A stretch of 64,000 bases of DNA from NCBI GenBank assembly GCA_036504735.1, contig DASXUQ010000019.1, positions 124,001 to 188,000 of the forward strand, read 5' to 3'. Under the pieces are notes generated by a model. The model worked only from the letters and a program-made list of their open reading frames with translations. It ran no database searches and was not told the DNA's origin. Shown here piece after piece: positions 1 to 64,000 of this stretch; position 1 is the stretch's first letter, and each line of letters opens with the position of its first letter. The stretch is from a bacterium. Lineage in GTDB: Bacteria > Electryoneota > RPQS01. Position numbers and translations under genes: made by a program.

Positions 1-234
1 TATTCCCCTCGTGGTGTCGTTGGCGATGACAATATCGAGATCCGTCAGCACAAGTTTTTCGTAGGGCTTCTGGCCGCGGATCTTCAGGCTGGCAATCGAG
101 GTCTCGATCTTCTCGCTTCCTTCGCCGAACAGGCACGGTGCCCAGAGCGCAAGCGTCAGGCACAGCACGGCCAGCCCGCCGAGCGCGTTCCATTGCGCGC
201 GCCCTGCGGCTGGCCGGTGGATCGGAAAGATCAC
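1..234 (-). CDS. Exported protein, last gene visible of the fimbria-like operon (partial)
   Basis: The reading frame is open from a GTG codon at 234-232 to the window edge, giving 78 codons with no stop. The N-terminus has a basic stretch (HRPAAGRAQW) followed by a hydrophobic core (GLAVLCLTLALWAPCLFG), which is a Sec signal peptide. The mature part begins SEKIETSIASLKIRGQKPYE and has no motif I recognise. The GTG lies 1 nt after the stop of the chaperone-like gene, so translation is probably coupled. In chaperone-usher operons this position is often held by the outer membrane usher, but too little is visible to claim that. The product is unknown; the existence of the gene is fairly secure. 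Confidence 0.6.
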   Translation of the reverse strand, partial: MIFPIHRPAAGRAQWNALGGLAVLCLTLALWAPCLFGEGSEKIETSIASLKIRGQKPYEKLVLTDLDIVIANDTTRGI

Positions 235-235
235 C

Positions 236-1066
236 TTACCTCTTCTGAGGCGGGTCGGGATACGTGTCCGGGACATCGAAGTGATACGCCCCCGTGAGCT
301 TGCTGCCATCCACTTCGGACGTATACGTCACCATGTATTCATACTGCCCGGGCGGCAGTGTGCGTGGCAGCACCGTTTTCAGAAGCCGCTCGGAGTGCGG
401 CAATACCGACAGGCGGTCCGTATCTCCGCTGTTGACCACGGCTCCACTTGCGTCGCGCACTTCGTACTTACCCTTCTGCGCAATCCGCCCCGTTCCACTG
501 TTCTCCACCTTTGCGACGACCATGACGCCGCTGGGCGTCACAACGCTTCGCATGGAGTCCGGATCAAGGCTCCACTGATACGTTGGCCGGCCCTTATCCG
601 CCATGATCGGCACAACCACAATGGCAATCGCTTTGATCCTGCTCTGAGCATCCAGCGAGTCTTGATGGGAGGGCAGCGGCAGAAACTCCAATCCGCCCCA
701 GTAGGTTCCGTCGGGAACCGTATCCGGCGCCATGATCGCATAGCGCACCTGCCGCTCGGAGTTGGGCTCCAGCGTAAATTCGCGGGGGGTGATCTTCATC
801 CACGGGGCCAGCGACGTCGAGTCCATCGGCACCAGCGAAAGATCCCCTGCCACGGTCAATTTGAAGTGCACCGGAAAGACGCGCAAGCGCACGGAGCGGG
901 CATCGGTGCTGCTGATCGTAAAGGATCCCGAGGCGCGGCCATTTTCGAACTTCGCTTCGATAACGGCGGGCGACACACGCAGTACGGCAAACAGCGGCGT
1001 GGCCGCAAGGCAGAACAGTACCGCGAACAGGGCGCGGCGCGGAAACATCCATCGGCTGAACGGCAC
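236..1066 (-). CDS. PapD-like periplasmic chaperone-type protein
   Basis: 276 residues. The start chosen is GTG at 1066-1064, because a strong Shine-Dalgarno (GGAGGA, 1079-1074) sits 7 nt upstream; the ATG at 1048 is too far from it. The N-terminus (RRALFAVLFCLAATPLFA) is a signal peptide. The mature protein starts LRVSPAVIEAKFENGRASG, followed by SFTISSTDARSVRLRVFP, an N-terminal Ig-like strand pattern of PapD-type chaperones and related Ig domains. LEPNSERQVRYAIMAP is the typical strand that precedes the binding edge. A second beta-rich half ends with PPGQYEYMVTYTSEVDG. It lies directly downstream of a pilin-like gene and 1 nt upstream of another exported protein, which supports a surface-fibre assembly role in the periplasm. 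Family assignment rests on strand patterns only, so it is moderate. Confidence 0.6.
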   Translation of the reverse strand: MPFSRWMFPRRALFAVLFCLAATPLFAVLRVSPAVIEAKFENGRASGSFTISSTDARSVRLRVFPVHFKLTVAGDLSLVPMDSTSLAPWMKITPREFTLEPNSERQVRYAIMAPDTVPDGTYWGGLEFLPLPSHQDSLDAQSRIKAIAIVVVPIMADKGRPTYQWSLDPDSMRSVVTPSGVMVVAKVENSGTGRIAQKGKYEVRDASGAVVNSGDTDRLSVLPHSERLLKTVLPRTLPPGQYEYMVTYTSEVDGSKLTGAYHFDVPDTYPDPPQKR

Positions 1067-1193
1067 GAAAAATTCCTCCAAGTATGGGACAGCCGGGAGG
1101 TGCAAACCTCTCCGGCTGACATAAAACCCTCACATTGTATCTCTATGCACCCTGGTCGGCACGGACAACTCAGCATGAGAGATTACAACCGGG

Positions 1194-1227
1194 GTGCGGG
1201 CCGCTGCCCGTGAACAGCGGCCCGCAC
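1194..1227 (-). terminator. Strong stem-loop just after the pilin-like gene
   Basis: A perfect 13-bp stem (1194-1206 with 1215-1227, GTGCGGGCCGCTG on the plus strand) encloses an 8-nt loop. It begins only 7 nt past the pilin-like stop codon on the minus strand. No T-tract follows, so it is more likely a partial terminator or an mRNA 3'-end stabiliser. Either would raise subunit mRNA over that of the downstream chaperone. Confidence 0.6.
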
Positions 1228-1233
1228 GTGGGA

Positions 1234-1794
1234 TTAAAACACGTGAACGGACGCGTACAGGCAGACAAAGCCCGAGTATTCGCCTGTGGGCATTTCGGGG
1301 TTCGCCTGGTTCCACGCGACGGTCACAAACACATCCTGCGAGAAGATGCCCATCTGGCTGGACTCGAAGGGGATGTAGTTCGTCTGCATTCCGAGGAAGC
1401 CGTCATAGTTGAACGGCGTCTCGTAGATACCGACATTGCTGCCGCCCTGAAGCGGGGAGGCATCCGTCGGCTCAATCAACGCGCCTGTGGTCAGCCACAG
1501 GGGGATCGGGGTTACGGTCGGGTCCGTGGGATCATCGCCCTTGTAAAGGGCCGTTGCCGCCGCGCTGAGGTTGACGGCTTCCGAATTCGCATCGACGCGG
1601 AAAGTAATTTCGCCCGGGAAGATACCAGTCTGGATCGAGCCCAGGTTGACATTGGCCGTCACCACCGACACTGCGATGTTGGAGACGACTGCGACATACA
1701 CATGACCCCAAGCTGCACTGGTGGTGTCCGCAAAGGCGGAACCCGTGATCAGCATCAGGCCAACGGCGATAAAGGTTACGAAGCGAGCCAGCAT
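1234..1794 (-). CDS. Small exported pilin-like structural subunit
   Basis: 186 residues starting at ATG 1794 behind a clear AAGGAGG site. A signal peptide (LARFVTFIAVGLMLITGSAFA) leads to a mature protein of about 165 residues rich in V, T, S, A and N. It has a short repeated hydrophobic pattern (VYVAVVSNIAVSVVTANVN) and few charged residues, as in fibre-forming beta-sandwich subunits. It sits between a larger exported protein and a PapD-like chaperone and is followed by a strong stem-loop, the usual arrangement for an abundant major subunit. I see no cysteine pair and no type IV pilin prepilin motif, so a chaperone-dependent or alternative fibre is more likely than a type IV pilus. The structural role is inferred from context. 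Confidence 0.6.
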   Translation of the reverse strand: MLARFVTFIAVGLMLITGSAFADTTSAAWGHVYVAVVSNIAVSVVTANVNLGSIQTGIFPGEITFRVDANSEAVNLSAAATALYKGDDPTDPTVTPIPLWLTTGALIEPTDASPLQGGSNVGIYETPFNYDGFLGMQTNYIPFESSQMGIFSQDVFVTVAWNQANPEMPTGEYSGFVCLYASVHVF

Positions 1795-1953
1795 GAGAAT
1801 GCCTCCTTAAATTATCACTTCTTCAATTTTTCGATCGGATGTCCGTGCCGACCGGTGTGCATACAAACACGCCTTGCTTGAATTATCGAATGGTTACTAA
1901 TCGCGGTTACTAAAGCCAGCGCCCCGCCGCATCGCCGTCCTCACCTGAAGAAC

Positions 1954-2892
1954 CTACTTTGACGCGGGGTTATCCGCATGAAGGCGGAATTTGATGTCCT
2001 GCAAATAGTTTCCGGCAACCGTGACCCGGTCGGTCGCCACGCGAAGCTGGAAGGGAATCTCCACCTCCGCCAGCGTGAATGCCGGTGGCGCACTGCCATG
2101 GGCGGCAACCACCGCTCCCGAACGGAAAGGAACATAATCCGGCGCCATACTCTGCCAATCCTGCCCCGGCTCTACGCGCCATGTGAGCCGGTCGCGTTCG
2201 AGGCGAAAGCCGCCCCGCGTATACAAGTCCCCCCCCCATATCATTTCGAGTGCCCAGGCGCAGTTACTTCGCACGCGCAGGTACATCGGTTCGCTTTCCG
2301 CGGGCTCCCCCGGATGCTCCACCGGCACAACCCAGTCGCTGCTGATCAGTTCGATCTCCACCCGCGGCTGAACAGTGAACTCCGTCACCAGCAGAATTCC
2401 CGATCCCATCGACGTGCTGTCGCGCGCTTGCAGCTCCACCCGCACCGTAAAACAGTAGATTCCGGGAGGATCCGCTTCATCCAGATATTCGGCAATCCGC
2501 GACTGCGCAACCTGCCAGTCATAGCTGATAACCTGCTCGTCACTTTCCCCCGGACCGTAATCAAGACGGACAGGAATATAGCCGCAGAGCTGGGACAAAT
2601 CCGGGAAAAGTTGCTGCACCCGTTCGAGGGGCAATTCCAAATTATCCGAGAGCCGCCGCGGCGGCTGCACCAGCGTCACGTATAAGGACCAAGGATTCGC
2701 ACTGCTGATCCGTACCGTTGTCGTCCCCGGATTCAACTGGTTGCTTCCCGGGTTTTGCGCGGAAAAACTCCCCAGTGAAACCAGGCGCGGTTCGATAGTC
2801 AAGCTCCCCTGAGCCCAGCCTAATCCCGTCACGCAGAGCACGGTCAAACCGGTTGCAAGTCCGGGGAAGAAACGTGATAACCCGTTTCGAAT
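1954..2892 (-). CDS. Exported protein of the fimbria-like operon, possible minor subunit; start uncertain
   Basis: The body is clear: a signal-peptide end (TGLTVLCVTGLGWAQG) followed by GSLTIEPRLVSLGSFSAQNP and a beta-rich protein of about 285 residues with Ig-like strands (TTTVRISSANPWSLYVTLVQ) and a WALEMIWGG segment. The first conventional start codon in frame is a TTG at 2847, which would leave only a 14-residue signal peptide. The frame is open back to a TGA at 2898-2896; an ATT at 2892 would give a full signal peptide and lies just after a G-rich GGGGGTGA tract. A one-base frameshift joining to the ATG at 2914 is the alternative. It is the promoter-proximal gene of the operon, so an adhesin or minor subunit role is plausible but unproven. 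Confidence 0.55.
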   Translation of the reverse strand: MRNGLSRFFPGLATGLTVLCVTGLGWAQGSLTIEPRLVSLGSFSAQNPGSNQLNPGTTTVRISSANPWSLYVTLVQPPRRLSDNLELPLERVQQLFPDLSQLCGYIPVRLDYGPGESDEQVISYDWQVAQSRIAEYLDEADPPGIYCFTVRVELQARDSTSMGSGILLVTEFTVQPRVEIELISSDWVVPVEHPGEPAESEPMYLRVRSNCAWALEMIWGGDLYTRGGFRLERDRLTWRVEPGQDWQSMAPDYVPFRSGAVVAAHGSAPPAFTLAEVEIPFQLRVATDRVTVAGNYLQDIKFRLHADNPASK

Positions 2893-3573
2893 AAGTCACC
2901 CCCGTCGTGAGCATACCGGAAAATCGTTCAATCCTTCCATCAAATCACTATGTTCCAATACCTTCGCTCCAGATTCACCCTGCCGTCCACTGCTCGACAC
3001 GGCGATCTGTTCATCCTCTGTCAAACCACGCGCCGCTGGAACACCCGACAAAGACAAACATAAAGCGGAATTTATAAGAGGCGGTCTGATATTCCCTAAG
3101 CATTTTCGCTCTCGCAAATATAGCTACTGATGACAATCTTGTCAATGTAAATTACCGAATTATGCCGCTCTTCTTGTTTTCAATCTAACAAGTCTAAATT
3201 ACTCCTTCATGTCCACACCGTCTTCTGTTTACCGTATTGGAGGCGGAGAACAACTCGGATCAACTCGTGCCTCCACCCCCTGTAACAATAATGACCCCCG
3301 GATGCACGGACACCCGGGGGCATTTCGCACTGGCTCGCTTCAAGTCAGCGCGTACCGGCTTCGCCGGTCTAATCCTTGTCACTTCTATATTTCCGAAAAG
3401 TTTCGGTTCATTCTCCGGGACGTTCGCCCAAAACAAAACAATAAACGTCTAAATAGTAAATACTTAGCGCGCACTCAATGCTCGCGAGTCTGGCCACCTT
3501 CGAGCCTTCTCCGGGTCAGTTGCCTTGCAAGTTTGTCTCCGCCCCATCATCTTCTGCTCCACAGCGAAAGCGG
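2893..3573. other. Intergenic region between divergent operons
   Basis: No supportable gene. It holds the minus-strand promoter at 3117-3145 and a roughly 215-nt leader of the fimbria-like operon. It also holds a 7-bp G/C stem (3295-3301 with 3314-3320) beside a small CCGG-TTCG-CCGG-type hairpin near 3354-3367. I could not match the leader to a known riboswitch by eye. Confidence 0.5.
3117..3145 (-). promoter_or_regulatory. Sigma70-type promoter of the fimbria-like operon
   Basis: On the minus strand TTGACA (3145-3140) is followed by 17 nt and TATATT (3122-3117). Transcription would start near 3110 and read through the four genes down to position 1. Confidence 0.75.
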
Positions 3574-3602
3574 TTGCGTTGATGCCGTTTCCCGCTTATA
3601 TT
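3574..3602 (+). promoter_or_regulatory. Sigma70-type promoter for the exported-protein pair
   Basis: TTGCGT (3574-3579), 17-nt spacer, TATATT (3597-3602). It excludes the upstream TTG at 3601 as a start codon for the following gene and places the mRNA 5' end near 3609. Confidence 0.55.
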
Positions 3603-3621
3603 GCCCAAGGTTTCAATTAGA

Positions 3622-4374
3622 ATGTTCACTTTAAGCAAATACCTTATGCAAACTATAACAAAACTAATCCAAATTTTCAAGTCGCCGCCGACAATTATTC
3701 TATTATCCTTCCTCCTTGTCGAGGTGTTCAATCATAGTGCTGCCGCCCAGCCCGGCCCATTGCAGTCCTACGATGTTCAAATTCAGGCTGGCAACCTGAC
3801 GGTCCCGCGCTACACGCCGTTTGCCATGTCGTACTATCCCTATTATAACGGCCAGCGCAATGACAGCGTTACTTATAGTATCGGCAATCAAATCACATCC
3901 GGCGGTGTGGCAACAGCCGACCGCATCATTGACGTCACCGTCGGCGGAACCTACGCCTATCGGGACACTACGGGCCGTTGGGCAGGCTTTCTGGTCTCAC
4001 TGCGCAATGGGCGAGGTTTCCTCTATATGAACCGCCACGAGGCGCGTACAGTGACGTTGGAAGGCTTTCCCTTCGATACCGTAACCTATATCCTCCCTAT
4101 GCCCCGGGAGAATACCCGCATCGTTGCCGCACGCATGAACGGCAACCATCCTATCAACCGTGTCGGGCTGACCGCCAGCGGATTTCACTGGTCGCAGAAC
4201 ATGCGGCAGGGCGGCGATATCATCCTTGACCTGACCACGCGGCAAATCGCCCGCCGTGATTCGACCAGCGGCTGGATCGGCACCCTCGACAGCATGCGCG
4301 TGGGACATCCGGTGCTGATTCAGGTCAACTATCCGGCCACATTCGACTGGACCTATAACCCAACGCGGGAGTAA
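3622..4374 (+). CDS. Exported protein of unknown function
   Basis: 250 residues if the ATG at 3622 is used; the ATG at 3646 is an alternative and no strong ribosome site distinguishes them. The hydrophobic segment PTIILLSFLLVEVFNHSAAA followed by Q is a signal peptide. The mature part contains TPFAMSYYPYYNGQRND, GYAYRD-like tyrosine-rich strands and MRQGGDIILDLTTR, suggesting a beta-rich periplasmic or outer-surface protein. The gene is co-transcribed with the next one, whose ATG overlaps this stop codon. I do not recognise the family. Confidence 0.65.
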   Translation: MFTLSKYLMQTITKLIQIFKSPPTIILLSFLLVEVFNHSAAAQPGPLQSYDVQIQAGNLTVPRYTPFAMSYYPYYNGQRNDSVTYSIGNQITSGGVATADRIIDVTVGGTYAYRDTTGRWAGFLVSLRNGRGFLYMNRHEARTVTLEGFPFDTVTYILPMPRENTRIVAARMNGNHPINRVGLTASGFHWSQNMRQGGDIILDLTTRQIARRDSTSGWIGTLDSMRVGHPVLIQVNYPATFDWTYNPTRE

Positions 4375-4379
4375 TGATC

Positions 4380-5180
4380 ATGAAACTCTACCGCGTCCTA
4401 CTCTTCTGTCTGCCTCTTGGCTTGACAATGCCTGCTTCGGCGCAGGACACGTTCATCTACATGACGCTGCACAATCTCGGCTGCCGTCAGGCCAATGATA
4501 CCTACAGCGGCTACATTCCCAACTATGGCTTTGCCGAAGGCGATCTGGTGCAGGTGATCCTCGCCGGCCCCAACGGGCACATCGATCCGCCCGATCCGAC
4601 CGGACTTCCCGGCGGCGATGATCAGCTCGCGGTGAATCCCGGGCTCCCCTTTGCCATGAATCCCGCATCCTTCACCCACTCCGCCAACACCTTCTACTCG
4701 CCCGAGGCTATTCTTATCGAGAGCTTCGGCAACGGATCAGAACCTGCCTTGCACACCGGTTCCAGGTTCTATGTGCGGGTCTGGAACGGCCCTTCACCCG
4801 ACGCGTCTTCCATGTACTATAATTCAGCGCAACTCACCCAGGACTTTCCCGTGGGAACCGAAAGCTGCCCGATGGACAGCGCGGTGCGGACGCTGCGCAA
4901 TACGCCGATTTTGCCCGTGCTCATCAGTTATGCGGTCACGCTGGACGGCGGACACCCCTTCGACGGTGGCCCGCCCGCGCCGCAACTGCTCGCGGTCTAT
5001 GATCCCGCGCAACCCCGGATCCAGTGGCGTCCTGTCCCTACGGCCACATCGTATCGCGTCGAATCGAGCATTGATTTTGCAAATTGGAACTTGGAGGTGA
5101 TTACCCCCGACACCACATTCCTGACGACTGTTCCCGTGTTGCCGGGACACCGCTTTTACCGGGTCTTTGCCATACAGTAA
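4380..5180 (+). CDS. Exported protein with C-terminal fibronectin-like segment
   Basis: 266 residues. An ATG at 4374 overlaps the upstream stop (TAATG), but the second ATG at 4380 has a GGGAG site at the right distance and gives a clean signal peptide (KLYRVLLFCLPLGLTMPASAQ). The mature protein starts DTFIYMTLHNLGCRQANDTY and contains FAEGDLVQVILAGPNG. The last 75 residues (IQWRPVPTATSYRVESS, then GHRFYRVFAIQ) read like the end of a fibronectin type III module, as in many carbohydrate-associated or surface proteins. It is translationally coupled to the preceding exported protein, so the two probably act together. Function is not recognised. Confidence 0.65.
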   Translation: MKLYRVLLFCLPLGLTMPASAQDTFIYMTLHNLGCRQANDTYSGYIPNYGFAEGDLVQVILAGPNGHIDPPDPTGLPGGDDQLAVNPGLPFAMNPASFTHSANTFYSPEAILIESFGNGSEPALHTGSRFYVRVWNGPSPDASSMYYNSAQLTQDFPVGTESCPMDSAVRTLRNTPILPVLISYAVTLDGGHPFDGGPPAPQLLAVYDPAQPRIQWRPVPTATSYRVESSIDFANWNLEVITPDTTFLTTVPVLPGHRFYRVFAIQ

Positions 5181-5202
5181 CGGCTACCGGGACATCGTTT
5201 GA

Positions 5203-5252
5203 ATAGGGCATTGGCGAGAGGAGAGCTTGACTTTCCCTCTCCAATGCCCTAT
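5203..5252 (+). terminator. Large hairpin, probable terminator after the exported pair
   Basis: A perfect 12-bp outer stem (ATAGGGCATTGG at 5203-5214 with its complement at 5241-5252) and an imperfect inner stem lie 23 nt after the stop at 5180. The following sequence is only moderately T-rich. An in-frame ATG of the PAS gene (5244) lies inside the stem. Confidence 0.55.
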
Positions 5253-5291
5253 CTTGTCTCCCAACACGCCCCACCCACCACATTCCCTGCT

Positions 5292-5636
5292 ATGCAAAAC
5301 TGCCCTTGGGCCGAAAACCTGCCGGTTTCCATCACCGTCTGTGACCGGGAAGGCAAAATCCTCGACATGAACGAAAAGGCCGTCAACACCTTTGCCAAAG
5401 ATGGCGGCCGCATGCTGATCGGCCAGAATGCGCTCGATTGCCATCCCGAACCGTCGCGCACGGTGTTTCAAACAATGCTCGCCGAGCATACCTCACACAT
5501 CTACACTATCGAAAAAAACGGCGTCAAGAAGCTTATCTATCAGGTGCCATGGCAGGAAGAGGGAGAGTTTGCCGGCATCGTCGAGTTTGCCTTCGAGATT
5601 CCGTTCTCCATGCCCCATTTCGTCCGCCAGCCGTAA
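5292..5636 (+). CDS. Small single-domain PAS protein
   Basis: 114 residues from the ATG at 5292 (MQNCPWAENLPVSITVCD). The frame is open further upstream, but that part is the terminator hairpin and lacks domain character. LPVSITVCDREGKILDMNEK is the first PAS strand pair and helix. LDCHPEPSRTVFQTML and HIYTIEKNGVKKLIYQVP are the later PAS strands, and GIVEFAFEIP closes the fold. No output domain (kinase, GGDEF or HTH) is present, so it would act as a stand-alone sensor or ligand-binding protein with a separate partner. It lies 11 nt before an RNA methyltransferase gene but there is no obvious functional tie. Confidence 0.7.
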   Translation: MQNCPWAENLPVSITVCDREGKILDMNEKAVNTFAKDGGRMLIGQNALDCHPEPSRTVFQTMLAEHTSHIYTIEKNGVKKLIYQVPWQEEGEFAGIVEFAFEIPFSMPHFVRQP

Positions 5637-5647
5637 TCGGTCTCCCC

Positions 5648-6964
5648 ATGTCTCTTCTTCAAGCAACCGCGACCATTCAGGATCTGTCCACCGATGGCCG
5701 CGGCGTCGTCCGCATCGAGAACGTCGTCTACTTTGTTCCGCGCGGAATGCCGGGCGATGAACTGCTGCTCGAACTCCTGCCGCAAAGCAAACCGCCTTCC
5801 GCGAATATCGTCTCCATCATCACGCCGTCACCTCTGCGCCGGCCGCATCCCTGCCCCCATGCGGATACGTGCCAGGGGTCCGTTTGGGGATGTCTCGACG
5901 ATTCCGCGCAGCTTTCCCACAAGCGCGATCTGGTCGAGCGGACTCTGCGCAAGGCGGCGGGCGGCATCACGGTGTTGCCTACAGTAGCCGGCCCTCTTCC
6001 CTGGAAATACCGTAACCGCATCTCGTTGAATGTCTGGCGGCGCGGCGATGCGCTCGAAGTCGGCTTCCGCACCGAGTCCCGTCAGGAAAGCGGCATACCA
6101 ATCCGCACCTGTTACCTGCCCGTTGAAGCGGTTTCCGAATGTCTGCCCGCGCTCACCCGTTCCCTTGCCGGTCTGCCGTCACCACTGGTTCCCCTCCCGC
6201 GCCGAATCCAGATCCATCAGACCGCAGCCGGAGCCGGACTGCTGGTCATGATTCCCGGCACGGTGACTCCCGACATCACGCGTTTCTGGTCACAACAGCT
6301 CGCTCCTTGCGCGCCGGGCGGACTCTGGTTTGCCGAGTCTTCCCTCGCGGGCATCGTCCGCTACGACAAACCCATCACCCACACCGAGCAAGCGCTGCCC
6401 ATGCAGACCGAATGGCTGGGGCAAACGGTTGACGTACATCCCGCCGCCTTCTGTCAGGCCAATGCCGCCGCCGCAAATCGTGTGGGAGAGCGGTTGCAAC
6501 AGTTCAGCCGTGAGCAGCACTATGAGCGCGTCTGGGACCTGTACGGCGGCTTCGGCGCCCTCGGCATGGCCGCCGCCGGACCGGAGCGTCCCCTGTACGT
6601 GCTCGAACTCTCCCGCCTTTCCGAAAAGACTATGCAACAACTGGCCGGGCAGCAGGGCATCAGCCGCGTTCAATTTATCCCCGGAGACCTGCTGCGCACG
6701 TTCCCCTCGCGCGTTTCCGGAATTCGCGAACAGGACCTGATTGTTCTCGATCCTCCCCGCAGCGGCGCCCATCCGGAGATTCTCGCGCAGATCAACCGTT
6801 CTAAAGCACGGCGGCTGGCCTACCTTTCCTGCAATCCCGCCCGCCTTGGCCGTGACCTGACGCTCCTGGCGCAAGGAGGCTTTGTCCCCGTCGAAATTCA
6901 ACCCTACGACTTCTTTCCCCAGACTCCCGCTACTGAAGTCCTCACCCTCCTCTCCCGTTCCTGA
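5648..6964 (+). CDS. TrmA/RlmD-family RNA uracil-C5 methyltransferase
   Basis: 438 residues starting at ATG 5648. Residues 1-55 resemble a TRAM RNA-binding domain (ATIQDLSTDGRGVVRI, PRGMPGDELLLELLP). A cysteine set follows (HPCPHADTCQGSVWGC), where RlmD-type enzymes hold a 4Fe-4S cluster. The SAM-dependent domain has WDLYGGFGALGMA (SAM-binding loop), LIVLDPPRSGAHPEI (motif IV) and LAYLSCNPARLGRDL, whose Cys is the catalytic nucleophile. These enzymes methylate uracil C5 in 23S rRNA or tRNA. The exact target (U1939, U747 or tRNA U54) cannot be told from sequence alone, so I give no symbol. The gene ends at a hairpin shared with the convergent giant gene. Confidence 0.88.
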   Translation: MSLLQATATIQDLSTDGRGVVRIENVVYFVPRGMPGDELLLELLPQSKPPSANIVSIITPSPLRRPHPCPHADTCQGSVWGCLDDSAQLSHKRDLVERTLRKAAGGITVLPTVAGPLPWKYRNRISLNVWRRGDALEVGFRTESRQESGIPIRTCYLPVEAVSECLPALTRSLAGLPSPLVPLPRRIQIHQTAAGAGLLVMIPGTVTPDITRFWSQQLAPCAPGGLWFAESSLAGIVRYDKPITHTEQALPMQTEWLGQTVDVHPAAFCQANAAAANRVGERLQQFSREQHYERVWDLYGGFGALGMAAAGPERPLYVLELSRLSEKTMQQLAGQQGISRVQFIPGDLLRTFPSRVSGIREQDLIVLDPPRSGAHPEILAQINRSKARRLAYLSCNPARLGRDLTLLAQGGFVPVEIQPYDFFPQTPATEVLTLLSRS

Positions 6965-6974
6965 TCTCCAAATA

Positions 6975-7004
6975 GAAGAAGACGGACCCTTGCCCGTCTT
7001 CTTC
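6975..7004. terminator. Bidirectional terminator between convergent genes
   Basis: An 11-bp stem (GAAGAAGACGG, 6975-6985, with 6994-7004) separated by 8 nt. It lies 10 nt after the methyltransferase stop and 30 nt from the end of the convergent giant gene. Confidence 0.65.
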
Positions 7005-7033
7005 GTTGCCTCCCAAACGAATCTCCTCTTTAT

Positions 7034-10000
7034 CTATTGCACCGGCTGTCCTTGCGGGCGCATGCGCCGCTCCGGTTGCCTGCGCCGCGACAGGCTCTCC
7101 GCCACGTACACGGCGGTCTTCTCCGCGGCCTTGCGCCACGTGAACCGCTGGGCCTGAGCCTTGCCTCGTTGGGACAGATCCTCGCGCAGCGCTGGATTCT
7201 GCACAATGCTCAGCATCGCCCGCGCGATCTCTTCACTGTTCTCCGCCGCGATCATCAGAGCCGCATCGCCGCAGATCTCCACCTGTGCCGAATTGTTTCC
7301 GGCGATGACCGGCAGTCCTGACTGCATCGCATCCAGCAGACTCCGCGCCGACCCTTCCCACAAACTGGGATTCAGCAAGGCCTGAGCCTCACCACGCAAC
7401 GCGGCAGCATCACTCCTCGTTGTGAATGCGAGCGCCTGAGATGGCAGCGCACAATCCTGAGCCGCCGCGAGAATGGCCTTTCGGCCCATGTCGGTGATTT
7501 CTCCGGCTATGACCAGCCGCACGTCTTCGTTCGTCACGTGCCGTGCCGCAGACAGGGCGAACAACGATCCTGCCAGATTCTCTCTATAGGCCGCGTTGCC
7601 GATCGACAGAAAGAACTTCTTTCCGCCGAGCCCCAGCCGCTGCATCACCTGCTCCGAACGACTCCGCTCCGGCTGTTGCCGGTTGACCGGCGCGCCGTGC
7701 ACAATCCGCAGTCTGCCGTGGGGAATCTCCAGATAAGCTTGAAGATCCTGCGCCGTGCTCTGCGACGGACAGAGGAACAGATCGCACCGCTCCTTCAGCA
7801 GCCTGAGCAGGTGCAGGTAATGTCCCTTGTAATCCGGCGCACTCTTCAGATAGGCATCCGCAAACCGCAGAGGAACCAGATCCTCGAAAGCGGCCGCAAC
7901 CAGTGGCGAAGTGACCAGCAACGAGCCCAGCATTTTGTCCGCCTGCGCATCCATCGGGTCGCACAGGTACATGCAATCCAGATCCCGTGACGCCCACTGC
8001 TGGGCAGGAAGATAGCCGCCGCGCGCATGCTGTGCCAGTTGCGCAACGGCGGGCGACAGCGGCGACGCGCCGTTACCAAACACCGTGAAATTCCAGTGGA
8101 GCCGGGCCGCCATCCACTCATTCACCACATGCCACGCATACAATTGCCCGTCGGTCATGGCATGGTCTGCCGTATCGAGGGCGCTGGCATCAATGCCGAC
8201 ATTCAGCGATTCACGCAGGGTCAGGCGATGGGCCGCAAGCTCGACGGCGCGCGCGCGAATCACGGCGCGCGGGGCCGGCTCATCGGTGCGGATATCCAGC
8301 AGATAGAAATCATTTTCCGGCGAGGTATCCAGCTCATAGCTGGTACAACCCGCTTCCGCCAGCAGCCGGTCCACAGTCTCGCGGTTCACCAGCCAGCGGT
8401 GCTCCACGTTGTGCACCAGCGCCGGATCGTAATTTGGCTTGTCCGCATTCGGGACCGTGACCAGCACGCGCCTGCCCACCCGCGCGCACTCGCGCAGGGC
8501 GCACACCGCATCTTCGAACTCCACGTGCTCCAGAATCTCCGGCGCCAGCACCGTATCGAACTCGTGCCTGGCAAACGGCAGCCCCTTCACCACGTCGCCG
8601 TACTGAAAGTGCACCGATGGCCGCAGCGCCTGTGCCACCGCCAGCCGTCCGCGATTAATGTCCACCGCCGCACTGCCGCCCACAGACTCGCTCACATAGC
8701 CATTGGCCGGACCGATCTCCAGAATCCGCCCTTGTGCTCTGCTCTTCAGCCATTGGACACGCTCCCGCTGCAGCGGTTCGTTGTAGATGTCATCCGGATG
8801 CGAGCGGTAGTAATGCATCATGTTCACGTCGCTCTGCGGTGGCGCGTTCAAAACGGCCCGATAGACGTCGAGAACCCTGCGGCCAACCCTATCCCAGCGC
8901 GCAGTCGCTTCAAATTCGCGGACGTTGCGCAGGAGCGTACGCGCGATAAACGGATTCGTGAGCGTCTCGTGGATCGCCAGCGTCAGATGATGCAGATCCG
9001 TCGTCTTATATGTCAGAGCGGGCGCGAAATCGAAGGTGGGAACGGAGGAGCTGACCACAGGCCGGCCACTGGCCAGCGCAATCATGGCTGCTCCCGAACT
9101 CTCGAAACGCCGCGCGCGATAATTCATGACAATCACGTCCGACGCCCGCAGCCGCCGCGCAATCTCCTCATCGCTCAGATAGGTTCCCGCAAAATGCACC
9201 GCCGCCGTCAGTCCCAGGTCGGCGGCTTTCTGCTTGCAGGCATTCAAATAGTCTTGCGAGTCCGGATTGGCTGGATGGGGTCCTCCCAGCACATGCAGGT
9301 CCGCGCCCAACGTTGCATGCACCGGTTTCATCGCCTCAATCAGTTCGAGCACTCCCTTGTGCGGCTCCACAAAGCCAAAGGTGCTGACCACCTTCTTTGC
9401 CGGATCCCATTGCAGATCCAGTTTGCTTTCGAACAGATCCCGGCTTTCCACCGCGGGCATGCCATGCGGAATCACATCCATCCGTCCCGGTGTGCCGCCC
9501 GTCGCAATCAGTTCCAATTCGTTCTGGGCATGGTGTACCAGCGCGCGATCGGCCAGCCGCACTAACTCCCCCATGGCATCGACGGTGCATTCGGTGGAAT
9601 GGAACGTCACGACGACGCGCACTCCCATCGCCCGCACGGCCCGTAACACGCTGGGCAGCCAGCCATCCAGCGCAAACATTCCGCCGTGGTTCACGTGCAG
9701 CAGCGTGATTCCCAGCCTGTGAATCTGCGCCACCAGTTCATCGCCGCCATTCGCCTCGCGCGTCCAGCAACGGACAACATGGCTTGCATCCGCGCCGCGC
9801 AGCGGCACGTTCTTCTCGGAAAGAATCACCGGCTCTGTGCCCTGCGCCTGCATCGCTGCCACAAGGAATTCGGCATATGTCGCCAGGCCGCAATGCTGAT
9901 TGTAGGTCGTCAACAGCGCCACGCGCAGGGATTCGGCAGGTACGCTTTTCACAGGTTGATCTCCGTCTGTAACAGGCTTCGGACAGGACACACTCTCGGC

Positions 10001-13000
10001 TTCCTTCGCCGGGCTTTCGGATGGAGGCGGCTCCCTCAGAAAGCCGTCCTCCCGCAGATACTTTTCGTCATCCCGCACCAGCTTGCCGCCCCATCGCTTC
10101 AGAAACAGACGGTAGTTGCCGCCGCTTTTGTCGTGCCCCTTCACCGTGCGCGATTCATAGTGGTAAATGCGGCTTGCGGGGCAATAGAACACTTTTCTCC
10201 CCGCCTCCCGCACCTTCATGCACAGATCAATGTCCTCGCAGGAATTCAGATAGGCCTCGTCGAAACCACCGAGTTGCTCGAACAGGCCTTTCTCAATCAG
10301 CATGCAGCTTCCCGCCACAAACTGGAATTCACGCGGCGTGTTCACCGCCGGATGATCAGAAGGCAATTCGTTGTTGTAGATGCTGCGTACCATGTTGTCC
10401 GCGCCGCAAATGATCCCCGCCTGCTGCACCATGCCGCTTTCGGGGAAGATCTGCAAATTGCCCACCAGCCCAATGGACGGATCCTTCTTCTGGCAGTCGA
10501 GCATCGCCGAAAGCCAGTGCGGCAGCACCGTCGTGTCATTATTCAGGAACACCAGGTGTTTGCCGCGCGCCGCCTTTGCCCCCGCGTTGCAGCCCTTGGC
10601 GAACCCGAGATTTTCCCCGCAGGATACCGTGCGCACAATCGACGGCAGCTCCGCCAAATACTGAGCGGTATCATCTGTTGAGCCGTTGTCCACCACCACC
10701 ACTTCAAACGGCACAGCCTCCTTCACCGTGAACAGTGACGTAATACACTGCCGCGTGTAATTCAGGTTGTTGAACACCGGAATGATCACCGACACTTCAG
10801 GCACAGGCTCGATCCGTTTCGGTGCCTGCGCAAGCGGCGCATCCTTCAGAGTTCCGGTAAAGATAAACTGCTGTGCGGTGAGTTCATTCAGATCCGCCGG
10901 TGATACGGCGCGCAGCAGCAGCGGCCCGACGCGCACGTCCGTGGCAGCCTCCGGCAGAGTTTGCATTTCCTGCTCAAAGAGCGGATCGCGCACAATCTCC
11001 ACAACCTTGGCCTCAATTCCCGCCTGCTCGAACAGCGCCTGCATGTCTTTCAGCGCAAAGAACCGTAGATGGGTCTTGTCCAGAATTCCCCACTCTTCAT
11101 AGCTCCACGACCCTTCCAGCACCTTCTTCATCACGCCAAGATTGCGGATGTTCGGGATGCTGGCCACGATGCTGCCGGAAGGCTTCAGATACTGCGTCAG
11201 CTTCTTGAGGGCGAGCCACGGATTGACCAGATGCTCCAGCACATCGCCGAGCAGCAGACAGTCAAAGGATGCCTTCTCCAGCGGCAACTCCATCGTCTCG
11301 AGGTCACCGACCACTACCGACGACAGATGCTGCCTTGCCACCGCCGCCGCCGCCTCGTGAATCTCGATCCCCACCACCTCGATCCCGCGTTCCGCCCGCA
11401 GCAGCCCGCCCGTCATGCCATGCCCGCACCCCACATCGAGCACCCGCTTCGCGGTTACTGGAACCAGGTCGCACAGATTCTTCCGCGCGTTGGCATAGTA
11501 GTAGTCCGGCTTGAACTCCTGCTTGGTTGCCGCATTCTGCAGCGTTCTGGCCACGGTGCTATTATCGCTTTTCGACTTTTCGCTTTTCGCTTTTCCCCAC
11601 GGCCTCTCGTGCCATTCCGCAAGAACCTGATGCGGCTGGTCAAGCAGATGGTCATAGTCCCCACGGGCAAATTCCTTTGGGTCGCGCGTGCGGTAATAGT
11701 CGTAGCGCCGCGCCCGGACTTCCGGATACATATACCCAAGGTGAATGATCTTTACGTCAATGTCGGTCTCCCGGCCGCGAATCCCCGCCGGCAGCCGCGT
11801 GCAGTGTCCGTTCTCGCGGAACGTGGTCGGCTCATAGTGCAGCGCGTAGACGTCCTGCCCCTTCAGACGGAACATCCGCGCCTGGAGGAGCTGGTTGTAA
11901 ACGCCATCCGTGCGATAGTGTTCCAGATCATTCCACATAAACAGGCTCTCGATCTTGAACACTCCCACATCCGGCGGGCAGGTGCGCACGGCGTCGAAGA
12001 TCCGCTGCGCCGCACTCTCCTCCAGCATCTCGTCGCCGTCGAGGTTCAATATCCAGTCCGGCTGCTGCCCGATGGCCATCTGCAGCGCCAGCATCTTGTC
12101 ACGGCGCTGATCCCGTGTCGCCTCGTCCAGTCGCCTGTAGTCCACCACCGCTGGGTGCGCCGCGCAGATTTCCGGCGTATGGTCGCTCGAGCCGTCATCC
12201 AGCACGACAATGCCGTCTGCCACGCGGGCAACGCTGTCAAATACTTCCTTGATCCAGCGCTCCTCATTGCGGATGCGCATCGTGCAGATAATTCGCGGGT
12301 GCCGCGTCGCCGTCCGGTTGCGGCATACCGCCTTGAGCTGCTTGCGTTCCGGCTGCAGCACAACGTCCACCTCTTCGAAGAAGTCTCCGAGCAAACTTTC
12401 CAGCGTCTCGGCATGGAAGAACCGCAAATGCATCACGTCATAGTATGCCAGCCCGTCCGGCACTTGCACCAGCAGGGCTCCGCCCGGTTTGAGGACCCGC
12501 GCCAGATCTTTCAGAATTGGGGTGGGATGAGCGATATGCTCCAGCACATGATTGCAGAACACGGAATCGAACGACTGATCTTCGAACGGCAGCCGGTTTC
12601 CGGCGCCCAGCACAAAACGCAGACGGTTCTGCACCGCCTGCGGCTCTTTTGCCAGATGATCTTTCGCAGTGTCCAGCGCTATCTGCGAAATGTCGTAGCC
12701 GACCACCTCGCGCCCGTGGCGCGCCATCAGAATATCGATCTCACCCGTGCCGCATCCGAAGTCCAGAATGCGCCCTTGCAACTCGGTGGACTCGCAGGCT
12801 TCCTTGGTGCAGAAGTGATTCTCCCAGAAGGCCAGCGTCAGAGCTTCCGGCTGTACCTTCATCCGGCGGCGGAACGCTTCATCGTTCAGTTGACGCGTCT
12901 GCTGAAAATCGCGCATCCCCTTCGTAATCGTCGTCTTGGCGCTGACCTTGATGTTTTCAAAGCAGAGCACGGTGTTCTTGAACCACGGCAGCGTGCTGGT

Positions 13001-13504
13001 GCTGCGCAGATACAGAGCGGTGTCCTTGTCGAACCGCCAGACTCCGTCACGCTCAATCCGCCGAATAATCTCCTCTAGCGGTCGCTCATTGTAATGTCCC
13101 AGTCCGCCCTGCCCCGGTATCGCCCAGCTCACAATCAGGTAATCGGTCGCCGTCTTCAGCAGGTTGGTGATATAGACTTCCTGGAACTCCGCCGGAATAT
13201 GTTCTCCGACTTCGAGGCTGACGACGCAGGACCGCGTGCCGATGTCAATCGGCTTGGACAGATCCAGCACACCGCACAGCCCCTCGGTAATCTGCGGTGT
13301 GTTGGGGTTGCCGTCATAGCCTGAGCAATCGAGGCCGCCGTCTTTCAGGTGTTGCACATAGTAGCCCGCGCCGCAGCCCAGATCCACCACAGTCTTGAAG
13401 TTCCGCTTGCGGCAGAAATCCACGATGGATGCGGCCAGTGTCTGGTCGTAGACCCGGTGACGGTCCGCACCTTGCCATATTCCGGTCTTGGGATCAATAT
13501 TCAT
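7034..13504 (-). CDS. Giant multidomain methyltransferase-glycosyltransferase (2156 aa)
   Basis: A single uninterrupted frame. In order: methyltransferase 1 (VVDLGCGAG near residue 40); methyltransferase 2 (ILDFGCGTGEID near 244); GT-A glycosyltransferase (IICTMRIRNEERW near 401, with VVLDDGSSDHT and LNLDGDEM); methyltransferase 3 (VLDVGCGHG near 686); second GT2 domain (VSVIIPVFNN near 903, VVDNGSTDDT, FLNNDTTV); GT-B/GT4 domain (VALLTTYNQHCGLATYAEF near 1190, FGFVEPHKGV); methyltransferase 4 (ILEIGPANGYV near 1580); second GT-B/GT4 domain (LNVGIDASALD near 1763, LNPSLWEGSA). No membrane segment or signal peptide is visible, so it is probably cytoplasmic, building and O-methylating a nucleotide-sugar-derived glycan. 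Single-domain homologues are common; a fusion of eight enzymatic domains is not. The paralogue at 21502-23034 matches residues about 200-620. Confidence 0.85.
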   Translation of the reverse strand: MNIDPKTGIWQGADRHRVYDQTLAASIVDFCRKRNFKTVVDLGCGAGYYVQHLKDGGLDCSGYDGNPNTPQITEGLCGVLDLSKPIDIGTRSCVVSLEVGEHIPAEFQEVYITNLLKTATDYLIVSWAIPGQGGLGHYNERPLEEIIRRIERDGVWRFDKDTALYLRSTSTLPWFKNTVLCFENIKVSAKTTITKGMRDFQQTRQLNDEAFRRRMKVQPEALTLAFWENHFCTKEACESTELQGRILDFGCGTGEIDILMARHGREVVGYDISQIALDTAKDHLAKEPQAVQNRLRFVLGAGNRLPFEDQSFDSVFCNHVLEHIAHPTPILKDLARVLKPGGALLVQVPDGLAYYDVMHLRFFHAETLESLLGDFFEEVDVVLQPERKQLKAVCRNRTATRHPRIICTMRIRNEERWIKEVFDSVARVADGIVVLDDGSSDHTPEICAAHPAVVDYRRLDEATRDQRRDKMLALQMAIGQQPDWILNLDGDEMLEESAAQRIFDAVRTCPPDVGVFKIESLFMWNDLEHYRTDGVYNQLLQARMFRLKGQDVYALHYEPTTFRENGHCTRLPAGIRGRETDIDVKIIHLGYMYPEVRARRYDYYRTRDPKEFARGDYDHLLDQPHQVLAEWHERPWGKAKSEKSKSDNSTVARTLQNAATKQEFKPDYYYANARKNLCDLVPVTAKRVLDVGCGHGMTGGLLRAERGIEVVGIEIHEAAAAVARQHLSSVVVGDLETMELPLEKASFDCLLLGDVLEHLVNPWLALKKLTQYLKPSGSIVASIPNIRNLGVMKKVLEGSWSYEEWGILDKTHLRFFALKDMQALFEQAGIEAKVVEIVRDPLFEQEMQTLPEAATDVRVGPLLLRAVSPADLNELTAQQFIFTGTLKDAPLAQAPKRIEPVPEVSVIIPVFNNLNYTRQCITSLFTVKEAVPFEVVVVDNGSTDDTAQYLAELPSIVRTVSCGENLGFAKGCNAGAKAARGKHLVFLNNDTTVLPHWLSAMLDCQKKDPSIGLVGNLQIFPESGMVQQAGIICGADNMVRSIYNNELPSDHPAVNTPREFQFVAGSCMLIEKGLFEQLGGFDEAYLNSCEDIDLCMKVREAGRKVFYCPASRIYHYESRTVKGHDKSGGNYRLFLKRWGGKLVRDDEKYLREDGFLREPPPSESPAKEAESVSCPKPVTDGDQPVKSVPAESLRVALLTTYNQHCGLATYAEFLVAAMQAQGTEPVILSEKNVPLRGADASHVVRCWTREANGGDELVAQIHRLGITLLHVNHGGMFALDGWLPSVLRAVRAMGVRVVVTFHSTECTVDAMGELVRLADRALVHHAQNELELIATGGTPGRMDVIPHGMPAVESRDLFESKLDLQWDPAKKVVSTFGFVEPHKGVLELIEAMKPVHATLGADLHVLGGPHPANPDSQDYLNACKQKAADLGLTAAVHFAGTYLSDEEIARRLRASDVIVMNYRARRFESSGAAMIALASGRPVVSSSVPTFDFAPALTYKTTDLHHLTLAIHETLTNPFIARTLLRNVREFEATARWDRVGRRVLDVYRAVLNAPPQSDVNMMHYYRSHPDDIYNEPLQRERVQWLKSRAQGRILEIGPANGYVSESVGGSAAVDINRGRLAVAQALRPSVHFQYGDVVKGLPFARHEFDTVLAPEILEHVEFEDAVCALRECARVGRRVLVTVPNADKPNYDPALVHNVEHRWLVNRETVDRLLAEAGCTSYELDTSPENDFYLLDIRTDEPAPRAVIRARAVELAAHRLTLRESLNVGIDASALDTADHAMTDGQLYAWHVVNEWMAARLHWNFTVFGNGASPLSPAVAQLAQHARGGYLPAQQWASRDLDCMYLCDPMDAQADKMLGSLLVTSPLVAAAFEDLVPLRFADAYLKSAPDYKGHYLHLLRLLKERCDLFLCPSQSTAQDLQAYLEIPHGRLRIVHGAPVNRQQPERSRSEQVMQRLGLGGKKFFLSIGNAAYRENLAGSLFALSAARHVTNEDVRLVIAGEITDMGRKAILAAAQDCALPSQALAFTTRSDAAALRGEAQALLNPSLWEGSARSLLDAMQSGLPVIAGNNSAQVEICGDAALMIAAENSEEIARAMLSIVQNPALREDLSQRGKAQAQRFTWRKAAEKTAVYVAESLSRRRQPERRMRPQGQPVQ

Positions 13505-13611
13505 AGTGCGTAACTCGCATAGACGGGTTCATGACGTGCCGCAGGCTCGTAGGTTAGCCTGCGAACACGCCTGTAGGTTACAAACGGCAGAAGCAGAGAA
13601 ATCTGTTCCCT

Positions 13612-14259
13612 TTACACTCGTATGCGCCAGGAGGTCGGCGCGACAAACTCAGCGGTCGGAAGACATTCATTCACCGCCTTCACCAGTCCGGGACTGTTTT
13701 CCTTATTGTAATCGTGGCCGGCAAGAATCCCCCCGGGCTTGACCTTCGGCCGCCACGCGATGATGTCCTTCTTCACGTTCTCATAGTCATGAGCGGCGTC
13801 GATAAACACGAAGTCCAGTGAACGGTCCGGATAAAGCTTGACCGCCTCCAGCGACGGCAACTTGATCGGTGTGAGGGCATGCAGCACCGGCCACACGTTG
13901 GCCAGAAAATTCGGATACATGGTTCCATATTTGACCAGATTCGGATCTGTGCTTTCACTGCCTTGACGCGGCCACGTGCCTTCCCACGTGTCAATCGCGT
14001 CGAACGTGATGGCTTTCCCCGAATTGATAATCTCCACCGCCATAAACGCGGCGCTCCGGCCATACCAGGAGCCGATCTCCACAAAATGAGCCGGGCCGTC
14101 GAATTCGGCCACTGCTTCCAGATAGATGTTTTCGAAATCGAAAAATCCGGGAATCTGCTGGAAAATATGCGGCATGTTCACTCGAGTTTCCGGGCGACTG
14201 ATAATGGCGTTGCTCGCGGTCTCCCGGACAGGCGCGGGCGGTCTCTTCAGGACCAGCAT
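13612..14259 (-). CDS. Class I SAM-dependent methyltransferase
   Basis: 215 residues. The ATG at 14259 follows GGGAGAA at a good distance; the ATG at 14175 (MPHIFQQIPGFFDF) is an alternative with a poorer ribosome site. FVEIGSWYGRSAAFMAVEI is motif I of the Methyltransf_24/cephalosporin-hydroxylase-like group. FDAIDTWEGTW is motif II, LDFVFIDAAHDYENVKKDI motif IV, and VKPGGILAGHDYN a conserved loop of this group. The gene lies 107 nt upstream of the giant glycosyltransferase gene on the same strand, so it probably modifies the same glycan or its precursor. The acceptor substrate is unknown. Confidence 0.8.
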   Translation of the reverse strand: MLVLKRPPAPVRETASNAIISRPETRVNMPHIFQQIPGFFDFENIYLEAVAEFDGPAHFVEIGSWYGRSAAFMAVEIINSGKAITFDAIDTWEGTWPRQGSESTDPNLVKYGTMYPNFLANVWPVLHALTPIKLPSLEAVKLYPDRSLDFVFIDAAHDYENVKKDIIAWRPKVKPGGILAGHDYNKENSPGLVKAVNECLPTAEFVAPTSWRIRV

Positions 14260-14413
14260 GGACGTTCTCCCGATGACAAGTGGTTGGGACTATCGCCTTG
14301 TCTTTTTGCAAGAAATACACCAGCCGCCTCAATTTTTGTAAGACTTTAATAATAATAGACTGCCATGTCCAGTTCCAGCCATCTACGGGCAAGAACTTGC
14401 CGCATCAGAGCAC

Positions 14414-14448
14414 AAAAAAGCCGCCTTGTCCGAAGACAAGGCGGCTTT
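14414..14448 (-). terminator. Intrinsic terminator of the M29 peptidase gene
   Basis: A perfect 14-bp stem (AAAGCCGCCTTGTC, 14417-14430, with 14435-14448) and a 4-nt loop. On the minus strand a run of six T follows. This is the clearest Rho-independent terminator in the window. Confidence 0.9.
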
Positions 14449-14470
14449 GAGTAGCCGTTCAGAAATTCTG

Positions 14471-15598
14471 TCAGTCTTTGCGCAGATTCTCGGGATTCAA
14501 GCCCACAAAGGCTTCGTGGACGAACTTGCCATCCTTGCGGATCAGCACGTCGTCGAACCAGATCTCGCCGCCGCCCTTCTCCGGGCGCTGGATCAGCACC
14601 AGATCCCAGTGAATTGCGCTGCGGTTGCCGTTGTCCGCTTCGTTCTCGTAGGCATTGCCCGGCGTAAAATGGAAGGAACCGGAGATCTTCTCGTCAAAGA
14701 GAATATCATCCATCGCTTCTTCCACGTAGGGATGGAAGCCCAGCGCAAATTCGCCGATGTAGCGCGCGCCTTCGTCCGTATCCAGAATATTGTTCAGCCG
14801 CTTAGAATCGTTGGCCGTCGCCTCGACAATCTTGCCCTTCTTAAAGGTGAATTTCACGTTCTCGAAGGTGAAACCACGATTGGAAGACGGCGCATTGTAC
14901 TGAATCACGCCTTCAATCGAATCCCGCACCGGAGCCGTAAAGATCTCCAGATCGGGAATATTGAAATGGCCGTCGCATTTCTTGGCCGGAATACCCTTGA
15001 TCGAGAACTTCAGATCCGTGCCCGGGCCCTTGATATGCACACGGTCGGTCTTCATCATGTACTCGACGACGGGATCCATCGCCTTGGAGGCTTTGGCCCA
15101 GTCCACCTTGGTGCAAACCTTGTAAAAGAAATCTTCGAAGGATTCCATCGACATCTTGGCCATCTGCGCCATCTGCGGCGACGGGAAGCGCAGCACCACC
15201 CACTTGGTGTGGGCGACGCGCTGATCGAGATGCACCGGCTGCAGCCATAGGCGCTCGTACAGGCCCATGTTGTCGCCGGGCACATCGGACAATTCCTTGG
15301 CGTTGAAAATGCCGCGCACACCGATGTACGCCTGCATCTTCTTCATGCGGTAGAGTTCGCAGTCGGCAATCAGCTTCATGCGTTCTTCGGTCGCATTCAT
15401 GTACAGTTTGCGCTGCACCAGTTGCGATTTCATTTCGATCACGGGCACACCGCCCGCATCGCAGATCTCCTGCACCAGCACGGCAACAAATTCATCCGGA
15501 ACATCGCTCGCTTCGACGAGGACATGATCGCCGGGCTTTACGAACGTGGAGTAACGCACTAAAACACGCGCTAAATCTGAATAACGTGGATCTGCCAT
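14471..15598 (-). CDS. M29-family aminopeptidase
   Basis: 375 residues, the usual length for thermophilic-type M29 aminopeptidases (AmpS/PepS/AmpII). The N-terminal half (YSTFVKPGDHVLVEASDVPD) is the family's alpha/beta domain. The metal-binding C-terminal half carries the expected acidic and histidine ligands: NIPDLEIFTAP (Glu), IGEFALGFHP (Glu), SGSFHFTPG (His) and NRSAIHWDLVL (His and Asp). These enzymes remove N-terminal residues from peptides with two Co/Zn ions in a cytoplasmic dimer. The gene stands alone with its own terminator. It may work downstream of the peptide transporters at 46.6-55.3 kb, though that link is only inferred. Confidence 0.9.
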   Translation of the reverse strand: MADPRYSDLARVLVRYSTFVKPGDHVLVEASDVPDEFVAVLVQEICDAGGVPVIEMKSQLVQRKLYMNATEERMKLIADCELYRMKKMQAYIGVRGIFNAKELSDVPGDNMGLYERLWLQPVHLDQRVAHTKWVVLRFPSPQMAQMAKMSMESFEDFFYKVCTKVDWAKASKAMDPVVEYMMKTDRVHIKGPGTDLKFSIKGIPAKKCDGHFNIPDLEIFTAPVRDSIEGVIQYNAPSSNRGFTFENVKFTFKKGKIVEATANDSKRLNNILDTDEGARYIGEFALGFHPYVEEAMDDILFDEKISGSFHFTPGNAYENEADNGNRSAIHWDLVLIQRPEKGGGEIWFDDVLIRKDGKFVHEAFVGLNPENLRKD

Positions 15599-15761
15599 GG
15601 ATTATCCTTACAGTTTCCCTGACCAGTTGCAACACCTTGGCTGCGCAGCACAACCCTGAAAACGGTGCTCAATATACCACTTCTGTCTGACATTTTCAAC
15701 AGTTAACGCCCGGCCCCGCATAAACCTCGCGCAGTTGATCAGCAATGCCATCAGCTTTGTG

Positions 15762-16490
15762 TCAAAAACTGCTGTCCTGCACCGCATTTCCGCCGCCGAT
15801 AATCCGCGCAATATTCCCCGCGCGGCGGTTGACATAGCTGCCGCCGGTCCGGTAGCGCAGCGGAGAGGGAATAATCGCCGCCAGTTGACAGCATTGGTAC
15901 AGGGAAAGCTGGCGCGCCGAAATGTTGAAGTAGTGCCGCGCGGCCTCCTCAATCCCGAAGACTCCCGGACCGAACTCAATGCTGTTCAAATACAGTTCGA
16001 GAATCCTGTCCTTGGGCAGCAGCAACTCCATGAACGCCGTAATCACCGCCTCGCGGCCTTTGCGCCAGTAGCTGCGGCTGGGCGACAGATACAAATTTTT
16101 AGCAAGCTGCTGGGTAATCGTGCTGCCGCCGCGTTTGATGCGTTCCTTCTTTTCATTCAGTTCGTGGGCCTTGCGCATCGCGTCCCAGTCGAAGCCGTGG
16201 TGCTGGTAAAAGCCGTCATCCTCGGCAGCCACCACTGCGGCCTTCATGGGCGGTGAGATGGCCTTGAGCGGAATCCACGTATGGTGAATCTGGAGGTCCT
16301 TGCCCTGCGCTTTTGCCTCCCGCACGCGCATCCGCATCCATGCCGTGGTTTTCGGATCATGCCAGCGCAGCAAGAGCACCTGCACAAAGGTGGTGACCAA
16401 TGTGGCGATAATTACATAGACAGTCAGAAGCAGGATTTTGCGGAAAAGGGGCACGAATGGAAGTGAAATTTGTGGACGGGAGCCCGCCAA
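15762..16490 (-). CDS. mtgA: Monofunctional peptidoglycan glycosyltransferase
   Basis: 242 residues, the normal size for MtgA. One N-terminal membrane helix (ILLLTVYVIIATLVTTFVQV) anchors the GT51 domain in the inner membrane facing the periplasm. The five family motifs are visible: AAEDDGFYQHHGFD with the catalytic Glu, KRGGSTITQQLAKNLYLS, RKGREA, KDRILELYLNSIEFG with the second acidic residue, and GIEEAARHYF. It polymerises lipid II into glycan strands without a transpeptidase domain. There is no cell-wall gene beside it. The assignment is firm. Confidence 0.92.
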   Translation of the reverse strand: MAGSRPQISLPFVPLFRKILLLTVYVIIATLVTTFVQVLLLRWHDPKTTAWMRMRVREAKAQGKDLQIHHTWIPLKAISPPMKAAVVAAEDDGFYQHHGFDWDAMRKAHELNEKKERIKRGGSTITQQLAKNLYLSPSRSYWRKGREAVITAFMELLLPKDRILELYLNSIEFGPGVFGIEEAARHYFNISARQLSLYQCCQLAAIIPSPLRYRTGGSYVNRRAGNIARIIGGGNAVQDSSF

Positions 16491-16700
16491 TTAGACGGGG
16501 AGGATGAACTACAATTTAGTGAATCAGACGGAAATTTCAAATATCTGCCAATAGACGGTCTGCCCATGCGGTGCCGGACGCCATTCCGGTGACGTGCCAG
16601 CCCGCTGCACGGCGGCAGAGAATCTCTCACGGCAAGCTTGTATTTGGGCTGGGCAGGCATTACATTCTTGGAGTCGATATTTGAAGGAGGTCAAACGGTC

Positions 16701-17819
16701 GTGAAAAGGGTATTGTGTTGCACCTTACTGGTCTTGACTCTCACTATCCCGATGGAATCGGCTCGGGCGGAAGATCGGGACAGTGTCCTCGCCTTTCAGC
16801 GTATGGAGGAATCGCACGAGCATGCCTTCAGCTACCTTCTGCCTTTCGGCTGGATCTCCCATGGCGGTGTGGTGCGCAGAGATCCTCTGGCGCCGTCGGT
16901 CAATCCCATGTATGCCGCGCCGCAAATGGATTTCACCTTAGAGCGTGACAGTGTGGGCAGCGCCATGATCCGTTGGATGCCCAACATTGTCTACTACGAT
17001 ACGCGTCGGGCACGCATCTCCGGTTCACAGCTCTTCCCACCGGGCAGCACCTATCAGGGAATGCTGGTCTACCCCAAGATGAACGCCGCCAAGTACGTGA
17101 TGGACCTCGCGCTCCGCGTCGCTCATCCAACGGCGGTGAACATCCGAATCCTTGATCGGCAATCCCTCGGAAAACTGTCCCGGGCACACAACAGGCTGGT
17201 GCGCGGCGGGCCGGAGAAGCTGACATACAGCTATGACGCGGCCACACTACTGCTCACCTATGATGAAGGCGGCGTGACCTACAAAGAGCGCTGGCTGGCC
17301 GTAATTGAAGACCGGGGAGAGATGGGCGGCGGGCAATGGGGCAACAAGGAGACCGTGTTCTATCGTGCTCCTGTTGCGGAGTTCGATGGTCTCGTTTCCG
17401 TCTTTGAAGTCGCGTTCGCTTCCATCAGCGGCAACCCGGACTGGGCGGCCACGGAGATGCAGACGGATTCGGCACAGGCGGATGTCGCATTGCAGACAAG
17501 ACGGAATCTGGACGATCCGAGCCATCGCATGACCATGCACCAGCGGCAGATTTCGGATCTGGTCCACTCCGCCCTCTTCAGTGCCCCCGGCGAGCATCTG
17601 CGGTACCTTAATCCCTTTACCGGCGCTCCGGAGCGCGGGGCTTCGGCGTGGCGATACCGCTGGGTAAACCCGATGTCGGACGTGCTGTTCAGCAACGATT
17701 CCAGCTACGTGCCGGATGTCGACGTCCGCTTCGCCGGCCGTCAGTTCAAGCGCTGCGAATCGTCGCCCGACTCTGTCCACACGTCAAGGCCTGTTCCAGC
17801 CTCCTTGCAAAGCAAATAG
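16701..17819 (+). CDS. Exported protein of unknown function
   Basis: 372 residues from a GTG at 16701, chosen because AAGGAGGT lies 9 nt upstream and the product then begins with an ideal signal peptide (VKRVLCCTLLVLTLTIPMESARAE). The mature protein has YLLPFGWISHGG, the tyrosine-rich YYDTRRARISGSQLFPPGS, and a central segment TYKERWLAVIEDRGEMGGGQ with alternating hydrophobic strands. No enzymatic motif, lipobox or sorting tail is visible. Codon use matches its neighbours. A terminator hairpin separates it from the convergent sorting-tail protein. I do not recognise the family. Confidence 0.7.
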   Translation: MKRVLCCTLLVLTLTIPMESARAEDRDSVLAFQRMEESHEHAFSYLLPFGWISHGGVVRRDPLAPSVNPMYAAPQMDFTLERDSVGSAMIRWMPNIVYYDTRRARISGSQLFPPGSTYQGMLVYPKMNAAKYVMDLALRVAHPTAVNIRILDRQSLGKLSRAHNRLVRGGPEKLTYSYDAATLLLTYDEGGVTYKERWLAVIEDRGEMGGGQWGNKETVFYRAPVAEFDGLVSVFEVAFASISGNPDWAATEMQTDSAQADVALQTRRNLDDPSHRMTMHQRQISDLVHSALFSAPGEHLRYLNPFTGAPERGASAWRYRWVNPMSDVLFSNDSSYVPDVDVRFAGRQFKRCESSPDSVHTSRPVPASLQSK

Positions 17820-17841
17820 ATAGTGATTTGGGCGGAAACAG

Positions 17842-17871
17842 GAGAGGGCGACATGCAAATGTCGCCCTCTC
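17842..17871. terminator. Bidirectional terminator hairpin
   Basis: A perfect 13-bp stem (GAGAGGGCGACAT, 17842-17854, with 17859-17871) and GCAA loop between convergent genes ending at 17819 and 17892. The flanking T-tract is weak on both sides. Confidence 0.65.
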
Positions 17872-17891
17872 GTCATTCTGTCTGTCGGAAT

Positions 17892-19415
17892 CTACTTGAC
17901 CAGCAGCAATTTCTGAGTCAGATTCACCGATCCTGCCTGAAGCTGTGCAATGTAAATTCCCGAAGGCAAACTGCCCGCATCGAAGGCGATCTGGTGCCTT
18001 CCCGCCGCATACGGCGCATCGGCCAGGGTCCGCACCAGCTTGCCGGTCAGATCAAACACCTTCACGCTCACCCGCTGTGCTTCGGGCAGGCTCAAGTCCA
18101 GCGTGGTTGTCGGGTTGAAAGGGTTGGGATATGCCGCCAAGGCATAGTCATGAATCAGTGCCGAACGGCCTGCACTGGCGCTGCGCACCAAATCCCGGTG
18201 CAGTGTGCGCTCGCCGGATATGCTGACATCGGCCAAGTAATACCAGTACGTTCGGCCCGGCTCCACCGTGTTATCCTGGTAGCTGTAGGTCTGTTCCGTC
18301 GCCGAATTCCCTTGACTGGCAAGCTGCGCAATCTTCGCATAATTGCCGTCAGCGCTTTCCGCGCGGTAGATCTCGAAATACTGGTTGCCGTGCTCCGAAG
18401 CCGTAACCAGGCGAAGCTGCACGGCTTCTTCGACAGGTTCCGCCGTGAAGGCCGTGAGTTCAACCGGCCAGGGGCCATCCACCACACCCGTGCTGTCGCC
18501 CACACGCCAATGCACTTCATCATTGCAGAGCGCATTGGTCAGGACAAAGGTCGCCAGTGAATTACCCACCATGGCAAACGGAGAAGAGAAGATGATCGAA
18601 TCACCGTGCGACGTCACACTCCAGTTTGCCAGTTGCGCATCGCCCGTCACGGAGCCAACGGTTCCATGGCACACCGGCGAGAAAGAAAATCGCCGAATGA
18701 TACCGCCGACATGATTCAACTGGTAGTGCCACTCATGCGGGCTGGTGGAAATCAGGGATACATAACCGCGGTTTGGTCCCTCAATCGGGGCCACGCCCGC
18801 GCGAATCAGAAAGTTGCCGCCAGCGGGAGTAAATGCTCCGTTGTGTCCGGCAGTGCCAATGGCATAGCGATCGGACTGGGGGGCAAAATTGAGGAGAAAT
18901 TGCCAACCCTGATTCTGGGGACCACCCACCTGCGGCCCCATGACCACGAAGAAGTCCTCACTTGCTCCAAACGCCAGCGGTGCGGGCAGATCAAAATCAT
19001 TCCATACAGGAAACTGCAGGTCGTTTCCGAAATGCACGACGCTGCCGGGCATACGGAACGCCTGCATCAGCAATCCCGGATTTCCGTTGTTGTTGGCATA
19101 CACGTAAACGGAACATGGGTTGGCCACGTTGTTCGGGTTGTTGGCCACAAAATACAGGCTGCGCAGTTCCAGATTGTACGGTGCCGTAAAGCGAATGCGC
19201 GTCCACAAATTCGGGCTGGTGTAAAATGCCTGAACCTCACCGTTGTCATAAAACAAGGAGTCCGGTTGCGGACTGTCCAGAGACGGCCGTGCGTGCGATA
19301 CCGTCGGTGTGGCTGTGATTCGGCACAGGCCATTATTCTCCGTGGCGGCACAGGTCAGTACTGTTAATAAAACAGCAAGTACGAGAGGCACAAAAGTGAT
19401 CCATAACTTCTTCAT
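17892..19415 (-). CDS. Secreted protein with C-terminal sorting-type domain
   Basis: 507 residues. The start at ATG 19415 follows GGAGG and gives a signal peptide (KKLWITFVPLVLAVLLTVLTCAA). The N-terminal half is a beta-rich domain of unknown role (YNLELRSLYFVANNPNNVAN). Residues about 330-420 form an Ig/fibronectin-like segment (PVELTAFTAEPVEEAVQLRL, GNQYFEIYRAESADGNYAKI) often found just before sorting tails. The last 80 residues have YPNPFNPTTTLDLSLPEAQ, VKVFDLTGKLVRTLAD, LPSGIYIAQLQAG and a terminal LLLVK, resembling type IX-type or FlgD-like tails. It is probably exported and anchored at or released from the cell surface. Confidence 0.75.
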   Translation of the reverse strand: MKKLWITFVPLVLAVLLTVLTCAATENNGLCRITATPTVSHARPSLDSPQPDSLFYDNGEVQAFYTSPNLWTRIRFTAPYNLELRSLYFVANNPNNVANPCSVYVYANNNGNPGLLMQAFRMPGSVVHFGNDLQFPVWNDFDLPAPLAFGASEDFFVVMGPQVGGPQNQGWQFLLNFAPQSDRYAIGTAGHNGAFTPAGGNFLIRAGVAPIEGPNRGYVSLISTSPHEWHYQLNHVGGIIRRFSFSPVCHGTVGSVTGDAQLANWSVTSHGDSIIFSSPFAMVGNSLATFVLTNALCNDEVHWRVGDSTGVVDGPWPVELTAFTAEPVEEAVQLRLVTASEHGNQYFEIYRAESADGNYAKIAQLASQGNSATEQTYSYQDNTVEPGRTYWYYLADVSISGERTLHRDLVRSASAGRSALIHDYALAAYPNPFNPTTTLDLSLPEAQRVSVKVFDLTGKLVRTLADAPYAAGRHQIAFDAGSLPSGIYIAQLQAGSVNLTQKLLLVK

Positions 19416-19595
19416 GGTGAACCTCCGGCTAAGTTGGTGGTGCAGGAATGCTTTCAAGCTTCCCATTTTGGAAGATAACCGGAAACCTCAAGTTCGCAAG
19501 CCGGATTCGCCTTTGGCGTAATATTTCCGGGATATTTAGTGCAAGCGCTAATTATATGAAGTATACCCATAGCATACCTGATAATCCTGTAAGAG

Positions 19596-19630
19596 CGACC
19601 CCGGACCGGTTCACAACCGGCCCGGGGTCG
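19596..19630 (-). terminator. GC-rich hairpin after the AraC/GyrI regulator gene
   Basis: Two stacked stems (CGACCCCGG and CCGGTT, with their complements) span 19596-19630, 25 nt past the regulator's stop. No T-run follows on the minus strand, so termination strength is uncertain. Confidence 0.5.
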
Positions 19631-19655
19631 AAGCAGCAAACGATAAGTACGGAGC

Positions 19656-20561
19656 TTAACCGACTTTTTCTACGGGGAGATAGATTTCCGTCAGCAGGTC
19701 CTCCGGCTTGGCGACACTGGGGTCCTTCTTGTAAATTTCGAAGGGCGGCAGCGAGCGCAGCCGGTAGCCGTTTTGCGGCGCCCATTGGCCGCACAGATAG
19801 GAATAGGTCTCGCCGAGGCGTTCATAAGGACCCTTGTGCATGGTAATCGCATAGTCTCCGCCGCCCAGTTCCTGTACTCCGAAATCGCCTTCCGGTTCAA
19901 CTTCCTGTTGCACCACCAGACAGGCATCGTAGCGCACCTTGTCCGGCGGCGTGATCTCCGGGTCATCATGGCTGATACCGATCAGCACCGGCTGGCTGCG
20001 CATCAGGCCCTTGCGTCCTGCCCAACTGCACAGTTTGCCCCACGCCTGTCCGGCGGATTGCGTGTATGGACCATTGACGCGCACAAAGACGACTTTCATG
20101 GGCGGTACATTTCTGACGTTCACATCCATCTCAAGAACTCCTTTGCGGATAGGTTCAAAATCCTGCAACACTGTCTGAGGATGGTAACCGATTCCTGACG
20201 GCAAGCTTTGAATTTTCGCTGCACAGTCCTTGCGGAACTCCGTGGGCGGCATGCCGAAGCGCATGCGGAAAGCGCGGATGAACGCATCGAGAGTCTCATA
20301 GCCGGCCTCAAAGGCAATCGCCGTGACCTGTTCCTCGCTTTGCTTAAGCCGCTGGGCGGCGCGTTCGAGCCGTAGACGGCGGCAGTGTTCCATGACGCCT
20401 TCGCCCAGCATCCCGCGGAACACACGGTGAAAGTGGAACGGCGAGAAATTGGCGATGGACGCCAGATCATCCAGCGATACGGCTTCGTCGAGATGGTTCT
20501 GGATATGCACCAGCACGCGCAGCATGCGCTCTTTGTAATCTTGTTCGGTGTTTGTTTTCAT
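19656..20561 (-). CDS. AraC-type regulator with GyrI-like effector domain
   Basis: 301 residues from the ATG at 20561 (MKTNTEQDYKERMLRVLVHI); a longer frame begins at 20654 but adds no domain. The first 105 residues are an AraC HTH pair: DDLASIANFSPFHFHRVFRG and VTAIAFEAGYETLDAFIRAF, ending FGMPPTEFRKDC. Residues about 150-300 match the GyrI-like/BacR effector-binding fold (VPPMKVVFVRVNGPYTQS, ACLVVQQEVEPEGD, YAITMHKGPYERLGETYSYL, LTEIYLPVEKV). This architecture is shared with Rob and SoxS-related multidrug regulators that bind hydrophobic compounds. No target gene is adjacent. Family assignment is firm, ligand unknown. Confidence 0.88.
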   Translation of the reverse strand: MKTNTEQDYKERMLRVLVHIQNHLDEAVSLDDLASIANFSPFHFHRVFRGMLGEGVMEHCRRLRLERAAQRLKQSEEQVTAIAFEAGYETLDAFIRAFRMRFGMPPTEFRKDCAAKIQSLPSGIGYHPQTVLQDFEPIRKGVLEMDVNVRNVPPMKVVFVRVNGPYTQSAGQAWGKLCSWAGRKGLMRSQPVLIGISHDDPEITPPDKVRYDACLVVQQEVEPEGDFGVQELGGGDYAITMHKGPYERLGETYSYLCGQWAPQNGYRLRSLPPFEIYKKDPSVAKPEDLLTEIYLPVEKVG

Positions 20562-20780
20562 TCGGCAGGTGTGTTGTGTGTCATCCTCGGGAGACAAGAT
20601 AGCAAAGCCGCCTGCGTTTCGCCCGTCCGTTCTTGCTGATTTCTTAAGGACCATGACTAAGGATGGCTCGGCAATGAACGAGCTTCAAGGGAAAGCGGGG
20701 TAAGTGCTGCAGGCAGGATGAGTGGAGGCGGGACAGGATGAATCCCCTCCTCCCCCGGTGAAACGAAGGAAGGAAAAAGA

Positions 20781-20809
20781 AAGGGCTGACCCTTGCGGGG
20801 TCAGCCCTT
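20781..20809 (-). terminator. Intrinsic terminator of the RRM gene
   Basis: A 12-bp stem (AAGGGCTGACCC, 20781-20792, with 20798-20809) with a short loop. On the minus strand it is followed by a T-rich TTTCTTTTTCC tract. Confidence 0.85.
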
Positions 20810-20831
20810 GACGTCTAACCGTCAGAACGAT

Positions 20832-21107
20832 TTAGTAGCGTTCGCGGCGGGCGGGACGGTCGGTCTTCGGCTTGGCTTCATTGACAACCAAGCGGCGGCC
20901 GGCGGTTTCCGTCTCATTCAAAGCGCCAATGGCGTTGCGCGCTTCGTCATCGTTCGGCATTTCGACAAAGCCGAAACCTTTGCTGCGACCACTCATGCGA
21001 TCCATGACGACGCTGGCGCGGTCAACCTTGCCATGCGCTTCGAACATGTTGCGAAGATCGTCTTCGGTGGTGGAGTAGGACAAGTTGCCTACGTAAATGT
21101 TAACCAT
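20832..21107 (-). CDS. Single-RRM RNA-binding protein
   Basis: 91 residues, one RNA recognition motif: RNP2 is NIYVGNLSYS, RNP1 is RSKGFGFVEM, and the fold ends GRRLVVNEAKPK. A short basic tail (TDRPARRERY) follows. Such proteins in cyanobacteria, Bacteroidetes and related bacteria are cold-induced RNA chaperones binding single-stranded RNA. The gene has a promoter at 21291-21319 and therefore a leader of about 175 nt. The leader contains a perfect 6-bp hairpin, consistent with temperature or autoregulatory control at the mRNA level (inference). Confidence 0.93.
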   Translation of the reverse strand: MVNIYVGNLSYSTTEDDLRNMFEAHGKVDRASVVMDRMSGRSKGFGFVEMPNDDEARNAIGALNETETAGRRLVVNEAKPKTDRPARRERY

Positions 21108-21257
21108 GATCCAATCCTTCTCGACTTGGGGGACAGTACCCCCGATAATGCCACCTGTTTACCTATCGCCAAGCCGAAAAAGGACCTGAAAACCAAAACC
21201 TTCTCGTGACAGAGGCCTGCGAAGAGCCCCGAGGGGGGCAACTGTTTTCAGTGAAAC

Positions 21258-21275
21258 CGGAGCAAAATCTCCGGG
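21258..21275 (-). promoter_or_regulatory. Hairpin in the RRM mRNA leader
   Basis: CCGGAG and CTCCGG form a perfect 6-bp stem around a 6-nt A/T-rich loop, within the first 30 nt of the predicted transcript. An A/U loop on a stable stem is a reasonable RRM binding or stability element. Confidence 0.45.
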
Positions 21276-21290
21276 TCCACATGAGAACTA

Positions 21291-21319
21291 AATATACTCG
21301 AAAAAAGGCCGAGATGCAA
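21291..21319 (-). promoter_or_regulatory. Sigma70-type promoter of the RRM gene
   Basis: On the minus strand TTGCAT (21319-21314), 17-nt spacer containing a T-run, TATATT (21296-21291). Confidence 0.7.
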
Positions 21320-21501
21320 TAAAAAACTTAGAGACAGAAAGGGCATGATTCGTTATGATCATGCCGCATAATTTACGTATATAACTCCAATCGAGCTATA
21401 TTTCATCGAACGCAGGAGGCTGGCGCAAGATTATGCGCTACGACGCCTCCCGCCTGTGGGCCGTCCGCGTTGTGCTCCTGTTTGCCCCCACAGCCGCCAA
21501 A

Positions 21502-23034
21502 CTACCCGCAGAGGGCGAGGAACATCCTGTCCTGATCGGGGGTGAGACGCGAGGATTGGGCGGGCGGCGTCGCCGGCGCAGCACGGCGTGATCGGTCCCG
21601 CCACTCCTCGATGATCATGCAGGGCTGGTCCAGCAGATGATCATAATAGCCCTGTGCGGCGTGGCGCGGATCCTGTTTGCAGTACCAGGCATGTTTGCGG
21701 GCACGATCCTCGCGATCCATGTAACCGAGATGCTTGATGCGGACGTCCGCCTCCACGGCGCGGCCACGAAGGTTGGGGGGCACGCTCTCGCAATGAAGAT
21801 TTCCGCCATAACCCGACGGTGCGAATGACAGGGAATCGGCATTCTGTCCGGCCACGGAGAACAGCCGATGGTGGACGATACGACGGTAGATGCCGTCTGC
21901 GCGATAGTGCTGCAGATCATTCCACATGTAGAGGAAGCCGACGTCCAGCGTGGATACGCCGGGCGGACAGGAGCGGATCGCGGCGAAGATCCGCTGCGCA
22001 GCGCCATCCTCCAGAATTTCGTCGCCGTCCATGCAGAGGACCCAATCCGGATGATGACTGAGCGCCATTTTCAACAGGAGATTCTTGTCGCGGACTTCGT
22101 CGAGTTGGGGATTCCTTCCGTAACGATATTCGATGACCGCCGGATGAGCGCGACAGATGGCGGGAGTGCTGTCCGAGGAGCCGTCATCGTAGATCACGAT
22201 TCCATCGGCCACGAGCGCGATCTGATCCAGCACGTCCTTCAGCCAGCGCTCTTCATTCTTGATGCGCATCTGGCAAATGATGCGGGGATAACGCCTGGCC
22301 TCCGGATTAGAGCAGCGCACGCTCAGTTGCCGGTTTCCGTCAAGAATGCTAAGTTGCAGGTCATCGAAATAGTTTGCCAGCAGCGAGGTCAGGCTGTCCT
22401 CGGAGAAATGGTGAACGTGCGTCGGATCGTCGAAGGCATGACCCAGAGGAGTCATCGCCAGCAGGGTACCGCCCGGCTTCAGCACCCGCGCGATCTCTTT
22501 TAAGAGTGGCGTGGGGTGAGCAATATGTTCCAGCACATGAGAGAGCAGCACCGAATCGAATTCCCTGTCGGCAAACGGCAGAGGACCGGGGGTGCCAAGG
22601 ACGGTGCGCATCGCCCGCTGCAGGGCAGGCGATTCGTGGCGCAGATGCTCTTCGGCAATGCGCAGTCCGGCCGGAGAGAGATCGTAGGCGGTCACATCGA
22701 AACCGGAGCGGGCCAGATGAATGTCGATCTCTCCCGTACCGCAGCCGACATCCAGCACTCGCCGCCCCAGCATCCCCGGGCATCGCGCTTCGAGTGTGCA
22801 GGGATGGCGGGTCCAAAAATCGAGTGTCAGCGCCTCGGGATGCTGTAGGGCGCGCGTGCGGAACACGGTATCATACACATCGGCGACGCTGCAGCCGTCG
22901 TGCGGCGACCAAAGGTCGCGCCGGAAATCCGTGATGAATTGCGGCGCAGATTCCTGCCGGTTTTCAAATGTAAAAGCCATGTGGCCCTGCCATGTGAGAT
23001 TTCTGGTAGTGATCCGGTCCTGAACCGTCCGCAC
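21502..23034 (-). CDS. Methyltransferase-glycosyltransferase fusion, paralogue of the giant protein's module
   Basis: 510 residues from the first in-frame start; the ATG at 22980 (MAFTFENRQESAPQF) is equally possible. The N-terminal class I methyltransferase has VLDVGCGTGEIDIHLARSG, FDSVLLSHVLEHIAHPTPLL and VLKPGGTLLAMTPLGHAF. The C-terminal GT-A/GT2-like domain has RIICQMRIKNEERWLKDVL, VIYDDGSSDSTPAICRAHPA and WVLCMDGDEIL (DxD-like). The same order and many identical blocks occur in residues about 200-620 of the 2156-aa protein. Like that protein it ends in a conserved DHLLDQP...EEW motif. Probably cytoplasmic, acting on a surface glycan precursor. Confidence 0.85.
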   Translation of the reverse strand: MRTVQDRITTRNLTWQGHMAFTFENRQESAPQFITDFRRDLWSPHDGCSVADVYDTVFRTRALQHPEALTLDFWTRHPCTLEARCPGMLGRRVLDVGCGTGEIDIHLARSGFDVTAYDLSPAGLRIAEEHLRHESPALQRAMRTVLGTPGPLPFADREFDSVLLSHVLEHIAHPTPLLKEIARVLKPGGTLLAMTPLGHAFDDPTHVHHFSEDSLTSLLANYFDDLQLSILDGNRQLSVRCSNPEARRYPRIICQMRIKNEERWLKDVLDQIALVADGIVIYDDGSSDSTPAICRAHPAVIEYRYGRNPQLDEVRDKNLLLKMALSHHPDWVLCMDGDEILEDGAAQRIFAAIRSCPPGVSTLDVGFLYMWNDLQHYRADGIYRRIVHHRLFSVAGQNADSLSFAPSGYGGNLHCESVPPNLRGRAVEADVRIKHLGYMDREDRARKHAWYCKQDPRHAAQGYYDHLLDQPCMIIEEWRDRSRRAAPATPPAQSSRLTPDQDRMFLALCG

Positions 23035-23691
23035 CAGGAATTGGCAAGGCCTGTACCTCTACCCCGCTTCGTGTTTTAGCACAAGATGAGAAATCACACT
23101 GCCCCCTATGGTGTGGGAGAATCTCAACCGCAGGTTTCCGTTATCCCGCCGTAGGCTCCGTGCTTCCGCGCAGCGCGGCGGATACTGTCTTAACAGGAAA
23201 ATGTTTTTATACCAAACGAACCCCCTTACCTCAAGAAAATGCTGAAAATCTGAAAGACTGAAAGGCTGAAATGATGAAGAAAGACGGGGTTCATAAGGCT
23301 GAATATTGCGATGAATGGTTTGTGTGCTCTGTTCCGCCGTGCGAACAGGTTTTCACAGCGGGGATGACTATGAAGATACTATGAGAATGGCCGAAAGACA
23401 ACGGGAGAATGCGGAGAGTGTTGCTTCAGAATCTTTGTGGGGTTAGGCAGGGAGACAAGCGGATCGGGCAGGGCGGAATGAGTGATTCTGTTTGGCTTGG
23501 ATCCGTGCGGAAAATGACGAGAGTTGAAGGAGAGTCAGCAGTGGGCGAGGCAAGCCTCTCTTTCAAACGCTGAAACGCTGAAAAGCCGAAATGCTGAAAT
23601 GAAGACGAAACGCCGTGCTGCCGCCGTCTATTCCGGGTATTTGAAGCGCCAATACCACCCGTAGCTACTTCCGGCGGCCTCCGGCCGCCTC
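23035..23691. other. Long intergenic stretch with short CTGAAA-type repeats
   Basis: No supportable gene. Two clusters of tandem-like CTGAAA units occur at about 23241-23280 and 23569-23605, both ending in GCTGAAATGA-like sequence, separated by about 290 nt. An overlapping minus-strand frame across 23426-24052 has no domain character. The stretch lies upstream of the MT-GT gene and downstream of the pentapeptide gene, both on the minus strand. Confidence 0.5.
23241..23605. repeat. Two clusters of CTGAAA-type short repeats
   Basis: Cluster one (23241-23280) has four CTGAAA units at 8-10 nt spacing. Cluster two (23569-23605) has three CTGAAA units plus one CCGAAA. The shared ending and spacing suggest a common origin, but the units are short and low in complexity. 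Confidence 0.45.
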
Positions 23692-25077
23692 TTATTCTGA
23701 ATGTTTGAAGCGCCGACGAATGGCGAAGATGAAGAGGGTTACGAGAGTGGCGGTGAGGGCGGTTTGTACAATCGCTACCGTCGAAACCACGAGCCGCGCA
23801 AAGCTCCCCGCACCGCTGGTGTCCACCTCTCGCGAGAACCATGAACGATCCAGACTTACCACGCGCATTGCTGCCACAAGGCTGTCCCATGCCGTGCGCA
23901 AGTCCCAATTGCGAGGCAAGACAAAGAAATCGCCATACATGAACCCGCCATAGACCCAAGCGCACACAACGAGTAGTACTCCAGCAATCCATGCAGGACG
24001 CCAGATGCTGCCCCCGAAGTTGGAAGCGGCTTTGTAGAGTTGTAGAAGCCACCTGGATCTCCAGAGCTTAACTACTTGCTTGGCTGCCATGAGACGGGCC
24101 TCGAAAATACCTCGTTCGAAGTCGTTGGCTCCAGGATGATCGAGGTCGCCACGGTAACGGATGGTCAATTGCTGGTAGGTGACGGCTATGTCATTCCAGT
24201 TACTTGACCGTTTATCACCCTTAGGGTGTGCTCGCTCGAGCAATTCGTCTCCGGATACGCGTCTACTCTTATAGATCGGCCATTGGACGTTACGAAACTT
24301 TATGAGCCGACAATCAGTGCCTGTCAAAAACAGACGTTGCGCTGGCCCAGCGCTATGTTCAACTGAAGTATTACATACTGTCAAGCCACATTGGTCATGA
24401 AGAGGGAGGTCGCGCAAATCAAGAATCGAATCTTCGCTCGGCACGAATTCGAGATTTTCGAACACCAGAGCGCCTTGCGTAAGACGATTTCCATCGAGAT
24501 CATAAGTCTTCCCACTGCCCGGCCAAGTTAGCTTAACACTGCCGAGAATCTTGGTTCTGACAAATTTCGCATCATGACGGAACCGAGCGTGCGCAACATC
24601 AAGAAAGTTGCTCAATTGGATATCAATAAAGTGGGCATCATTCTCGAATGATACATCCTGAAACGATACTCCTTTCTCGAAAACAGTCTCTTGAAATAAT
24701 GCCAGCTCTGTGAAACGTGCCTTGTCAAATTTAGCTCTTACTTGGAAATGTGTTCCTTTGAAACTTACCTTGCAAAAGAACTTTGTGCGTTCAAAATCAG
24801 CGCCATCCACAAATACAGCAGCGTCGAATTTGACGTCGCGGTAGATTTCGATTCCTCGAAACAGGACGGTCCATTCCGTGCCCACGAACACCCACCCGTT
24901 GAAGTCGAACTTGTTCTGCGTCTTGAGCCATGCTGCGATTTCGGTCTGCGCATAAGCTCGAAACTTGGACGCAGCCTTCTTCTCGCAGTGAAAGATGCAC
25001 TTGTCCGTTTGCGGGAAGTTGGAGTTCTGGTAGATGGGGCGGTGGCAGCCCTCGTAGGCACAGGTTTGTTCGGGCAT
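23692..25077 (-). CDS. Zinc-finger plus pentapeptide-like repeat membrane protein
   Basis: 461 residues from ATG 25077 (MPEQTCAYEGCHRPIYQNSN); the longer frame upstream is only repeat DNA. The N-terminus has a CAYEGC...DKCIFHCEKK pattern, a likely Cys/His zinc site. Residues about 75-180 carry F-x-x-(A/T)-x-F repeats (KFDAAVFVDGADFERTKFF, KFDKARFTELALFQETVFE), a pentapeptide-like right-handed helix. The C-terminal 100 residues hold two hydrophobic segments (IWRPAWIAGVLLVVCAWVYG and STVAIVQTALTATLVTLFIF) spaced like a two-helix channel pore, but no TxGYG filter is seen. The DNA is visibly more A+T-rich than its surroundings and repeat-flanked, suggesting acquisition. Function is unknown. Confidence 0.7.
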   Translation of the reverse strand: MPEQTCAYEGCHRPIYQNSNFPQTDKCIFHCEKKAASKFRAYAQTEIAAWLKTQNKFDFNGWVFVGTEWTVLFRGIEIYRDVKFDAAVFVDGADFERTKFFCKVSFKGTHFQVRAKFDKARFTELALFQETVFEKGVSFQDVSFENDAHFIDIQLSNFLDVAHARFRHDAKFVRTKILGSVKLTWPGSGKTYDLDGNRLTQGALVFENLEFVPSEDSILDLRDLPLHDQCGLTVCNTSVEHSAGPAQRLFLTGTDCRLIKFRNVQWPIYKSRRVSGDELLERAHPKGDKRSSNWNDIAVTYQQLTIRYRGDLDHPGANDFERGIFEARLMAAKQVVKLWRSRWLLQLYKAASNFGGSIWRPAWIAGVLLVVCAWVYGGFMYGDFFVLPRNWDLRTAWDSLVAAMRVVSLDRSWFSREVDTSGAGSFARLVVSTVAIVQTALTATLVTLFIFAIRRRFKHSE

Positions 25078-25142
25078 GGGGATATGCGTTTGATTAAGGT
25101 TCTTGGGTGATGGTTGGAAGAAGACTGTCCGGTCTGAGCCTC

Positions 25143-25684
25143 GAAGCTGAGGTCCTTCAGCGCTACGCGCTTCAGGATGACAAGGTGTTTTGGGGTGCGC
25201 TTGCGGTGTGTGCATTTCGGTCCCCGAGAGATCCTGCACCCCGAAGACGGGTTGCAGGATGACAATGTTTGGGGGTTTGCCGCTGGGGTTTGGCAGGCGA
25301 CGCCGTCGGTCCTTACACACAATCGTTCACGCAAAGACAACGTAAAGACGAAGCTGAGGTCCTTCAGCGCTGCGCGCTTCAGGTTGAAGACTCCGGTGGA
25401 GTCCACGGACTCTAACGAGATGACAAGGTTGCGGGGTACGCGATTATCTGCAAATGTAGGTCCCCGAGAGATCCTGCAACCCGAAGACGGGTTGCAGGAT
25501 GACAAGGCTTGGGTGGCGGCGCGGACATGGCGAGCCTTGGCCATGCAACCAATCATCAGCGGTATGCCGACATGAAGATGAACCCGAGGTTCTTCCGCGC
25601 GGAGACACGCGTCAGAATGACAAGGATGCGAGATTGGCGCTGGGGTTTGGGATTCCGTTCCGAAGACGGAACGGAATGACACGT
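25143..25684. repeat. Cluster of palindrome-plus-ATGACAAG dispersed repeats
   Basis: Seven related units lie in the gap between two minus-strand genes. Copies B1 (25221-25266) and B2 (25461-25507) are near-identical 46-nt elements exactly 240 nt apart. They consist of a 13-bp palindrome around AAGA followed by ATGACAA. Copies A1 (25143-25186) and A2 (25350-25383) share CTGAGGTCCTTCAGCGCT. A further palindrome at 25388-25428 and variants at 25586-25628 and 25650-25684 end in the same ATGAC or ATGACAAGG. The final unit is an 11-bp perfect palindrome around AAGA. The pattern is that of non-autonomous REP/MITE-like elements rather than genes. Confidence 0.75.
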
Positions 25685-25704
25685 GTGGGAGGGTTCGGTG
25701 TACA

Positions 25705-25732
25705 AACGGGGCGGCATTGCTGCCGCCCCGTT
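25705..25732 (-). terminator. Terminator hairpin of the PEP carboxykinase gene
   Basis: A perfect 12-bp stem (AACGGGGCGGCA, 25705-25716, with 25721-25732) and a 4-nt loop, 20 nt past the stop codon. On the minus strand TTTG follows. Confidence 0.7.
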
Positions 25733-25752
25733 AACAGGTCAATCGTTAAAGG

Positions 25753-27422
<1,670 letters not shown>

Positions 27423-27426
<4 letters not shown>

Positions 27427-28640
27427 AACCAGTCCCTCACCATCTTGCGGTCGCCGATGAAGATTTCATTGGGCGATTGCGGGTCGAGCACCCACTTGAT
27501 GCGTTCGATGCCTTCCTTGATGTCCTTCACCGAGCCGCAGTAAGACAGGCGCAAATGGCCTTCCATGCCGAACTCCTTGCCGGGAACCGTGACGACGCGC
27601 GCCTTGTCGAGCAGCATCTTGCAGAGTTTCAGCGAGTCGGGCTGCCAGGCGGAAAAATCGGGCAGACAGTAATAGGTTCCATCGGGAGCGCTGAGATGCA
27701 CGCCGCGGAACGCCTTCAACTCATTGACCATCACATTGCGGTTGTTCTCGAGCATCATGCGCAGGCTCTCGGTCACCGACTGCACGCCGAGGAGTGCACC
27801 TTCCGCCGCCGCCTGCTGCACAAGGGACGCCGTGGTGGTCGTCTGCCCCTGCACATTGATCATGATCTCGACCATCTTGCGCGGCGCAACCGTCCAGCCG
27901 ATGCGGAAGCCGGTCATGCCGTAGAGCTTGGAGACACCGTTGATCGACACGATGTGGGTGTTCTCCAGATCCTTGGTCGTATACTGGTAGGGGTTCGCCC
28001 ACTTCTTTCCGGAAAAAACCAGCTTGTGGTAGATGTCGTCCGAAATATAGAAGATCCCCTTCTCCTCACAGAACTCCACCAACTCCTGAGTGAATTTCTC
28101 GGAGTAGATCGCGCCCGAGGGATTGTTCGGGCTGTTGACGATGATGGCCTTGGTGTAGGAGGTGACGACCTTCTTGATGTCCTCCATGCGGGGATAGAAG
28201 CTGCCGTCTTCCGGGGTGACGATGACGGGGACGCCGTAGAGCATCTTGATCATTTCCGGATAGCTCACCCAGTAAGGGGCGAGGACGATGACTTCATCCT
28301 GCGGATTGAGGATGGTATACAGCAGGTTGTACAAGGCCTGCTTGGCGCCCGAGGAGACGATGACGTTCTCAGGAGCCGGCACCCGGTCATAGTTCTCTTC
28401 CGTGTAGCGGATAATGGCTTTACGGAGGGAAGGAGTGCCTTCGGTGGGAGTGTACTTAATATCGCCGGCCGTGAGTTTGGCCGCACTGGCCAAAATGGCA
28501 GCGATGGGGGCTTTGTTTTTGGGTTCTCCCGCGCCCAGATGAATGACGGCCTCGCCCTTCTCCCGCAGGATGCGCGCTTCTTCGTTCAGCGCCAGCGTGG
28601 GAGACGGGGCAATAGCCCGGGCAAGTGTGCTTAAGCTCAT
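27423..28640 (-). CDS. Aspartate aminotransferase, class I PLP enzyme
   Basis: 405 residues. Class I fold markers: HLGAGEPKNKAP, YTPTEGTPSLRKAIIRY, IIVNSPNNPSGAIYSE, FYISDDIYHKLVF and SINGVSKLYGMTGFRIGW, whose Lys forms the PLP Schiff base. LRLSYCG carries the C-terminal carboxylate-binding Arg. It moves the amino group between aspartate and 2-oxoglutarate. A promoter lies 47 nt upstream (28687-28715), and pckA follows with a 4-nt overlap, making an aspartate-oxaloacetate-PEP operon. Substrate preference is inferred from family and neighbour. Confidence 0.9.
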
Positions 28641-28686
28641 ATGCGAACCAACTTTAGGACAGTAGGCGAATTCGGTCTTTGAGAAG

Positions 28687-28715
28687 AAAATAACGAATAT
28701 TTACGATATAGTCAA
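28687..28715 (-). promoter_or_regulatory. Sigma70-type promoter of the aminotransferase-pckA operon
   Basis: On the minus strand TTGACT (28715-28710), 17-nt spacer, TATTTT (28692-28687). Confidence 0.65.
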
Positions 28716-28891
28716 GACGTTGCACTCTGCTGACTATAGATATTTCATTGTAAACTATAAGTTTAAGAAAGTTAGGTGAGATAAAGGCAGCCTCCCGAAG
28801 GGTTTGGAAGGACCCACAAAAGGCGCGACGAACTGTGTTCGATGAGTGGGCATGAATCGCAGCGCTCGCGAAAAGTCTGGATGCAATCTGC

Positions 28892-30220
28892 TCACATCAT
28901 CATCAATCGCGGGGAAAGGCGCAGGAAGAGTTCAACCGAGTATGGTGCTTGTCCATAGACCGGGCGCAGATCATCGGGAACGGAAAAGATGCCGCCTTGC
29001 GCTCCGGCCATAAACGTGAGGTCGCTCCCGTGGAAGATATCCCGCGCCAGCCCGAGTGTCAAGGCACCGACACCGAATTTCTGTCCGGGAAACTGCGGCA
29101 GGCCCAGCTCGTGCGCAGACTTTTCTACCCATTCGCTGCGGCCAAAGATGGCGTAGGATGCCAGCCGCAGATCGGACTCGAGCAGAGCCGAATGCTGGGG
29201 AGTGGTGTTGTCGAGGGATGCTGCCGCCGCCGGATTGGCAATCTTGTTCATCCCCCACACCGCGGACACAGTGAAGCTGTTGACATCCTGAAAGGACACG
29301 GCATAGATGGCCGATGCGGTGGCACGATACTGATTGATGTCCGGTTCCAGCTCCTCGGGGCTTTTAAGGTAACCGCCGGAGACCTGCAATGCCCAGCGTT
29401 CGGTGGGGTTGCAGGATAGGCGCGCGCTGTAGGAATCGAAGCGCGGTTTGTCGAAATCCGCGCGGATTTCATTGGGCTCGCGGCCCGTGAAAATCGAACC
29501 GTCCAGCTTGAAGGTCCGGTAGCGGAAGCCCACCGTACCCACACCGAAGGTAATATGGGTGGCATCCTGCCAATGGTGGCCGAGGGGTGCATCTATCATG
29601 TGCTGTGCCGAGGGCCGGTGCATGAACGCCGGCGGACCGAGGGCGGGTTCTCCCGGATAGCCGACGTAGACGAAATAGCCTGTGTTTCTGTTCAGCGCGT
29701 GTCCGTAGATCACCGACAGTTCACTGAAGAGATCGTGCGGGTGCTGGCGGTCGATCAGCGGATGTCCATCCACGGATTCTCCCGTCTGAAACAGCAGCGG
29801 GTAGCCGCTCTTGCCTTCGGTCAGCGGATCCAGCGACCACATGCCGCGCAGCGTGATCTGCTTATGCAGGGCAAAGGGATGGTTGGCGGAGAACATGAAC
29901 CAGTTCGGGCCGTCGAACTTGTCCGCACCGCGATGCCCCGTGCGCGCCACATCCTGATCGGTGTAGCGCGCGGTCAGCTCCCCGTGAGCCATATAGCCCC
30001 AGTTGTAGTTGCCCCACATGATCGCGTACATGGGTGTGGCATCCGGCAGCCAGCTTGTGCCGGAGCCGTCGCGCGTCATAGGCAGATCGGGCAGAACCAC
30101 GCTGTTCATGTGCGCCAGGCGCAGGATTCCGGTCTTCAACATCGATCCCATGTCCATGTCCTGGGCAAAGGACGGCACGCAGACGCAGAGCAGGGCCGCG
30201 GTCAAGAATAGCTTTTTCAT
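28892..30220 (-). CDS. Outer-membrane beta-barrel-like protein
   Basis: 442 residues with a signal peptide (KKLFLTAALLCVCVPSFAQ) and a mature start DMDMGSMLKTG that is Met- and Asp-rich. The rest alternates amphipathic strands ending in aromatic residues (WFMFSANHPFALHKQITLRG, FSELSVIYGHALNRNTGYFV). It ends SVELFLRLSPRLMMM, a typical barrel end. A His-rich block (AFMHRPSAQHMIDAPLGHHW) and FTGREPNEIRADFD resemble an uncharacterised family often found beside copper or heavy-metal resistance genes (from memory, not searched). It starts 1 nt before the stop of the KefC-like antiporter gene, so it is the last gene of a four-gene operon. Confidence 0.65.
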   Translation of the reverse strand: MKKLFLTAALLCVCVPSFAQDMDMGSMLKTGILRLAHMNSVVLPDLPMTRDGSGTSWLPDATPMYAIMWGNYNWGYMAHGELTARYTDQDVARTGHRGADKFDGPNWFMFSANHPFALHKQITLRGMWSLDPLTEGKSGYPLLFQTGESVDGHPLIDRQHPHDLFSELSVIYGHALNRNTGYFVYVGYPGEPALGPPAFMHRPSAQHMIDAPLGHHWQDATHITFGVGTVGFRYRTFKLDGSIFTGREPNEIRADFDKPRFDSYSARLSCNPTERWALQVSGGYLKSPEELEPDINQYRATASAIYAVSFQDVNSFTVSAVWGMNKIANPAAAASLDNTTPQHSALLESDLRLASYAIFGRSEWVEKSAHELGLPQFPGQKFGVGALTLGLARDIFHGSDLTFMAGAQGGIFSVPDDLRPVYGQAPYSVELFLRLSPRLMMM

Positions 30221-32176
30221 TTACCCTCGCAATCTTTCTACAGCCAGATCCAAATCTTCATGGGCGCCATACAGCACGACCAGATCACCGGCTTCAAGCA
30301 GCAACTCCTCGAAAGGCGGATCCGCCGGCGCACCATTCCGCAGAACGCTCAGGATGACGGGCGTGTTGCTACCGGCCAGCGCCAGATCTCCCAGCCGCCG
30401 TCCGATGACGCGGGAGCCGGTGAGAATCGGCACCGCCTCCACCAGGCGCATCAGCAGCAACTCGCGGACATGCTCCATCACCGGAGTATTTGTCCGCACG
30501 CGCATCACACTGTAGTGCTCGCCGCGCACCAGTTCGATCTGCGCGGCGATAATACGAGGCGGTACGCGGTAATGGAGCAGCAGATCGGAGAAGATGCGGA
30601 GCGACGTTTCGAAGTCCTGCGGCACCACCACGTCAGCGCCGATCTTCTCAAGCTCTTCTACATCGGCAATGGAGCGCGTACGGACGATCAGGTAACAGTC
30701 CGGGTTGAGTTCCCGGATCAGAGCCACGGCGCGGCGTGTGGCTGCCGGATCGGAGATCGCCAGCACCACGCCGTCGAATTCAACCAGCCTGATTTGGCGC
30801 AGCACTTCGGTGCGAGTGACGTCACCGTAGTGGATCAGTTCCCCTTCCGCTCGTGCGGCGCGCACCATGACGGCATTGGATTCGAGGATCTCATAATGAA
30901 TACCGGCGGCGAGCAGGACACGGGACACATTGCGGCCATTGACGCCGTAGCCGACAATCAGCACGGCGGTATCGGGCCGTTTCACGCCCTCTTCGGTCTG
31001 TTCGGCCATGTCCGCATTCTTCGAGGCTCCCCGCCAGACGAAACGCGGCGCCCACTGCATGATAAGCGGTGTGGCCGTCAGGGTCAGACCTGTCGCCGCA
31101 ATCAGATACTGGTAGGCGTCATCGGAGAGCAGACTCGATGCCATGGCAGTGGCCAGCAGCAGGAAGGCCAGTTCTCCGATCTGGGCAATGTAAAGTCCGC
31201 CTTGCAACGCGATGCGCGGCGAGAGCTTCAGCGGAACGGCGAGAATCACCACCACCAGTGTCTTGACAGCAAAAATCCCCACCGACAGGGCCAGCACCGA
31301 CAAGGGATGCGCCACCACAAACCGAATATCCAGCAGCATGCCGACCGAGACGAAGAACAGGCTGGAAAAGAGCGTTCCGAAGGGTGCGACTTCGGCGTGG
31401 ATTTGAGGATAGTATTCCGTTTCGGAGAGAATCACTCCGGCGGCAAACGCGCCGATGGCCAGCGACAATCCCGCCAGCGCGGTCAGCCACGCGGTCCCCA
31501 GCAAGACCAGCACGGTGAAAAGCAGCACCACTTCCGGGACATTGGTCGCCAGCAGGCGATGCATGGTGGCGGGCAGCAGGTAGCGCGCTGCGAGGTAAAG
31601 CACAACCCCCAGGACCATCACCTTCCCGACGATCAACGCCATCTCCGCCCCACCCACCGCGCCGCCCAGCAACCGCAACACGACGAGCATGGGCACAAGG
31701 CTGAAGTCCTGCACAAGGCAGATGGTCACCACGATTCGGCCAAGTTGGCTTTCCAACTCCCCACTGTCGGAGAGACCTTTGAGCACGATGGCTGAAGAGG
31801 ATGTGGAGATGGCGAAGCCTGCCACAAGTGCCGCGGCGCTGGAGAGTCCAAGCAGCCGTCCTGCCGCAAAGCCGATGAGCACGGTGCCCGCAATCTGTCC
31901 CGCGGCGAGGGCGTACATTCGCCATGAGGTTTTGACCAGCCGCGAGAGGGAGACCTCCATGCCGATGCTGAAGAGCAGCAGGATCACACCAATCTGCGCG
32001 GCGGTGTGTACCTGCGCCGCATGCACCAAACTAAGTCCGGAAGGGCCAATCAGAATTCCGGTCAGCACGAAACCTGCAATGGGCGGCAACGAGAAACGGC
32101 GCGACAGAAACAGAATCAGCAGCGCCGCCACCAGAATCACCAGCAGGTCTGCCAGCATCGGGATGTTTTCATGCAT
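30221..32176 (-). CDS. CPA2-family cation/proton antiporter with RCK domain (KefB/C-like)
   Basis: 651 residues from ATG 32176, preceded by GGAGAGA. Residues 1-390 form about 12 membrane helices of a Na+/H+-exchanger fold (ISTSSSAIVLKGLSDSGELE is the conserved CPA2 core). Residues about 405-530 form a TrkA-N/RCK domain (VLIVGYGVNGRNVSRVLL, then IHYGDVTRTEVLR) that binds NAD(H) or a nucleotide. The last 80 residues are a TrkA-C domain ending DLVVLYGAHEDLDLAVERL. It exports K+ (or Na+) in exchange for protons at the inner membrane. Neighbours are a cupin and an acetyltransferase upstream and an outer membrane protein downstream. The ion cannot be told from sequence. Confidence 0.9.
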   Translation of the reverse strand: MHENIPMLADLLVILVAALLILFLSRRFSLPPIAGFVLTGILIGPSGLSLVHAAQVHTAAQIGVILLLFSIGMEVSLSRLVKTSWRMYALAAGQIAGTVLIGFAAGRLLGLSSAAALVAGFAISTSSSAIVLKGLSDSGELESQLGRIVVTICLVQDFSLVPMLVVLRLLGGAVGGAEMALIVGKVMVLGVVLYLAARYLLPATMHRLLATNVPEVVLLFTVLVLLGTAWLTALAGLSLAIGAFAAGVILSETEYYPQIHAEVAPFGTLFSSLFFVSVGMLLDIRFVVAHPLSVLALSVGIFAVKTLVVVILAVPLKLSPRIALQGGLYIAQIGELAFLLLATAMASSLLSDDAYQYLIAATGLTLTATPLIMQWAPRFVWRGASKNADMAEQTEEGVKRPDTAVLIVGYGVNGRNVSRVLLAAGIHYEILESNAVMVRAARAEGELIHYGDVTRTEVLRQIRLVEFDGVVLAISDPAATRRAVALIRELNPDCYLIVRTRSIADVEELEKIGADVVVPQDFETSLRIFSDLLLHYRVPPRIIAAQIELVRGEHYSVMRVRTNTPVMEHVRELLLMRLVEAVPILTGSRVIGRRLGDLALAGSNTPVILSVLRNGAPADPPFEELLLEAGDLVVLYGAHEDLDLAVERLRG

Positions 32177-32232
32177 ACGCGATCTCTCCACGCCCCGATG
32201 TTGGTTAAGTGCCTTCCATTATGTTCCGGGTA

Positions 32233-32487
32233 TCAGACGTCCTCCACCATCACGATCCGCACCACCGGCGAAAGCGCCCGGGCTTTGTGCCGGTGGGATT
32301 CGCAGACGGGAATCAGATAGGCTTCACCCGGTTGATAGGTATACGTCCTTTCGGGGAATGTCAGTTCCAGAGTGCCTTCCAGCACCATGCCGATGTGACC
32401 CTTAATACACCAATCCGCCTCAACAAAGTCCGGTGTGACCTCCATGAGGCGGATCTGCCTGTTATCCTGCGTACAACTTTCTGTCAC
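32233..32487 (-). CDS. Small cupin-domain protein
   Basis: 84 residues. A compact single cupin barrel: GHIGMVLEGTLELTFPERTY is cupin motif 1 with a reduced set of metal ligands (one His plus Glu), and PVCESHRHKARALSPVVRIV contains the motif 2 histidines. It probably binds a metal or small ligand; no catalytic role can be assigned. Its ATG overlaps the stop of the acetyltransferase gene by 4 nt and it lies 57 nt before the antiporter gene, so all are one transcription unit. Confidence 0.82.
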   Translation of the reverse strand: MTESCTQDNRQIRLMEVTPDFVEADWCIKGHIGMVLEGTLELTFPERTYTYQPGEAYLIPVCESHRHKARALSPVVRIVMVEDV

Positions 32488-32930
32488 GGCTTCCGTTGCT
32501 GAGTCAGATCCAGCGCAAAGTGATGACTGGTGATGTTCATGCCCTTCATGTGGTAAAAGCGGTGGGCGCGGTAGCGGCCCGGATTGGCTCCGGAATCGAG
32601 GTGAAGCTGCTGGCAGTTTTGCCGACGGGCAAAGTCCACCAGCCAGTCGAACAGTTGATTGGCATATCCCCCACCCTGCACTGCTTCATCGGCAACCAGA
32701 TCATCCACATACAGAATCTTCCCCCATGCCAGGAATTCTCCGATACGGAATCCGGCCACGGCGCGCACAATGCCTTCGCTCTCATTAACTGCCAGCACAT
32801 ATCCGAACCGCTCCTGCTGCCGCATGACCTGCTGAACGAAGCCTTCCTCATCGAGGTGCGGGCGCAATTGCTGCATCACGGGAAAGGCGCGGCGGATCTG
32901 TGCTTCGGTGATGGCGATGGAGATGGGCAT
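32484..32930 (-). CDS. GNAT-family N-acetyltransferase
   Basis: 148 residues, a normal single GNAT domain. YVLAVNESEGIVRAVAGFRI is strand 2-3, LYVDDLVADEAVQGGGYANQ contains the acetyl-CoA pyrophosphate loop (Q-x-x-G-x-A type, here QGGGYA), and LHLDSGANPGRYRAHRFYHM is the region where GNAT enzymes bind substrate. The final MNITSHHFALDL is the C-terminal strand of this subgroup. The acceptor is unknown. It is the first gene of the acetyltransferase-cupin-antiporter-outer membrane protein operon and overlaps the cupin start. A REP palindrome lies about 35 nt upstream. Confidence 0.88.
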   Translation of the reverse strand: MPISIAITEAQIRRAFPVMQQLRPHLDEEGFVQQVMRQQERFGYVLAVNESEGIVRAVAGFRIGEFLAWGKILYVDDLVADEAVQGGGYANQLFDWLVDFARRQNCQQLHLDSGANPGRYRAHRFYHMKGMNITSHHFALDLTQQRKP

Positions 32931-32963
32931 GAGGAATGATTGGAGGTTAATACAAAAAGGGAA

Positions 32964-32996
32964 GCGGGCCGGTCTTAGACCGGCCCCTACAAGCCG
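32964..32996 (+). repeat. REP palindrome, copy 1, downstream of the RAYT gene
   Basis: GCGGGCCGGTCTTAGACCGG begins a palindrome of the form GGGCCGGTCT-TAGACCGGCCC followed by CTACAAGCCG. It lies 12 nt past the transposase stop codon and has the same orientation as copy 3. Confidence 0.85.
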
Positions 32997-33008
32997 CCTG
33001 TGGCGCTT

Positions 33009-33524
33009 TTAATTATCGGCTTTGCGCAAGGGGTTAATTCGTATGTAGTCGCGTTTTGCCAGCAATTCTGCCTGATCGCGGATGATGCGATCATTCATGC
33101 CACGCTGCCATACCGGCTGATCGAGAAGCAGGTTCATCTCGTGCATTCGCCGTGACGCAAACGATTTGAAGGCTCGCACGATTTCGGACACCGAGGCGGG
33201 CGTCGGCGATTCGGCAGGGTCATCTGGTAGGGGCCGGTCTAAGACCGGCCCGCGCGAATCAAGAATGAGAATCATGTGAACATGATCCGGCATGATCACA
33301 AATTCATCCAACCTGAGATTCGGATAATGGTGTGGCAGTTCCTGCAAGCACATTCGCGCAATGAGCCCTGCAGCGCTCAACGTCACCTTTCCGTTCAGAA
33401 TCGACCCGAATATCTCCGTTCGGTTCCATGTGCATATCGTGATGGAGTACATTCCGGGCAAGGCGTAATCGTAGCCTTGCAGCCGAGTGCGCTTGCGTTT
33501 GGGAAAAGGCTTGTAATCGCTCAT
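33009..33524 (-). CDS. REP-associated tyrosine transposase (RAYT, Y1/HUH family)
   Basis: 171 residues. The HUH motif is MPDHVHMILI (His81-x-His83) and the single catalytic tyrosine is Tyr160 in RDYIRINP, followed by PLRK. The N-terminal YDYALPGMYSITICTWNR is also typical. RAYTs are single-copy host-borne relatives of IS200/IS605 transposases that cut REP hairpins. Three palindromes of the same sequence flank or lie in the gene: downstream (32964-32996), upstream (33547-33579) and inverted inside the coding sequence (33227-33255). The inner copy encodes residues 90-100 between the HUH motif and the tyrosine, a position where a loop may be tolerated. The enzyme motifs remain intact. Confidence 0.9.
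   Translation of the reverse strand: MSDYKPFPKRKRTRLQGYDYALPGMYSITICTWNRTEIFGSILNGKVTLSAAGLIARMCLQELPHHYPNLRLDEFVIMPDHVHMILILDSRGPVLDRPLPDDPAESPTPASVSEIVRAFKSFASRRMHEMNLLLDQPVWQRGMNDRIIRDQAELLAKRDYIRINPLRKADN
33227..33255 (-). repeat. REP palindrome, copy 2, inside the RAYT coding sequence
   Basis: GTAGGGGCCGGTCTAAGACC begins the same palindrome in inverted orientation. It is read in frame by the transposase gene as GPVLDRPLP without a stop codon or frame change. Confidence 0.88.
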
Positions 33525-33546
33525 GGTGATGCATTGTTTTGCGAAG

Positions 33547-33579
33547 GCGGGCCGGTCTAAGACCGGCCCCTACAAACCG
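33547..33579 (+). repeat. REP palindrome, copy 3, upstream of the RAYT gene
   Basis: GGCGGGCCGGTCTAAGACCG begins the palindrome, which continues CTACAAACCG. It lies 23 nt upstream of the transposase start and 15 nt past the stop of the second aspartate aminotransferase, which suggests it could also serve as that gene's terminator. Confidence 0.85.
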
Positions 33580-33594
33580 AATCGCAATATGCTC

Positions 33595-34782
33595 TTATAC
33601 CCGATTCAAAAACCTCTCAATCCTCCCGCAGGCTTCCTTGATGGCCTCTTCCGAAGTCGCAAAGGAAAGCCGGATGGCGCGGTCGTCACCGAAAACCGCG
33701 CCGGCCATGGTGGCGACGTATTCTTCCTCGAGCAGTTGCCGGGCGACGGACAGGGAGCCGGGATAGGGTTTATTGGCGGCGCGCCAGACGCCGTCGATGC
33801 GGGGGAAGACATAGAACGCGCCTTCGGGCTTGGGGCATTCCACGTGCGGCCATTTCTCGATCAGCGAGAACAGCAGATCGCGGCGTTTCTCGAAGACCCG
33901 GCGCATCTCCTCGCGGTCGGTCTGGTCGTTGGAGACGGCCTCGATGGCCGCATGCTGGGCAATGGCGCTGGGAGAAGACGTCATCTGCGATTGCAGCTTG
34001 GCCGCCGCCGCCACGATGTCCTTCGGCCCGCAGCCATAGCCCAGCCGCCAGCCGGTCATGGCATAGGTCTTGGACAGGCTGCTGACATACAGCGTGCGGT
34101 CATAGAGTTCGGGAATGTGCGCCGGGGAAGCCTGCTCGCGGCCATCATACAGCAGATGCTCATAGACCTCATCGGACAAAATCCAAGCATTGGATTTGAG
34201 CATCACCGGGGCCAGGGCCATCAATTCTTCCATCGAGTAGGCCGTGGAGCCGGGATTGGATGGCGTGATCAGCACGATCATCTTGGTGCGCGGCGTAATG
34301 GCTTTTTCAAGCTGCGCGGGGGACATCAGATAGCGGTCTTTAGGCTCGGTGGGGATGATCACGGGAATGCCATCAGCCAGCTTAATCAGTTCGGGGTAGG
34401 CCAGAAAATACGGCGCGGGCAATATCACCTCATCACCGGGATTGATGCAGGCCAGCATGAAATTGGTGATGACATGCTTGCCGCCGTTGGAGCAGAGGAT
34501 CTGCTCGGGCGTGTACTCCAGCTTCTGGTCGCGGGCCAGCTTGGCGGAAATGGCCTTGCGCAGCGCCAGCGTTCCGCGCCCTTCGGTGTAACGGGTGATG
34601 CCGTGATCTATAGCAAATTTTCCGGCCACGCGGATGCGCGGCGGGGTATCGAAATCCGGCTCGCCAACCGACAGGGAGAGCACAGGCTTGCCTTCTGCTT
34701 TGAGGGCGGCGGCACGGGCGACGGTTTCGAGGGTTAGGGCGGGGGTGATTTTCTTGGTACGGGTTGCAGGCGGGTGAAGCAT
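33595..34782 (-). CDS. Aspartate aminotransferase, class I PLP enzyme (second copy)
   Basis: 395 residues from ATG 34782, preceded by GGAG at 8 nt. Markers of the AspC/AAT I-gamma group: SLSVGEPDFDTPPRIRVAG, YTEGRGTLALRKAISAKL, VLITPSNPGSTAYSMEEL, WILSDEVYEHLLYDG and VSSLSKTYAMTGWRLGYG with the PLP Lys, then IRLSFATSEEAIKEACGRI. It exchanges amino groups between aspartate and 2-oxoglutarate. It differs clearly from the copy at 27423-28640, and is not in an operon with pckA. Some relatives also use prephenate or phenylalanine, so substrate is inferred. Confidence 0.9.
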   Translation of the reverse strand: MLHPPATRTKKITPALTLETVARAAALKAEGKPVLSLSVGEPDFDTPPRIRVAGKFAIDHGITRYTEGRGTLALRKAISAKLARDQKLEYTPEQILCSNGGKHVITNFMLACINPGDEVILPAPYFLAYPELIKLADGIPVIIPTEPKDRYLMSPAQLEKAITPRTKMIVLITPSNPGSTAYSMEELMALAPVMLKSNAWILSDEVYEHLLYDGREQASPAHIPELYDRTLYVSSLSKTYAMTGWRLGYGCGPKDIVAAAAKLQSQMTSSPSAIAQHAAIEAVSNDQTDREEMRRVFEKRRDLLFSLIEKWPHVECPKPEGAFYVFPRIDGVWRAANKPYPGSLSVARQLLEEEYVATMAGAVFGDDRAIRLSFATSEEAIKEACGRIERFLNRV

Positions 34783-34789
34783 TTTGTTG

Positions 34790-35038
34790 TCTCCGATTAA
34801 TAGGATCAAATTTACGGATATTGGATGAATTAGGAAAGGGCTGATCGTCTCGAGAGTGCAACTCCTTTATATCTATGACAATTATCATGATAGGTTGTTT
34901 CGAAGGACGGCGCAGCACAAGCTGTAGGATTACCAATGGTAAACCCAGAATAGTCGCAATGCTCGCCAGTAACTGAAGCAGTTCGACCACGTGGTTACTT
35001 TCTTGTGATTGAACGCCTGTCACTGTTGAGCGTAGCAC
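34790..35038 (-). pseudogene. Possible remnant of a small membrane protein
   Basis: The frame starts at GTG 35038. The first 80 residues look protein-like: an acidic stretch, then VVELLQLLASIATILGLPLV and ILQLVLRRPSK, a membrane helix of a kind common in small bacterial inner membrane proteins. After about residue 82 the frame continues into DNA that codes for the aminotransferase in another frame, so the natural C-terminus is missing. It may be a truncated gene. There is no ribosome site I would trust. Confidence 0.3.
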
Positions 35039-35279
35039 ATTCCATGCCTATCAAATATAGTTAACACATTTACCGTAATGGGCTATCTGCGCAACGCCCA
35101 GAATTTTGTAATCCATGCGAATCTGTAATTTGAATTGCACTAATGAATTTCAATATTTTTCGATTTTATCGAAACAACTTTTCGTGTTCGAGCCCACAAA
35201 CGTATATACACTGCAATGCCAAAAAAACCGAATGGGCAATTAGTTACACTTTTCACTTCCTGTGTGTAATCTCGTGCAG

Positions 35280-35307
35280 TTGCTTCTCGCTGTGAAATTG
35301 CTATCAT
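35280..35307 (+). promoter_or_regulatory. Possible sigma70-type promoter of the repeat-protein gene
   Basis: TTGCTT (35280-35285), 16-nt spacer, TATCAT (35302-35307). This gives a leader of about 28 nt before the ATG at 35342. Confidence 0.45.
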
Positions 35308-35341
35308 ATGGTAAAACACCAGCGCAATTTCAGCATTTAAC

Positions 35342-37321
35342 ATGAAAACTATTATAATATCTTTGATTTTCATCATTACGTTAACTGCTTCTGCTCAGAC
35401 GGATGCTTTGGATCAGGCGTTAGGGTTGATCGGCGAGACCCGGGCGGGCTTTCGGGTGGATGGGGAAATCATGCTCACCCGCACCGGAAGCCACGGTAAA
35501 CTGCCGATTTTCGATCAGTGGTTTGCCCATCCGCTGCGGATTCCTTTTTATGAGCGGCACATCCGCAACACCCTGCTGGACTCCCAAGGCAACCTGCATC
35601 CGCTGTTCAACACATGCGCGTCGCTGATTGGCATCGGCACCCGGCGTGACCTGATTGCTCCTGCACCGCTCGGCAAGTATGCGTTACGCGCGCAGGAGAC
35701 CGATGCTCTGCGGAAAGCGATTCTGGCGCTGGATGCCAATGCGAGCAACCTGGCTGTGGAGAAAATTCCAGCCCACATCCAGCAACTTGCCGCGATGCTG
35801 CTCTTTGCCACCGCCGATGCCATCGAGTGGCGCAACATGGCACTGAAGGATCTTCCCAAAGACAAACTGCCGGGGCTATATCAGGCGCTGACCGAGCCGC
35901 TGGAACGGCCCGCCAAAGATACGCTGCATCCTGCAGAGGACTTTCCGCAGGGAATCCGGGCCTTCGACGAGCAGATGGATTTGCTGGATAGAATCGACCT
36001 CAAACTGCTGGCGGCGGGGATGGATGATCTGTCGGCGGTGGTGGATTCGGCGTGTGCGGCGCTGAAGGCTGACAGCAGTCAGACCTCCTTCGAATTCCGC
36101 TGCACCACGCGCTATGGAACGATCCTGCTCGCTCGCACGGGAGATGAAGTCTACAGCGCGGACCGCTCCTATCTGCTGATTCTCGATCTGCGCGGCAACG
36201 ACACCTACCGCGCGGGCGGCGCGACCACAGATGACGCCCATCCGGTAAGCATTTTGATTGACGCCACGGGCAATGACGTGTACGACGCCGCCAACGGCAA
36301 ACCCGCCTTTGGAGCGGGAGTCTTGGGATATGGCATTGTGGCAGATTTGGCGGGAAATGACCGCTACACCACTTCCGGATTCTATGCCGAAGGCTGCGGC
36401 ATGGCGGGAGTGGGACTGCTGCGGGATGATGGCGGCAATGATGTTTACAGCGCCCTGGGAGAAGCCCAAGGGTTCGGCGGTTGGGGTGTCGGGATTCTTA
36501 CCGACAGGGCGGGAGATGATTCGCTGCTGGTGTACAATGATGCTCAGGGCTGCGGGATTCCGCGCGGCATGGGATTGCTTTTAGATCTTGCCGGAGATGA
36601 TCATTACCTTGCCAATGACAGCGATATTCAGTTTCCCAGTCCGCAGTCGGACAAGCACAACTCCAGCATGGTTCAAGGGGCGGGCTACGGCCTGCGGCGG
36701 GACTATGTGGATGGGAACTCTCAGGCGGGCGGCGTGGGTATGCTGCTGGATGCGGCAGGCAATGATCAGTACTCCGGCGGCGTGTTTTCGCAAGCGGTGG
36801 GCTACTGGTATGCCATCGGGATTCTCGATGACCGCGCGGGGAATGACAGCTACAGCGATACCTGGTACGGCCAGTCGGCTACCGCGCATATGGGGATCAG
36901 CTATTTGAATGACGGCGGCGGCAATGACGTCTACACGTCCCTGATGACCATGAGCGCAGGCGCGGCGCACGACTTTTCGGCCAGCCTGTTTGTGGATGAA
37001 AGCGGCGACGACCAGTACCACCAGCAGGCGAACTGTCTTGGCCGCAGTCTCAACAACAGCGTGGCCCTGTTCGTGGATATGGCGGGCAACGACCACTACG
37101 AAGGCACAGATGCCTTCGGCACCAGCCGCAGCGATTTTGAGAAGGGCCTGCGCGCCGAAGTCAGCGCCACCGCCATCTTCCTCGACCTGGACGGCACCGA
37201 CACGTATCCCGCCTCCGGCCCGAAAAATGACACCAACTGGCTGCAAAGCACTCCCACCCCCATTCCGCTGTTGCGCGGCGTAGGAGTGGACGCGAAAGGG
37301 CTGGTGGTGAAATGGGACTAA
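35342..37321 (+). CDS. Exported DxxGNDxY-repeat protein
   Basis: 659 residues with a signal peptide (KTIIISLIFIITLTASAQ). Residues 20-265 are a helical region of unknown fold (RIPFYERHIRNTLLDSQGN). From about residue 275 twelve copies of an acidic-turn motif recur every 25-50 residues: LDLRGNDTYRA, IDATGNDVYDA, ADLAGNDRYTT, RDDGGNDVYSA, LDLAGDDHYLA, LDAAGNDQYSG, DDRAGNDSYSD, NDGGGNDVYTS, VDESGDDQYHQ, VDMAGNDHYEG, LDLDGTDTYPA and one weaker TDRAGDDSLLV. Between them lie small-residue beta segments (GYGIVADL, GVGMLLDA). This suggests a beta-solenoid with Ca2+-binding turns, loosely like RTX repeats but of different consensus. It has no sorting tail. Role unknown; secreted or surface-located is likely. 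Confidence 0.75.
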   Translation: MKTIIISLIFIITLTASAQTDALDQALGLIGETRAGFRVDGEIMLTRTGSHGKLPIFDQWFAHPLRIPFYERHIRNTLLDSQGNLHPLFNTCASLIGIGTRRDLIAPAPLGKYALRAQETDALRKAILALDANASNLAVEKIPAHIQQLAAMLLFATADAIEWRNMALKDLPKDKLPGLYQALTEPLERPAKDTLHPAEDFPQGIRAFDEQMDLLDRIDLKLLAAGMDDLSAVVDSACAALKADSSQTSFEFRCTTRYGTILLARTGDEVYSADRSYLLILDLRGNDTYRAGGATTDDAHPVSILIDATGNDVYDAANGKPAFGAGVLGYGIVADLAGNDRYTTSGFYAEGCGMAGVGLLRDDGGNDVYSALGEAQGFGGWGVGILTDRAGDDSLLVYNDAQGCGIPRGMGLLLDLAGDDHYLANDSDIQFPSPQSDKHNSSMVQGAGYGLRRDYVDGNSQAGGVGMLLDAAGNDQYSGGVFSQAVGYWYAIGILDDRAGNDSYSDTWYGQSATAHMGISYLNDGGGNDVYTSLMTMSAGAAHDFSASLFVDESGDDQYHQQANCLGRSLNNSVALFVDMAGNDHYEGTDAFGTSRSDFEKGLRAEVSATAIFLDLDGTDTYPASGPKNDTNWLQSTPTPIPLLRGVGVDAKGLVVKWD

Positions 37322-37357
37322 TTGGGCAGCGGGTTTAGTGCAGGAGTTATGCTTGAG

Positions 37358-37389
37358 CAGAGAAGGCAGGCTTGCGCCTGCCTTCTCTG
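37358..37389. terminator. Bidirectional terminator hairpin
   Basis: A 13-bp stem (CAGAGAAGGCAGG, 37358-37370, with 37377-37389) with a 6-nt loop between convergent genes ending at 37321 and 37411. Confidence 0.75.
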
Positions 37390-37410
37390 TCATTTCCTGA
37401 AAGGGTGAAC

Positions 37411-39594
37411 TTACTTCAGCAGTGTAATGGGCCGGGTCTGGACCTTGTTGGCAGTCTCCAGACGGACGAAATACTGCCCGGAGGCGGCGGGCAGACCCGC
37501 AGCGGTGATGCCTTGCCAGGCAATGACATGGCTGCCCGCGGCGTAGTTTCCGTCGGCCAGTGTGGCTACCGTCCGGCCCAGCACATCATAAACCCGCAGT
37601 GTGACGCGGCTCTGTGCGGGCAAATCGAAGGGAACCTGCGTGGTCATGTTGAAGGGATTCGGGTAGTTGGGCAGCAAAGCAACATCATGCGGGAGAACGG
37701 CGGCGGTTCCCGAACCTCCGGACAGGAAGGCGCCGGAGCAGTCATAGATACCGAGATTGCTCATGCCGGCAACGAGGACGAAATTCCCGTTGGCGGCCAC
37801 GCCGTTGGCCGAGCCGGGAGTGCCATAGTAACCGGTAAGCAGCGGAGTGGCGGGATCGGCGATGTCATAGGCCAGCAGTCCGCTCCCATTCGTCGTCAGC
37901 AAGACATGATTTCCGGCCACGGAGATCGCGCGGAAATTATCGCCCATCCCGCTGGGGAGCGAAACGGCGGATACCGGCTGCCACGTGTCCATCTGGGAAA
38001 TGGCGAAGATCTTCAGCATGGCATCCTCCAGCTCGAAGAGATAGCCGGGGCTGGTCGTCAAGGCGCGGCTGGCTTGCGACATGGAGTAAGTGTTCGCCAG
38101 CACCGGCGCGGCAGGATCCGTAAGATCCAGCACCAACATCGAGTATTGAGCGCTGTAACCGGTCTCGACAAATGCATAATGGTCTCCGGTCGTAATCAGC
38201 GCGTTGCACATGACATGGCCGTAGAAGCCCACCTCCTGCACCGCGCGGGGATCGGCAATGTCATAAATCCGCAGACCGCCGCCTTCCAGGGCATAGAGGT
38301 AATGCTCATAGACCGCCGCTCGAGCCCCCGCGCACGCAACGGTGTCCACGCAGATGGGATGAACCGGATCCGAGAAGTCATACACGCGCATGCTTTCAGT
38401 CTCGGGGCTCAGCGTGAAACCGGCGTTGCCGCTGACGAGGAAATTGCACCACTCGCTCGGCAATTCGACATAGCCCCGCTCCACCGGCTGCTGGAAATTG
38501 GCAACGTCGAAGACCTGAACCCGCACTTCCGAACGGGCATACGCCAGGCCTGCGGAATAGATGACGTCCTTGAAATTGCCGATAGGATTGAAGCTCCTGG
38601 TTTCATGCAGGTTTGCCGGATCGGAGATGTCCGCCGTGCGCAGGCCATACCAGCCATCGGCAACATAGGCATTGTCACCGTCAAGCACAAAACCGACGAT
38701 GTCGGTCGGCGGGCTGTAGATGCTGAGCACCTGTGGCGCGACCGGGTCAGACACATCAATGGCCGCGAGCGGACAGTCAATCGGTCCGTAATGCAGGTAG
38801 ACCAGATTGCCGCGCAGTTCAAGATTGAATGCGTAGCTCAGTGAATCGATGTGGGCGACAAGTTGCCGTTCGGTCAGATCCAGCACGCGGAATCCGGCTT
38901 CTCCGCAGGCCAGATAGGCGTGATCATCTTTGACGCGGATGCCGACGATGTGGCCGTCTCCCAGATAGAAGTTCATAGAGTCGAGCCACTGCGGAGCGGA
39001 AAGATTGCTGATGTCGTACACCAGAACTCCGTTGGAGACGACATACAGGCGATCTCCGACCATATCGGCATCGAGGGCCCATGCATCCGCCTCCTGCTGC
39101 CAGATGATCTGCGGCTCCGTCGGTTGGCTGATATCCACGATGTGCAGACCGGACAGACTGGTGCAGACCAGCAGATAGTGGTCCACAATGCGGAACGAGT
39201 ACTTCGATCCGTAAATGGGCAGGGATGCGACCTCATGCGGCTGAGCCGGGTCGGACACATCTATTACATAGACGCCGTACATGTCGTTTCCGGCGAGGTA
39301 GAGATAATTTCCGGACGCGACAATTCGGCGCGCCTGATAAATGTCCTCGCTGGACATGGTTGCGGCGACCACCGGCGCATCCGTGTCATATTCACGGAGA
39401 ATGCGCAGGCCATCGCCGCCGCACAAAACAAATTCGTAGCCGTTGGTCAGGGCAACGTCGCTTACCGCGTCGTGCCAATTGGAATGATACTGGACAACCG
39501 GTTGAATGTTGAAGTTGTCCTGCGCCCTTGCTCCGCAGATAGTTAAGGCAAGCAAGGAGACCAGAATGATGAGTAGATAAGACTTCCCGTGCAT
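37411..39594 (-). CDS. Secreted LVIVD-repeat beta-propeller protein with sorting-type tail
   Basis: 727 residues with a signal peptide (SYLLIILVSLLALTICGARA). The body has repeated blocks of the LVIVD type: GVYVIDVSDPAQPHEVAS, GLHIVDISQPTEPQIIW, GVLVYDISNLSAPQWLDS, GLRTADISDPANLHETRS, GLRIYDIADPRAVQEVG and GLLAYDIADPATPLLTG. Each corresponds to a propeller blade, about ten in total. The last 85 residues form the sorting-type domain: YPNPFNMTTQVPFDLPAQ, LRVYDVLGRTVATLADG, SGQYFVRLETAN and a final ITLLK. It is probably exported to the cell surface. Such propellers are usually binding rather than catalytic modules. Confidence 0.82.
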   Translation of the reverse strand: MHGKSYLLIILVSLLALTICGARAQDNFNIQPVVQYHSNWHDAVSDVALTNGYEFVLCGGDGLRILREYDTDAPVVAATMSSEDIYQARRIVASGNYLYLAGNDMYGVYVIDVSDPAQPHEVASLPIYGSKYSFRIVDHYLLVCTSLSGLHIVDISQPTEPQIIWQQEADAWALDADMVGDRLYVVSNGVLVYDISNLSAPQWLDSMNFYLGDGHIVGIRVKDDHAYLACGEAGFRVLDLTERQLVAHIDSLSYAFNLELRGNLVYLHYGPIDCPLAAIDVSDPVAPQVLSIYSPPTDIVGFVLDGDNAYVADGWYGLRTADISDPANLHETRSFNPIGNFKDVIYSAGLAYARSEVRVQVFDVANFQQPVERGYVELPSEWCNFLVSGNAGFTLSPETESMRVYDFSDPVHPICVDTVACAGARAAVYEHYLYALEGGGLRIYDIADPRAVQEVGFYGHVMCNALITTGDHYAFVETGYSAQYSMLVLDLTDPAAPVLANTYSMSQASRALTTSPGYLFELEDAMLKIFAISQMDTWQPVSAVSLPSGMGDNFRAISVAGNHVLLTTNGSGLLAYDIADPATPLLTGYYGTPGSANGVAANGNFVLVAGMSNLGIYDCSGAFLSGGSGTAAVLPHDVALLPNYPNPFNMTTQVPFDLPAQSRVTLRVYDVLGRTVATLADGNYAAGSHVIAWQGITAAGLPAASGQYFVRLETANKVQTRPITLLK

Positions 39595-39739
39595 GGTTGC
39601 TCCCTTCGTGATGTGAGCCGTTTTCGAAACGACTCCGGAGATAGCTAAACCGGCGGTAAGTTCACCGCCTGATGTATGTTAGGACCCAGGATTCTCGACC
39701 TAAATATCCATTATTCCTCAATAATGCTCTGGATAACTA

Positions 39740-39768
39740 AATATATAGTATAGTTTCTGTAAAAGCAA
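39740..39768 (-). promoter_or_regulatory. Sigma70-type promoter of the LVIVD propeller gene
   Basis: On the minus strand TTGCTT (39768-39763), 17-nt spacer, TATATT (39745-39740). Confidence 0.5.
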
Positions 39769-39867
39769 TACCACGCGGCGAGACTGACTAAATTGTCTCG
39801 ACATTCTCCAAACTGGACAACATACTCTATATCCATCGCAATTGTCCATTGGCAAGTTGGAGAGCAC

Positions 39868-39899
39868 CAGAAGGCCAACCGGTTAGGGTTGGCCTTCTG
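39868..39899 (-). terminator. Hairpin after the two-CW gene
   Basis: A perfect 13-bp stem (CAGAAGGCCAACC, 39868-39880, with 39887-39899), 25 nt past the stop codon; no T-run follows. Confidence 0.6.
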
Positions 39900-39924
39900 C
39901 ATATCTGACATTGCTGAAGCGAGC

Positions 39925-40224
39925 CTATTTCAGTTTATCGAGAATGTTTTTGGCACTCAGGCAGGCCGCGCCCTCTTCGCGCGCCACCTGTTTGTAGAAG
40001 TCGCACGCCATGCAGTTGTCCATTTTCAGGGCGAAAGAGCCTTGGACTTTGCCGCCGCACAACGTTCCGGTAAGGGCCCAGCAGGCCCTGCCACCGTTCT
40101 TGCCGCCATTCAAACCTTGTGTCCGCGCTTCGGATGCGGCGGGACAGAGACCGAGTTCGGCGACTTTCGCGCCGCCTGTTTCCCGTCCACACTTTTTGAA
40201 TTCCCAACAGTTCTGTTTCGCCAT
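39925..40224 (-). CDS. Two-CW-domain cysteine-rich small protein
   Basis: 99 residues from ATG 40224, preceded by AAGGAG at 5 nt. Two CW-type cysteine motifs are visible: QNCWEFKKCGRE near the start and RACWALTGTLCGGKVQGSFA in the middle. Further cysteines are in LGLCPAASEA and DNCMACDFYKQVAREEGA. Seven or more conserved cysteines suggest a metal or cluster site. Members of this small family often occur as stand-alone proteins in anaerobes or as a domain linked to signalling proteins; their function is not established. No membrane segment is present. It lies upstream of, and divergent from, the malic enzyme gene. Confidence 0.78.
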   Translation of the reverse strand: MAKQNCWEFKKCGRETGGAKVAELGLCPAASEARTQGLNGGKNGGRACWALTGTLCGGKVQGSFALKMDNCMACDFYKQVAREEGAACLSAKNILDKLK

Positions 40225-40230
40225 AGTCAC

Positions 40231-40437
40231 TCCTTACAGTCTCTGGCGTGTGAGTGAGGTCTACTACCTATCAAGCCGCGTCATGCGGCGCGTTCCTTTC
40301 AAAAGAGTCAAAATGGACTCGAGACTGAATTCCGCTGCCAAAACAGCGTCCAGCCGGCACCGTATGCCGGTACTTTGCATAAAGGATGCCACGGTCCACA
40401 TTATCTGAGTCAGCGGAAGTGTCGTGAAATAATTCTC
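40231..40437. other. Divergent intergenic region upstream of malic enzyme
   Basis: No gene supported. With the malic enzyme promoter (40438-40466) and leader it makes up about 400 nt between the divergent two-CW and malic enzyme genes. Confidence 0.5.
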
Positions 40438-40466
40438 TTGACTTTTACGGCAAAGGTTATTAAATA
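40438..40466 (+). promoter_or_regulatory. Sigma70-type promoter of the malic enzyme gene
   Basis: TTGACT (40438-40443), 17-nt spacer, TAAATA (40461-40466). The leader would be about 155 nt. Confidence 0.6.
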
Positions 40467-40627
40467 GCATTATCTTGCGCGTTTATGTTCTCTGCTCGTA
40501 TCCTGCCTTCCGCACAAGTCCACATCTTGAAGCGAACGTCGGATGTTCGCAACCACCCCGGCATTTTTTGTTTCTGATAATTCAGTAATTGCACTTCACC
40601 CGTGCATCCAATCCCTGGAGTCCATCC

Positions 40628-42904
40628 ATGAACATTTTCGAAGAATCCTGCGAGTACCATCGCCGAGGGCGGCCTGGCAAGATCGAGATCGCGCTGACGA
40701 AACCGTGCCAGACTCAGCATGACCTCTCTTTGGCTTACAGCCCCGGCGTCGCCGGTCCATGCCTGGAGATCGAAAAAGATCCCTCGCTGGCGAATGTCTA
40801 TACCATGAAGGGCAACCTCGTGGCCGTGGTCTCCAACGGCACTGCCGTGCTGGGCCTCGGCGACATCGGCGCACTGGCGGGCAAGCCGGTGATGGAAGGC
40901 AAAGGCGTGCTCTTCAAGAGATTCGCCGACGTCGATGTGTTCGATATCGAAGTCAATTCGCATAACCCCGACGAGATCATCAAATTCTGCCAGCTTCTCG
41001 AACCTACGGTCGGCGGCATCAACCTCGAAGATATCAAGGCCCCCGAGTGCTTCTACATTGAAGAGACGCTGAAGGCCACGATGAATATTCCCGTGTTCCA
41101 CGATGACCAGCACGGCACAGCAATTATCTCCGGCGCGGCGCTGATCAATGCGATGGAACTGGTCGGCAAGGACATCAAGAAGATCCGCGTGGTTTTTTCC
41201 GGCGCGGGAGCATCGGGCATTGCCTGCGCCAAGATGTGGGAGACGCTGGGTGTGCAGCGCGAGAACTTCCTGATGATCGACACCAAGGGTGTGCTCTGGG
41301 AAGGACGCGAAGACCTTGACCCCAAGCATCCCAAGTACAACAAGTACAAGGCGCATTTCGCGCAGAAAACCAATCTGCGTACCCTCGAACAGGCGATGAA
41401 GGAAGCGGATGTGTTCTGCGGCGTGTCGGTCAAGGATCAGGTGACCAAGGACATGGTGCGCTCGATGGCCAAGGATCCGATTGTGTTCGCCATGGCCAAC
41501 CCCGATCCGGAAATCACCTACCCCGATGCCAAGGATGCGCGCGGCGATGTGATTATGGCTACGGGCCGCAGCGACTATCCGAATCAGGTGAACAACGTGC
41601 TGGGCTTCCCGTTCATTTTCCGCGGCGCATTGGACGTGCAGGCCAGCCAGATCAACGAGACCATGAAGATGGCGGCGGCGCAGTCCCTCGCGCGGCTGGC
41701 CAAGGAAGACGTGCCGGACTATGTGTGCGCGGCCTACAAGATGGACCGCATCCAGTTCGGGCGGGAGTATCTGATTCCGAAACCGGTGGATCACCGCGTC
41801 CTGCTGTGGGAAGCCGTCGCCGTGGCTAAAGCCGCCTGCGAGACCGGTGTTGCCCGCAAGCCGATTACGGACTTTAACGCCTACCGCGATTCGCTCGAAG
41901 CGCGTCTCGGACAGGGCCGCGAAGTCACCCGTTTCTTCATCAACAGCGCCAAGCGCGCGCCAAAGCGTATCGTCTTCTCCGAGGGCGAGAACCAGAAGAT
42001 TATGCGCGCGGCGGAGATGATCGTCGCCGAGGGCATCGGCACGCCGATCCTCATCGGGCACAAAGATTCCATCGTCAAGCGCAAGGAACAGCTCGGCCTG
42101 TCGCTGCAGGGCTGCGAGATCTTCGATCCGGAGCAGATGACGGAAGACGATGTGGCCGCATGGGCGGATGAAGTCTTCCAGCACCGCCAGCGCCACGGCA
42201 TCACCCGCCACGAGGCGCGCAAACTGCTGCGCCATTACAACTATGTGGCGGCCATGATGGTCCGGCAGGGCAAGGCCGACGCCTTTGTCGCCGGCGTCAA
42301 CCAGCACTATCCGGATACGATCCGCCCCGCGCTGCAACTGCTGCCCAAGAAGCCCGGCGTGAAGAATGTCTCGGCCATGTTCGCGCTGATTTTCAAAGAC
42401 AAGACCGTCTTCCTCGCGGACACGGCGGTGAATGTGGATCCGATCTCAGCCGAAGGCCTGGCGGAGATTGCCATTCTCTCGGCGGACACGGTGAAGAACC
42501 GTTTCCACACCGAGCCCCGCGTGGCGATGCTCAGCTTCTCCAATTTCGGCAGTGTGAATCATCCCGAAGCCAAGAAGGTTGCTGAAGCGGTGGAGATCGT
42601 CCACAGCCTGCGGCCGGATATTGTGATCGACGGCGAAATGCAGGCGGATACCGCTGTGATGGAACCGTTCATCGCCAACACCTATCCCTTCTCCCGTCTG
42701 AAGGGCGGCGCGGCCAACACGCTCATCTTCCCCGACATGACCAGCGGCAACATTGCCTACAAACTGCTGGCGCGTCTGGGCAAAGCCGAGATGATCGGCC
42801 CGATCCTGATGGGCATGGACAAGAGCGTCCACGTCCTCCAGCGCGATTGCGACGTGCAGGACATCGTGCAGATGGCGGCCTTTGCGGCGGTGGACGCGAA
42901 GTAA
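40628..42904 (+). CDS. maeB: MaeB-type malic enzyme with phosphotransacetylase-like domain
   Basis: 758 residues, the standard length of the two-domain form. Residues 1-420 are the malic enzyme: [18 protein letters not shown] (catalytic Tyr region), [40 protein letters not shown] (metal site) and [17 protein letters not shown] (NAD(P) Rossmann loop). Residues about 430-758 are the PTA-like domain ([39 protein letters not shown]), which usually binds acetyl-CoA as an inhibitor rather than acting as an enzyme. It decarboxylates malate to pyruvate in the cytoplasm. The start at 40628 is preferred because the upstream frame lacks conserved residues. With pckA it gives two ways from C4 acids to C3 acids. 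Confidence 0.95.
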
Positions 42905-42928
42905 GTTCAAGACCGTCACTACCTTAAG

Positions 42929-42956
42929 GGGCGGCGCGCGAGGGCCGCCCTTTTTT
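42929..42956 (+). terminator. Intrinsic terminator of the malic enzyme gene
   Basis: GGGCGGC (42929-42935) pairs with GCCGCCC (42944-42950), followed by six T, 25 nt after the stop codon. Confidence 0.88.
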
Positions 42957-42999
42957 GTATGCGCGACGCCGCGGAAACTGCAGTGTCGCTGGTATTTGC

Positions 43000-43028
43000 T
43001 TGACTCTTCACGCAGTTGTCAATATATT
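43000..43028 (+). promoter_or_regulatory. Sigma70-type promoter of the YCF48 protein pair
   Basis: TTGACT (43000-43005), 17-nt spacer, TATATT (43023-43028). The ATG at 43077 has AAGGAGGT in front. Confidence 0.75.
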
Positions 43029-43076
43029 TGAATCAAGTGACAGAAAACGCAATTTTGACTCGACAAGGAGGTACAA

Positions 43077-44306
43077 ATGGGGAAAAGAGCAGCAGTTATC
43101 GCGTGGATCGCGACGATTTGGGCAGTGAGTGCCGGTGTCGCTCAGACTTGGGAGCAGCGGACGATCGGCAATGTGACCAGCTACGGAGAGATTTGCTTTG
43201 TAGACAGCCTGCATGGTTGGGCGCTGGTGAACGCGGGCACAGCGGGGATAGCACGGACGGTAGACGGCGGTGAGACTTGGACTGTCTATACCGATGACGA
43301 CTTACAATTTCACACGCACTTCACCTTTGCGGACACGCTGAACGGTTGGGCAGTGGGAATCGCCGGCCAAATCGCTCACACCTCAGACGGTGGAATTACG
43401 TGGGCCGCGCAGACCAGCGGTGCGAATCAGTTCTTGAACGATCTCACATTCCTGAATCCGGATACGGGCTGGGTGGTCGGCGATTTCCAGACTATCCTGC
43501 GCACCACAAACGGTGGAGTGACCTGGCAACCTCAACATGACAGCGCCTCAGGTGCGCCATACGGGGTGGATTTTGTAGATGCCGGCACGGGATGGACAGC
43601 GGGCATGCATGGCGTCGTAATGCACACCACCAACAGCGGGGCAACGTGGGTGACTCAGTTGCAAGAGCCTCAATCCTACGCCATGTTCAGTGCGCTGTGC
43701 GCCGCGAGTAGCTCCAACGCGTGGGCCGTTGCTGGCGAAGGCAGCATCTGGCACACGAGCGATGGAGGGGCCTCATGGCAGACCCAGAGTAGTGGCACGA
43801 CGGAGATTCTGATGGATGTCGCGTTCACCGACGCGAACACTGGGTGGGTTGTCGGGTGGAACGGCACACTTCTGCACACGACGGATGGCGGTGCGACATG
43901 GAGCACCCAAGACCCCGGCGTTACGGAAACGCTGCACGGGATCTCTTTCCCTGATGCGAACCACGGGTGGATTAGCGCGGGCCATTCGCTGCTACGATAT
44001 TCCCCGCCGCTAACGACGCCGACCCCGACAATCCTAAGTCCGTCGAGCACGTACCTATCTCCTGCTTTTCCCAATCCCTTCAACCCTTCCACCACCCTGC
44101 GGTTTGGATTGCCGAGAGAATCTACCATATCGCTGGACGTGTTTGATCTGCTGGGCCGCAAGACCGCGTCACTTTACTCCGGAATGCTGTCGGCAGGCCA
44201 GCACGAAATGCTCTGGAATTGTCCGGCGTGTCCGTCAGGAATCTACTTGGCGCGGATGCAGGCGGGAGGACAGGTGCTGGAACAGAAATTGATGCTGCTC
44301 AAGTAA
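43077..44306 (+). CDS. Secreted YCF48-like beta-propeller with sorting-type tail
   Basis: 409 residues with a signal peptide (AAVIAWIATIWAVSAGVAQ). Six to seven YCF48/BNR-type repeats follow, each of the form GWAVG-x-x-G-x-I-x-(H/R)T-(S/T)-(D/N)GG-x-(S/T)W: TLNGWAVGIAGQIAHTSDGG, DTGWVVGDFQTILRTTNGGV, GSIWHTSDGGASW, GTLLHTTDGGATW. This is a photosystem-assembly-factor/BNR-like propeller used in many exported bacterial proteins. The last 80 residues form the sorting-type tail: FPNPFNPSTTLRFGLPRE, LDVFDLLGRKTASLYSG, CPSGIYLARMQAG and a final LMLLK. A paralogue follows 11 nt downstream. Binding target unknown. Confidence 0.82.
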   Translation: MGKRAAVIAWIATIWAVSAGVAQTWEQRTIGNVTSYGEICFVDSLHGWALVNAGTAGIARTVDGGETWTVYTDDDLQFHTHFTFADTLNGWAVGIAGQIAHTSDGGITWAAQTSGANQFLNDLTFLNPDTGWVVGDFQTILRTTNGGVTWQPQHDSASGAPYGVDFVDAGTGWTAGMHGVVMHTTNSGATWVTQLQEPQSYAMFSALCAASSSNAWAVAGEGSIWHTSDGGASWQTQSSGTTEILMDVAFTDANTGWVVGWNGTLLHTTDGGATWSTQDPGVTETLHGISFPDANHGWISAGHSLLRYSPPLTTPTPTILSPSSTYLSPAFPNPFNPSTTLRFGLPRESTISLDVFDLLGRKTASLYSGMLSAGQHEMLWNCPACPSGIYLARMQAGGQVLEQKLMLLK

Positions 44307-44317
44307 CAGGGACAAGC

Positions 44318-46429
44318 ATGAGAACATTAGGTCTCGCCGCGTTGGGGCTGCTGGTTATAGTTGCGGTGTGCGCGGCGCAGGGCTGGCAGTGGCAGAACCC
44401 ACAGCCGCAGGCAAACGAACTGAAGGCGGTGGCCTTTTCCGGCGCAACGCACGGCTGGGCCGTGGGACTGCTGGGGACCATCGTCCACACCACGAACGCC
44501 GGAGTCTCGTGGACGTTGCAGTCCAGCGGAACGAACGACACGCTGAACGGCATCGCCTGCACCGATGCCCAGCACGCCTGGGTTGTGGGAAACCGCGGCT
44601 TGATTCTGCACACCACCAACGGCGGCGCAACGTGGCTGGTGCAGTCGTTCGGCGGGGATGATCTGTACGGTGTCTGCTTTACCGACGCAAACACCGGCTG
44701 GGCCGTGGGGGATGTTTCCCCCGGCGAGCAGGCAGGCATTCTGCACACGACCGACGGCGGCGAGCACTGGCTGCGACAAAGCGTGGCGGCGGGAAATCAG
44801 CTCCGCGCGGTGAGCTTTACGAACAGTACCAACGGCTGGGCGGTGGGCAGCCGCACGGATAACTCCACCGGAGCGATCCTGCACACGACCGATGGCGGCA
44901 TGACCTGGACGTCGCCATCCAACGGATATCCTTCTGGTCTGCGCGGTGTGGCCTTCAGCGGACTTCTCTCGGGCTGGGTCGTCGGTGACGGCGGCACCAT
45001 CCTTCACACCTCCGACGGCGGAGCATCATGGATGCCGCAAGACAGCCGGACCACCAACGATTTCTTCGGCGTGGCCTTCATAGACAGCACCACCGGCTGG
45101 GCGGTAGGTGGTTTGCGCGGAATACGCAGCACTGTCCACCGGACAACAAACGGCGGCGAACAATGGGTTCCGCAGAACAGCCAGGTGTTGTCCAATAGCC
45201 TTGCCGGTATCGTCATTACGGACCATTCAACGGGCTGGGCGGTGGGTGTCGGCGGGGTGATCGTACATACCACGGACGGCGGTGAGGTGTGGGCAAATCA
45301 GGTGCAGGGAACACCCGCGTGGTTTTCCAAAGTGGTCTTCGCCAGTCGAAACCTTGGCTGGGCCATCAGCTTTGGTGGGATCTATCGGACATCCGATGGC
45401 GGCGCCACATGGGCCAACCAGATCAGCGGCATCAGCACGTATCTCAGCGGGATCTGCTTTCTCGATGCCAGCACGGGCTGGGTGGTGGGAAATCAGGGCA
45501 CGATTCTGCACACAAGCGACGGTGGAATAACATGGGTCCCGCAAAACAGTGGCACGGATCGCTGGGTCGAGGCCATTGCCTTTGCTGACCGAAATAACGG
45601 CTGGGCGGTCGGAAGCGGAATTCGACTGCGCACGACTGATGGCGGAGACCATTGGACCGAACAGACCTCTGTGGTGTTCGCGCCCGCCAACCAGATGATC
45701 TTCTCGGATGCTCAAACGGGATGGATCACTTCAGGCGTCAGTATCTATCGCACTGTCGACGGCGGAATGACTTGGACGTGCCACTATGATTATGGTTGGT
45801 ATGAAGCTCAGGATATCACGTTCACCGATTCCCAAACGGGATGGGCCGTAGGCGGCAACGGTCGGATTTTGCACACGAGCGACCGGGGCGAAACGTGGCA
45901 CGTGCAGGTCAGCGGTGTCACAGCCGCTCTCAATGCCGTGGCGTTCGTCGATTCCACCACCGGCTGGGCGGCGGGCGCTCACGGGACGTTGTTGTGCACC
46001 ACAGATGGCGGCGAGTCCTGGGTTCGGCAAAACAGCGGAACAGCCAATAACATCACCGGGCTGGCTGCGAGTGTCGGAGAATGCTGGGCCGTGGGAGACT
46101 ATGGCACGATTCTGCATTTTGCCGCGCCGTCTTCGGCCTCCGGTGCGCGGACCAGCCGGATTCCAGACGGAATCTACCTTTCCCCCGCGTACCCCAATCC
46201 CTTCAACCCTTCCACGACGCTCAGATTTGGTACTCCGCGAGCTTCACAGGTGACCCTCGATGTCTTTGACCTTCTGGGCCGCAGGACCGCGACGCTCTAC
46301 TCCGGTCTGCTACCCGCAGGCGAACATGAAGTGGTGTGGGCTTGTCCGGCATGTCCATCAGGAATGTACGTTGCAAGGATGAAGGCCGGAGACTGGGTGC
46401 TGGAACGGAAGATGCTGCTCCTGAAGTAG
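44318..46429 (+). CDS. Secreted YCF48-like beta-propeller with sorting-type tail, long paralogue
   Basis: 703 residues from ATG 44318; the longer frame upstream is the end of the previous gene. Signal peptide RTLGLAALGLLVIVAVCAA. About thirteen YCF48/BNR-type repeats (GATHGWAVGLLGTIVHTTN, DAQHAWVVGNRGLILHTTNG, DASTGWVVGNQGTILHTSDG, DSQTGWAVGGNGRILHTSDR), enough for two propellers. The tail repeats that of the upstream gene almost word for word: YPNPFNPSTTLRFGTPRA, LDVFDLLGRRTATLYSGL, CPSGMYVARMKAG, final MLLLK. The two genes are 11 nt apart and likely co-transcribed, and arose by duplication followed by repeat expansion. Exported, surface-associated role inferred. Confidence 0.82.
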   Translation: MRTLGLAALGLLVIVAVCAAQGWQWQNPQPQANELKAVAFSGATHGWAVGLLGTIVHTTNAGVSWTLQSSGTNDTLNGIACTDAQHAWVVGNRGLILHTTNGGATWLVQSFGGDDLYGVCFTDANTGWAVGDVSPGEQAGILHTTDGGEHWLRQSVAAGNQLRAVSFTNSTNGWAVGSRTDNSTGAILHTTDGGMTWTSPSNGYPSGLRGVAFSGLLSGWVVGDGGTILHTSDGGASWMPQDSRTTNDFFGVAFIDSTTGWAVGGLRGIRSTVHRTTNGGEQWVPQNSQVLSNSLAGIVITDHSTGWAVGVGGVIVHTTDGGEVWANQVQGTPAWFSKVVFASRNLGWAISFGGIYRTSDGGATWANQISGISTYLSGICFLDASTGWVVGNQGTILHTSDGGITWVPQNSGTDRWVEAIAFADRNNGWAVGSGIRLRTTDGGDHWTEQTSVVFAPANQMIFSDAQTGWITSGVSIYRTVDGGMTWTCHYDYGWYEAQDITFTDSQTGWAVGGNGRILHTSDRGETWHVQVSGVTAALNAVAFVDSTTGWAAGAHGTLLCTTDGGESWVRQNSGTANNITGLAASVGECWAVGDYGTILHFAAPSSASGARTSRIPDGIYLSPAYPNPFNPSTTLRFGTPRASQVTLDVFDLLGRRTATLYSGLLPAGEHEVVWACPACPSGMYVARMKAGDWVLERKMLLLK

Positions 46430-46476
46430 ACGGAGCGGACTTCCGTCTGGCACTACAAAACATCGGTTCCGAGGAG

Positions 46477-46499
46477 AGCCCGGCCAATGCCGGGCTTTC
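46477..46499 (+). terminator. Terminator hairpin of the YCF48 pair
   Basis: AGCCCGGC (46477-46484) pairs with GCCGGGCT (46489-46496), followed by a short TTTC, 47 nt after the stop. Confidence 0.6.
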
Positions 46500-46553
46500 A
46501 CATTTCCGGCATTTGAACATAAGATCCGAGAGTGGTTATTTGCACCGTGGAGG

Positions 46554-46582
46554 TTGAATACTTGGGAATAAATTGCTATGAT
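46554..46582 (+). promoter_or_regulatory. Sigma70-type promoter of the OPT-protease-GS-OPT-rubrerythrin run
   Basis: TTGAAT (46554-46559), 17-nt spacer, TATGAT (46577-46582), about 90 nt before the first ATG. Confidence 0.6.
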
Positions 46583-46673
46583 AGTAGTTCCCTATCGAAG
46601 AATCCCGATATGCCGGTAGGAAATCACCTGCGACTCGCAGCCATAGACACCTTAGCCTTCGGAGAGTAGCCGC

Positions 46674-48518
46674 ATGAGCGTCGTTCAAGAACCGATTCCT
46701 GTTCGTAAACAGACTGATAAAGCTCCATCCGAGCTTACCGTTCGCGCCATTCTCTCCGGACTGGTGGTCGGCTCGCTGATCGGCGCGTCCAATGTGTGCA
46801 TCGGCCTCAAAATCGGCTGGACGTTTGGTGCGTCCATCACCGCCGCCGTGATTTCGTTTGCCCTCTTCCGTTCGCTGGCCGGAGTGCTGAAGACACCGTA
46901 CGGGCCTCAGGAAAATCTGATTACCGCCACCACCGGAAGCGCCGCGGGAACGATGGCGTCGGCGGGTGGTTTTGTAGCCTGCATTCCGGCGCTTGAACTG
47001 TATTTCCGCAATAACCCCGGAACGGGCAACCCGCTGACGTACGGCCAGCTCGTGCTGTGGGCAATTTCCATTGCCTTTCTCGGCGTCTTCTTCGCGGTGC
47101 CGCTGCGCAAGCAGATGGTGGTCCGCGAAAAGCTGCGGTACCCTTCCGGGACCGCCGCCGCCGAGACCATCAAGGCCATGTACTCCTCCGGCGCCGAAGC
47201 GCTGAAGAAGGCCAAGGTGCTGCTCTATGCCGGAATTTTCGCCGCGGCGCTTAAGCTGCTGTTCAGCATCAAGCCGCTGGGCCTCGGGCATTTTTCGGAT
47301 TTTTCCCTCGATGATATCGGCCTGGCGCACGTCGGCATCCTCGGCGTAGCCCTGGCATCGGTGAGAATGGGCATCAGCCTGTCGCCCATGATGATCGGCG
47401 CGGGCGTACTGGTGGGCCCCAAGGTCGGCTGGTCGCTGTTTGCCGGCGGCGTGCTGGCGTGGGGCATCGGAGCGCCGGTGCTGTTCGATCAGAACATCGT
47501 GGTGGTCAATGAACCGGGACTTTACAATGCGGCCTTCCGCTGGCTGCTCTGGCCCGGTGTGGCCTGCATGGTGGCGGCGGGCTTTTCCAGCCTGGCGCTG
47601 CAATACAAGGTGATCGGCAAGACCTTCACCTCCTTCAAGAAGCTGATGCAGGGACGCGGACAAGGCAGTTCCGAAGTGGACCTCGACGACGCGCCGGATC
47701 CGTTTCCCATCAAGTGGTGGGTCGTCGGCATGACGCTGGCCACAACCCTGACCACCACGTTCGCGCACCTCTATTTCGGAATTCCCATCTGGATGGGCAT
47801 TCTGGCGGTCGCGCTGTCCTTCATGATTGCCAGCATTGCCGTACGGGCAACGGGCGAGACGGACATTAATCCCGTGGGGGCGATGGGCAAGATTACGCAG
47901 GTGGTGTACGGCGCGCTGGACCCGGGCAAGATTCCCACCAACCTGATGGCGGCGGGTATTACCGCGGCGGGAGCCAGCCAAGCCGGAGACCTGATGCATG
48001 ACCTCAAGGCGGGTTACCTGCTGAAAGTCTCCATCCGGCGGCAGGTCATCGCACAGCTTATCGGCGTGGTGGTCGGCGTGTTCACCGCGGCGGGCGTCTA
48101 TCGCCTGTTGACCGCGGCGTACCAGATTCCCGGCGACGATTTCACCGGCCCGGCGGTTATGGCCTGGCATGCCATGGCGCAGCTTCTGGCGCAAGGTCTG
48201 AAGTCCCTGCCGGCCCACGCGATGACCGCAGCGGCCATCGGCGCGGCCTTTGGCTTCGCCCTGCCGTTTCTGGCCCGCATCAAGGCCATCAGCAAGTGGC
48301 TGCCTTCGCCCATCGCGCTGGGCATCGCCTTCATGGTCACCCCTTACTCGTCCCTGTCCATGTGGCTGGGCGCGTTTCTGACATTCTTGTACAGCCGCAA
48401 GCATGCGGACCAGGTGGACCGCTACGGCGCATCTCTGGCGTCCGGTCTGATTGCCGGGGAGGGCCTGATGATGGTTGTGATTGCGATTCTGCTGATTCTG
48501 AAGGTGAGCTGGGTGTAG
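46674..48518 (+). CDS. OPT-family oligopeptide transporter
   Basis: 614 residues, about 14 membrane helices and no signal peptide. Family blocks: GLVVGSLIGASNVCIGLKIG at the start, TATTGSAAGTMASAGGFVA, REKLRYPSGTAAAETIKAMY, RATGETDINPVGAMGKITQV, AGITAAGASQAGDLMHDLKA and the end ASGLIAGEGLMMVVIAILL. OPT proteins import peptides (or metal-peptide chelates) across the inner membrane with protons. It is the first gene of a same-strand run with gaps of 44-63 nt, followed by a TPR protease, a glutamine synthetase-like enzyme, a second OPT transporter and rubrerythrin. Substrate is inferred from neighbours only. Confidence 0.9.
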   Translation: MSVVQEPIPVRKQTDKAPSELTVRAILSGLVVGSLIGASNVCIGLKIGWTFGASITAAVISFALFRSLAGVLKTPYGPQENLITATTGSAAGTMASAGGFVACIPALELYFRNNPGTGNPLTYGQLVLWAISIAFLGVFFAVPLRKQMVVREKLRYPSGTAAAETIKAMYSSGAEALKKAKVLLYAGIFAAALKLLFSIKPLGLGHFSDFSLDDIGLAHVGILGVALASVRMGISLSPMMIGAGVLVGPKVGWSLFAGGVLAWGIGAPVLFDQNIVVVNEPGLYNAAFRWLLWPGVACMVAAGFSSLALQYKVIGKTFTSFKKLMQGRGQGSSEVDLDDAPDPFPIKWWVVGMTLATTLTTTFAHLYFGIPIWMGILAVALSFMIASIAVRATGETDINPVGAMGKITQVVYGALDPGKIPTNLMAAGITAAGASQAGDLMHDLKAGYLLKVSIRRQVIAQLIGVVVGVFTAAGVYRLLTAAYQIPGDDFTGPAVMAWHAMAQLLAQGLKSLPAHAMTAAAIGAAFGFALPFLARIKAISKWLPSPIALGIAFMVTPYSSLSMWLGAFLTFLYSRKHADQVDRYGASLASGLIAGEGLMMVVIAILLILKVSWV

Positions 48519-48564
48519 AACTTTTCGCCGCGGGCCATGCCGCCGCAACTTGGGAGATTTTGCT

Positions 48565-51414
48565 GTGATCCGCTTTTCGCGTCCCGTCCTCGTTCTGATC
48601 TGCATTGTCCTCTGCTCGACCGTCATTTTCGCCGCGCATCGCAAAGTCAGCAAGCGGGGACGGCGCGGCGGCAAAATCACACATCTGGCTCCCATTGGCC
48701 TGCTGGTTGAAGCCCAGGCCGCCCGCGACAGTCTTTCGCGCAAATCGCTGCCTCTCGTGGACAAGGTGCGCACCTCCCTGCGGATCGGGCAATTCGGCGA
48801 GTATGACAGCGCGTTCGTGCAACTCGAGCGCGCCGATTCCCTGACCGCGACGCAGCTTCGCGCGCAGTGGCTCTTGCAGCAGTACCGTTTTCCCGACGCG
48901 CGCGCCGCGCTGTCCAGGCTTGCCAAGTTCCCGCCTTCTCCCGAAACCGATTGGCTGAGCTACCGCTGGCTGTTTCTCACCGAAGACTTGCAGACTGTGG
49001 ATTCCCTGACGGCAAAGACTCTGGCGAAGGATTCGTTGAATCTTCCCGCCCTGACGGCGCGGACCGAACTGCTGCTGCGCTTGCTGCGGTTCGAAGAAGC
49101 GACGGCCCTGGCCCAGCGCGCCCGGTCTCTTGCGCAGACCCCAGAGTGGCGCACCCGCACCACTCTGGAAATAGCCAAGGTGCTTTACAAACAGGACCGC
49201 TATCAGCCGGCCTTCGATACGCTGAGTTCGTTGCTGAACTCCACCACCCTCGATGACGAGGTGCTGGTGAATACGGGCATTGTGCTGGTGGGCCTCAGCC
49301 GCATCAATGAAGCTATCAGCCTGTTCGAAGAAGCGGTGCGCTGGAATTCGCTGAACGAGATGGCCCATTACTACCTTGGCAACGGCTATGCGCGGCTGGA
49401 TTACAGCCAGCTTGCCAAGGCCAACGGCAACCGGCTGTGTCTGGCTGAAGGTGACCCGGCACGGCAACTCTCATTTGCCCTCGACGCGTTTGGACGCGGC
49501 GCGCCGGACAGCGCGCAGGTTATCGCGCGGCGCGTGGCAGAAGAGTTTCCGCGAGTCGTGGAACCGTGGGTGCTGCTGGGCTCGGTGGCGTGGAGCGAAG
49601 GCCGCTTCGCCACGGCGGAAAACTATTTTCTCGAAGCGCTGAACCGCCTTCCGGCCTATGGCCGCGCCCACAACGGACTGGCCAAGTCCCTTGAAGGGCT
49701 GCGCATGAGCCAGAATGTGCATCGCGCGGATGATTCGACCGCCTTTGCCAAACTGGCCATGCCCAATGTACCGCGCATCGCGGACTTTGTGCTGAACTGG
49801 AAAAGTCTCTCGCCCCGGCACCAGAAGCAGGTGGCACTGGCGATTGCCCCGTGGAAGCTCTATATTCCGGTGCTGGTGGAATGCGGCAGCCACTATTACA
49901 TCAAGCCGCTGCATGAGCGGCTGTCCGATTGTCCCGGCCTGGCATCCATGCGCGATACACGGATCGACTACGATTCGCGGCTGTGGGATGACGTGCGCGG
50001 CTGCGGCGGGTTTACCACCGTGACGGGTGTCGAGGATGTGGAACGCAGCATCTTCGCCAACTACAACACGGTGCTGCACGAACTGACACATCAGGTGCAT
50101 GGCCTGTTTCCGCCGGAAGACGCCGAACGCGTACGCGCCGCGTTTCGCGCGGCACGGGATGCCGAGGATCACGGCAAGAGCGCGTTCATGAGCCGCTACC
50201 AGCAGTCCAGCGTGTGGGAATATTTCGCCGAAGGCGCCAACGCCTACTATTCCCCGCGGCGCGACGCGTATGACACGCGGGAGATCGTGCGCGAACGCCT
50301 GCTGGCCAAGGATACCACGCTGGTATCGCTCGTCGAGTATTACGTCAAGGGACCGAACATCCGCGAGTGTTACGCCGTCGGTTTCGTCAATGCGGCGGAA
50401 AATGCGATTGAAAACCAGCGCATGCCGGAGGCCCTCGCCGCCGCGAGCAAAGCCTACGCGCGCTCCCCGCACAGCGAGAATGTGCTGTCCGAACTGTCGC
50501 GCATCTATTCGTATCAGGGAAACGATTCGCTGGCCGTCGCCTACGCCGACAGCCTCGTATCCTTCTTTCCCCGCAAGGGCGATTCCTACGTCGAAAAATC
50601 CAGCGCGCTCTTCTTCCGGCACGGCAACGATACGCTTTCGGTGGATATTCTGACACGCGCCCTGACCGTGGTGGATTCGACGGAACGCAATGCCATCCGC
50701 CAGGCGCTGGGCAATGCTCTCTTGTACGTGGGACGGTATGCCGAGGCCGCGACGCAGTACCGCGCCATTCTGGCCGAGGTCAGTGATGATCCGAATGCTC
50801 TGTGGGGGCTCGGCATTGCGCTGGGCGATGCCGGGGACTTTGCCAAAGCGGACAGCGCCTTCGGTCAGGCTCTCGGGCGGCGCAGCGGTATTATCGAACT
50901 GCGGCTGGATTATGCCCGCATGCTGCTGAGAGCCGGGAAGCTGGACGAGGCGGGAAAACAGATCGAAGAGGCGCAGATTCTCAGTCCCGGCGACGCGCAG
51001 GTGCTGACGATGAAGGGCTGGTACATGGCGCAGCGCGAAGAGTGGACGCTGGCGCTGGGGATGCTGGATCGCGCCGCGGAAATCGCCCCGGATTTGCGCC
51101 TCGCCGCCGTGCTGCGCATTCATGTCTTGCAGAAAATGCCGCCGCCGCGCCGCAAGCCGCCGGTGGTCAAACACTTTACGGCCGGACTGGAAGCGGCACT
51201 GATGGCGGAAGCGGAACGCACCGACAAGCCGCAGTGGCTGTTCCTGCCGCGCAAAGCCGGGTACATCGCCGCGCGCATCTGGCCGAAATTCCAACGGGAT
51301 TTATTGAATCAATATGTGTCGGAAATTGGCGCGCTGCCCGCGCTTTCCGACACCGCCAAGGCCAAAGAGCCGCCCAAGTCGCTGCCCAAAAAGCGGCGCG
51401 GTCGGCACCGGTAA
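48565..51414 (+). CDS. TPR protein with embedded zinc metallopeptidase site
   Basis: 949 residues from GTG 48565, chosen for GGGAG 8 nt upstream and because it then starts with a signal peptide or anchor (VIRFSRPVLVLICIVLCSTV). Residues about 70-390 are TPR-type helical repeats (LVGLSRINEAISLFEEAVRW, AHYYLGNGYARLDYSQLAKA). A middle domain (about 400-600) holds NTVLHELTHQVHGLFPPED, an HExxH at 505-509, and SSVWEYFAEGANAYYSPRRD, where Glu552 or Glu556 could be the third zinc ligand. That spacing resembles gluzincins of the anthrax-lethal-factor-like group. TPRs resume to about 860 and the C-terminus is basic (PKKRRGRHR). It is probably periplasmic and sits between a peptide transporter and a GS-like enzyme. 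Confidence 0.78.
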   Translation: MIRFSRPVLVLICIVLCSTVIFAAHRKVSKRGRRGGKITHLAPIGLLVEAQAARDSLSRKSLPLVDKVRTSLRIGQFGEYDSAFVQLERADSLTATQLRAQWLLQQYRFPDARAALSRLAKFPPSPETDWLSYRWLFLTEDLQTVDSLTAKTLAKDSLNLPALTARTELLLRLLRFEEATALAQRARSLAQTPEWRTRTTLEIAKVLYKQDRYQPAFDTLSSLLNSTTLDDEVLVNTGIVLVGLSRINEAISLFEEAVRWNSLNEMAHYYLGNGYARLDYSQLAKANGNRLCLAEGDPARQLSFALDAFGRGAPDSAQVIARRVAEEFPRVVEPWVLLGSVAWSEGRFATAENYFLEALNRLPAYGRAHNGLAKSLEGLRMSQNVHRADDSTAFAKLAMPNVPRIADFVLNWKSLSPRHQKQVALAIAPWKLYIPVLVECGSHYYIKPLHERLSDCPGLASMRDTRIDYDSRLWDDVRGCGGFTTVTGVEDVERSIFANYNTVLHELTHQVHGLFPPEDAERVRAAFRAARDAEDHGKSAFMSRYQQSSVWEYFAEGANAYYSPRRDAYDTREIVRERLLAKDTTLVSLVEYYVKGPNIRECYAVGFVNAAENAIENQRMPEALAAASKAYARSPHSENVLSELSRIYSYQGNDSLAVAYADSLVSFFPRKGDSYVEKSSALFFRHGNDTLSVDILTRALTVVDSTERNAIRQALGNALLYVGRYAEAATQYRAILAEVSDDPNALWGLGIALGDAGDFAKADSAFGQALGRRSGIIELRLDYARMLLRAGKLDEAGKQIEEAQILSPGDAQVLTMKGWYMAQREEWTLALGMLDRAAEIAPDLRLAAVLRIHVLQKMPPPRRKPPVVKHFTAGLEAALMAEAERTDKPQWLFLPRKAGYIAARIWPKFQRDLLNQYVSEIGALPALSDTAKAKEPPKSLPKKRRGRHR

Positions 51415-51458
51415 CCGGCGGACACACCAACCTTGAACTGTGAAACCAGAACCTGAAC

Positions 51459-52919
51459 ATGAACACTTCAACAGATTCGCAATTCGTAACCGGCACCAGA
51501 ACCAACGGTGAGCATGCCGTGACAATCGACCCGCCCGCGCTGCCCGCCAGCAAATTAGCCCGCCTGACCGGCAAGCCCAACGGAACATGGACCGTGGACG
51601 ATCTCGTCACGCTGGTGCGGGAAGAAGGCATCCGCCTGATCAGTCTGATGCACGTCGGCGGCGACGGCTGGCTGAAAACCCTTGACTTTGCGCCGCGCGA
51701 CGAATCACACTTGCGCGATATCCTGACCGGCGGTGAGCGCTGCGACGGCTCCAGCATTTTCGGCATGATGGGCATCAACGCCGGCGCGTCCGACATTATT
51801 CTGCGCCCGCGCGTCGAAAGCGCGTTTCTTGATCCGTTTGCCGACGAACCCGTGCTGGTGCTGCTGTGCGGGCATTGTGGCCGCGACGGCAAACCGCTGG
51901 TGGAATCTCCCGATACCATCGTGCGCCTCGCCGTGGAACGTCTCAAGCGCGAAACGGGCATTGAACTGCAGGCGCTGGGCGAAGTCGAGTATTTCCTCGG
52001 CAAACGCCCGAGCGATGAAGACGTCTACGGCTCCGATGACCGCGGCTATCATGCCAGTTCGCCCTTTGTGTTCGGCGAGGATTTGCGCCGCGCCGCTCTT
52101 GCTATATTGGCTGAGATGGGAGTTCCCATCAAGTACGGCCACAGCGAAGTGGGCTACATTCCGGCGGGCGAAAAAGAGAACCGCATTTGGGAGCAGCACG
52201 AGATCGAAATGCACCTGCAGCCATTGCCGCAGGCGGCGGATGCCGTGGTGCTGACGCAATGGGTGCTGCGCAACCTCGCGCACGCTCAGGGTATGCGTGT
52301 GAGTTTCGAGCCGGTGGTCCGGCAGGGACATGCGGGCAACGGTCTGCACTTCCACTGCTCGCCCACCGTGAACGGCCAGAACCTCTCGTTAGGCAAGACC
52401 AACGAGCAGATGCCTGCCGCAGCCAAGTGGCTGATCGGCGGCCTGGTGCGCTACGGCGGCGTGCTGATGGCTTTCGGCAACCGCGAAGGCAGTTCCTTCC
52501 TGCGGCTGTCGCAGGCGAAGGAAGCCCCGAGTGCGGTGACCTGGGGCCGCTACAACCGCAAAGCTCTGGTCCGCATTCCCATCGTGGCGACCGACGAGCA
52601 TGGCCGGCAGGTCAGTCCGGAAACGATTGAGTTCCGTCTGTCCGACGGCTCGGCTCATCCCCATCTGCTGCTGGCCGGCATCGCGCAGGTGATGACTGCG
52701 GGCAAGAGCATTCCCGACATCGACAAATGGCTGTATGATACCGAAGCCGGGCAGACGCAAGGTGCCGATCACGGCGCCACCATTCCCAAGGGTTTCGACG
52801 ACGTGGCCGTGGCGCTGCGCAGCGCCCGCGCGGTGTTCGAAGCCGGACAGGTCTTCCCTGCCCATGTTCTGGACCGCACGATTGAAGGCCTGGAGCGGCA
52901 GAAGGCGCTCATTCTCTAA
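51459..52919 (+). CDS. Glutamine synthetase-family enzyme, atypical
   Basis: 486 residues. The N-terminal beta-grasp domain (EGIRLISLMHVGGDGWLKTL) is followed by the catalytic domain: GERCDGSSIFGMMGINAG, ALGEVEYFLGK (metal-binding Glu residues), YGHSEVGYIPAGEKENRIWE, RQGHAGNGLHFHCSPTVNG (ammonia/ATP-site His), AKEAPSAVTWGRYNRKALVR (Glu flap and substrate Arg) and FRLSDGSAHPHLLLAGIAQV. The usual NPTVNSYKRL loop is replaced by GNREGSSFLRL, so this is a divergent branch. Glutamate-ammonia ligation is likely but gamma-glutamylation of another amine is possible. No adenylylation motif (NLYDLPPEE type) is visible. It lies between the protease and the second OPT gene. Confidence 0.85.
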   Translation: MNTSTDSQFVTGTRTNGEHAVTIDPPALPASKLARLTGKPNGTWTVDDLVTLVREEGIRLISLMHVGGDGWLKTLDFAPRDESHLRDILTGGERCDGSSIFGMMGINAGASDIILRPRVESAFLDPFADEPVLVLLCGHCGRDGKPLVESPDTIVRLAVERLKRETGIELQALGEVEYFLGKRPSDEDVYGSDDRGYHASSPFVFGEDLRRAALAILAEMGVPIKYGHSEVGYIPAGEKENRIWEQHEIEMHLQPLPQAADAVVLTQWVLRNLAHAQGMRVSFEPVVRQGHAGNGLHFHCSPTVNGQNLSLGKTNEQMPAAAKWLIGGLVRYGGVLMAFGNREGSSFLRLSQAKEAPSAVTWGRYNRKALVRIPIVATDEHGRQVSPETIEFRLSDGSAHPHLLLAGIAQVMTAGKSIPDIDKWLYDTEAGQTQGADHGATIPKGFDDVAVALRSARAVFEAGQVFPAHVLDRTIEGLERQKALIL

Positions 52920-52982
52920 ACCATATGACGACAGTGTTCCCGCATCCGTGTCTTCCCACCCCCTAAAGGAGCGATCTGATTC

Positions 52983-55289
52983 ATGGCGGTAGTGTCCGAA
53001 CCTAATAAGAAGATGACAGCCGAGGAACTCGAGCGCGAATGGTTTGAAAACGTGTACCGCGGCGACGACATGCCGCAGCTCACATGGCGCGCGGTCATCA
53101 TGGGCTCATTCCTCGGGGCGTTTCTCTCGCTCCAAAATTTGTACGTCGGTCTGCTTACGGGCTGGGGACTGGGCGTGGCCATCACCTCGTGCGTGCTCAG
53201 TTTTACGATCTGGAAGAGCCTGCGCAAGATCATGCCGCGCATTTTCAAGACGGATATGTCGATCCTCGAGAACAACGCCATGCAATCCACGGCGTCGTCG
53301 GCGGGGTATTCGACGGGCGGCACCATTGTTTCGGCCATCAGCGCCTATCTGATGCTGAACGGCCATCATATCGGCTACGGCCTGCTTTCGGCGTGGGTGT
53401 TCTTCCTTGCCGTGCTGGGCGTGTGCATGGCGATTCCCATGAAGCGGCAGATGATCAATGTCGAGCGGCTGAAGTTCCCCTCGGGCATCGCCGCCGCGGA
53501 GACCTTGAAGAGTCTGCACGGCATGGGGCACGACGGGGGCGAGAGCAAGACGGCGAAGACGCTGTTCATGTGGGGCGGCATCGGCGTGCTGGTGGCGACC
53601 ATCCGCGATTGGATCGGCCAACTCGGAGCCTTTGCGTCGCTGGCGGGCAACTACTTCCCGTCGCAGTTGAATCTCTTCGGGCAACGGCTGGGAATTTACA
53701 CGATTCAGTTCGATATGAGCCTTGTGCTGGTGGCCGCGGGCGCGATTACCGGCATCAAGGTCTGCACCAGTTTGCTCATCGGCGCCATTCTCAACTGGGG
53801 TATTCTGGCTCCCGCGATGATGGAGAAACACGTCATCACCCATCCGGCGCCGCATATTCTCACCGAACAGAAGCTCCAGTTTCCACTGTCTGTACCTGCC
53901 GGAAGCGAACTGAGCATGGTGCTGATTTCGGCGACCAATGGGCTCACCTATGATCACGGCAGCGATACCACCGCGATGCGGTTCGTGTGGCCCGCCGCCG
54001 CCACCTACGCCAGCCTGCCGGAACTGGAATCCGCGCTGAATGATCCGATGCTGCCCGATGGTTCGGCGCCCAATCCGTTCCACGGCAAACTCACGTTCAC
54101 CGAACCTGCGCAGACGTTCCAGAAGGGAATGATCGAGGTTGCCGCTCCCGCGCTGATCTACAATCAGGCCCAGCTCGTGATTCCGGAGTCGCAGAATCCG
54201 CAGATCGTTTCCGCCGCACCGCTGCTGAACTTCGCACCGGGCAGTGAGAATGAGCAGATTCCGGGCGGCTACCGTAACATCGTATCGTGGAGTCTGTGGG
54301 GCGGAGCCGCTTGCATGGTCACCAGCGGCTTGCTGGCCTTTCTCTTCGAATGGCGTACCGCCTTGCGCGCTTTTTCCGGTCTGAAGTCCATCTTCTCGCG
54401 GAAGAAGACCGGCGTGGCGGAAGATCCGATGGAACGCATCGAGGTCCCCGGTTCCTGGTTTGCCGGCGGCATGATTTTCGGGACCATCGGCATCGTCATC
54501 CTCGGCGCGCTTTATTTCGAGATCCCCTGGTACATGGGAATCCTTGCGGTGGTGCTCTCGTTCTTCCTTGCGCTCGTCGCGTGCCGCGCCTGCGGTGAGA
54601 CGGATACCACGCCGGTCGGCGCGATGGGCAAGATCACGCAGTTGACCTTCGGCGCGCTGGCGCCGAAGCGGATGAACACCAACCTCATGACCGCATGCAT
54701 TACGGCGGGTGTGGCCGATTCCGCGTCGGACCTGCTCACCGATCTGAAAAGCGGCTACGTGCTGGGTGCCAATGCCCGTAAGCAGTTTCTGGCGCAGTTC
54801 GCCGGCATCTTCATCGGCACGGCCATCACCGTACCGACCTTCTTCCTCGTCGTTCCCGATGTCAGCATTCTCGGCGGCACCCGCTTCCCTGCGCCGTCCG
54901 CTCAGGTGTGGGCGTCGGTCGCGCGGCTGCTCTCCAACGGGTTCGAGTCTTTGCATCCTACGGCGCGGCTGGCGCTGTTTATCGGCGGCGTGATCGGATT
55001 GCTGATTCCGATGGCGGAGCGCATGTTCCCCAAGTACAGCAAGTTCATCCCTTCGGCGATGGGTTTGGGTCTGGCCGTGGTGCTTCCCTTCTACAATTCG
55101 CTGTCGATGTTTATCGGCGGCCTTCTCGCGTATATCTTCATGAAGATGAAGCCTGCCACGGCAGAGCAGTATACCATCGCCTCGGCTTCGGGCATTATCG
55201 CCGGAGAGAGCCTGATGGGCATTTTCATCATGATGCTGCACGCTCTTCGAGACAAACTTCCGGCCTTCCTCGGCAGTTTCCTGCCGTAA
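52983..55289 (+). CDS. OPT-family oligopeptide transporter, large form with insertion
   Basis: 768 residues. Family blocks match the 614-aa paralogue at 46674-48518: SFLGAFLSLQNLYVGLLTGW, QSTASSAGYSTGGTIVSAIS, VERLKFPSGIAAAETLKSLH, RACGETDTTPVGAMGKITQL, TACITAGVADSASDLLTDLK and SGIIAGESLMGIFIMML. Residues about 295-430 are a polar insertion without membrane helices (SDTTAMRFVWPAAATYASLP, PEPAQTF-like turns), which should form a periplasmic loop. The smaller paralogue lacks it. It imports peptides or chelates across the inner membrane; the inserted loop may change substrate choice or bind a partner. Confidence 0.9.
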   Translation: MAVVSEPNKKMTAEELEREWFENVYRGDDMPQLTWRAVIMGSFLGAFLSLQNLYVGLLTGWGLGVAITSCVLSFTIWKSLRKIMPRIFKTDMSILENNAMQSTASSAGYSTGGTIVSAISAYLMLNGHHIGYGLLSAWVFFLAVLGVCMAIPMKRQMINVERLKFPSGIAAAETLKSLHGMGHDGGESKTAKTLFMWGGIGVLVATIRDWIGQLGAFASLAGNYFPSQLNLFGQRLGIYTIQFDMSLVLVAAGAITGIKVCTSLLIGAILNWGILAPAMMEKHVITHPAPHILTEQKLQFPLSVPAGSELSMVLISATNGLTYDHGSDTTAMRFVWPAAATYASLPELESALNDPMLPDGSAPNPFHGKLTFTEPAQTFQKGMIEVAAPALIYNQAQLVIPESQNPQIVSAAPLLNFAPGSENEQIPGGYRNIVSWSLWGGAACMVTSGLLAFLFEWRTALRAFSGLKSIFSRKKTGVAEDPMERIEVPGSWFAGGMIFGTIGIVILGALYFEIPWYMGILAVVLSFFLALVACRACGETDTTPVGAMGKITQLTFGALAPKRMNTNLMTACITAGVADSASDLLTDLKSGYVLGANARKQFLAQFAGIFIGTAITVPTFFLVVPDVSILGGTRFPAPSAQVWASVARLLSNGFESLHPTARLALFIGGVIGLLIPMAERMFPKYSKFIPSAMGLGLAVVLPFYNSLSMFIGGLLAYIFMKMKPATAEQYTIASASGIIAGESLMGIFIMMLHALRDKLPAFLGSFLP

Positions 55290-55334
55290 CCCGGCAGATT
55301 ACCATCCGCAGACGCGGAGAAAGCAGGTTTAAGT

Positions 55335-55889
55335 ATGGCACAAGAAATAACGACGACCACGCTTGATAATTTGATGGCAGCCTTCAACGGCGAGAGCAAC
55401 GCTCGCGCCCGCTACATCGAGTTTGCCAAGGCCGCCGACGCCGAAGGGTACACGCAGGTCGCAAGCCTGTTCCGCGCCGCAGCCCGCGCGGAAGAGATTC
55501 ACGCCAACAACCACGCGGTGGTGATTCGCCGCATGGGCGGCACTCCCGCTGCCGACATCCAGGCCCCCACGGTAAAATCCACTGCCGAGAATCTCAAGGC
55601 GGCGATTGCCGGCGAGACCTATGAACGCGACGTAATGTACCCGCAGTTCATCGCGCAGGCGCGCGCGGAGAATGACAAGGCGGCCGTGCGTACGTTCGAC
55701 TACGCGCTGCATGCCGAAACCGAACATGCCGCGCTCTATGCGGACGCCTTGCAACACCTCGACGCCTGGAAGGGGGGGCCGAAGACCTTCTATGTTTGTC
55801 CGGTCTGCGGCAAGACGGTTACCGAGAAGAGCTTCGACAAGTGCGACGTCTGCGGCGCTCTGCAGGAGAAGTTCGAGACCATCAACTGA
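55335..55889 (+). CDS. Rubrerythrin
   Basis: 184 residues. The four-helix diiron domain carries FNGESNARARYIEFAKAADA and ARAEEIHANNHAVVIRRMGG on one side, AIAGETYERDVMYPQFIAQA and HAETEHAALYADALQHLD on the other (E-x-x-H ligands). The C-terminal rubredoxin-like domain has YVCPVCGKTVTE and FDKCDVCGALQEKFE, four cysteines for one iron. Rubrerythrins reduce hydrogen peroxide in the cytoplasm of anaerobes and microaerophiles. It is the last gene of the OPT run (45 nt gap) and is followed by a terminator. Cu/Zn SOD follows on the same strand in a separate unit. Confidence 0.96.
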   Translation: MAQEITTTTLDNLMAAFNGESNARARYIEFAKAADAEGYTQVASLFRAAARAEEIHANNHAVVIRRMGGTPAADIQAPTVKSTAENLKAAIAGETYERDVMYPQFIAQARAENDKAAVRTFDYALHAETEHAALYADALQHLDAWKGGPKTFYVCPVCGKTVTEKSFDKCDVCGALQEKFETIN

Positions 55890-55918
55890 GTACATCTTTA
55901 GCACTCATGTATACTATG

Positions 55919-55947
55919 AAAAAGCCCGGACACACTCCGGGCCTTTT
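55919..55947. terminator. Terminator after rubrerythrin
   Basis: GCCCGGA pairs with TCCGGGC around a 5-nt loop, flanked by A-run and T-run on the two sides, so it could work in either direction. Confidence 0.8.
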
Positions 55948-56063
55948 CATATGCGGCATTCACGAACGGTAGAAACCACACGCTGTGTCAAACCGTGTAA
56001 CAAACGAAATAGTGAACGAACAAAATATCCGACACCCTTACAACAATTAAGAAAGGGATAGTA

Positions 56064-56636
56064 ATGGTTACTGCAAAGAGGGTTTTTCCGTTTGTTCTGC
56101 TGATGCTGATCGCGTTTGCGCTCAGAGGTACCTCTCAGACACCTGACCCGCAAACGCACCCCATGGACATGCAGATGGGCATGATGTCCATCACTAGGGC
56201 TGTAGCCGTGCTGAATCCTGCCAGTGGCAGCCAGGTTCATGGAACCGTGACTTTTGAGAAGGTATCGGATGGTATAAAAGTGACGGCGGACGTGCAGGGA
56301 CTGGCTCCCGGGCAACATGGGATTCATGTTCATCAGTTCGGCGATTGCAGCAGCATGGATGCCACCTCTGCCGGAGACCATTTCAATCCCAGCCACATGT
56401 CCCACGGCGCGCCCACGGACAAGAGCCGCCACGAAGGCGACATGGGCAATCTTACGGCGGGATCCGACGGGCATGCGCATTTGGAGTGGACCGATCCCAT
56501 GATGTCCTTCATGGGGCCGCAGTCCATCATTGGCCATTCAGTCATCATTCATGCCAATGCCGATGACATGAAGACGCAGCCTTCGGGCAACGCCGGTCCG
56601 CGCATTGCCTGCGGTGTTATCGGCATCGCGAAGTAA
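56064..56636 (+). CDS. sodC: Exported Cu/Zn superoxide dismutase
   Basis: 190 residues with a signal peptide (VFPFVLLMLIAFALRGTSQ). A Met-rich linker (MDMQMGMM) precedes the SOD domain. Metal ligands: GIHVHQFGDCS (two copper His and first Cys), AGDHFNPSHMSHGAPTDKSR (bridging and zinc His), HEGDMGNL (zinc Asp region), SIIGHSVIIHANADD (fourth copper His), GNAGPRIACGVIGIA (active-site Arg and disulphide Cys). It converts superoxide to oxygen and peroxide in the periplasm or at the surface. The peroxide could be handled by the rubrerythrin next door, though that is cytoplasmic. Confidence 0.95.
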   Translation: MVTAKRVFPFVLLMLIAFALRGTSQTPDPQTHPMDMQMGMMSITRAVAVLNPASGSQVHGTVTFEKVSDGIKVTADVQGLAPGQHGIHVHQFGDCSSMDATSAGDHFNPSHMSHGAPTDKSRHEGDMGNLTAGSDGHAHLEWTDPMMSFMGPQSIIGHSVIIHANADDMKTQPSGNAGPRIACGVIGIAK

Positions 56637-56658
56637 GCATCTGCACCGGCGGATATGA

Positions 56659-56686
56659 GAAGCGGGACGCACATTGCGTCCCGCTT
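56659..56686. terminator. Bidirectional terminator hairpin
   Basis: GAAGCGGGACGC (56659-56670) pairs with GCGTCCCGCTTC (56675-56686) around a short ACATT/loop, between convergent sodC and the TRASH-protein gene. Confidence 0.75.
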
Positions 56687-56745
56687 CCGTTTGCACACCG
56701 TCGCTCGTCAGGTCATGCTGCGATTTGACCTGAGTAGTTGCGTCG

Positions 56746-57345
56746 TCACTTCGTCTCGGGGGTCTTGGCGTCCGCCGGCTTCACCTCGGGCGTGGTCGCA
56801 GTCTTTTCCGCTTCCTTGGCCGGGTGAAGCTTGCTCAGAAACTTCTCGGGGTCTTTATTGAACTGGCCGATGCAGCCGTTGCAGCAAAGGCGCACAAGCT
56901 GATTGTTGTAGACGTAATCCACGGCCTTCATCTGGCCGCCGTCGAGCTTCTCGCCGCTGACCACGCAGGTGGTCAGGGGATACGATGCCCGCTGGGCGTC
57001 GGCGATGCCATTGTCGATCTTCTCGAAATACGCCGCCTTGTCCTTCTCGAACTTGCTGACGCAACCGTTGCAGCAGAACTTCACTTCGCGGCCATCATAG
57101 ACCTTCACCACCGGATCGCCCATGCCACCCAGCTTCTCGCCGCTGACAATGCACTTGTCCAGCACATAGGGAACCGTCGCGGTCGATGCCTTGGCATCCT
57201 TCGCGCCATGCTGGCCTGCTGCCATGCAGGAGCCCTTGCCCGAACAACCGCCCTTGCCCTTGCCGCAGCCTTCCCCGGCGAACGCCGCGGAAATCAAACT
57301 CAGGCTGACCACCACCATGAGAGCCATGAGAATGCTCTTCTTCAT
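56746..57345 (-). CDS. Exported protein with two TRASH-like metal-binding domains
   Basis: 199 residues from ATG 57345 behind AAGGGA. Signal peptide KKSILMALMVVVSLSLISAAFA. A Gly/Cys-rich stretch (EGCGKGKGGCSGKGSCMAAG) precedes two similar domains of about 55 residues: DKCIVSGEKLGGMG, then REVKFCCNGCVSKFEKDKAA, and TTCVVSGEKLDGGQ, then QLVRLCCNGCIGQFNKDPEK. Each has C-x-V-S-G-E-K-L and CCNGC-x-x-x-F, the TRASH/YHS-like pattern that binds copper or other soft metals. A low-complexity K/P/T tail follows. Periplasmic metal binding or sensing is inferred; its position beside sodC suggests a link to copper or oxidative stress. Confidence 0.8.
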   Translation of the reverse strand: MKKSILMALMVVVSLSLISAAFAGEGCGKGKGGCSGKGSCMAAGQHGAKDAKASTATVPYVLDKCIVSGEKLGGMGDPVVKVYDGREVKFCCNGCVSKFEKDKAAYFEKIDNGIADAQRASYPLTTCVVSGEKLDGGQMKAVDYVYNNQLVRLCCNGCIGQFNKDPEKFLSKLHPAKEAEKTATTPEVKPADAKTPETK

Positions 57346-57567
57346 CGAAGTCCCTTTCCTTGTTCTGCTGTCTGCAGGAAAACTATGTTGATTTCGTGTC
57401 AAATCGACGCCATGAGTGCCTCGGGCACTGATTCTCCCCATTGCAAGCCTTATGCCGAACACTAAGTCTCGCATTTGCAATGCAATAGAGTGTAAATCCT
57501 ACTTGAACATGATAAGGATTTTTCAGCAAAGATGAAAGCTCTTTTCAATGGCCGCACAGCCGGGTAC

Positions 57568-57598
57568 AAAAAGGCCCCCGAGTGACCGGAGGCCTTTT
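57568..57598 (-). terminator. Terminator of the lipoprotein gene
   Basis: AAAAAGGCC (57568-57576) pairs with GGCCTTTT (57591-57598) with an inner loop; on the minus strand the stem ends in a T-run. Confidence 0.75.
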
Positions 57599-57618
57599 GC
57601 GTGCGGTCAAGCTGCGAA

Positions 57619-58527
57619 TTATTGAGCCGCGACAACTCGGTAAGGAATAGCCCAGCTACCGGCATCGTAAGCGCCGTCAGAAGTGTAAAGGGTGGCGCGG
57701 CTGAGAAGATCCGGTGCCGTCATATGCACCCCAAGGCGCTGTCCAACATCAAAAGTGGCCCAATAGGTGTTGCTGCTGTCTGTGGCCCGCCCCATCGGTT
57801 GCCGGTGCATCCGCGCTTCCCGCCAGACGTGCGGATGCAGGAATGCCGCCACGGTATCGGTAACATTCGGAGTCACACTGACTTCGAGTACTCCGCCTTG
57901 CCGGATTTCCGGCAAGCTATCCCGACGGAACCAGGTGTTCAGCGGGTCCGTGATGTCGGCAATCAATGTGGGCACAAATTCGCCCGCGGAGTAGAACTGG
58001 ACATGCACGGGGCGCACCGTATTGGAATTCGGTGCCGAGGACAGCAGCACTTCCGGCGTGACTTCGTAAATTCTCCAGTTCTCACGCGGGCGGTTGCCGT
58101 GGCCGACGCGCCGGGCGTGAGCCTTGCGGGTCAACGTATTCGCCATGGGCTTGCTGATCACGGTGCGCACGCCTCCGGCGGTGTCAATTACCACGCGGAT
58201 GGTGCCGTTATAAGTAGCCGTGCGGGTAATCGTTGCCAGCGTATCACCTTGAATATCTACCGTGACGTTGGCCCGTGACCGGCGCCCGGTGCGGAACCAG
58301 TTGATCGGCGTTACGGCACTGTCCAGTGGACTCGGGCCGCCATCGCCGTCATCACCCGCCCAGGAATTCACCGCTTCCAGATCGGAATCGTCGGTCATCA
58401 GAGCGGAGAGCGCCGATTGATCGGTATCATTGGATGACGCCGGGTTAGACTCATCTTTGGAGCATCCTGCCAGCACCAACATCCCCAGTGCCACCCCCAC
58501 CGCGAGAACCGTCCATGCTTTCTTCAT
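57619..58527 (-). CDS. Lipoprotein of unknown function
   Basis: 302 residues. The start follows a clear GAAGGAGG. The signal peptide ends in LGMLVLAGCSKDESNP, a lipobox (LAGC) whose +2 Ser favours outer-membrane sorting. Residues about 45-300 include a low-complexity acidic stretch (WAGDDGDGGPSPLD), RANVTVDIQGDTLATITRTA and a set of beta strands (HVQFYSAGEFVPTLIADITD, GGVLEVSVTPNVTDTVAAFL), as in Ig-like folds. No enzyme motif is seen. It stands alone with its own terminator and is divergent from the TetR operon. I do not recognise the family. Confidence 0.72.
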   Translation of the reverse strand: MKKAWTVLAVGVALGMLVLAGCSKDESNPASSNDTDQSALSALMTDDSDLEAVNSWAGDDGDGGPSPLDSAVTPINWFRTGRRSRANVTVDIQGDTLATITRTATYNGTIRVVIDTAGGVRTVISKPMANTLTRKAHARRVGHGNRPRENWRIYEVTPEVLLSSAPNSNTVRPVHVQFYSAGEFVPTLIADITDPLNTWFRRDSLPEIRQGGVLEVSVTPNVTDTVAAFLHPHVWREARMHRQPMGRATDSSNTYWATFDVGQRLGVHMTAPDLLSRATLYTSDGAYDAGSWAIPYRVVAAQ

Positions 58528-58754
58528 GATCCCGCTCCTCCTTCACTTCCGTTTATTGGACAGATTCGTGATCAATTCAAGTTCCCTCCTTTGACACCGT
58601 GTATGGGAGAAGGTTTAATATCCGAGGGCATTGTCCCAATCGTGGAATCCAGCACGCTCCGGCGTGCTGGATTCCGCATACGCACCACGCGGAGCGGGGT
58701 GCCTAGTGTTGAACAGCGCCGACAGTGCGAGCAGCCCAAATCATTCTGACCCAC
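58528..58754. other. Divergent gap with a perfect inverted repeat
   Basis: No gene. It contains the 14-bp palindrome at 58644-58675 and sits between the lipoprotein start and the TetR promoter. Confidence 0.5.
58644..58675. repeat. Perfect 14-bp inverted repeat with TCCG loop
   Basis: GGAATCCAGCACGC (58644-58657), loop TCCG, and the exact complement (58662-58675). It is too far from either gene end to be an ordinary terminator and has the look of a REP-type dispersed palindrome. Confidence 0.7.
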
Positions 58755-58783
58755 TTGACTTTCCCATGTGGCGGTATTATATT
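58755..58783 (+). promoter_or_regulatory. Sigma70-type promoter of the TetR-efflux operon
   Basis: TTGACT (58755-58760), 17-nt spacer, TATATT (58778-58783). Transcription would begin near 58790, about 27 nt before the TetR ATG. Confidence 0.7.
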
Positions 58784-58789
58784 GTCGAC

Positions 58790-58800
58790 TGATTTAATCA
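58790..58800 (+). promoter_or_regulatory. Candidate TetR operator at the transcription start
   Basis: TGATTTAATCA is an 11-nt perfect palindrome (centre T) at the predicted start site. A repressor bound here would block the promoter and thus autoregulate the operon. Confidence 0.45.
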
Positions 58801-58816
58801 ATCGTTTGACTTTACT

Positions 58817-59539
58817 ATGCCCACACCGAAAGACCACCCACACCCCGACTCAGAGGCATCGGCCTTTGCCTCTCTCCGCGAGGCGGCGAATTCCGTGCCC
58901 CCGGAGGATTTACGGCCACCGGACCCGGACAGCCCTCGGGGCCGCATTCTAAGCGCCGCCCGGGACCTGTTTGCCGCCCACGGTTTTGACGGAACCAGTA
59001 CCCGCGCGGTTTCGGAGGCGGCGGGGGTCAACCTTGCCATGATCCACTACTACTTCGGCAGCAAGGAACAGCTTTATGAACGCGTGCTGGCCGGGGCAAT
59101 TATCGAACTGAGGCAGGGTACGGTCACCGCCCTCCCGGAGGGAGTATCGCCTGCCGAGGCGCTGATCACCCTCCCCATTCGGATGATGAGCACGCTGCGC
59201 GCCGACCCCGTGCGCGCGGCGCTGATCCGCCGGGAAATCGCCACGGGAGGCACCTATGCGATCAAGGCGATTCAGGCGCTGGGCGAGCACGGTCCGCTGC
59301 GGCTGGTGGAGATATTTCGCAGCACCTACGGCAATGCCGCGCAGCATGGCCTTGTGCGGGATCTTCCACCGAAGGCCGTACACGAGTGTTTGATGAGCAT
59401 TGCCTTCAGCGCCCTGCTTTTCGGCCCGGTGCTCTCGGCGGTTGCCGGGCGGGACTTTACCGATGATACGGCATGGGAAGAATGGAAAGAAACCTGGTCC
59501 ACCCTGCTGCGGCAGGGATTGCTATTGGAGAAGCCGTAA
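58817..59539 (+). CDS. TetR/AcrR-family transcriptional repressor
   Basis: 240 residues. A proline-rich 40-residue N-terminus precedes the TetR HTH domain: RILSAARDLFAAHGFDGTST, RAVSEAAGVNLAMIHYYFGS, KEQLYERVL. The C-terminal helical ligand domain (about 95-240) has ADPVRAALIRREIATGGTYA and FRSTYGNAAQHGLVRDLPPK, like CerR/AcrR-type C-terminal domains. It is the first gene of an efflux operon; the TolC gene overlaps its stop codon (TAATG). It probably represses the operon until a toxic compound binds. Ligand unknown. Confidence 0.9.
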   Translation: MPTPKDHPHPDSEASAFASLREAANSVPPEDLRPPDPDSPRGRILSAARDLFAAHGFDGTSTRAVSEAAGVNLAMIHYYFGSKEQLYERVLAGAIIELRQGTVTALPEGVSPAEALITLPIRMMSTLRADPVRAALIRREIATGGTYAIKAIQALGEHGPLRLVEIFRSTYGNAAQHGLVRDLPPKAVHECLMSIAFSALLFGPVLSAVAGRDFTDDTAWEEWKETWSTLLRQGLLLEKP

Positions 59540-60858
59540 TGCACTTCACTTCGCGCAGGATGGGATGGCTCGTCGCCGCGCTGCTGGCCTTTGAAGCCGC
59601 CGCCTTTGCACAGGACAGCACGGCCTGGTCCCTGCAGAAATGTCTCGATACCGCCGTGCGCAATTCGCCGCGCCTGCAGGCCAGCCGCAGCGTTGCCACC
59701 GGCGCACAGGCCGCCGCAAAGGAATCGGGAGCGGCGCGTCTCCCAAGTCTCGGCGTCAGCGGCGCGTACTCTTACACCAACAAGGTGCAGGAGATCAATG
59801 TTCCGCTGAACCTGCCGATTCCCGGCTTTGTGCCGCCGCATATTGCCTTCGGCAACGGCAATGTCTATGATCTGGCGGCAACCGTCCGCGCGCCCATCTT
59901 TTCCGGAGGATCGCTGCTCGCCACCGAGCGCGCCAATGCCGCCGCGGCGCAGGCGACCCGCTATGATCTGGCCACGGACAGCCTCGGACTGATTTACAAT
60001 GTGCGCCGCGCCTATTACAATGCTCTGGGAGCTGAATCCCGTTTGAGTGCCGCGCGCAACAGCACGGCGCGGATTCAGCGGAATCTGCAAACCATTATCG
60101 ACGCGCAGAAGGTTGGGGCCAACAGTGAAGAAAACCGCATCACGGCGCTCTCCCGCCTGCGGCAGACCGAAGAGCTGGTAATCAGTTCGGAAAATCAGGC
60201 GCGCGCCGCACGACTGCTGCTGGGAAGTCTCGTGCTGCAGCCCGGTGTGGAAATCGCTCCCGCCGGAGAACTGGACAGCGCGCTCATCGATACGACCGTA
60301 TTGTCCGCCCTGCCTTACGAAACCCGCACCGAGGTTTCCTCGGCGAACGCGCGCATTGCCCAGAGCAGCCACCTCGCCCGCGCCGCATCGGGAAGCCTCT
60401 TGCCCTCCGTGAGTGGAAACGCGGCGTATCATTACGCCAAGCCCGGCCTCGATGTCACCGCTAACCAGTGGATGGACTACTACACTGTCGGTGTAACCGC
60501 GTCGTGGACACTCTGGGATTGGAACGCGCGCGGCTACCGCGTTCAGCAGGCGCGCGCCAATCGCAGCGCGCTGGAATCCCGTAAGCAGGATCTGCTCACA
60601 TCACTTCAGAACCGCTATCAGACTAATAGTGAAGCCTTGAGGGCGGCGCGCGCCGTGCGGGACAAAGCAGCGGAGCACGCCGATCTGGAGCGGCAGCGGC
60701 TGGCGATGGTGGAAGGCCGTTTGAAACTGGGTGCAGCTACCGAAACCGAGTTTCTCGACGCGCAGGATGACTTGACCACCGCGGAAACCGATCTGGCTGC
60801 CACCATTGCCGCGCTAAGAATGGCCGAGGCGGATGTCTTGAATGCGGCGGGGTATTGA
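59539..60858 (+). CDS. TolC-family outer membrane efflux protein
   Basis: 439 residues from ATG 59539, overlapping the TetR stop. Signal peptide MGWLVAALLAFEAAAFA. Two OEP repeats: WSLQKCLDTAVRNSPRLQAS, LPSLGVSGAYSYTNKVQEIN and VRAPIFSGGSLLATERANAA in the first; TEVSSANARIAQSSHLARAA, LPSVSGNAAYHYAKPGLD and SWTLWDWNARGYRVQQARAN in the second. The last 100 residues form the coiled-coil hairpin (TAETDLAATIAALRMAEADV). It forms the trimeric outer membrane channel for the adaptor and ABC exporter encoded next to it. Confidence 0.92.
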   Translation: MHFTSRRMGWLVAALLAFEAAAFAQDSTAWSLQKCLDTAVRNSPRLQASRSVATGAQAAAKESGAARLPSLGVSGAYSYTNKVQEINVPLNLPIPGFVPPHIAFGNGNVYDLAATVRAPIFSGGSLLATERANAAAAQATRYDLATDSLGLIYNVRRAYYNALGAESRLSAARNSTARIQRNLQTIIDAQKVGANSEENRITALSRLRQTEELVISSENQARAARLLLGSLVLQPGVEIAPAGELDSALIDTTVLSALPYETRTEVSSANARIAQSSHLARAASGSLLPSVSGNAAYHYAKPGLDVTANQWMDYYTVGVTASWTLWDWNARGYRVQQARANRSALESRKQDLLTSLQNRYQTNSEALRAARAVRDKAAEHADLERQRLAMVEGRLKLGAATETEFLDAQDDLTTAETDLAATIAALRMAEADVLNAAGY

Positions 60859-60860
60859 CC

Positions 60861-61778
60861 ATGACACGAACCTTTCACTCACACGGAACAGATATGCAGA
60901 TCATGACGCGCATCGCTTTCGTACTGCTCGTAGCCGCGCTCGTTGCAGGATGCGGCGGCGGATCGCGAGGCACCAATCCGTCGGGCACGCTGGAAACCAC
61001 CGAGGTGGATCTGGCGTCGGTACTCTCCGGGCGTGTGCTGCAAGTGCGCCCCCGGCTTGGCGACCATGTCAAGTCCGGTGACACGCTGGTGGTGCTGGAT
61101 ACCGACCTGCTGCACTTGCAGCGCGAGCAAAACTCTACCAACCGCCAGAGCAACGAAGCCCAGCAATTGGTTGGCACGGACGCTCTGCGCCAGGCAAAAC
61201 GCAATCTTGATCTCGCCGAGAGCACGCTCACACGAATCAAGGCGCTCTTTGCCCAGGGGTCCGCCACTCAACAGCAGGTGGACGAAGCCCAGACCAAACG
61301 CGATGTTGCCGCCGATGCCGTATCCTCCGCACAGCATCAGATCGACCTGCTGCGCTCCCAACGCAATGCGCTCGATGATTTGATTGCCCTCAACGACCGG
61401 CAGATCAAGGATGGCGTCATCGTCTCGCCCTTGGGCGGCACGGTGATTCTGCGTAATTCCGAACCGGGAGAAATTGCCTCGCCCGGCTCGGTATTGCTGC
61501 GCGTGGCGAATCTGGATACTCTCGAATTGCGCGTCTATCTTGCCGAGACAGATCTGGCCAAGGTGAAGATCGGGCAGCAGCTTCCGGTGCTGGTGGACGC
61601 GCTGAAAGGGCAAACCTTGAATGGCACCGTGACGTGGATCAGCAGTGAGGCGGAGTTCACTCCCAAGAATGCCCAGACACGGCAGGCGCGGACACAGCTC
61701 GTGTATGCGATCAAGCTCAGCGTGCCCAATCCCAGCGGCAATTTGCACATCGGAATGCCCGCCGAGGTCAAGCTGTAA
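60861..61778 (+). CDS. HlyD/MacA-type periplasmic adaptor (membrane fusion protein), lipoprotein
   Basis: 305 residues. The ATG at 60861 is 2 nt after the TolC stop; the ATG at 60894 is an alternative that puts the lipobox (FVLLVAALVAGCGGG) closer to the N-terminus. The adaptor domains are visible: barrel-lipoyl half GRVLQVRPRLGDHVKSGDTL, a coiled coil of about 90 residues (QAKRNLDLAESTLTRIKALF, KRDVAADAVSSAQHQIDLL), second lipoyl half GVIVSPLGGTVILRNSEPGE and beta-barrel LRVYLAETDLAKVKIGQQ. It bridges the ABC permease and TolC. This is the YhiI/YbhG-type architecture. Confidence 0.9.
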   Translation: MTRTFHSHGTDMQIMTRIAFVLLVAALVAGCGGGSRGTNPSGTLETTEVDLASVLSGRVLQVRPRLGDHVKSGDTLVVLDTDLLHLQREQNSTNRQSNEAQQLVGTDALRQAKRNLDLAESTLTRIKALFAQGSATQQQVDEAQTKRDVAADAVSSAQHQIDLLRSQRNALDDLIALNDRQIKDGVIVSPLGGTVILRNSEPGEIASPGSVLLRVANLDTLELRVYLAETDLAKVKIGQQLPVLVDALKGQTLNGTVTWISSEAEFTPKNAQTRQARTQLVYAIKLSVPNPSGNLHIGMPAEVKL

Positions 61779-62726
61779 GTGGATACTCCGCGTTTCGACA
61801 GCACACAGCCCCGGCTGGTCTTTGAGGACCTCCGCAAGACTTACGGTGACACCGTGGCGCTTGAAGGACTCTCCCTTGACGTGCATTCGGGTGAGATCTT
61901 CGGCCTGATCGGTCCCGACGGCGCGGGAAAGACCACAGCCATGCGGATCGCCTGCGGGATTTTGCTCCCCGGCGGAGGCAGCGCGCACATCATGGGGCTG
62001 GATGTGGTGAAACAGCCGATGAAGGTCAAAGAGCACATCGGCTACATGCCGCAGCGATTCAGCCTCTATCCCGATTTGACCGTCGCCGAGAACCTCCGTT
62101 TCTTCGCCGATCTGTACGGTGTGCCGCGAGCCGAGAGACTTGAACGCGAGCAGCGGCTGATGCAGTTCAGCCGCCTCGAGCCGTTCCGCAAGCGCCGCGC
62201 CGCGCAACTTTCCGGCGGCATGAAACAAAAACTCGCGCTCTCCTGCACGCTGATTCACACTCCCGATGTGCTGATTCTCGATGAACCCACCACCGGCGTG
62301 GATCCGCTCAGCCGCCAGGAGTTTTGGGGCATCTTGCGGGAACTGGCTTCCACGGGGCAGGCGCTGCTGGTCAGCACTCCCTATATGGATGAAGCCCTGC
62401 TCTGCAATCGTGTGGCCCTCATGCATCGCGGACGCGTGCTGGCCCTGGGAACACCGCAAGAGGTTACGGCACGGTTCAACCGCAAACTGCTGGAGATTAC
62501 CGGACCCGGATTGAACGACGCCCGCCGCATTCTGAATCAGGATGGAATCGCCGGCATTTCCGTCGCGCGTTTTGGAGACAGGCTGCATGTCGTGTATGAC
62601 ACCGTCGGGCAGGAGCAGGCCATCGGGCAGCGAATTGCTCAGGCCAACGTCGAGCACCGCGCGGTGGAGCCGACGATTGAGGACACCTTTGTGGCCCTGA
62701 TGGACGAGGGAAGGGCGGCCTCATGA
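61779..62726 (+). CDS. ABC transporter ATPase, first of a pair
   Basis: 315 residues from GTG 61779, directly after the adaptor stop. Walker A is GLIGPDGAGKTTAMRIACG, the Q-loop is GYMPQRFSLYPDLT, the signature is LSGGMKQKLAL and Walker B is VLILDEPTTGVDP. The H-loop is replaced (VSTPYMDEAL, no His). A C-terminal extension of about 90 residues follows. It energises export with the second ATPase and the ABC-2 permease. The missing H-loop His suggests that its own Walker A site is weak and the partner's site does the work. Confidence 0.93.
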   Translation: MDTPRFDSTQPRLVFEDLRKTYGDTVALEGLSLDVHSGEIFGLIGPDGAGKTTAMRIACGILLPGGGSAHIMGLDVVKQPMKVKEHIGYMPQRFSLYPDLTVAENLRFFADLYGVPRAERLEREQRLMQFSRLEPFRKRRAAQLSGGMKQKLALSCTLIHTPDVLILDEPTTGVDPLSRQEFWGILRELASTGQALLVSTPYMDEALLCNRVALMHRGRVLALGTPQEVTARFNRKLLEITGPGLNDARRILNQDGIAGISVARFGDRLHVVYDTVGQEQAIGQRIAQANVEHRAVEPTIEDTFVALMDEGRAAS

Positions 62727-63481
62727 CGCGAACCCCGCAACCCTCTCCGGAATCACACGCCGATCACGCAGTCTTTGCCCGTGGACTGACACGGCGCTTT
62801 GGCAGCTTTGTGGCAGTGGACAACGTGGATCTGGCCGTCAAGCCACAGGAGATTTTCGGCTTCCTCGGCGCCAACGGCGCGGGCAAGACCACCACAATCC
62901 GCATGCTCTGTGGCCTCCTCGGACCCAGCGGCGGCGAAGCGTGGGTGGATGGCTTGGCCATTTCCACGCAATCCGATCAGATCAAGCGCCGCATCGGGTA
63001 CATGAGCCAGAAGTTCTCCCTGTACAACGACCTGACGATCGCGGAAAATCTTGAATTTTACGGCGGCGTGTACGGTCTGAGCGCGTCCGAGATTACCGAG
63101 CGCACCAACCAGCTTGCCACACGGCTCGGCCTGATGAGCTATTTGAAAAAACTCCCCTCCGCCCTGCCGCTGGGCTACAAGCAGCGGTTGGCGCTGGGCT
63201 GCGCGGTGCTGCACCGGCCCAAGATTCTCTTTTTGGATGAACCCACAGGTGGCGTGGATCCCGCCGCGCGCCGCACCTTCTGGGATCTGATTTATGAACT
63301 GGCGGACAGCGGCACCACCATCTTTGTCACCACTCACTATATGGATGAGGCCGAGTACTGCGGGCGGGTTTCCATTATGGACAAGGGCCGGATTGTGGCG
63401 CTGGGTTCGCCCGATGAACTCAAGCGGCAGTATGACGCGGCGACCATGCAGGCCGTCTTTCTGAAGGTGGTGACGCCATGA
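62723..63481 (+). CDS. ABC transporter ATPase, second of a pair
   Basis: 252 residues, overlapping the first ATPase gene by 4 nt. Walker A GFLGANGAGKTTTIRMLCG, Q-loop GYMSQKFSLYNDLT, Walker B ILFLDEPTGGVDP and H-loop FVTTHYMDEAEYC are intact. The signature is degenerate (LPLGYKQRLAL instead of LSGGxxQ). This is complementary to the first ATPase, which has a good signature and a poor H-loop. It overlaps the permease gene by 4 nt. The pair is expected to form a heterodimer. Confidence 0.93.
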   Translation: MTRTPQPSPESHADHAVFARGLTRRFGSFVAVDNVDLAVKPQEIFGFLGANGAGKTTTIRMLCGLLGPSGGEAWVDGLAISTQSDQIKRRIGYMSQKFSLYNDLTIAENLEFYGGVYGLSASEITERTNQLATRLGLMSYLKKLPSALPLGYKQRLALGCAVLHRPKILFLDEPTGGVDPAARRTFWDLIYELADSGTTIFVTTHYMDEAEYCGRVSIMDKGRIVALGSPDELKRQYDAATMQAVFLKVVTP

Positions 63482-64000
63482 GACGCATCTGGGCCGTCGC
63501 CGCCAAAGAGTTTCTGCACATTCTGCGGGATCCCCGCAGCCTGATGCTCGCCATCCTGCAGCCGCTGATCATGATTCTGCTCTACGGTTATGCGATCGAC
63601 ATGGACATTAAGCGGCTGCGGGTGGGCATTCTCGATCTGGATCACACCCAGCAGAGCGCCGATTTCGTGCGCCGCATGACCTCCAGCAATTTCATTCTCG
63701 ATGCCGGACGCGTGGCCTCGCGCGAGGAGGTCGAAACCGACTTCCGCCGCTCGCGCTTCCACGCGGTGGTTGTCATCCCCTACGGCTATGCCCGTTCTCT
63801 GACCTCGGAACAGACCACGCCGGTGCAGGTGCTGGTGGATGGCGCGGACGGCACCACCGCGTCCGCCGCCGGAAATTATCTGAATGCGGTCATTGCGCTG
63901 CTTAGCCGCGACATTATGACCGAACAGTTCGGCACATTCAAGCCTCCGGTGGAAGCCCGCACGCGGGTGCTCTACAATCCCGAACTGATCAGCGCGCGCT
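63478..64000 (+). CDS. ABC-2 type permease (partial, runs off the end)
   Basis: 174 codons are visible from ATG 63478. The N-terminus RRIWAVAAKEFLHILRDPRS is the typical start of YhhJ/YbhS/YbhR-type ABC-2 permeases, followed by one membrane helix (LMLAILQPLIMILLYGYAID). A large periplasmic domain begins with KRLRVGILDLDHTQQSADFV and continues with FHAVVVIPYGYARSLTSEQ. The remaining helices lie beyond the window. It forms the export path fed by the two ATPases and linked to TolC by the adaptor. Confidence 0.9.
   Translation, partial: MRRIWAVAAKEFLHILRDPRSLMLAILQPLIMILLYGYAIDMDIKRLRVGILDLDHTQQSADFVRRMTSSNFILDAGRVASREEVETDFRRSRFHAVVVIPYGYARSLTSEQTTPVQVLVDGADGTTASAAGNYLNAVIALLSRDIMTEQFGTFKPPVEARTRVLYNPELISAR

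Follow-up and report, generated by a model that had tools for sequence, protein, structure and literature searches.

The window (the whole stretch of 64,000 nucleotides analysed here) contains a giant methyltransferase/glycosyltransferase (MT/GT) gene at 7034-13504 on the minus strand. The gene is an open frame of 2156 codons that runs without a break from 13504 down to 7034. The original prediction had given its position, length and uninterrupted course correctly and had left the strand unsaid; stops interrupt a plus-strand reading of the same interval. The start of the protein is supported by a 693-aa protein of a related genome (G001), which aligns from residue 1, and the end by the C-termini of relatives, which align as well. 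GC3 is uniform along the gene (0.72-0.77). Hydropathy windows of 19 residues over the whole protein revealed no membrane span, and because no segment exceeds the maximum mean of 1.51 the protein is probably soluble. A single-sequence structure prediction for residues 1180-2156 reached a pLDDT of 36.6 and was set aside as evidence.

A gene for a 215-aa Methyltransf_24 protein (PF13578; 13612-14259, minus strand) lies 107 bp upstream of the giant gene on the same strand and is possibly co-transcribed with it. No surface-polysaccharide cluster was recognised around the gene. Elsewhere in the window, 236-2847 (minus strand) encodes three adjacent small exported-looking proteins of 289, 186 and 297 aa; the two that were scanned have no Pfam match, and the 289-aa protein resembles a periplasmic pilus chaperone by eye. 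The 771-aa protein encoded at 40589-42904 joins, by Pfam, a malic enzyme to a phosphate acetyl/butyryl transferase domain.

The protein was scanned against Pfam with each segment taken alone, and all eight domains of the proposed order MT-MT-GT(A)-MT-GT2-GT4-MT-GT4 were matched in that order (all coordinates on the minus strand). MT1 (residues 1-200, 12905-13504) is a class I SAM methyltransferase with the motif DLGCGAGY; its score of 27.2 bits to PF13489, against a cut-off of 27.0, is the weakest of the eight, and it is 60% identical to its counterpart in the 693-aa protein of G001. MT2 (residues 232-392, 12329-12811) carries DFGCGTGE and matches PF08241 with 94 bits. GT(A) (residues 400-645, 11570-12307) carries LDGDE and matches PF00535 with 43.4 bits and also PF13704. 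A linker (residues 646-664, 11513-11569) separates this front part, module A, from the remainder, module B. MT3 (residues 665-880, 10865-11512) has the motif DVGCGHG, matches PF08241 with 63.4 bits and is related to PDB 3cc8, which was deposited merely as a putative methyltransferase. GT2 (residues 900-1165, 10010-10807) carries LNNDT and scores 96 bits against PF00535. GT4a (residues 1192-1555, 8840-9931) is of GT-B type (PF13692, 48.3 bits). MT4 (residues 1580-1745, 8270-8767) carries EIGPANG (PF08241, 38 bits), and GT4b (residues 1768-2140, 7085-8203) matches PF00534 with 68.2 bits. At least one methyltransferase and at least two glycosyltransferase catalytic domains, the combination taken here as the mark of a multi-domain GT/MT enzyme, are present in one chain.

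Relatives were searched in 39 genomes of the phylum and in a wider set of 386 genomes. In these searches colinear giants were confined to the window's own family, f1, where seven other genomes have versions with 44-61% identity that contain fewer domains or are cut by contig ends; the complete set of eight domains turned up in the window genome only. The giants of G005, G007 and G010 comprise 1932-1937 aa and seven domains each, and that of G006 comprises 1755 aa and six domains, without MT1 and MT2. G001 contains a 1522-aa five-domain gene and the separate 693-aa MT1-MT2-GT(A) gene. The giant of G003 is truncated where its contig stops. In G009 the contig stops at residue 565 of the giant, and the missing upstream part opens another contig. 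Because the genes that flank the giant in the window recur at these two contig ends, rlmD at one and an M29 peptidase gene with mtgA at the other, G009 likely carries a seven-domain gene across the contig gap, as inferred by joining the contigs. A contig scan yielded one true relative (L050), whose protein is identical to that of G005 contig C88, and one Opitutaceae GT2 hit.

The f1 giants have as neighbours either rlmD and M29/mtgA or genes for T9SS-type and other proteins, and the genes directly beside them differ between genomes. The order rlmD, giant, M29, mtgA is common to the window, G006 and (across the contig gap) G009, where an FkbM-type methyltransferase gene stands between the giant and M29. 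A false join or other assembly artefact, which would have undone the original prediction, is ruled out by the colinear relatives in seven f1 genomes, which include other genera and long contigs, two of them at the same locus. A chance origin of the domain chain can likewise be regarded as excluded, because the colinear domains are conserved in other genera.

The chain consists of module A (MT1-MT2-GT(A)) and module B (MT3-GT2-GT4a-MT4-GT4b). Module B makes up the conserved core; module A is the variable part and may be missing, encoded separately or exchanged. In G001 the break between the two genes matches the GT(A)-MT3 linker precisely, and the genes lie about 30 kb apart. The window itself contains a free-standing paralogue of module A, 8 kb from the giant (MT2 and GT(A), 510 aa; 21502-23034, minus strand), which is 49% identical to residues 168-637. 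A change in tree history coincides with the linker. The tree of MT3-GT2-GT4a-MT4 unites the window with G006 and G009 (100/99). The MT2-GT(A) tree joins the window to G006 and G001 and leaves G009 outside this group; under midpoint rooting G009 branches even beyond the window paralogue. Forcing window, G006 and G009 together for module A was rejected by the AU test (p = 3.4e-6), as was forcing window, G006 and G001 together for module B (p = 1.2e-4), both p-values being somewhat optimistic since the groups were named after inspection of identities and trees. Contig C82 of G009 alone has a GT(A) end of the G005 type and, from MT3 onward, sequence of the window type, so the conflict does not depend on the joining of contigs. 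The front module has therefore been exchanged, the trees on either side of the linker being in significant conflict, and the module B core is vertically conserved.

The architecture had been described as unusual and perhaps uncharacterised. The single chain is real and its eight-domain form is found in one genome; the class as such is known from other phyla and from the literature. Long mixed chains of MT, GT2, GT9 and TPR units occur in other phyla and reach 2379 residues, and another of 1991 aa, open at one end, has an MT/GT2/GT9/TPR mix. The longest (G111, L117:519-7658) has the order MT, GT2, TPR, MT, GT2, GT9, TPR and is longer than the giant. A literature search under general terms on fused glycosyltransferases returned nothing relevant. 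Among characterised proteins, A064R of virus PBCV-1 is a GT-GT-MT enzyme whose domains act in sequence on one glycan, as shown in vitro, and a review counts it among the few described with three transferase domains (PMC9614988). It shares with the giant the combination of GT and MT domains in a single chain and differs in being viral, in its size of 638 aa with three domains, and in its GT families. Single-chain MT/GT enzymes whose products are methylated rhamnose glycans are thus already described, namely WsaE, A064R and the GT2 protein of C. difficile type B. The giant is an extended, module-swapping version of a known MT/GT enzyme type.

From its domain content the protein is very probably a builder of methylated glycans. 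We infer catalysis, the order of steps, the identity of the sugars and the acceptor as follows. Up to four glycosyltransferase sites would add sugars one after another, and up to four SAM-dependent methyltransferase sites would O-methylate the added sugars. The fusion would hold the steps together and set their ratio, and the product would be a short methylated oligosaccharide. Flagellin, carrying a methylated O-glycan, would be the most likely acceptor and would be reached in trans.

The link to flagella comes from MT3. Twenty-two MT3 homologues outside f1 were examined, nine in long chains (G179, G402, G406, G330, G356, G079, G314, G188 and G212) and 13 in shorter copies. Genes fliC, fliD, fliS, fliW or maf lie within about 10 kb of six of the nine long-chain homologues versus none of the 13 short ones (one-sided Fisher 0.0011), a count based on few genomes, several of them related, and on a small reference set of flagellar genes. 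The loci adjoin fliC/fliD/fliS in G179, G402 and G356, fliD/fliS in G079, fliW in G314 and maf in G188; FliW was spotted by eye and later confirmed by Pfam, and BLAST matches alone give 5/9. The proteins of G179, G402, G356 and G079 resemble the giant in having an MT3-type domain (35-45% identity) together with GT domains; unlike it they have fewer domains or TPR repeats and adjoin fliC/fliD/fliS. The association is suggestive and falls short of proof. In enterobacteria, flagellin glycosylation islands include GT41 proteins that carry MT domains (PMC4875605). The closest characterised analogue, compared by domain content, is the flagellin GT2 protein of Clostridioides difficile type B (CDR20291_0242), which adds two rhamnoses and to which rhamnose methylation has been ascribed (PMC5207246). 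It combines an MT (PF08241) with a GT2 (PF00535), like the MT3-GT2 core pair; it differs in having few domains and in being encoded near fliC.

Proximity to flagellin or flagellar genes is seen for long MT3 relatives elsewhere and not at the window or f1 loci; no flagellar genes were found near the giant in any f1 genome examined, the window included. The genome to which the window belongs has a flagellin and Maf-type glycosylation island of its own on contig C10 (G000:C10:178000-214900; L060, L171), separate from the giant. The island encodes FlgI, FlgK, FlgL, a Maf-like protein, a DUF3880-GT, a GT9, two flagellins and FliD, as well as two multi-GT proteins (1288-aa GT4-GT4-GT2-TPR and 974-aa GT9-GT2-GT4). 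An asparagine-synthase-like gene is located between its two flagellins. Other f1 genomes have the same island, and families f3-f5 of the phylum have similar ones. Counting against a flagellar role, the search found no giant in the f1 genomes G002, G004 and G008, which have flagellar islands and fragmented assemblies. The GT2 of the giant is homologous to the island GT2; an origin from the f1 flagellar GT2 is not supported, the giants not being nested in that clade in the GT2 domain tree.

Rhamnose is suggested as donor sugar by G406, in which an MT-MT3-GT2 relative adjoins four genes resembling rmlA, rmlC, rmlD and rmlB, with Pfam matches confirming those like rmlA and rmlD. The full G406 protein (L100:2930-6445, beside the rmlABCD-like set) is a GT4-MT-MT3-GT2 chain of 1171 aa. 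An rmlD homologue (317.7 bits) is present in the window's own genome.

A flagellin glycan is the best guess because long-chain MT3 domains usually adjoin flagellar or maf genes, and the action on flagellin would be in trans because the giant lies away from the flagellar island. Flagellin as acceptor is a tentative assignment, judged slightly less probable than its negation. The full account, a soluble, cytosolic, modular builder of methylated oligosaccharides that serves flagellin in trans, is the best available explanation and is itself held with a little under even confidence.

The same kind of enzyme might instead build or cap a methylated lipopolysaccharide, O-antigen or S-layer-type polysaccharide, which is rather unlikely and is the strongest alternative. 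The precedents are WsaE of Geobacillus stearothermophilus, an S-layer glycan enzyme that makes, methylates and ends a rhamnan (PMC2943079), and ORF6 of Klebsiella O7, an MT with two GT2 modules in one large protein (PMC11231755). Like the giant, WsaE is soluble and joins MT and GT domains in a single chain; it differs in having three domains, one MT and two GTs, and in being encoded inside an S-layer glycan cluster that includes an ABC exporter. ORF6 differs in its methyltransferase-kinase part and polymerase-terminator role and has a coiled-coil ruler (PMC11231755); such a ruler, together with an ABC exporter, marks polymerase-terminator enzymes such as ORF6 and WbdD. A UDP-glucose/GDP-mannose dehydrogenase gene comes after the giant in G003, and the short MT3 homologues, several with GT-like neighbours, have no flagellar genes nearby. 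However, the scanned neighbours of the window gene included no recognisable ABC exporter, polymerase or other glycan cluster, and the long-chain MT3 proteins favour flagellar loci.

The number of reactions depends on the state of the active sites. Each domain had been credited with its core motif, which does not hold for MT4, GT2, GT4a and GT4b; canonical motifs are thus not present throughout, and the five domains other than GT4b, GT4a and MT4 have recognisable ones. MT4 has EIGPANG instead of GxGxG, and EIGPA[NT]G is found in 8/8 proteins having this domain. GT2 has LNNDT in place of DxD, and the EX7E glutamates are missing from the GT4a of every member. MT2 has lost motif I in G005, G007 and G010 (GNGxx for GCGTG). 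In the GT4b of the window copy DGQLY stands for GIGRY, REN for RKN/RRN, FEDL for FYDL and WEGSARSLLD for YEGFGFPIAE, whereas G006, G009, G001 and G003 all keep GIGRY or GVGRY, FYDL and YEGFG...E. It is 41% identical to its G006 counterpart, and the remaining shared domains reach 59-72%. This GT4b looks degenerate and may be inactive. GT4b is the least conserved domain, or tied least, in every pair of relatives compared, and its low conservation could reflect diversification rather than decay.

These losses, with that of MT2 motif I, are what a partly decayed fusion would show, in which the window copy is drifting, GT4b is already inactive and the chain no longer runs eight reactions. Such decay is improbable for a frame open over 2156 codons with its remaining domains well conserved and with a GT4b that retains the first glutamate of EX7E and still scores 68 bits as a GT4. 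The motif losses are compatible with a multi-domain GT/MT enzyme, since no fewer than one MT and two GTs are still intact. Glycosylation of exported proteins other than flagellin, such as those bearing T9SS-type C-terminal sorting signals, is equally doubtful: in G005, G007 and G010 the giant is bordered by relatives of the T9SS-type sorted protein of the window, and a PNGase F-like gene adjoins it in G007, but T9SS-type proteins are so frequent in the lineage that proximity means little, and the immediate neighbours vary among genomes.

Should the methylated-glycan builder prove active, it would rank among the longest enzymes that assemble glycans in a single chain and alternate transferases with methyltransferases, the characterised single-chain cases having about three transferase domains. 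The front module (MT-MT-GT) may have been swapped by recombination at the fixed linker, with the MT-GT-GT-MT core inherited vertically, so as to vary some of the sugars and methyl groups of a surface glycan among relatives; this wider proposal is possible though not probable, and is likened to modular polyketide enzymes, whose products are varied by modules. Exchange of the front module at a defined linker offers a testable case of glycan change by the swapping of gene parts, and the module boundaries are natural cut points for building hybrid glycan enzymes.
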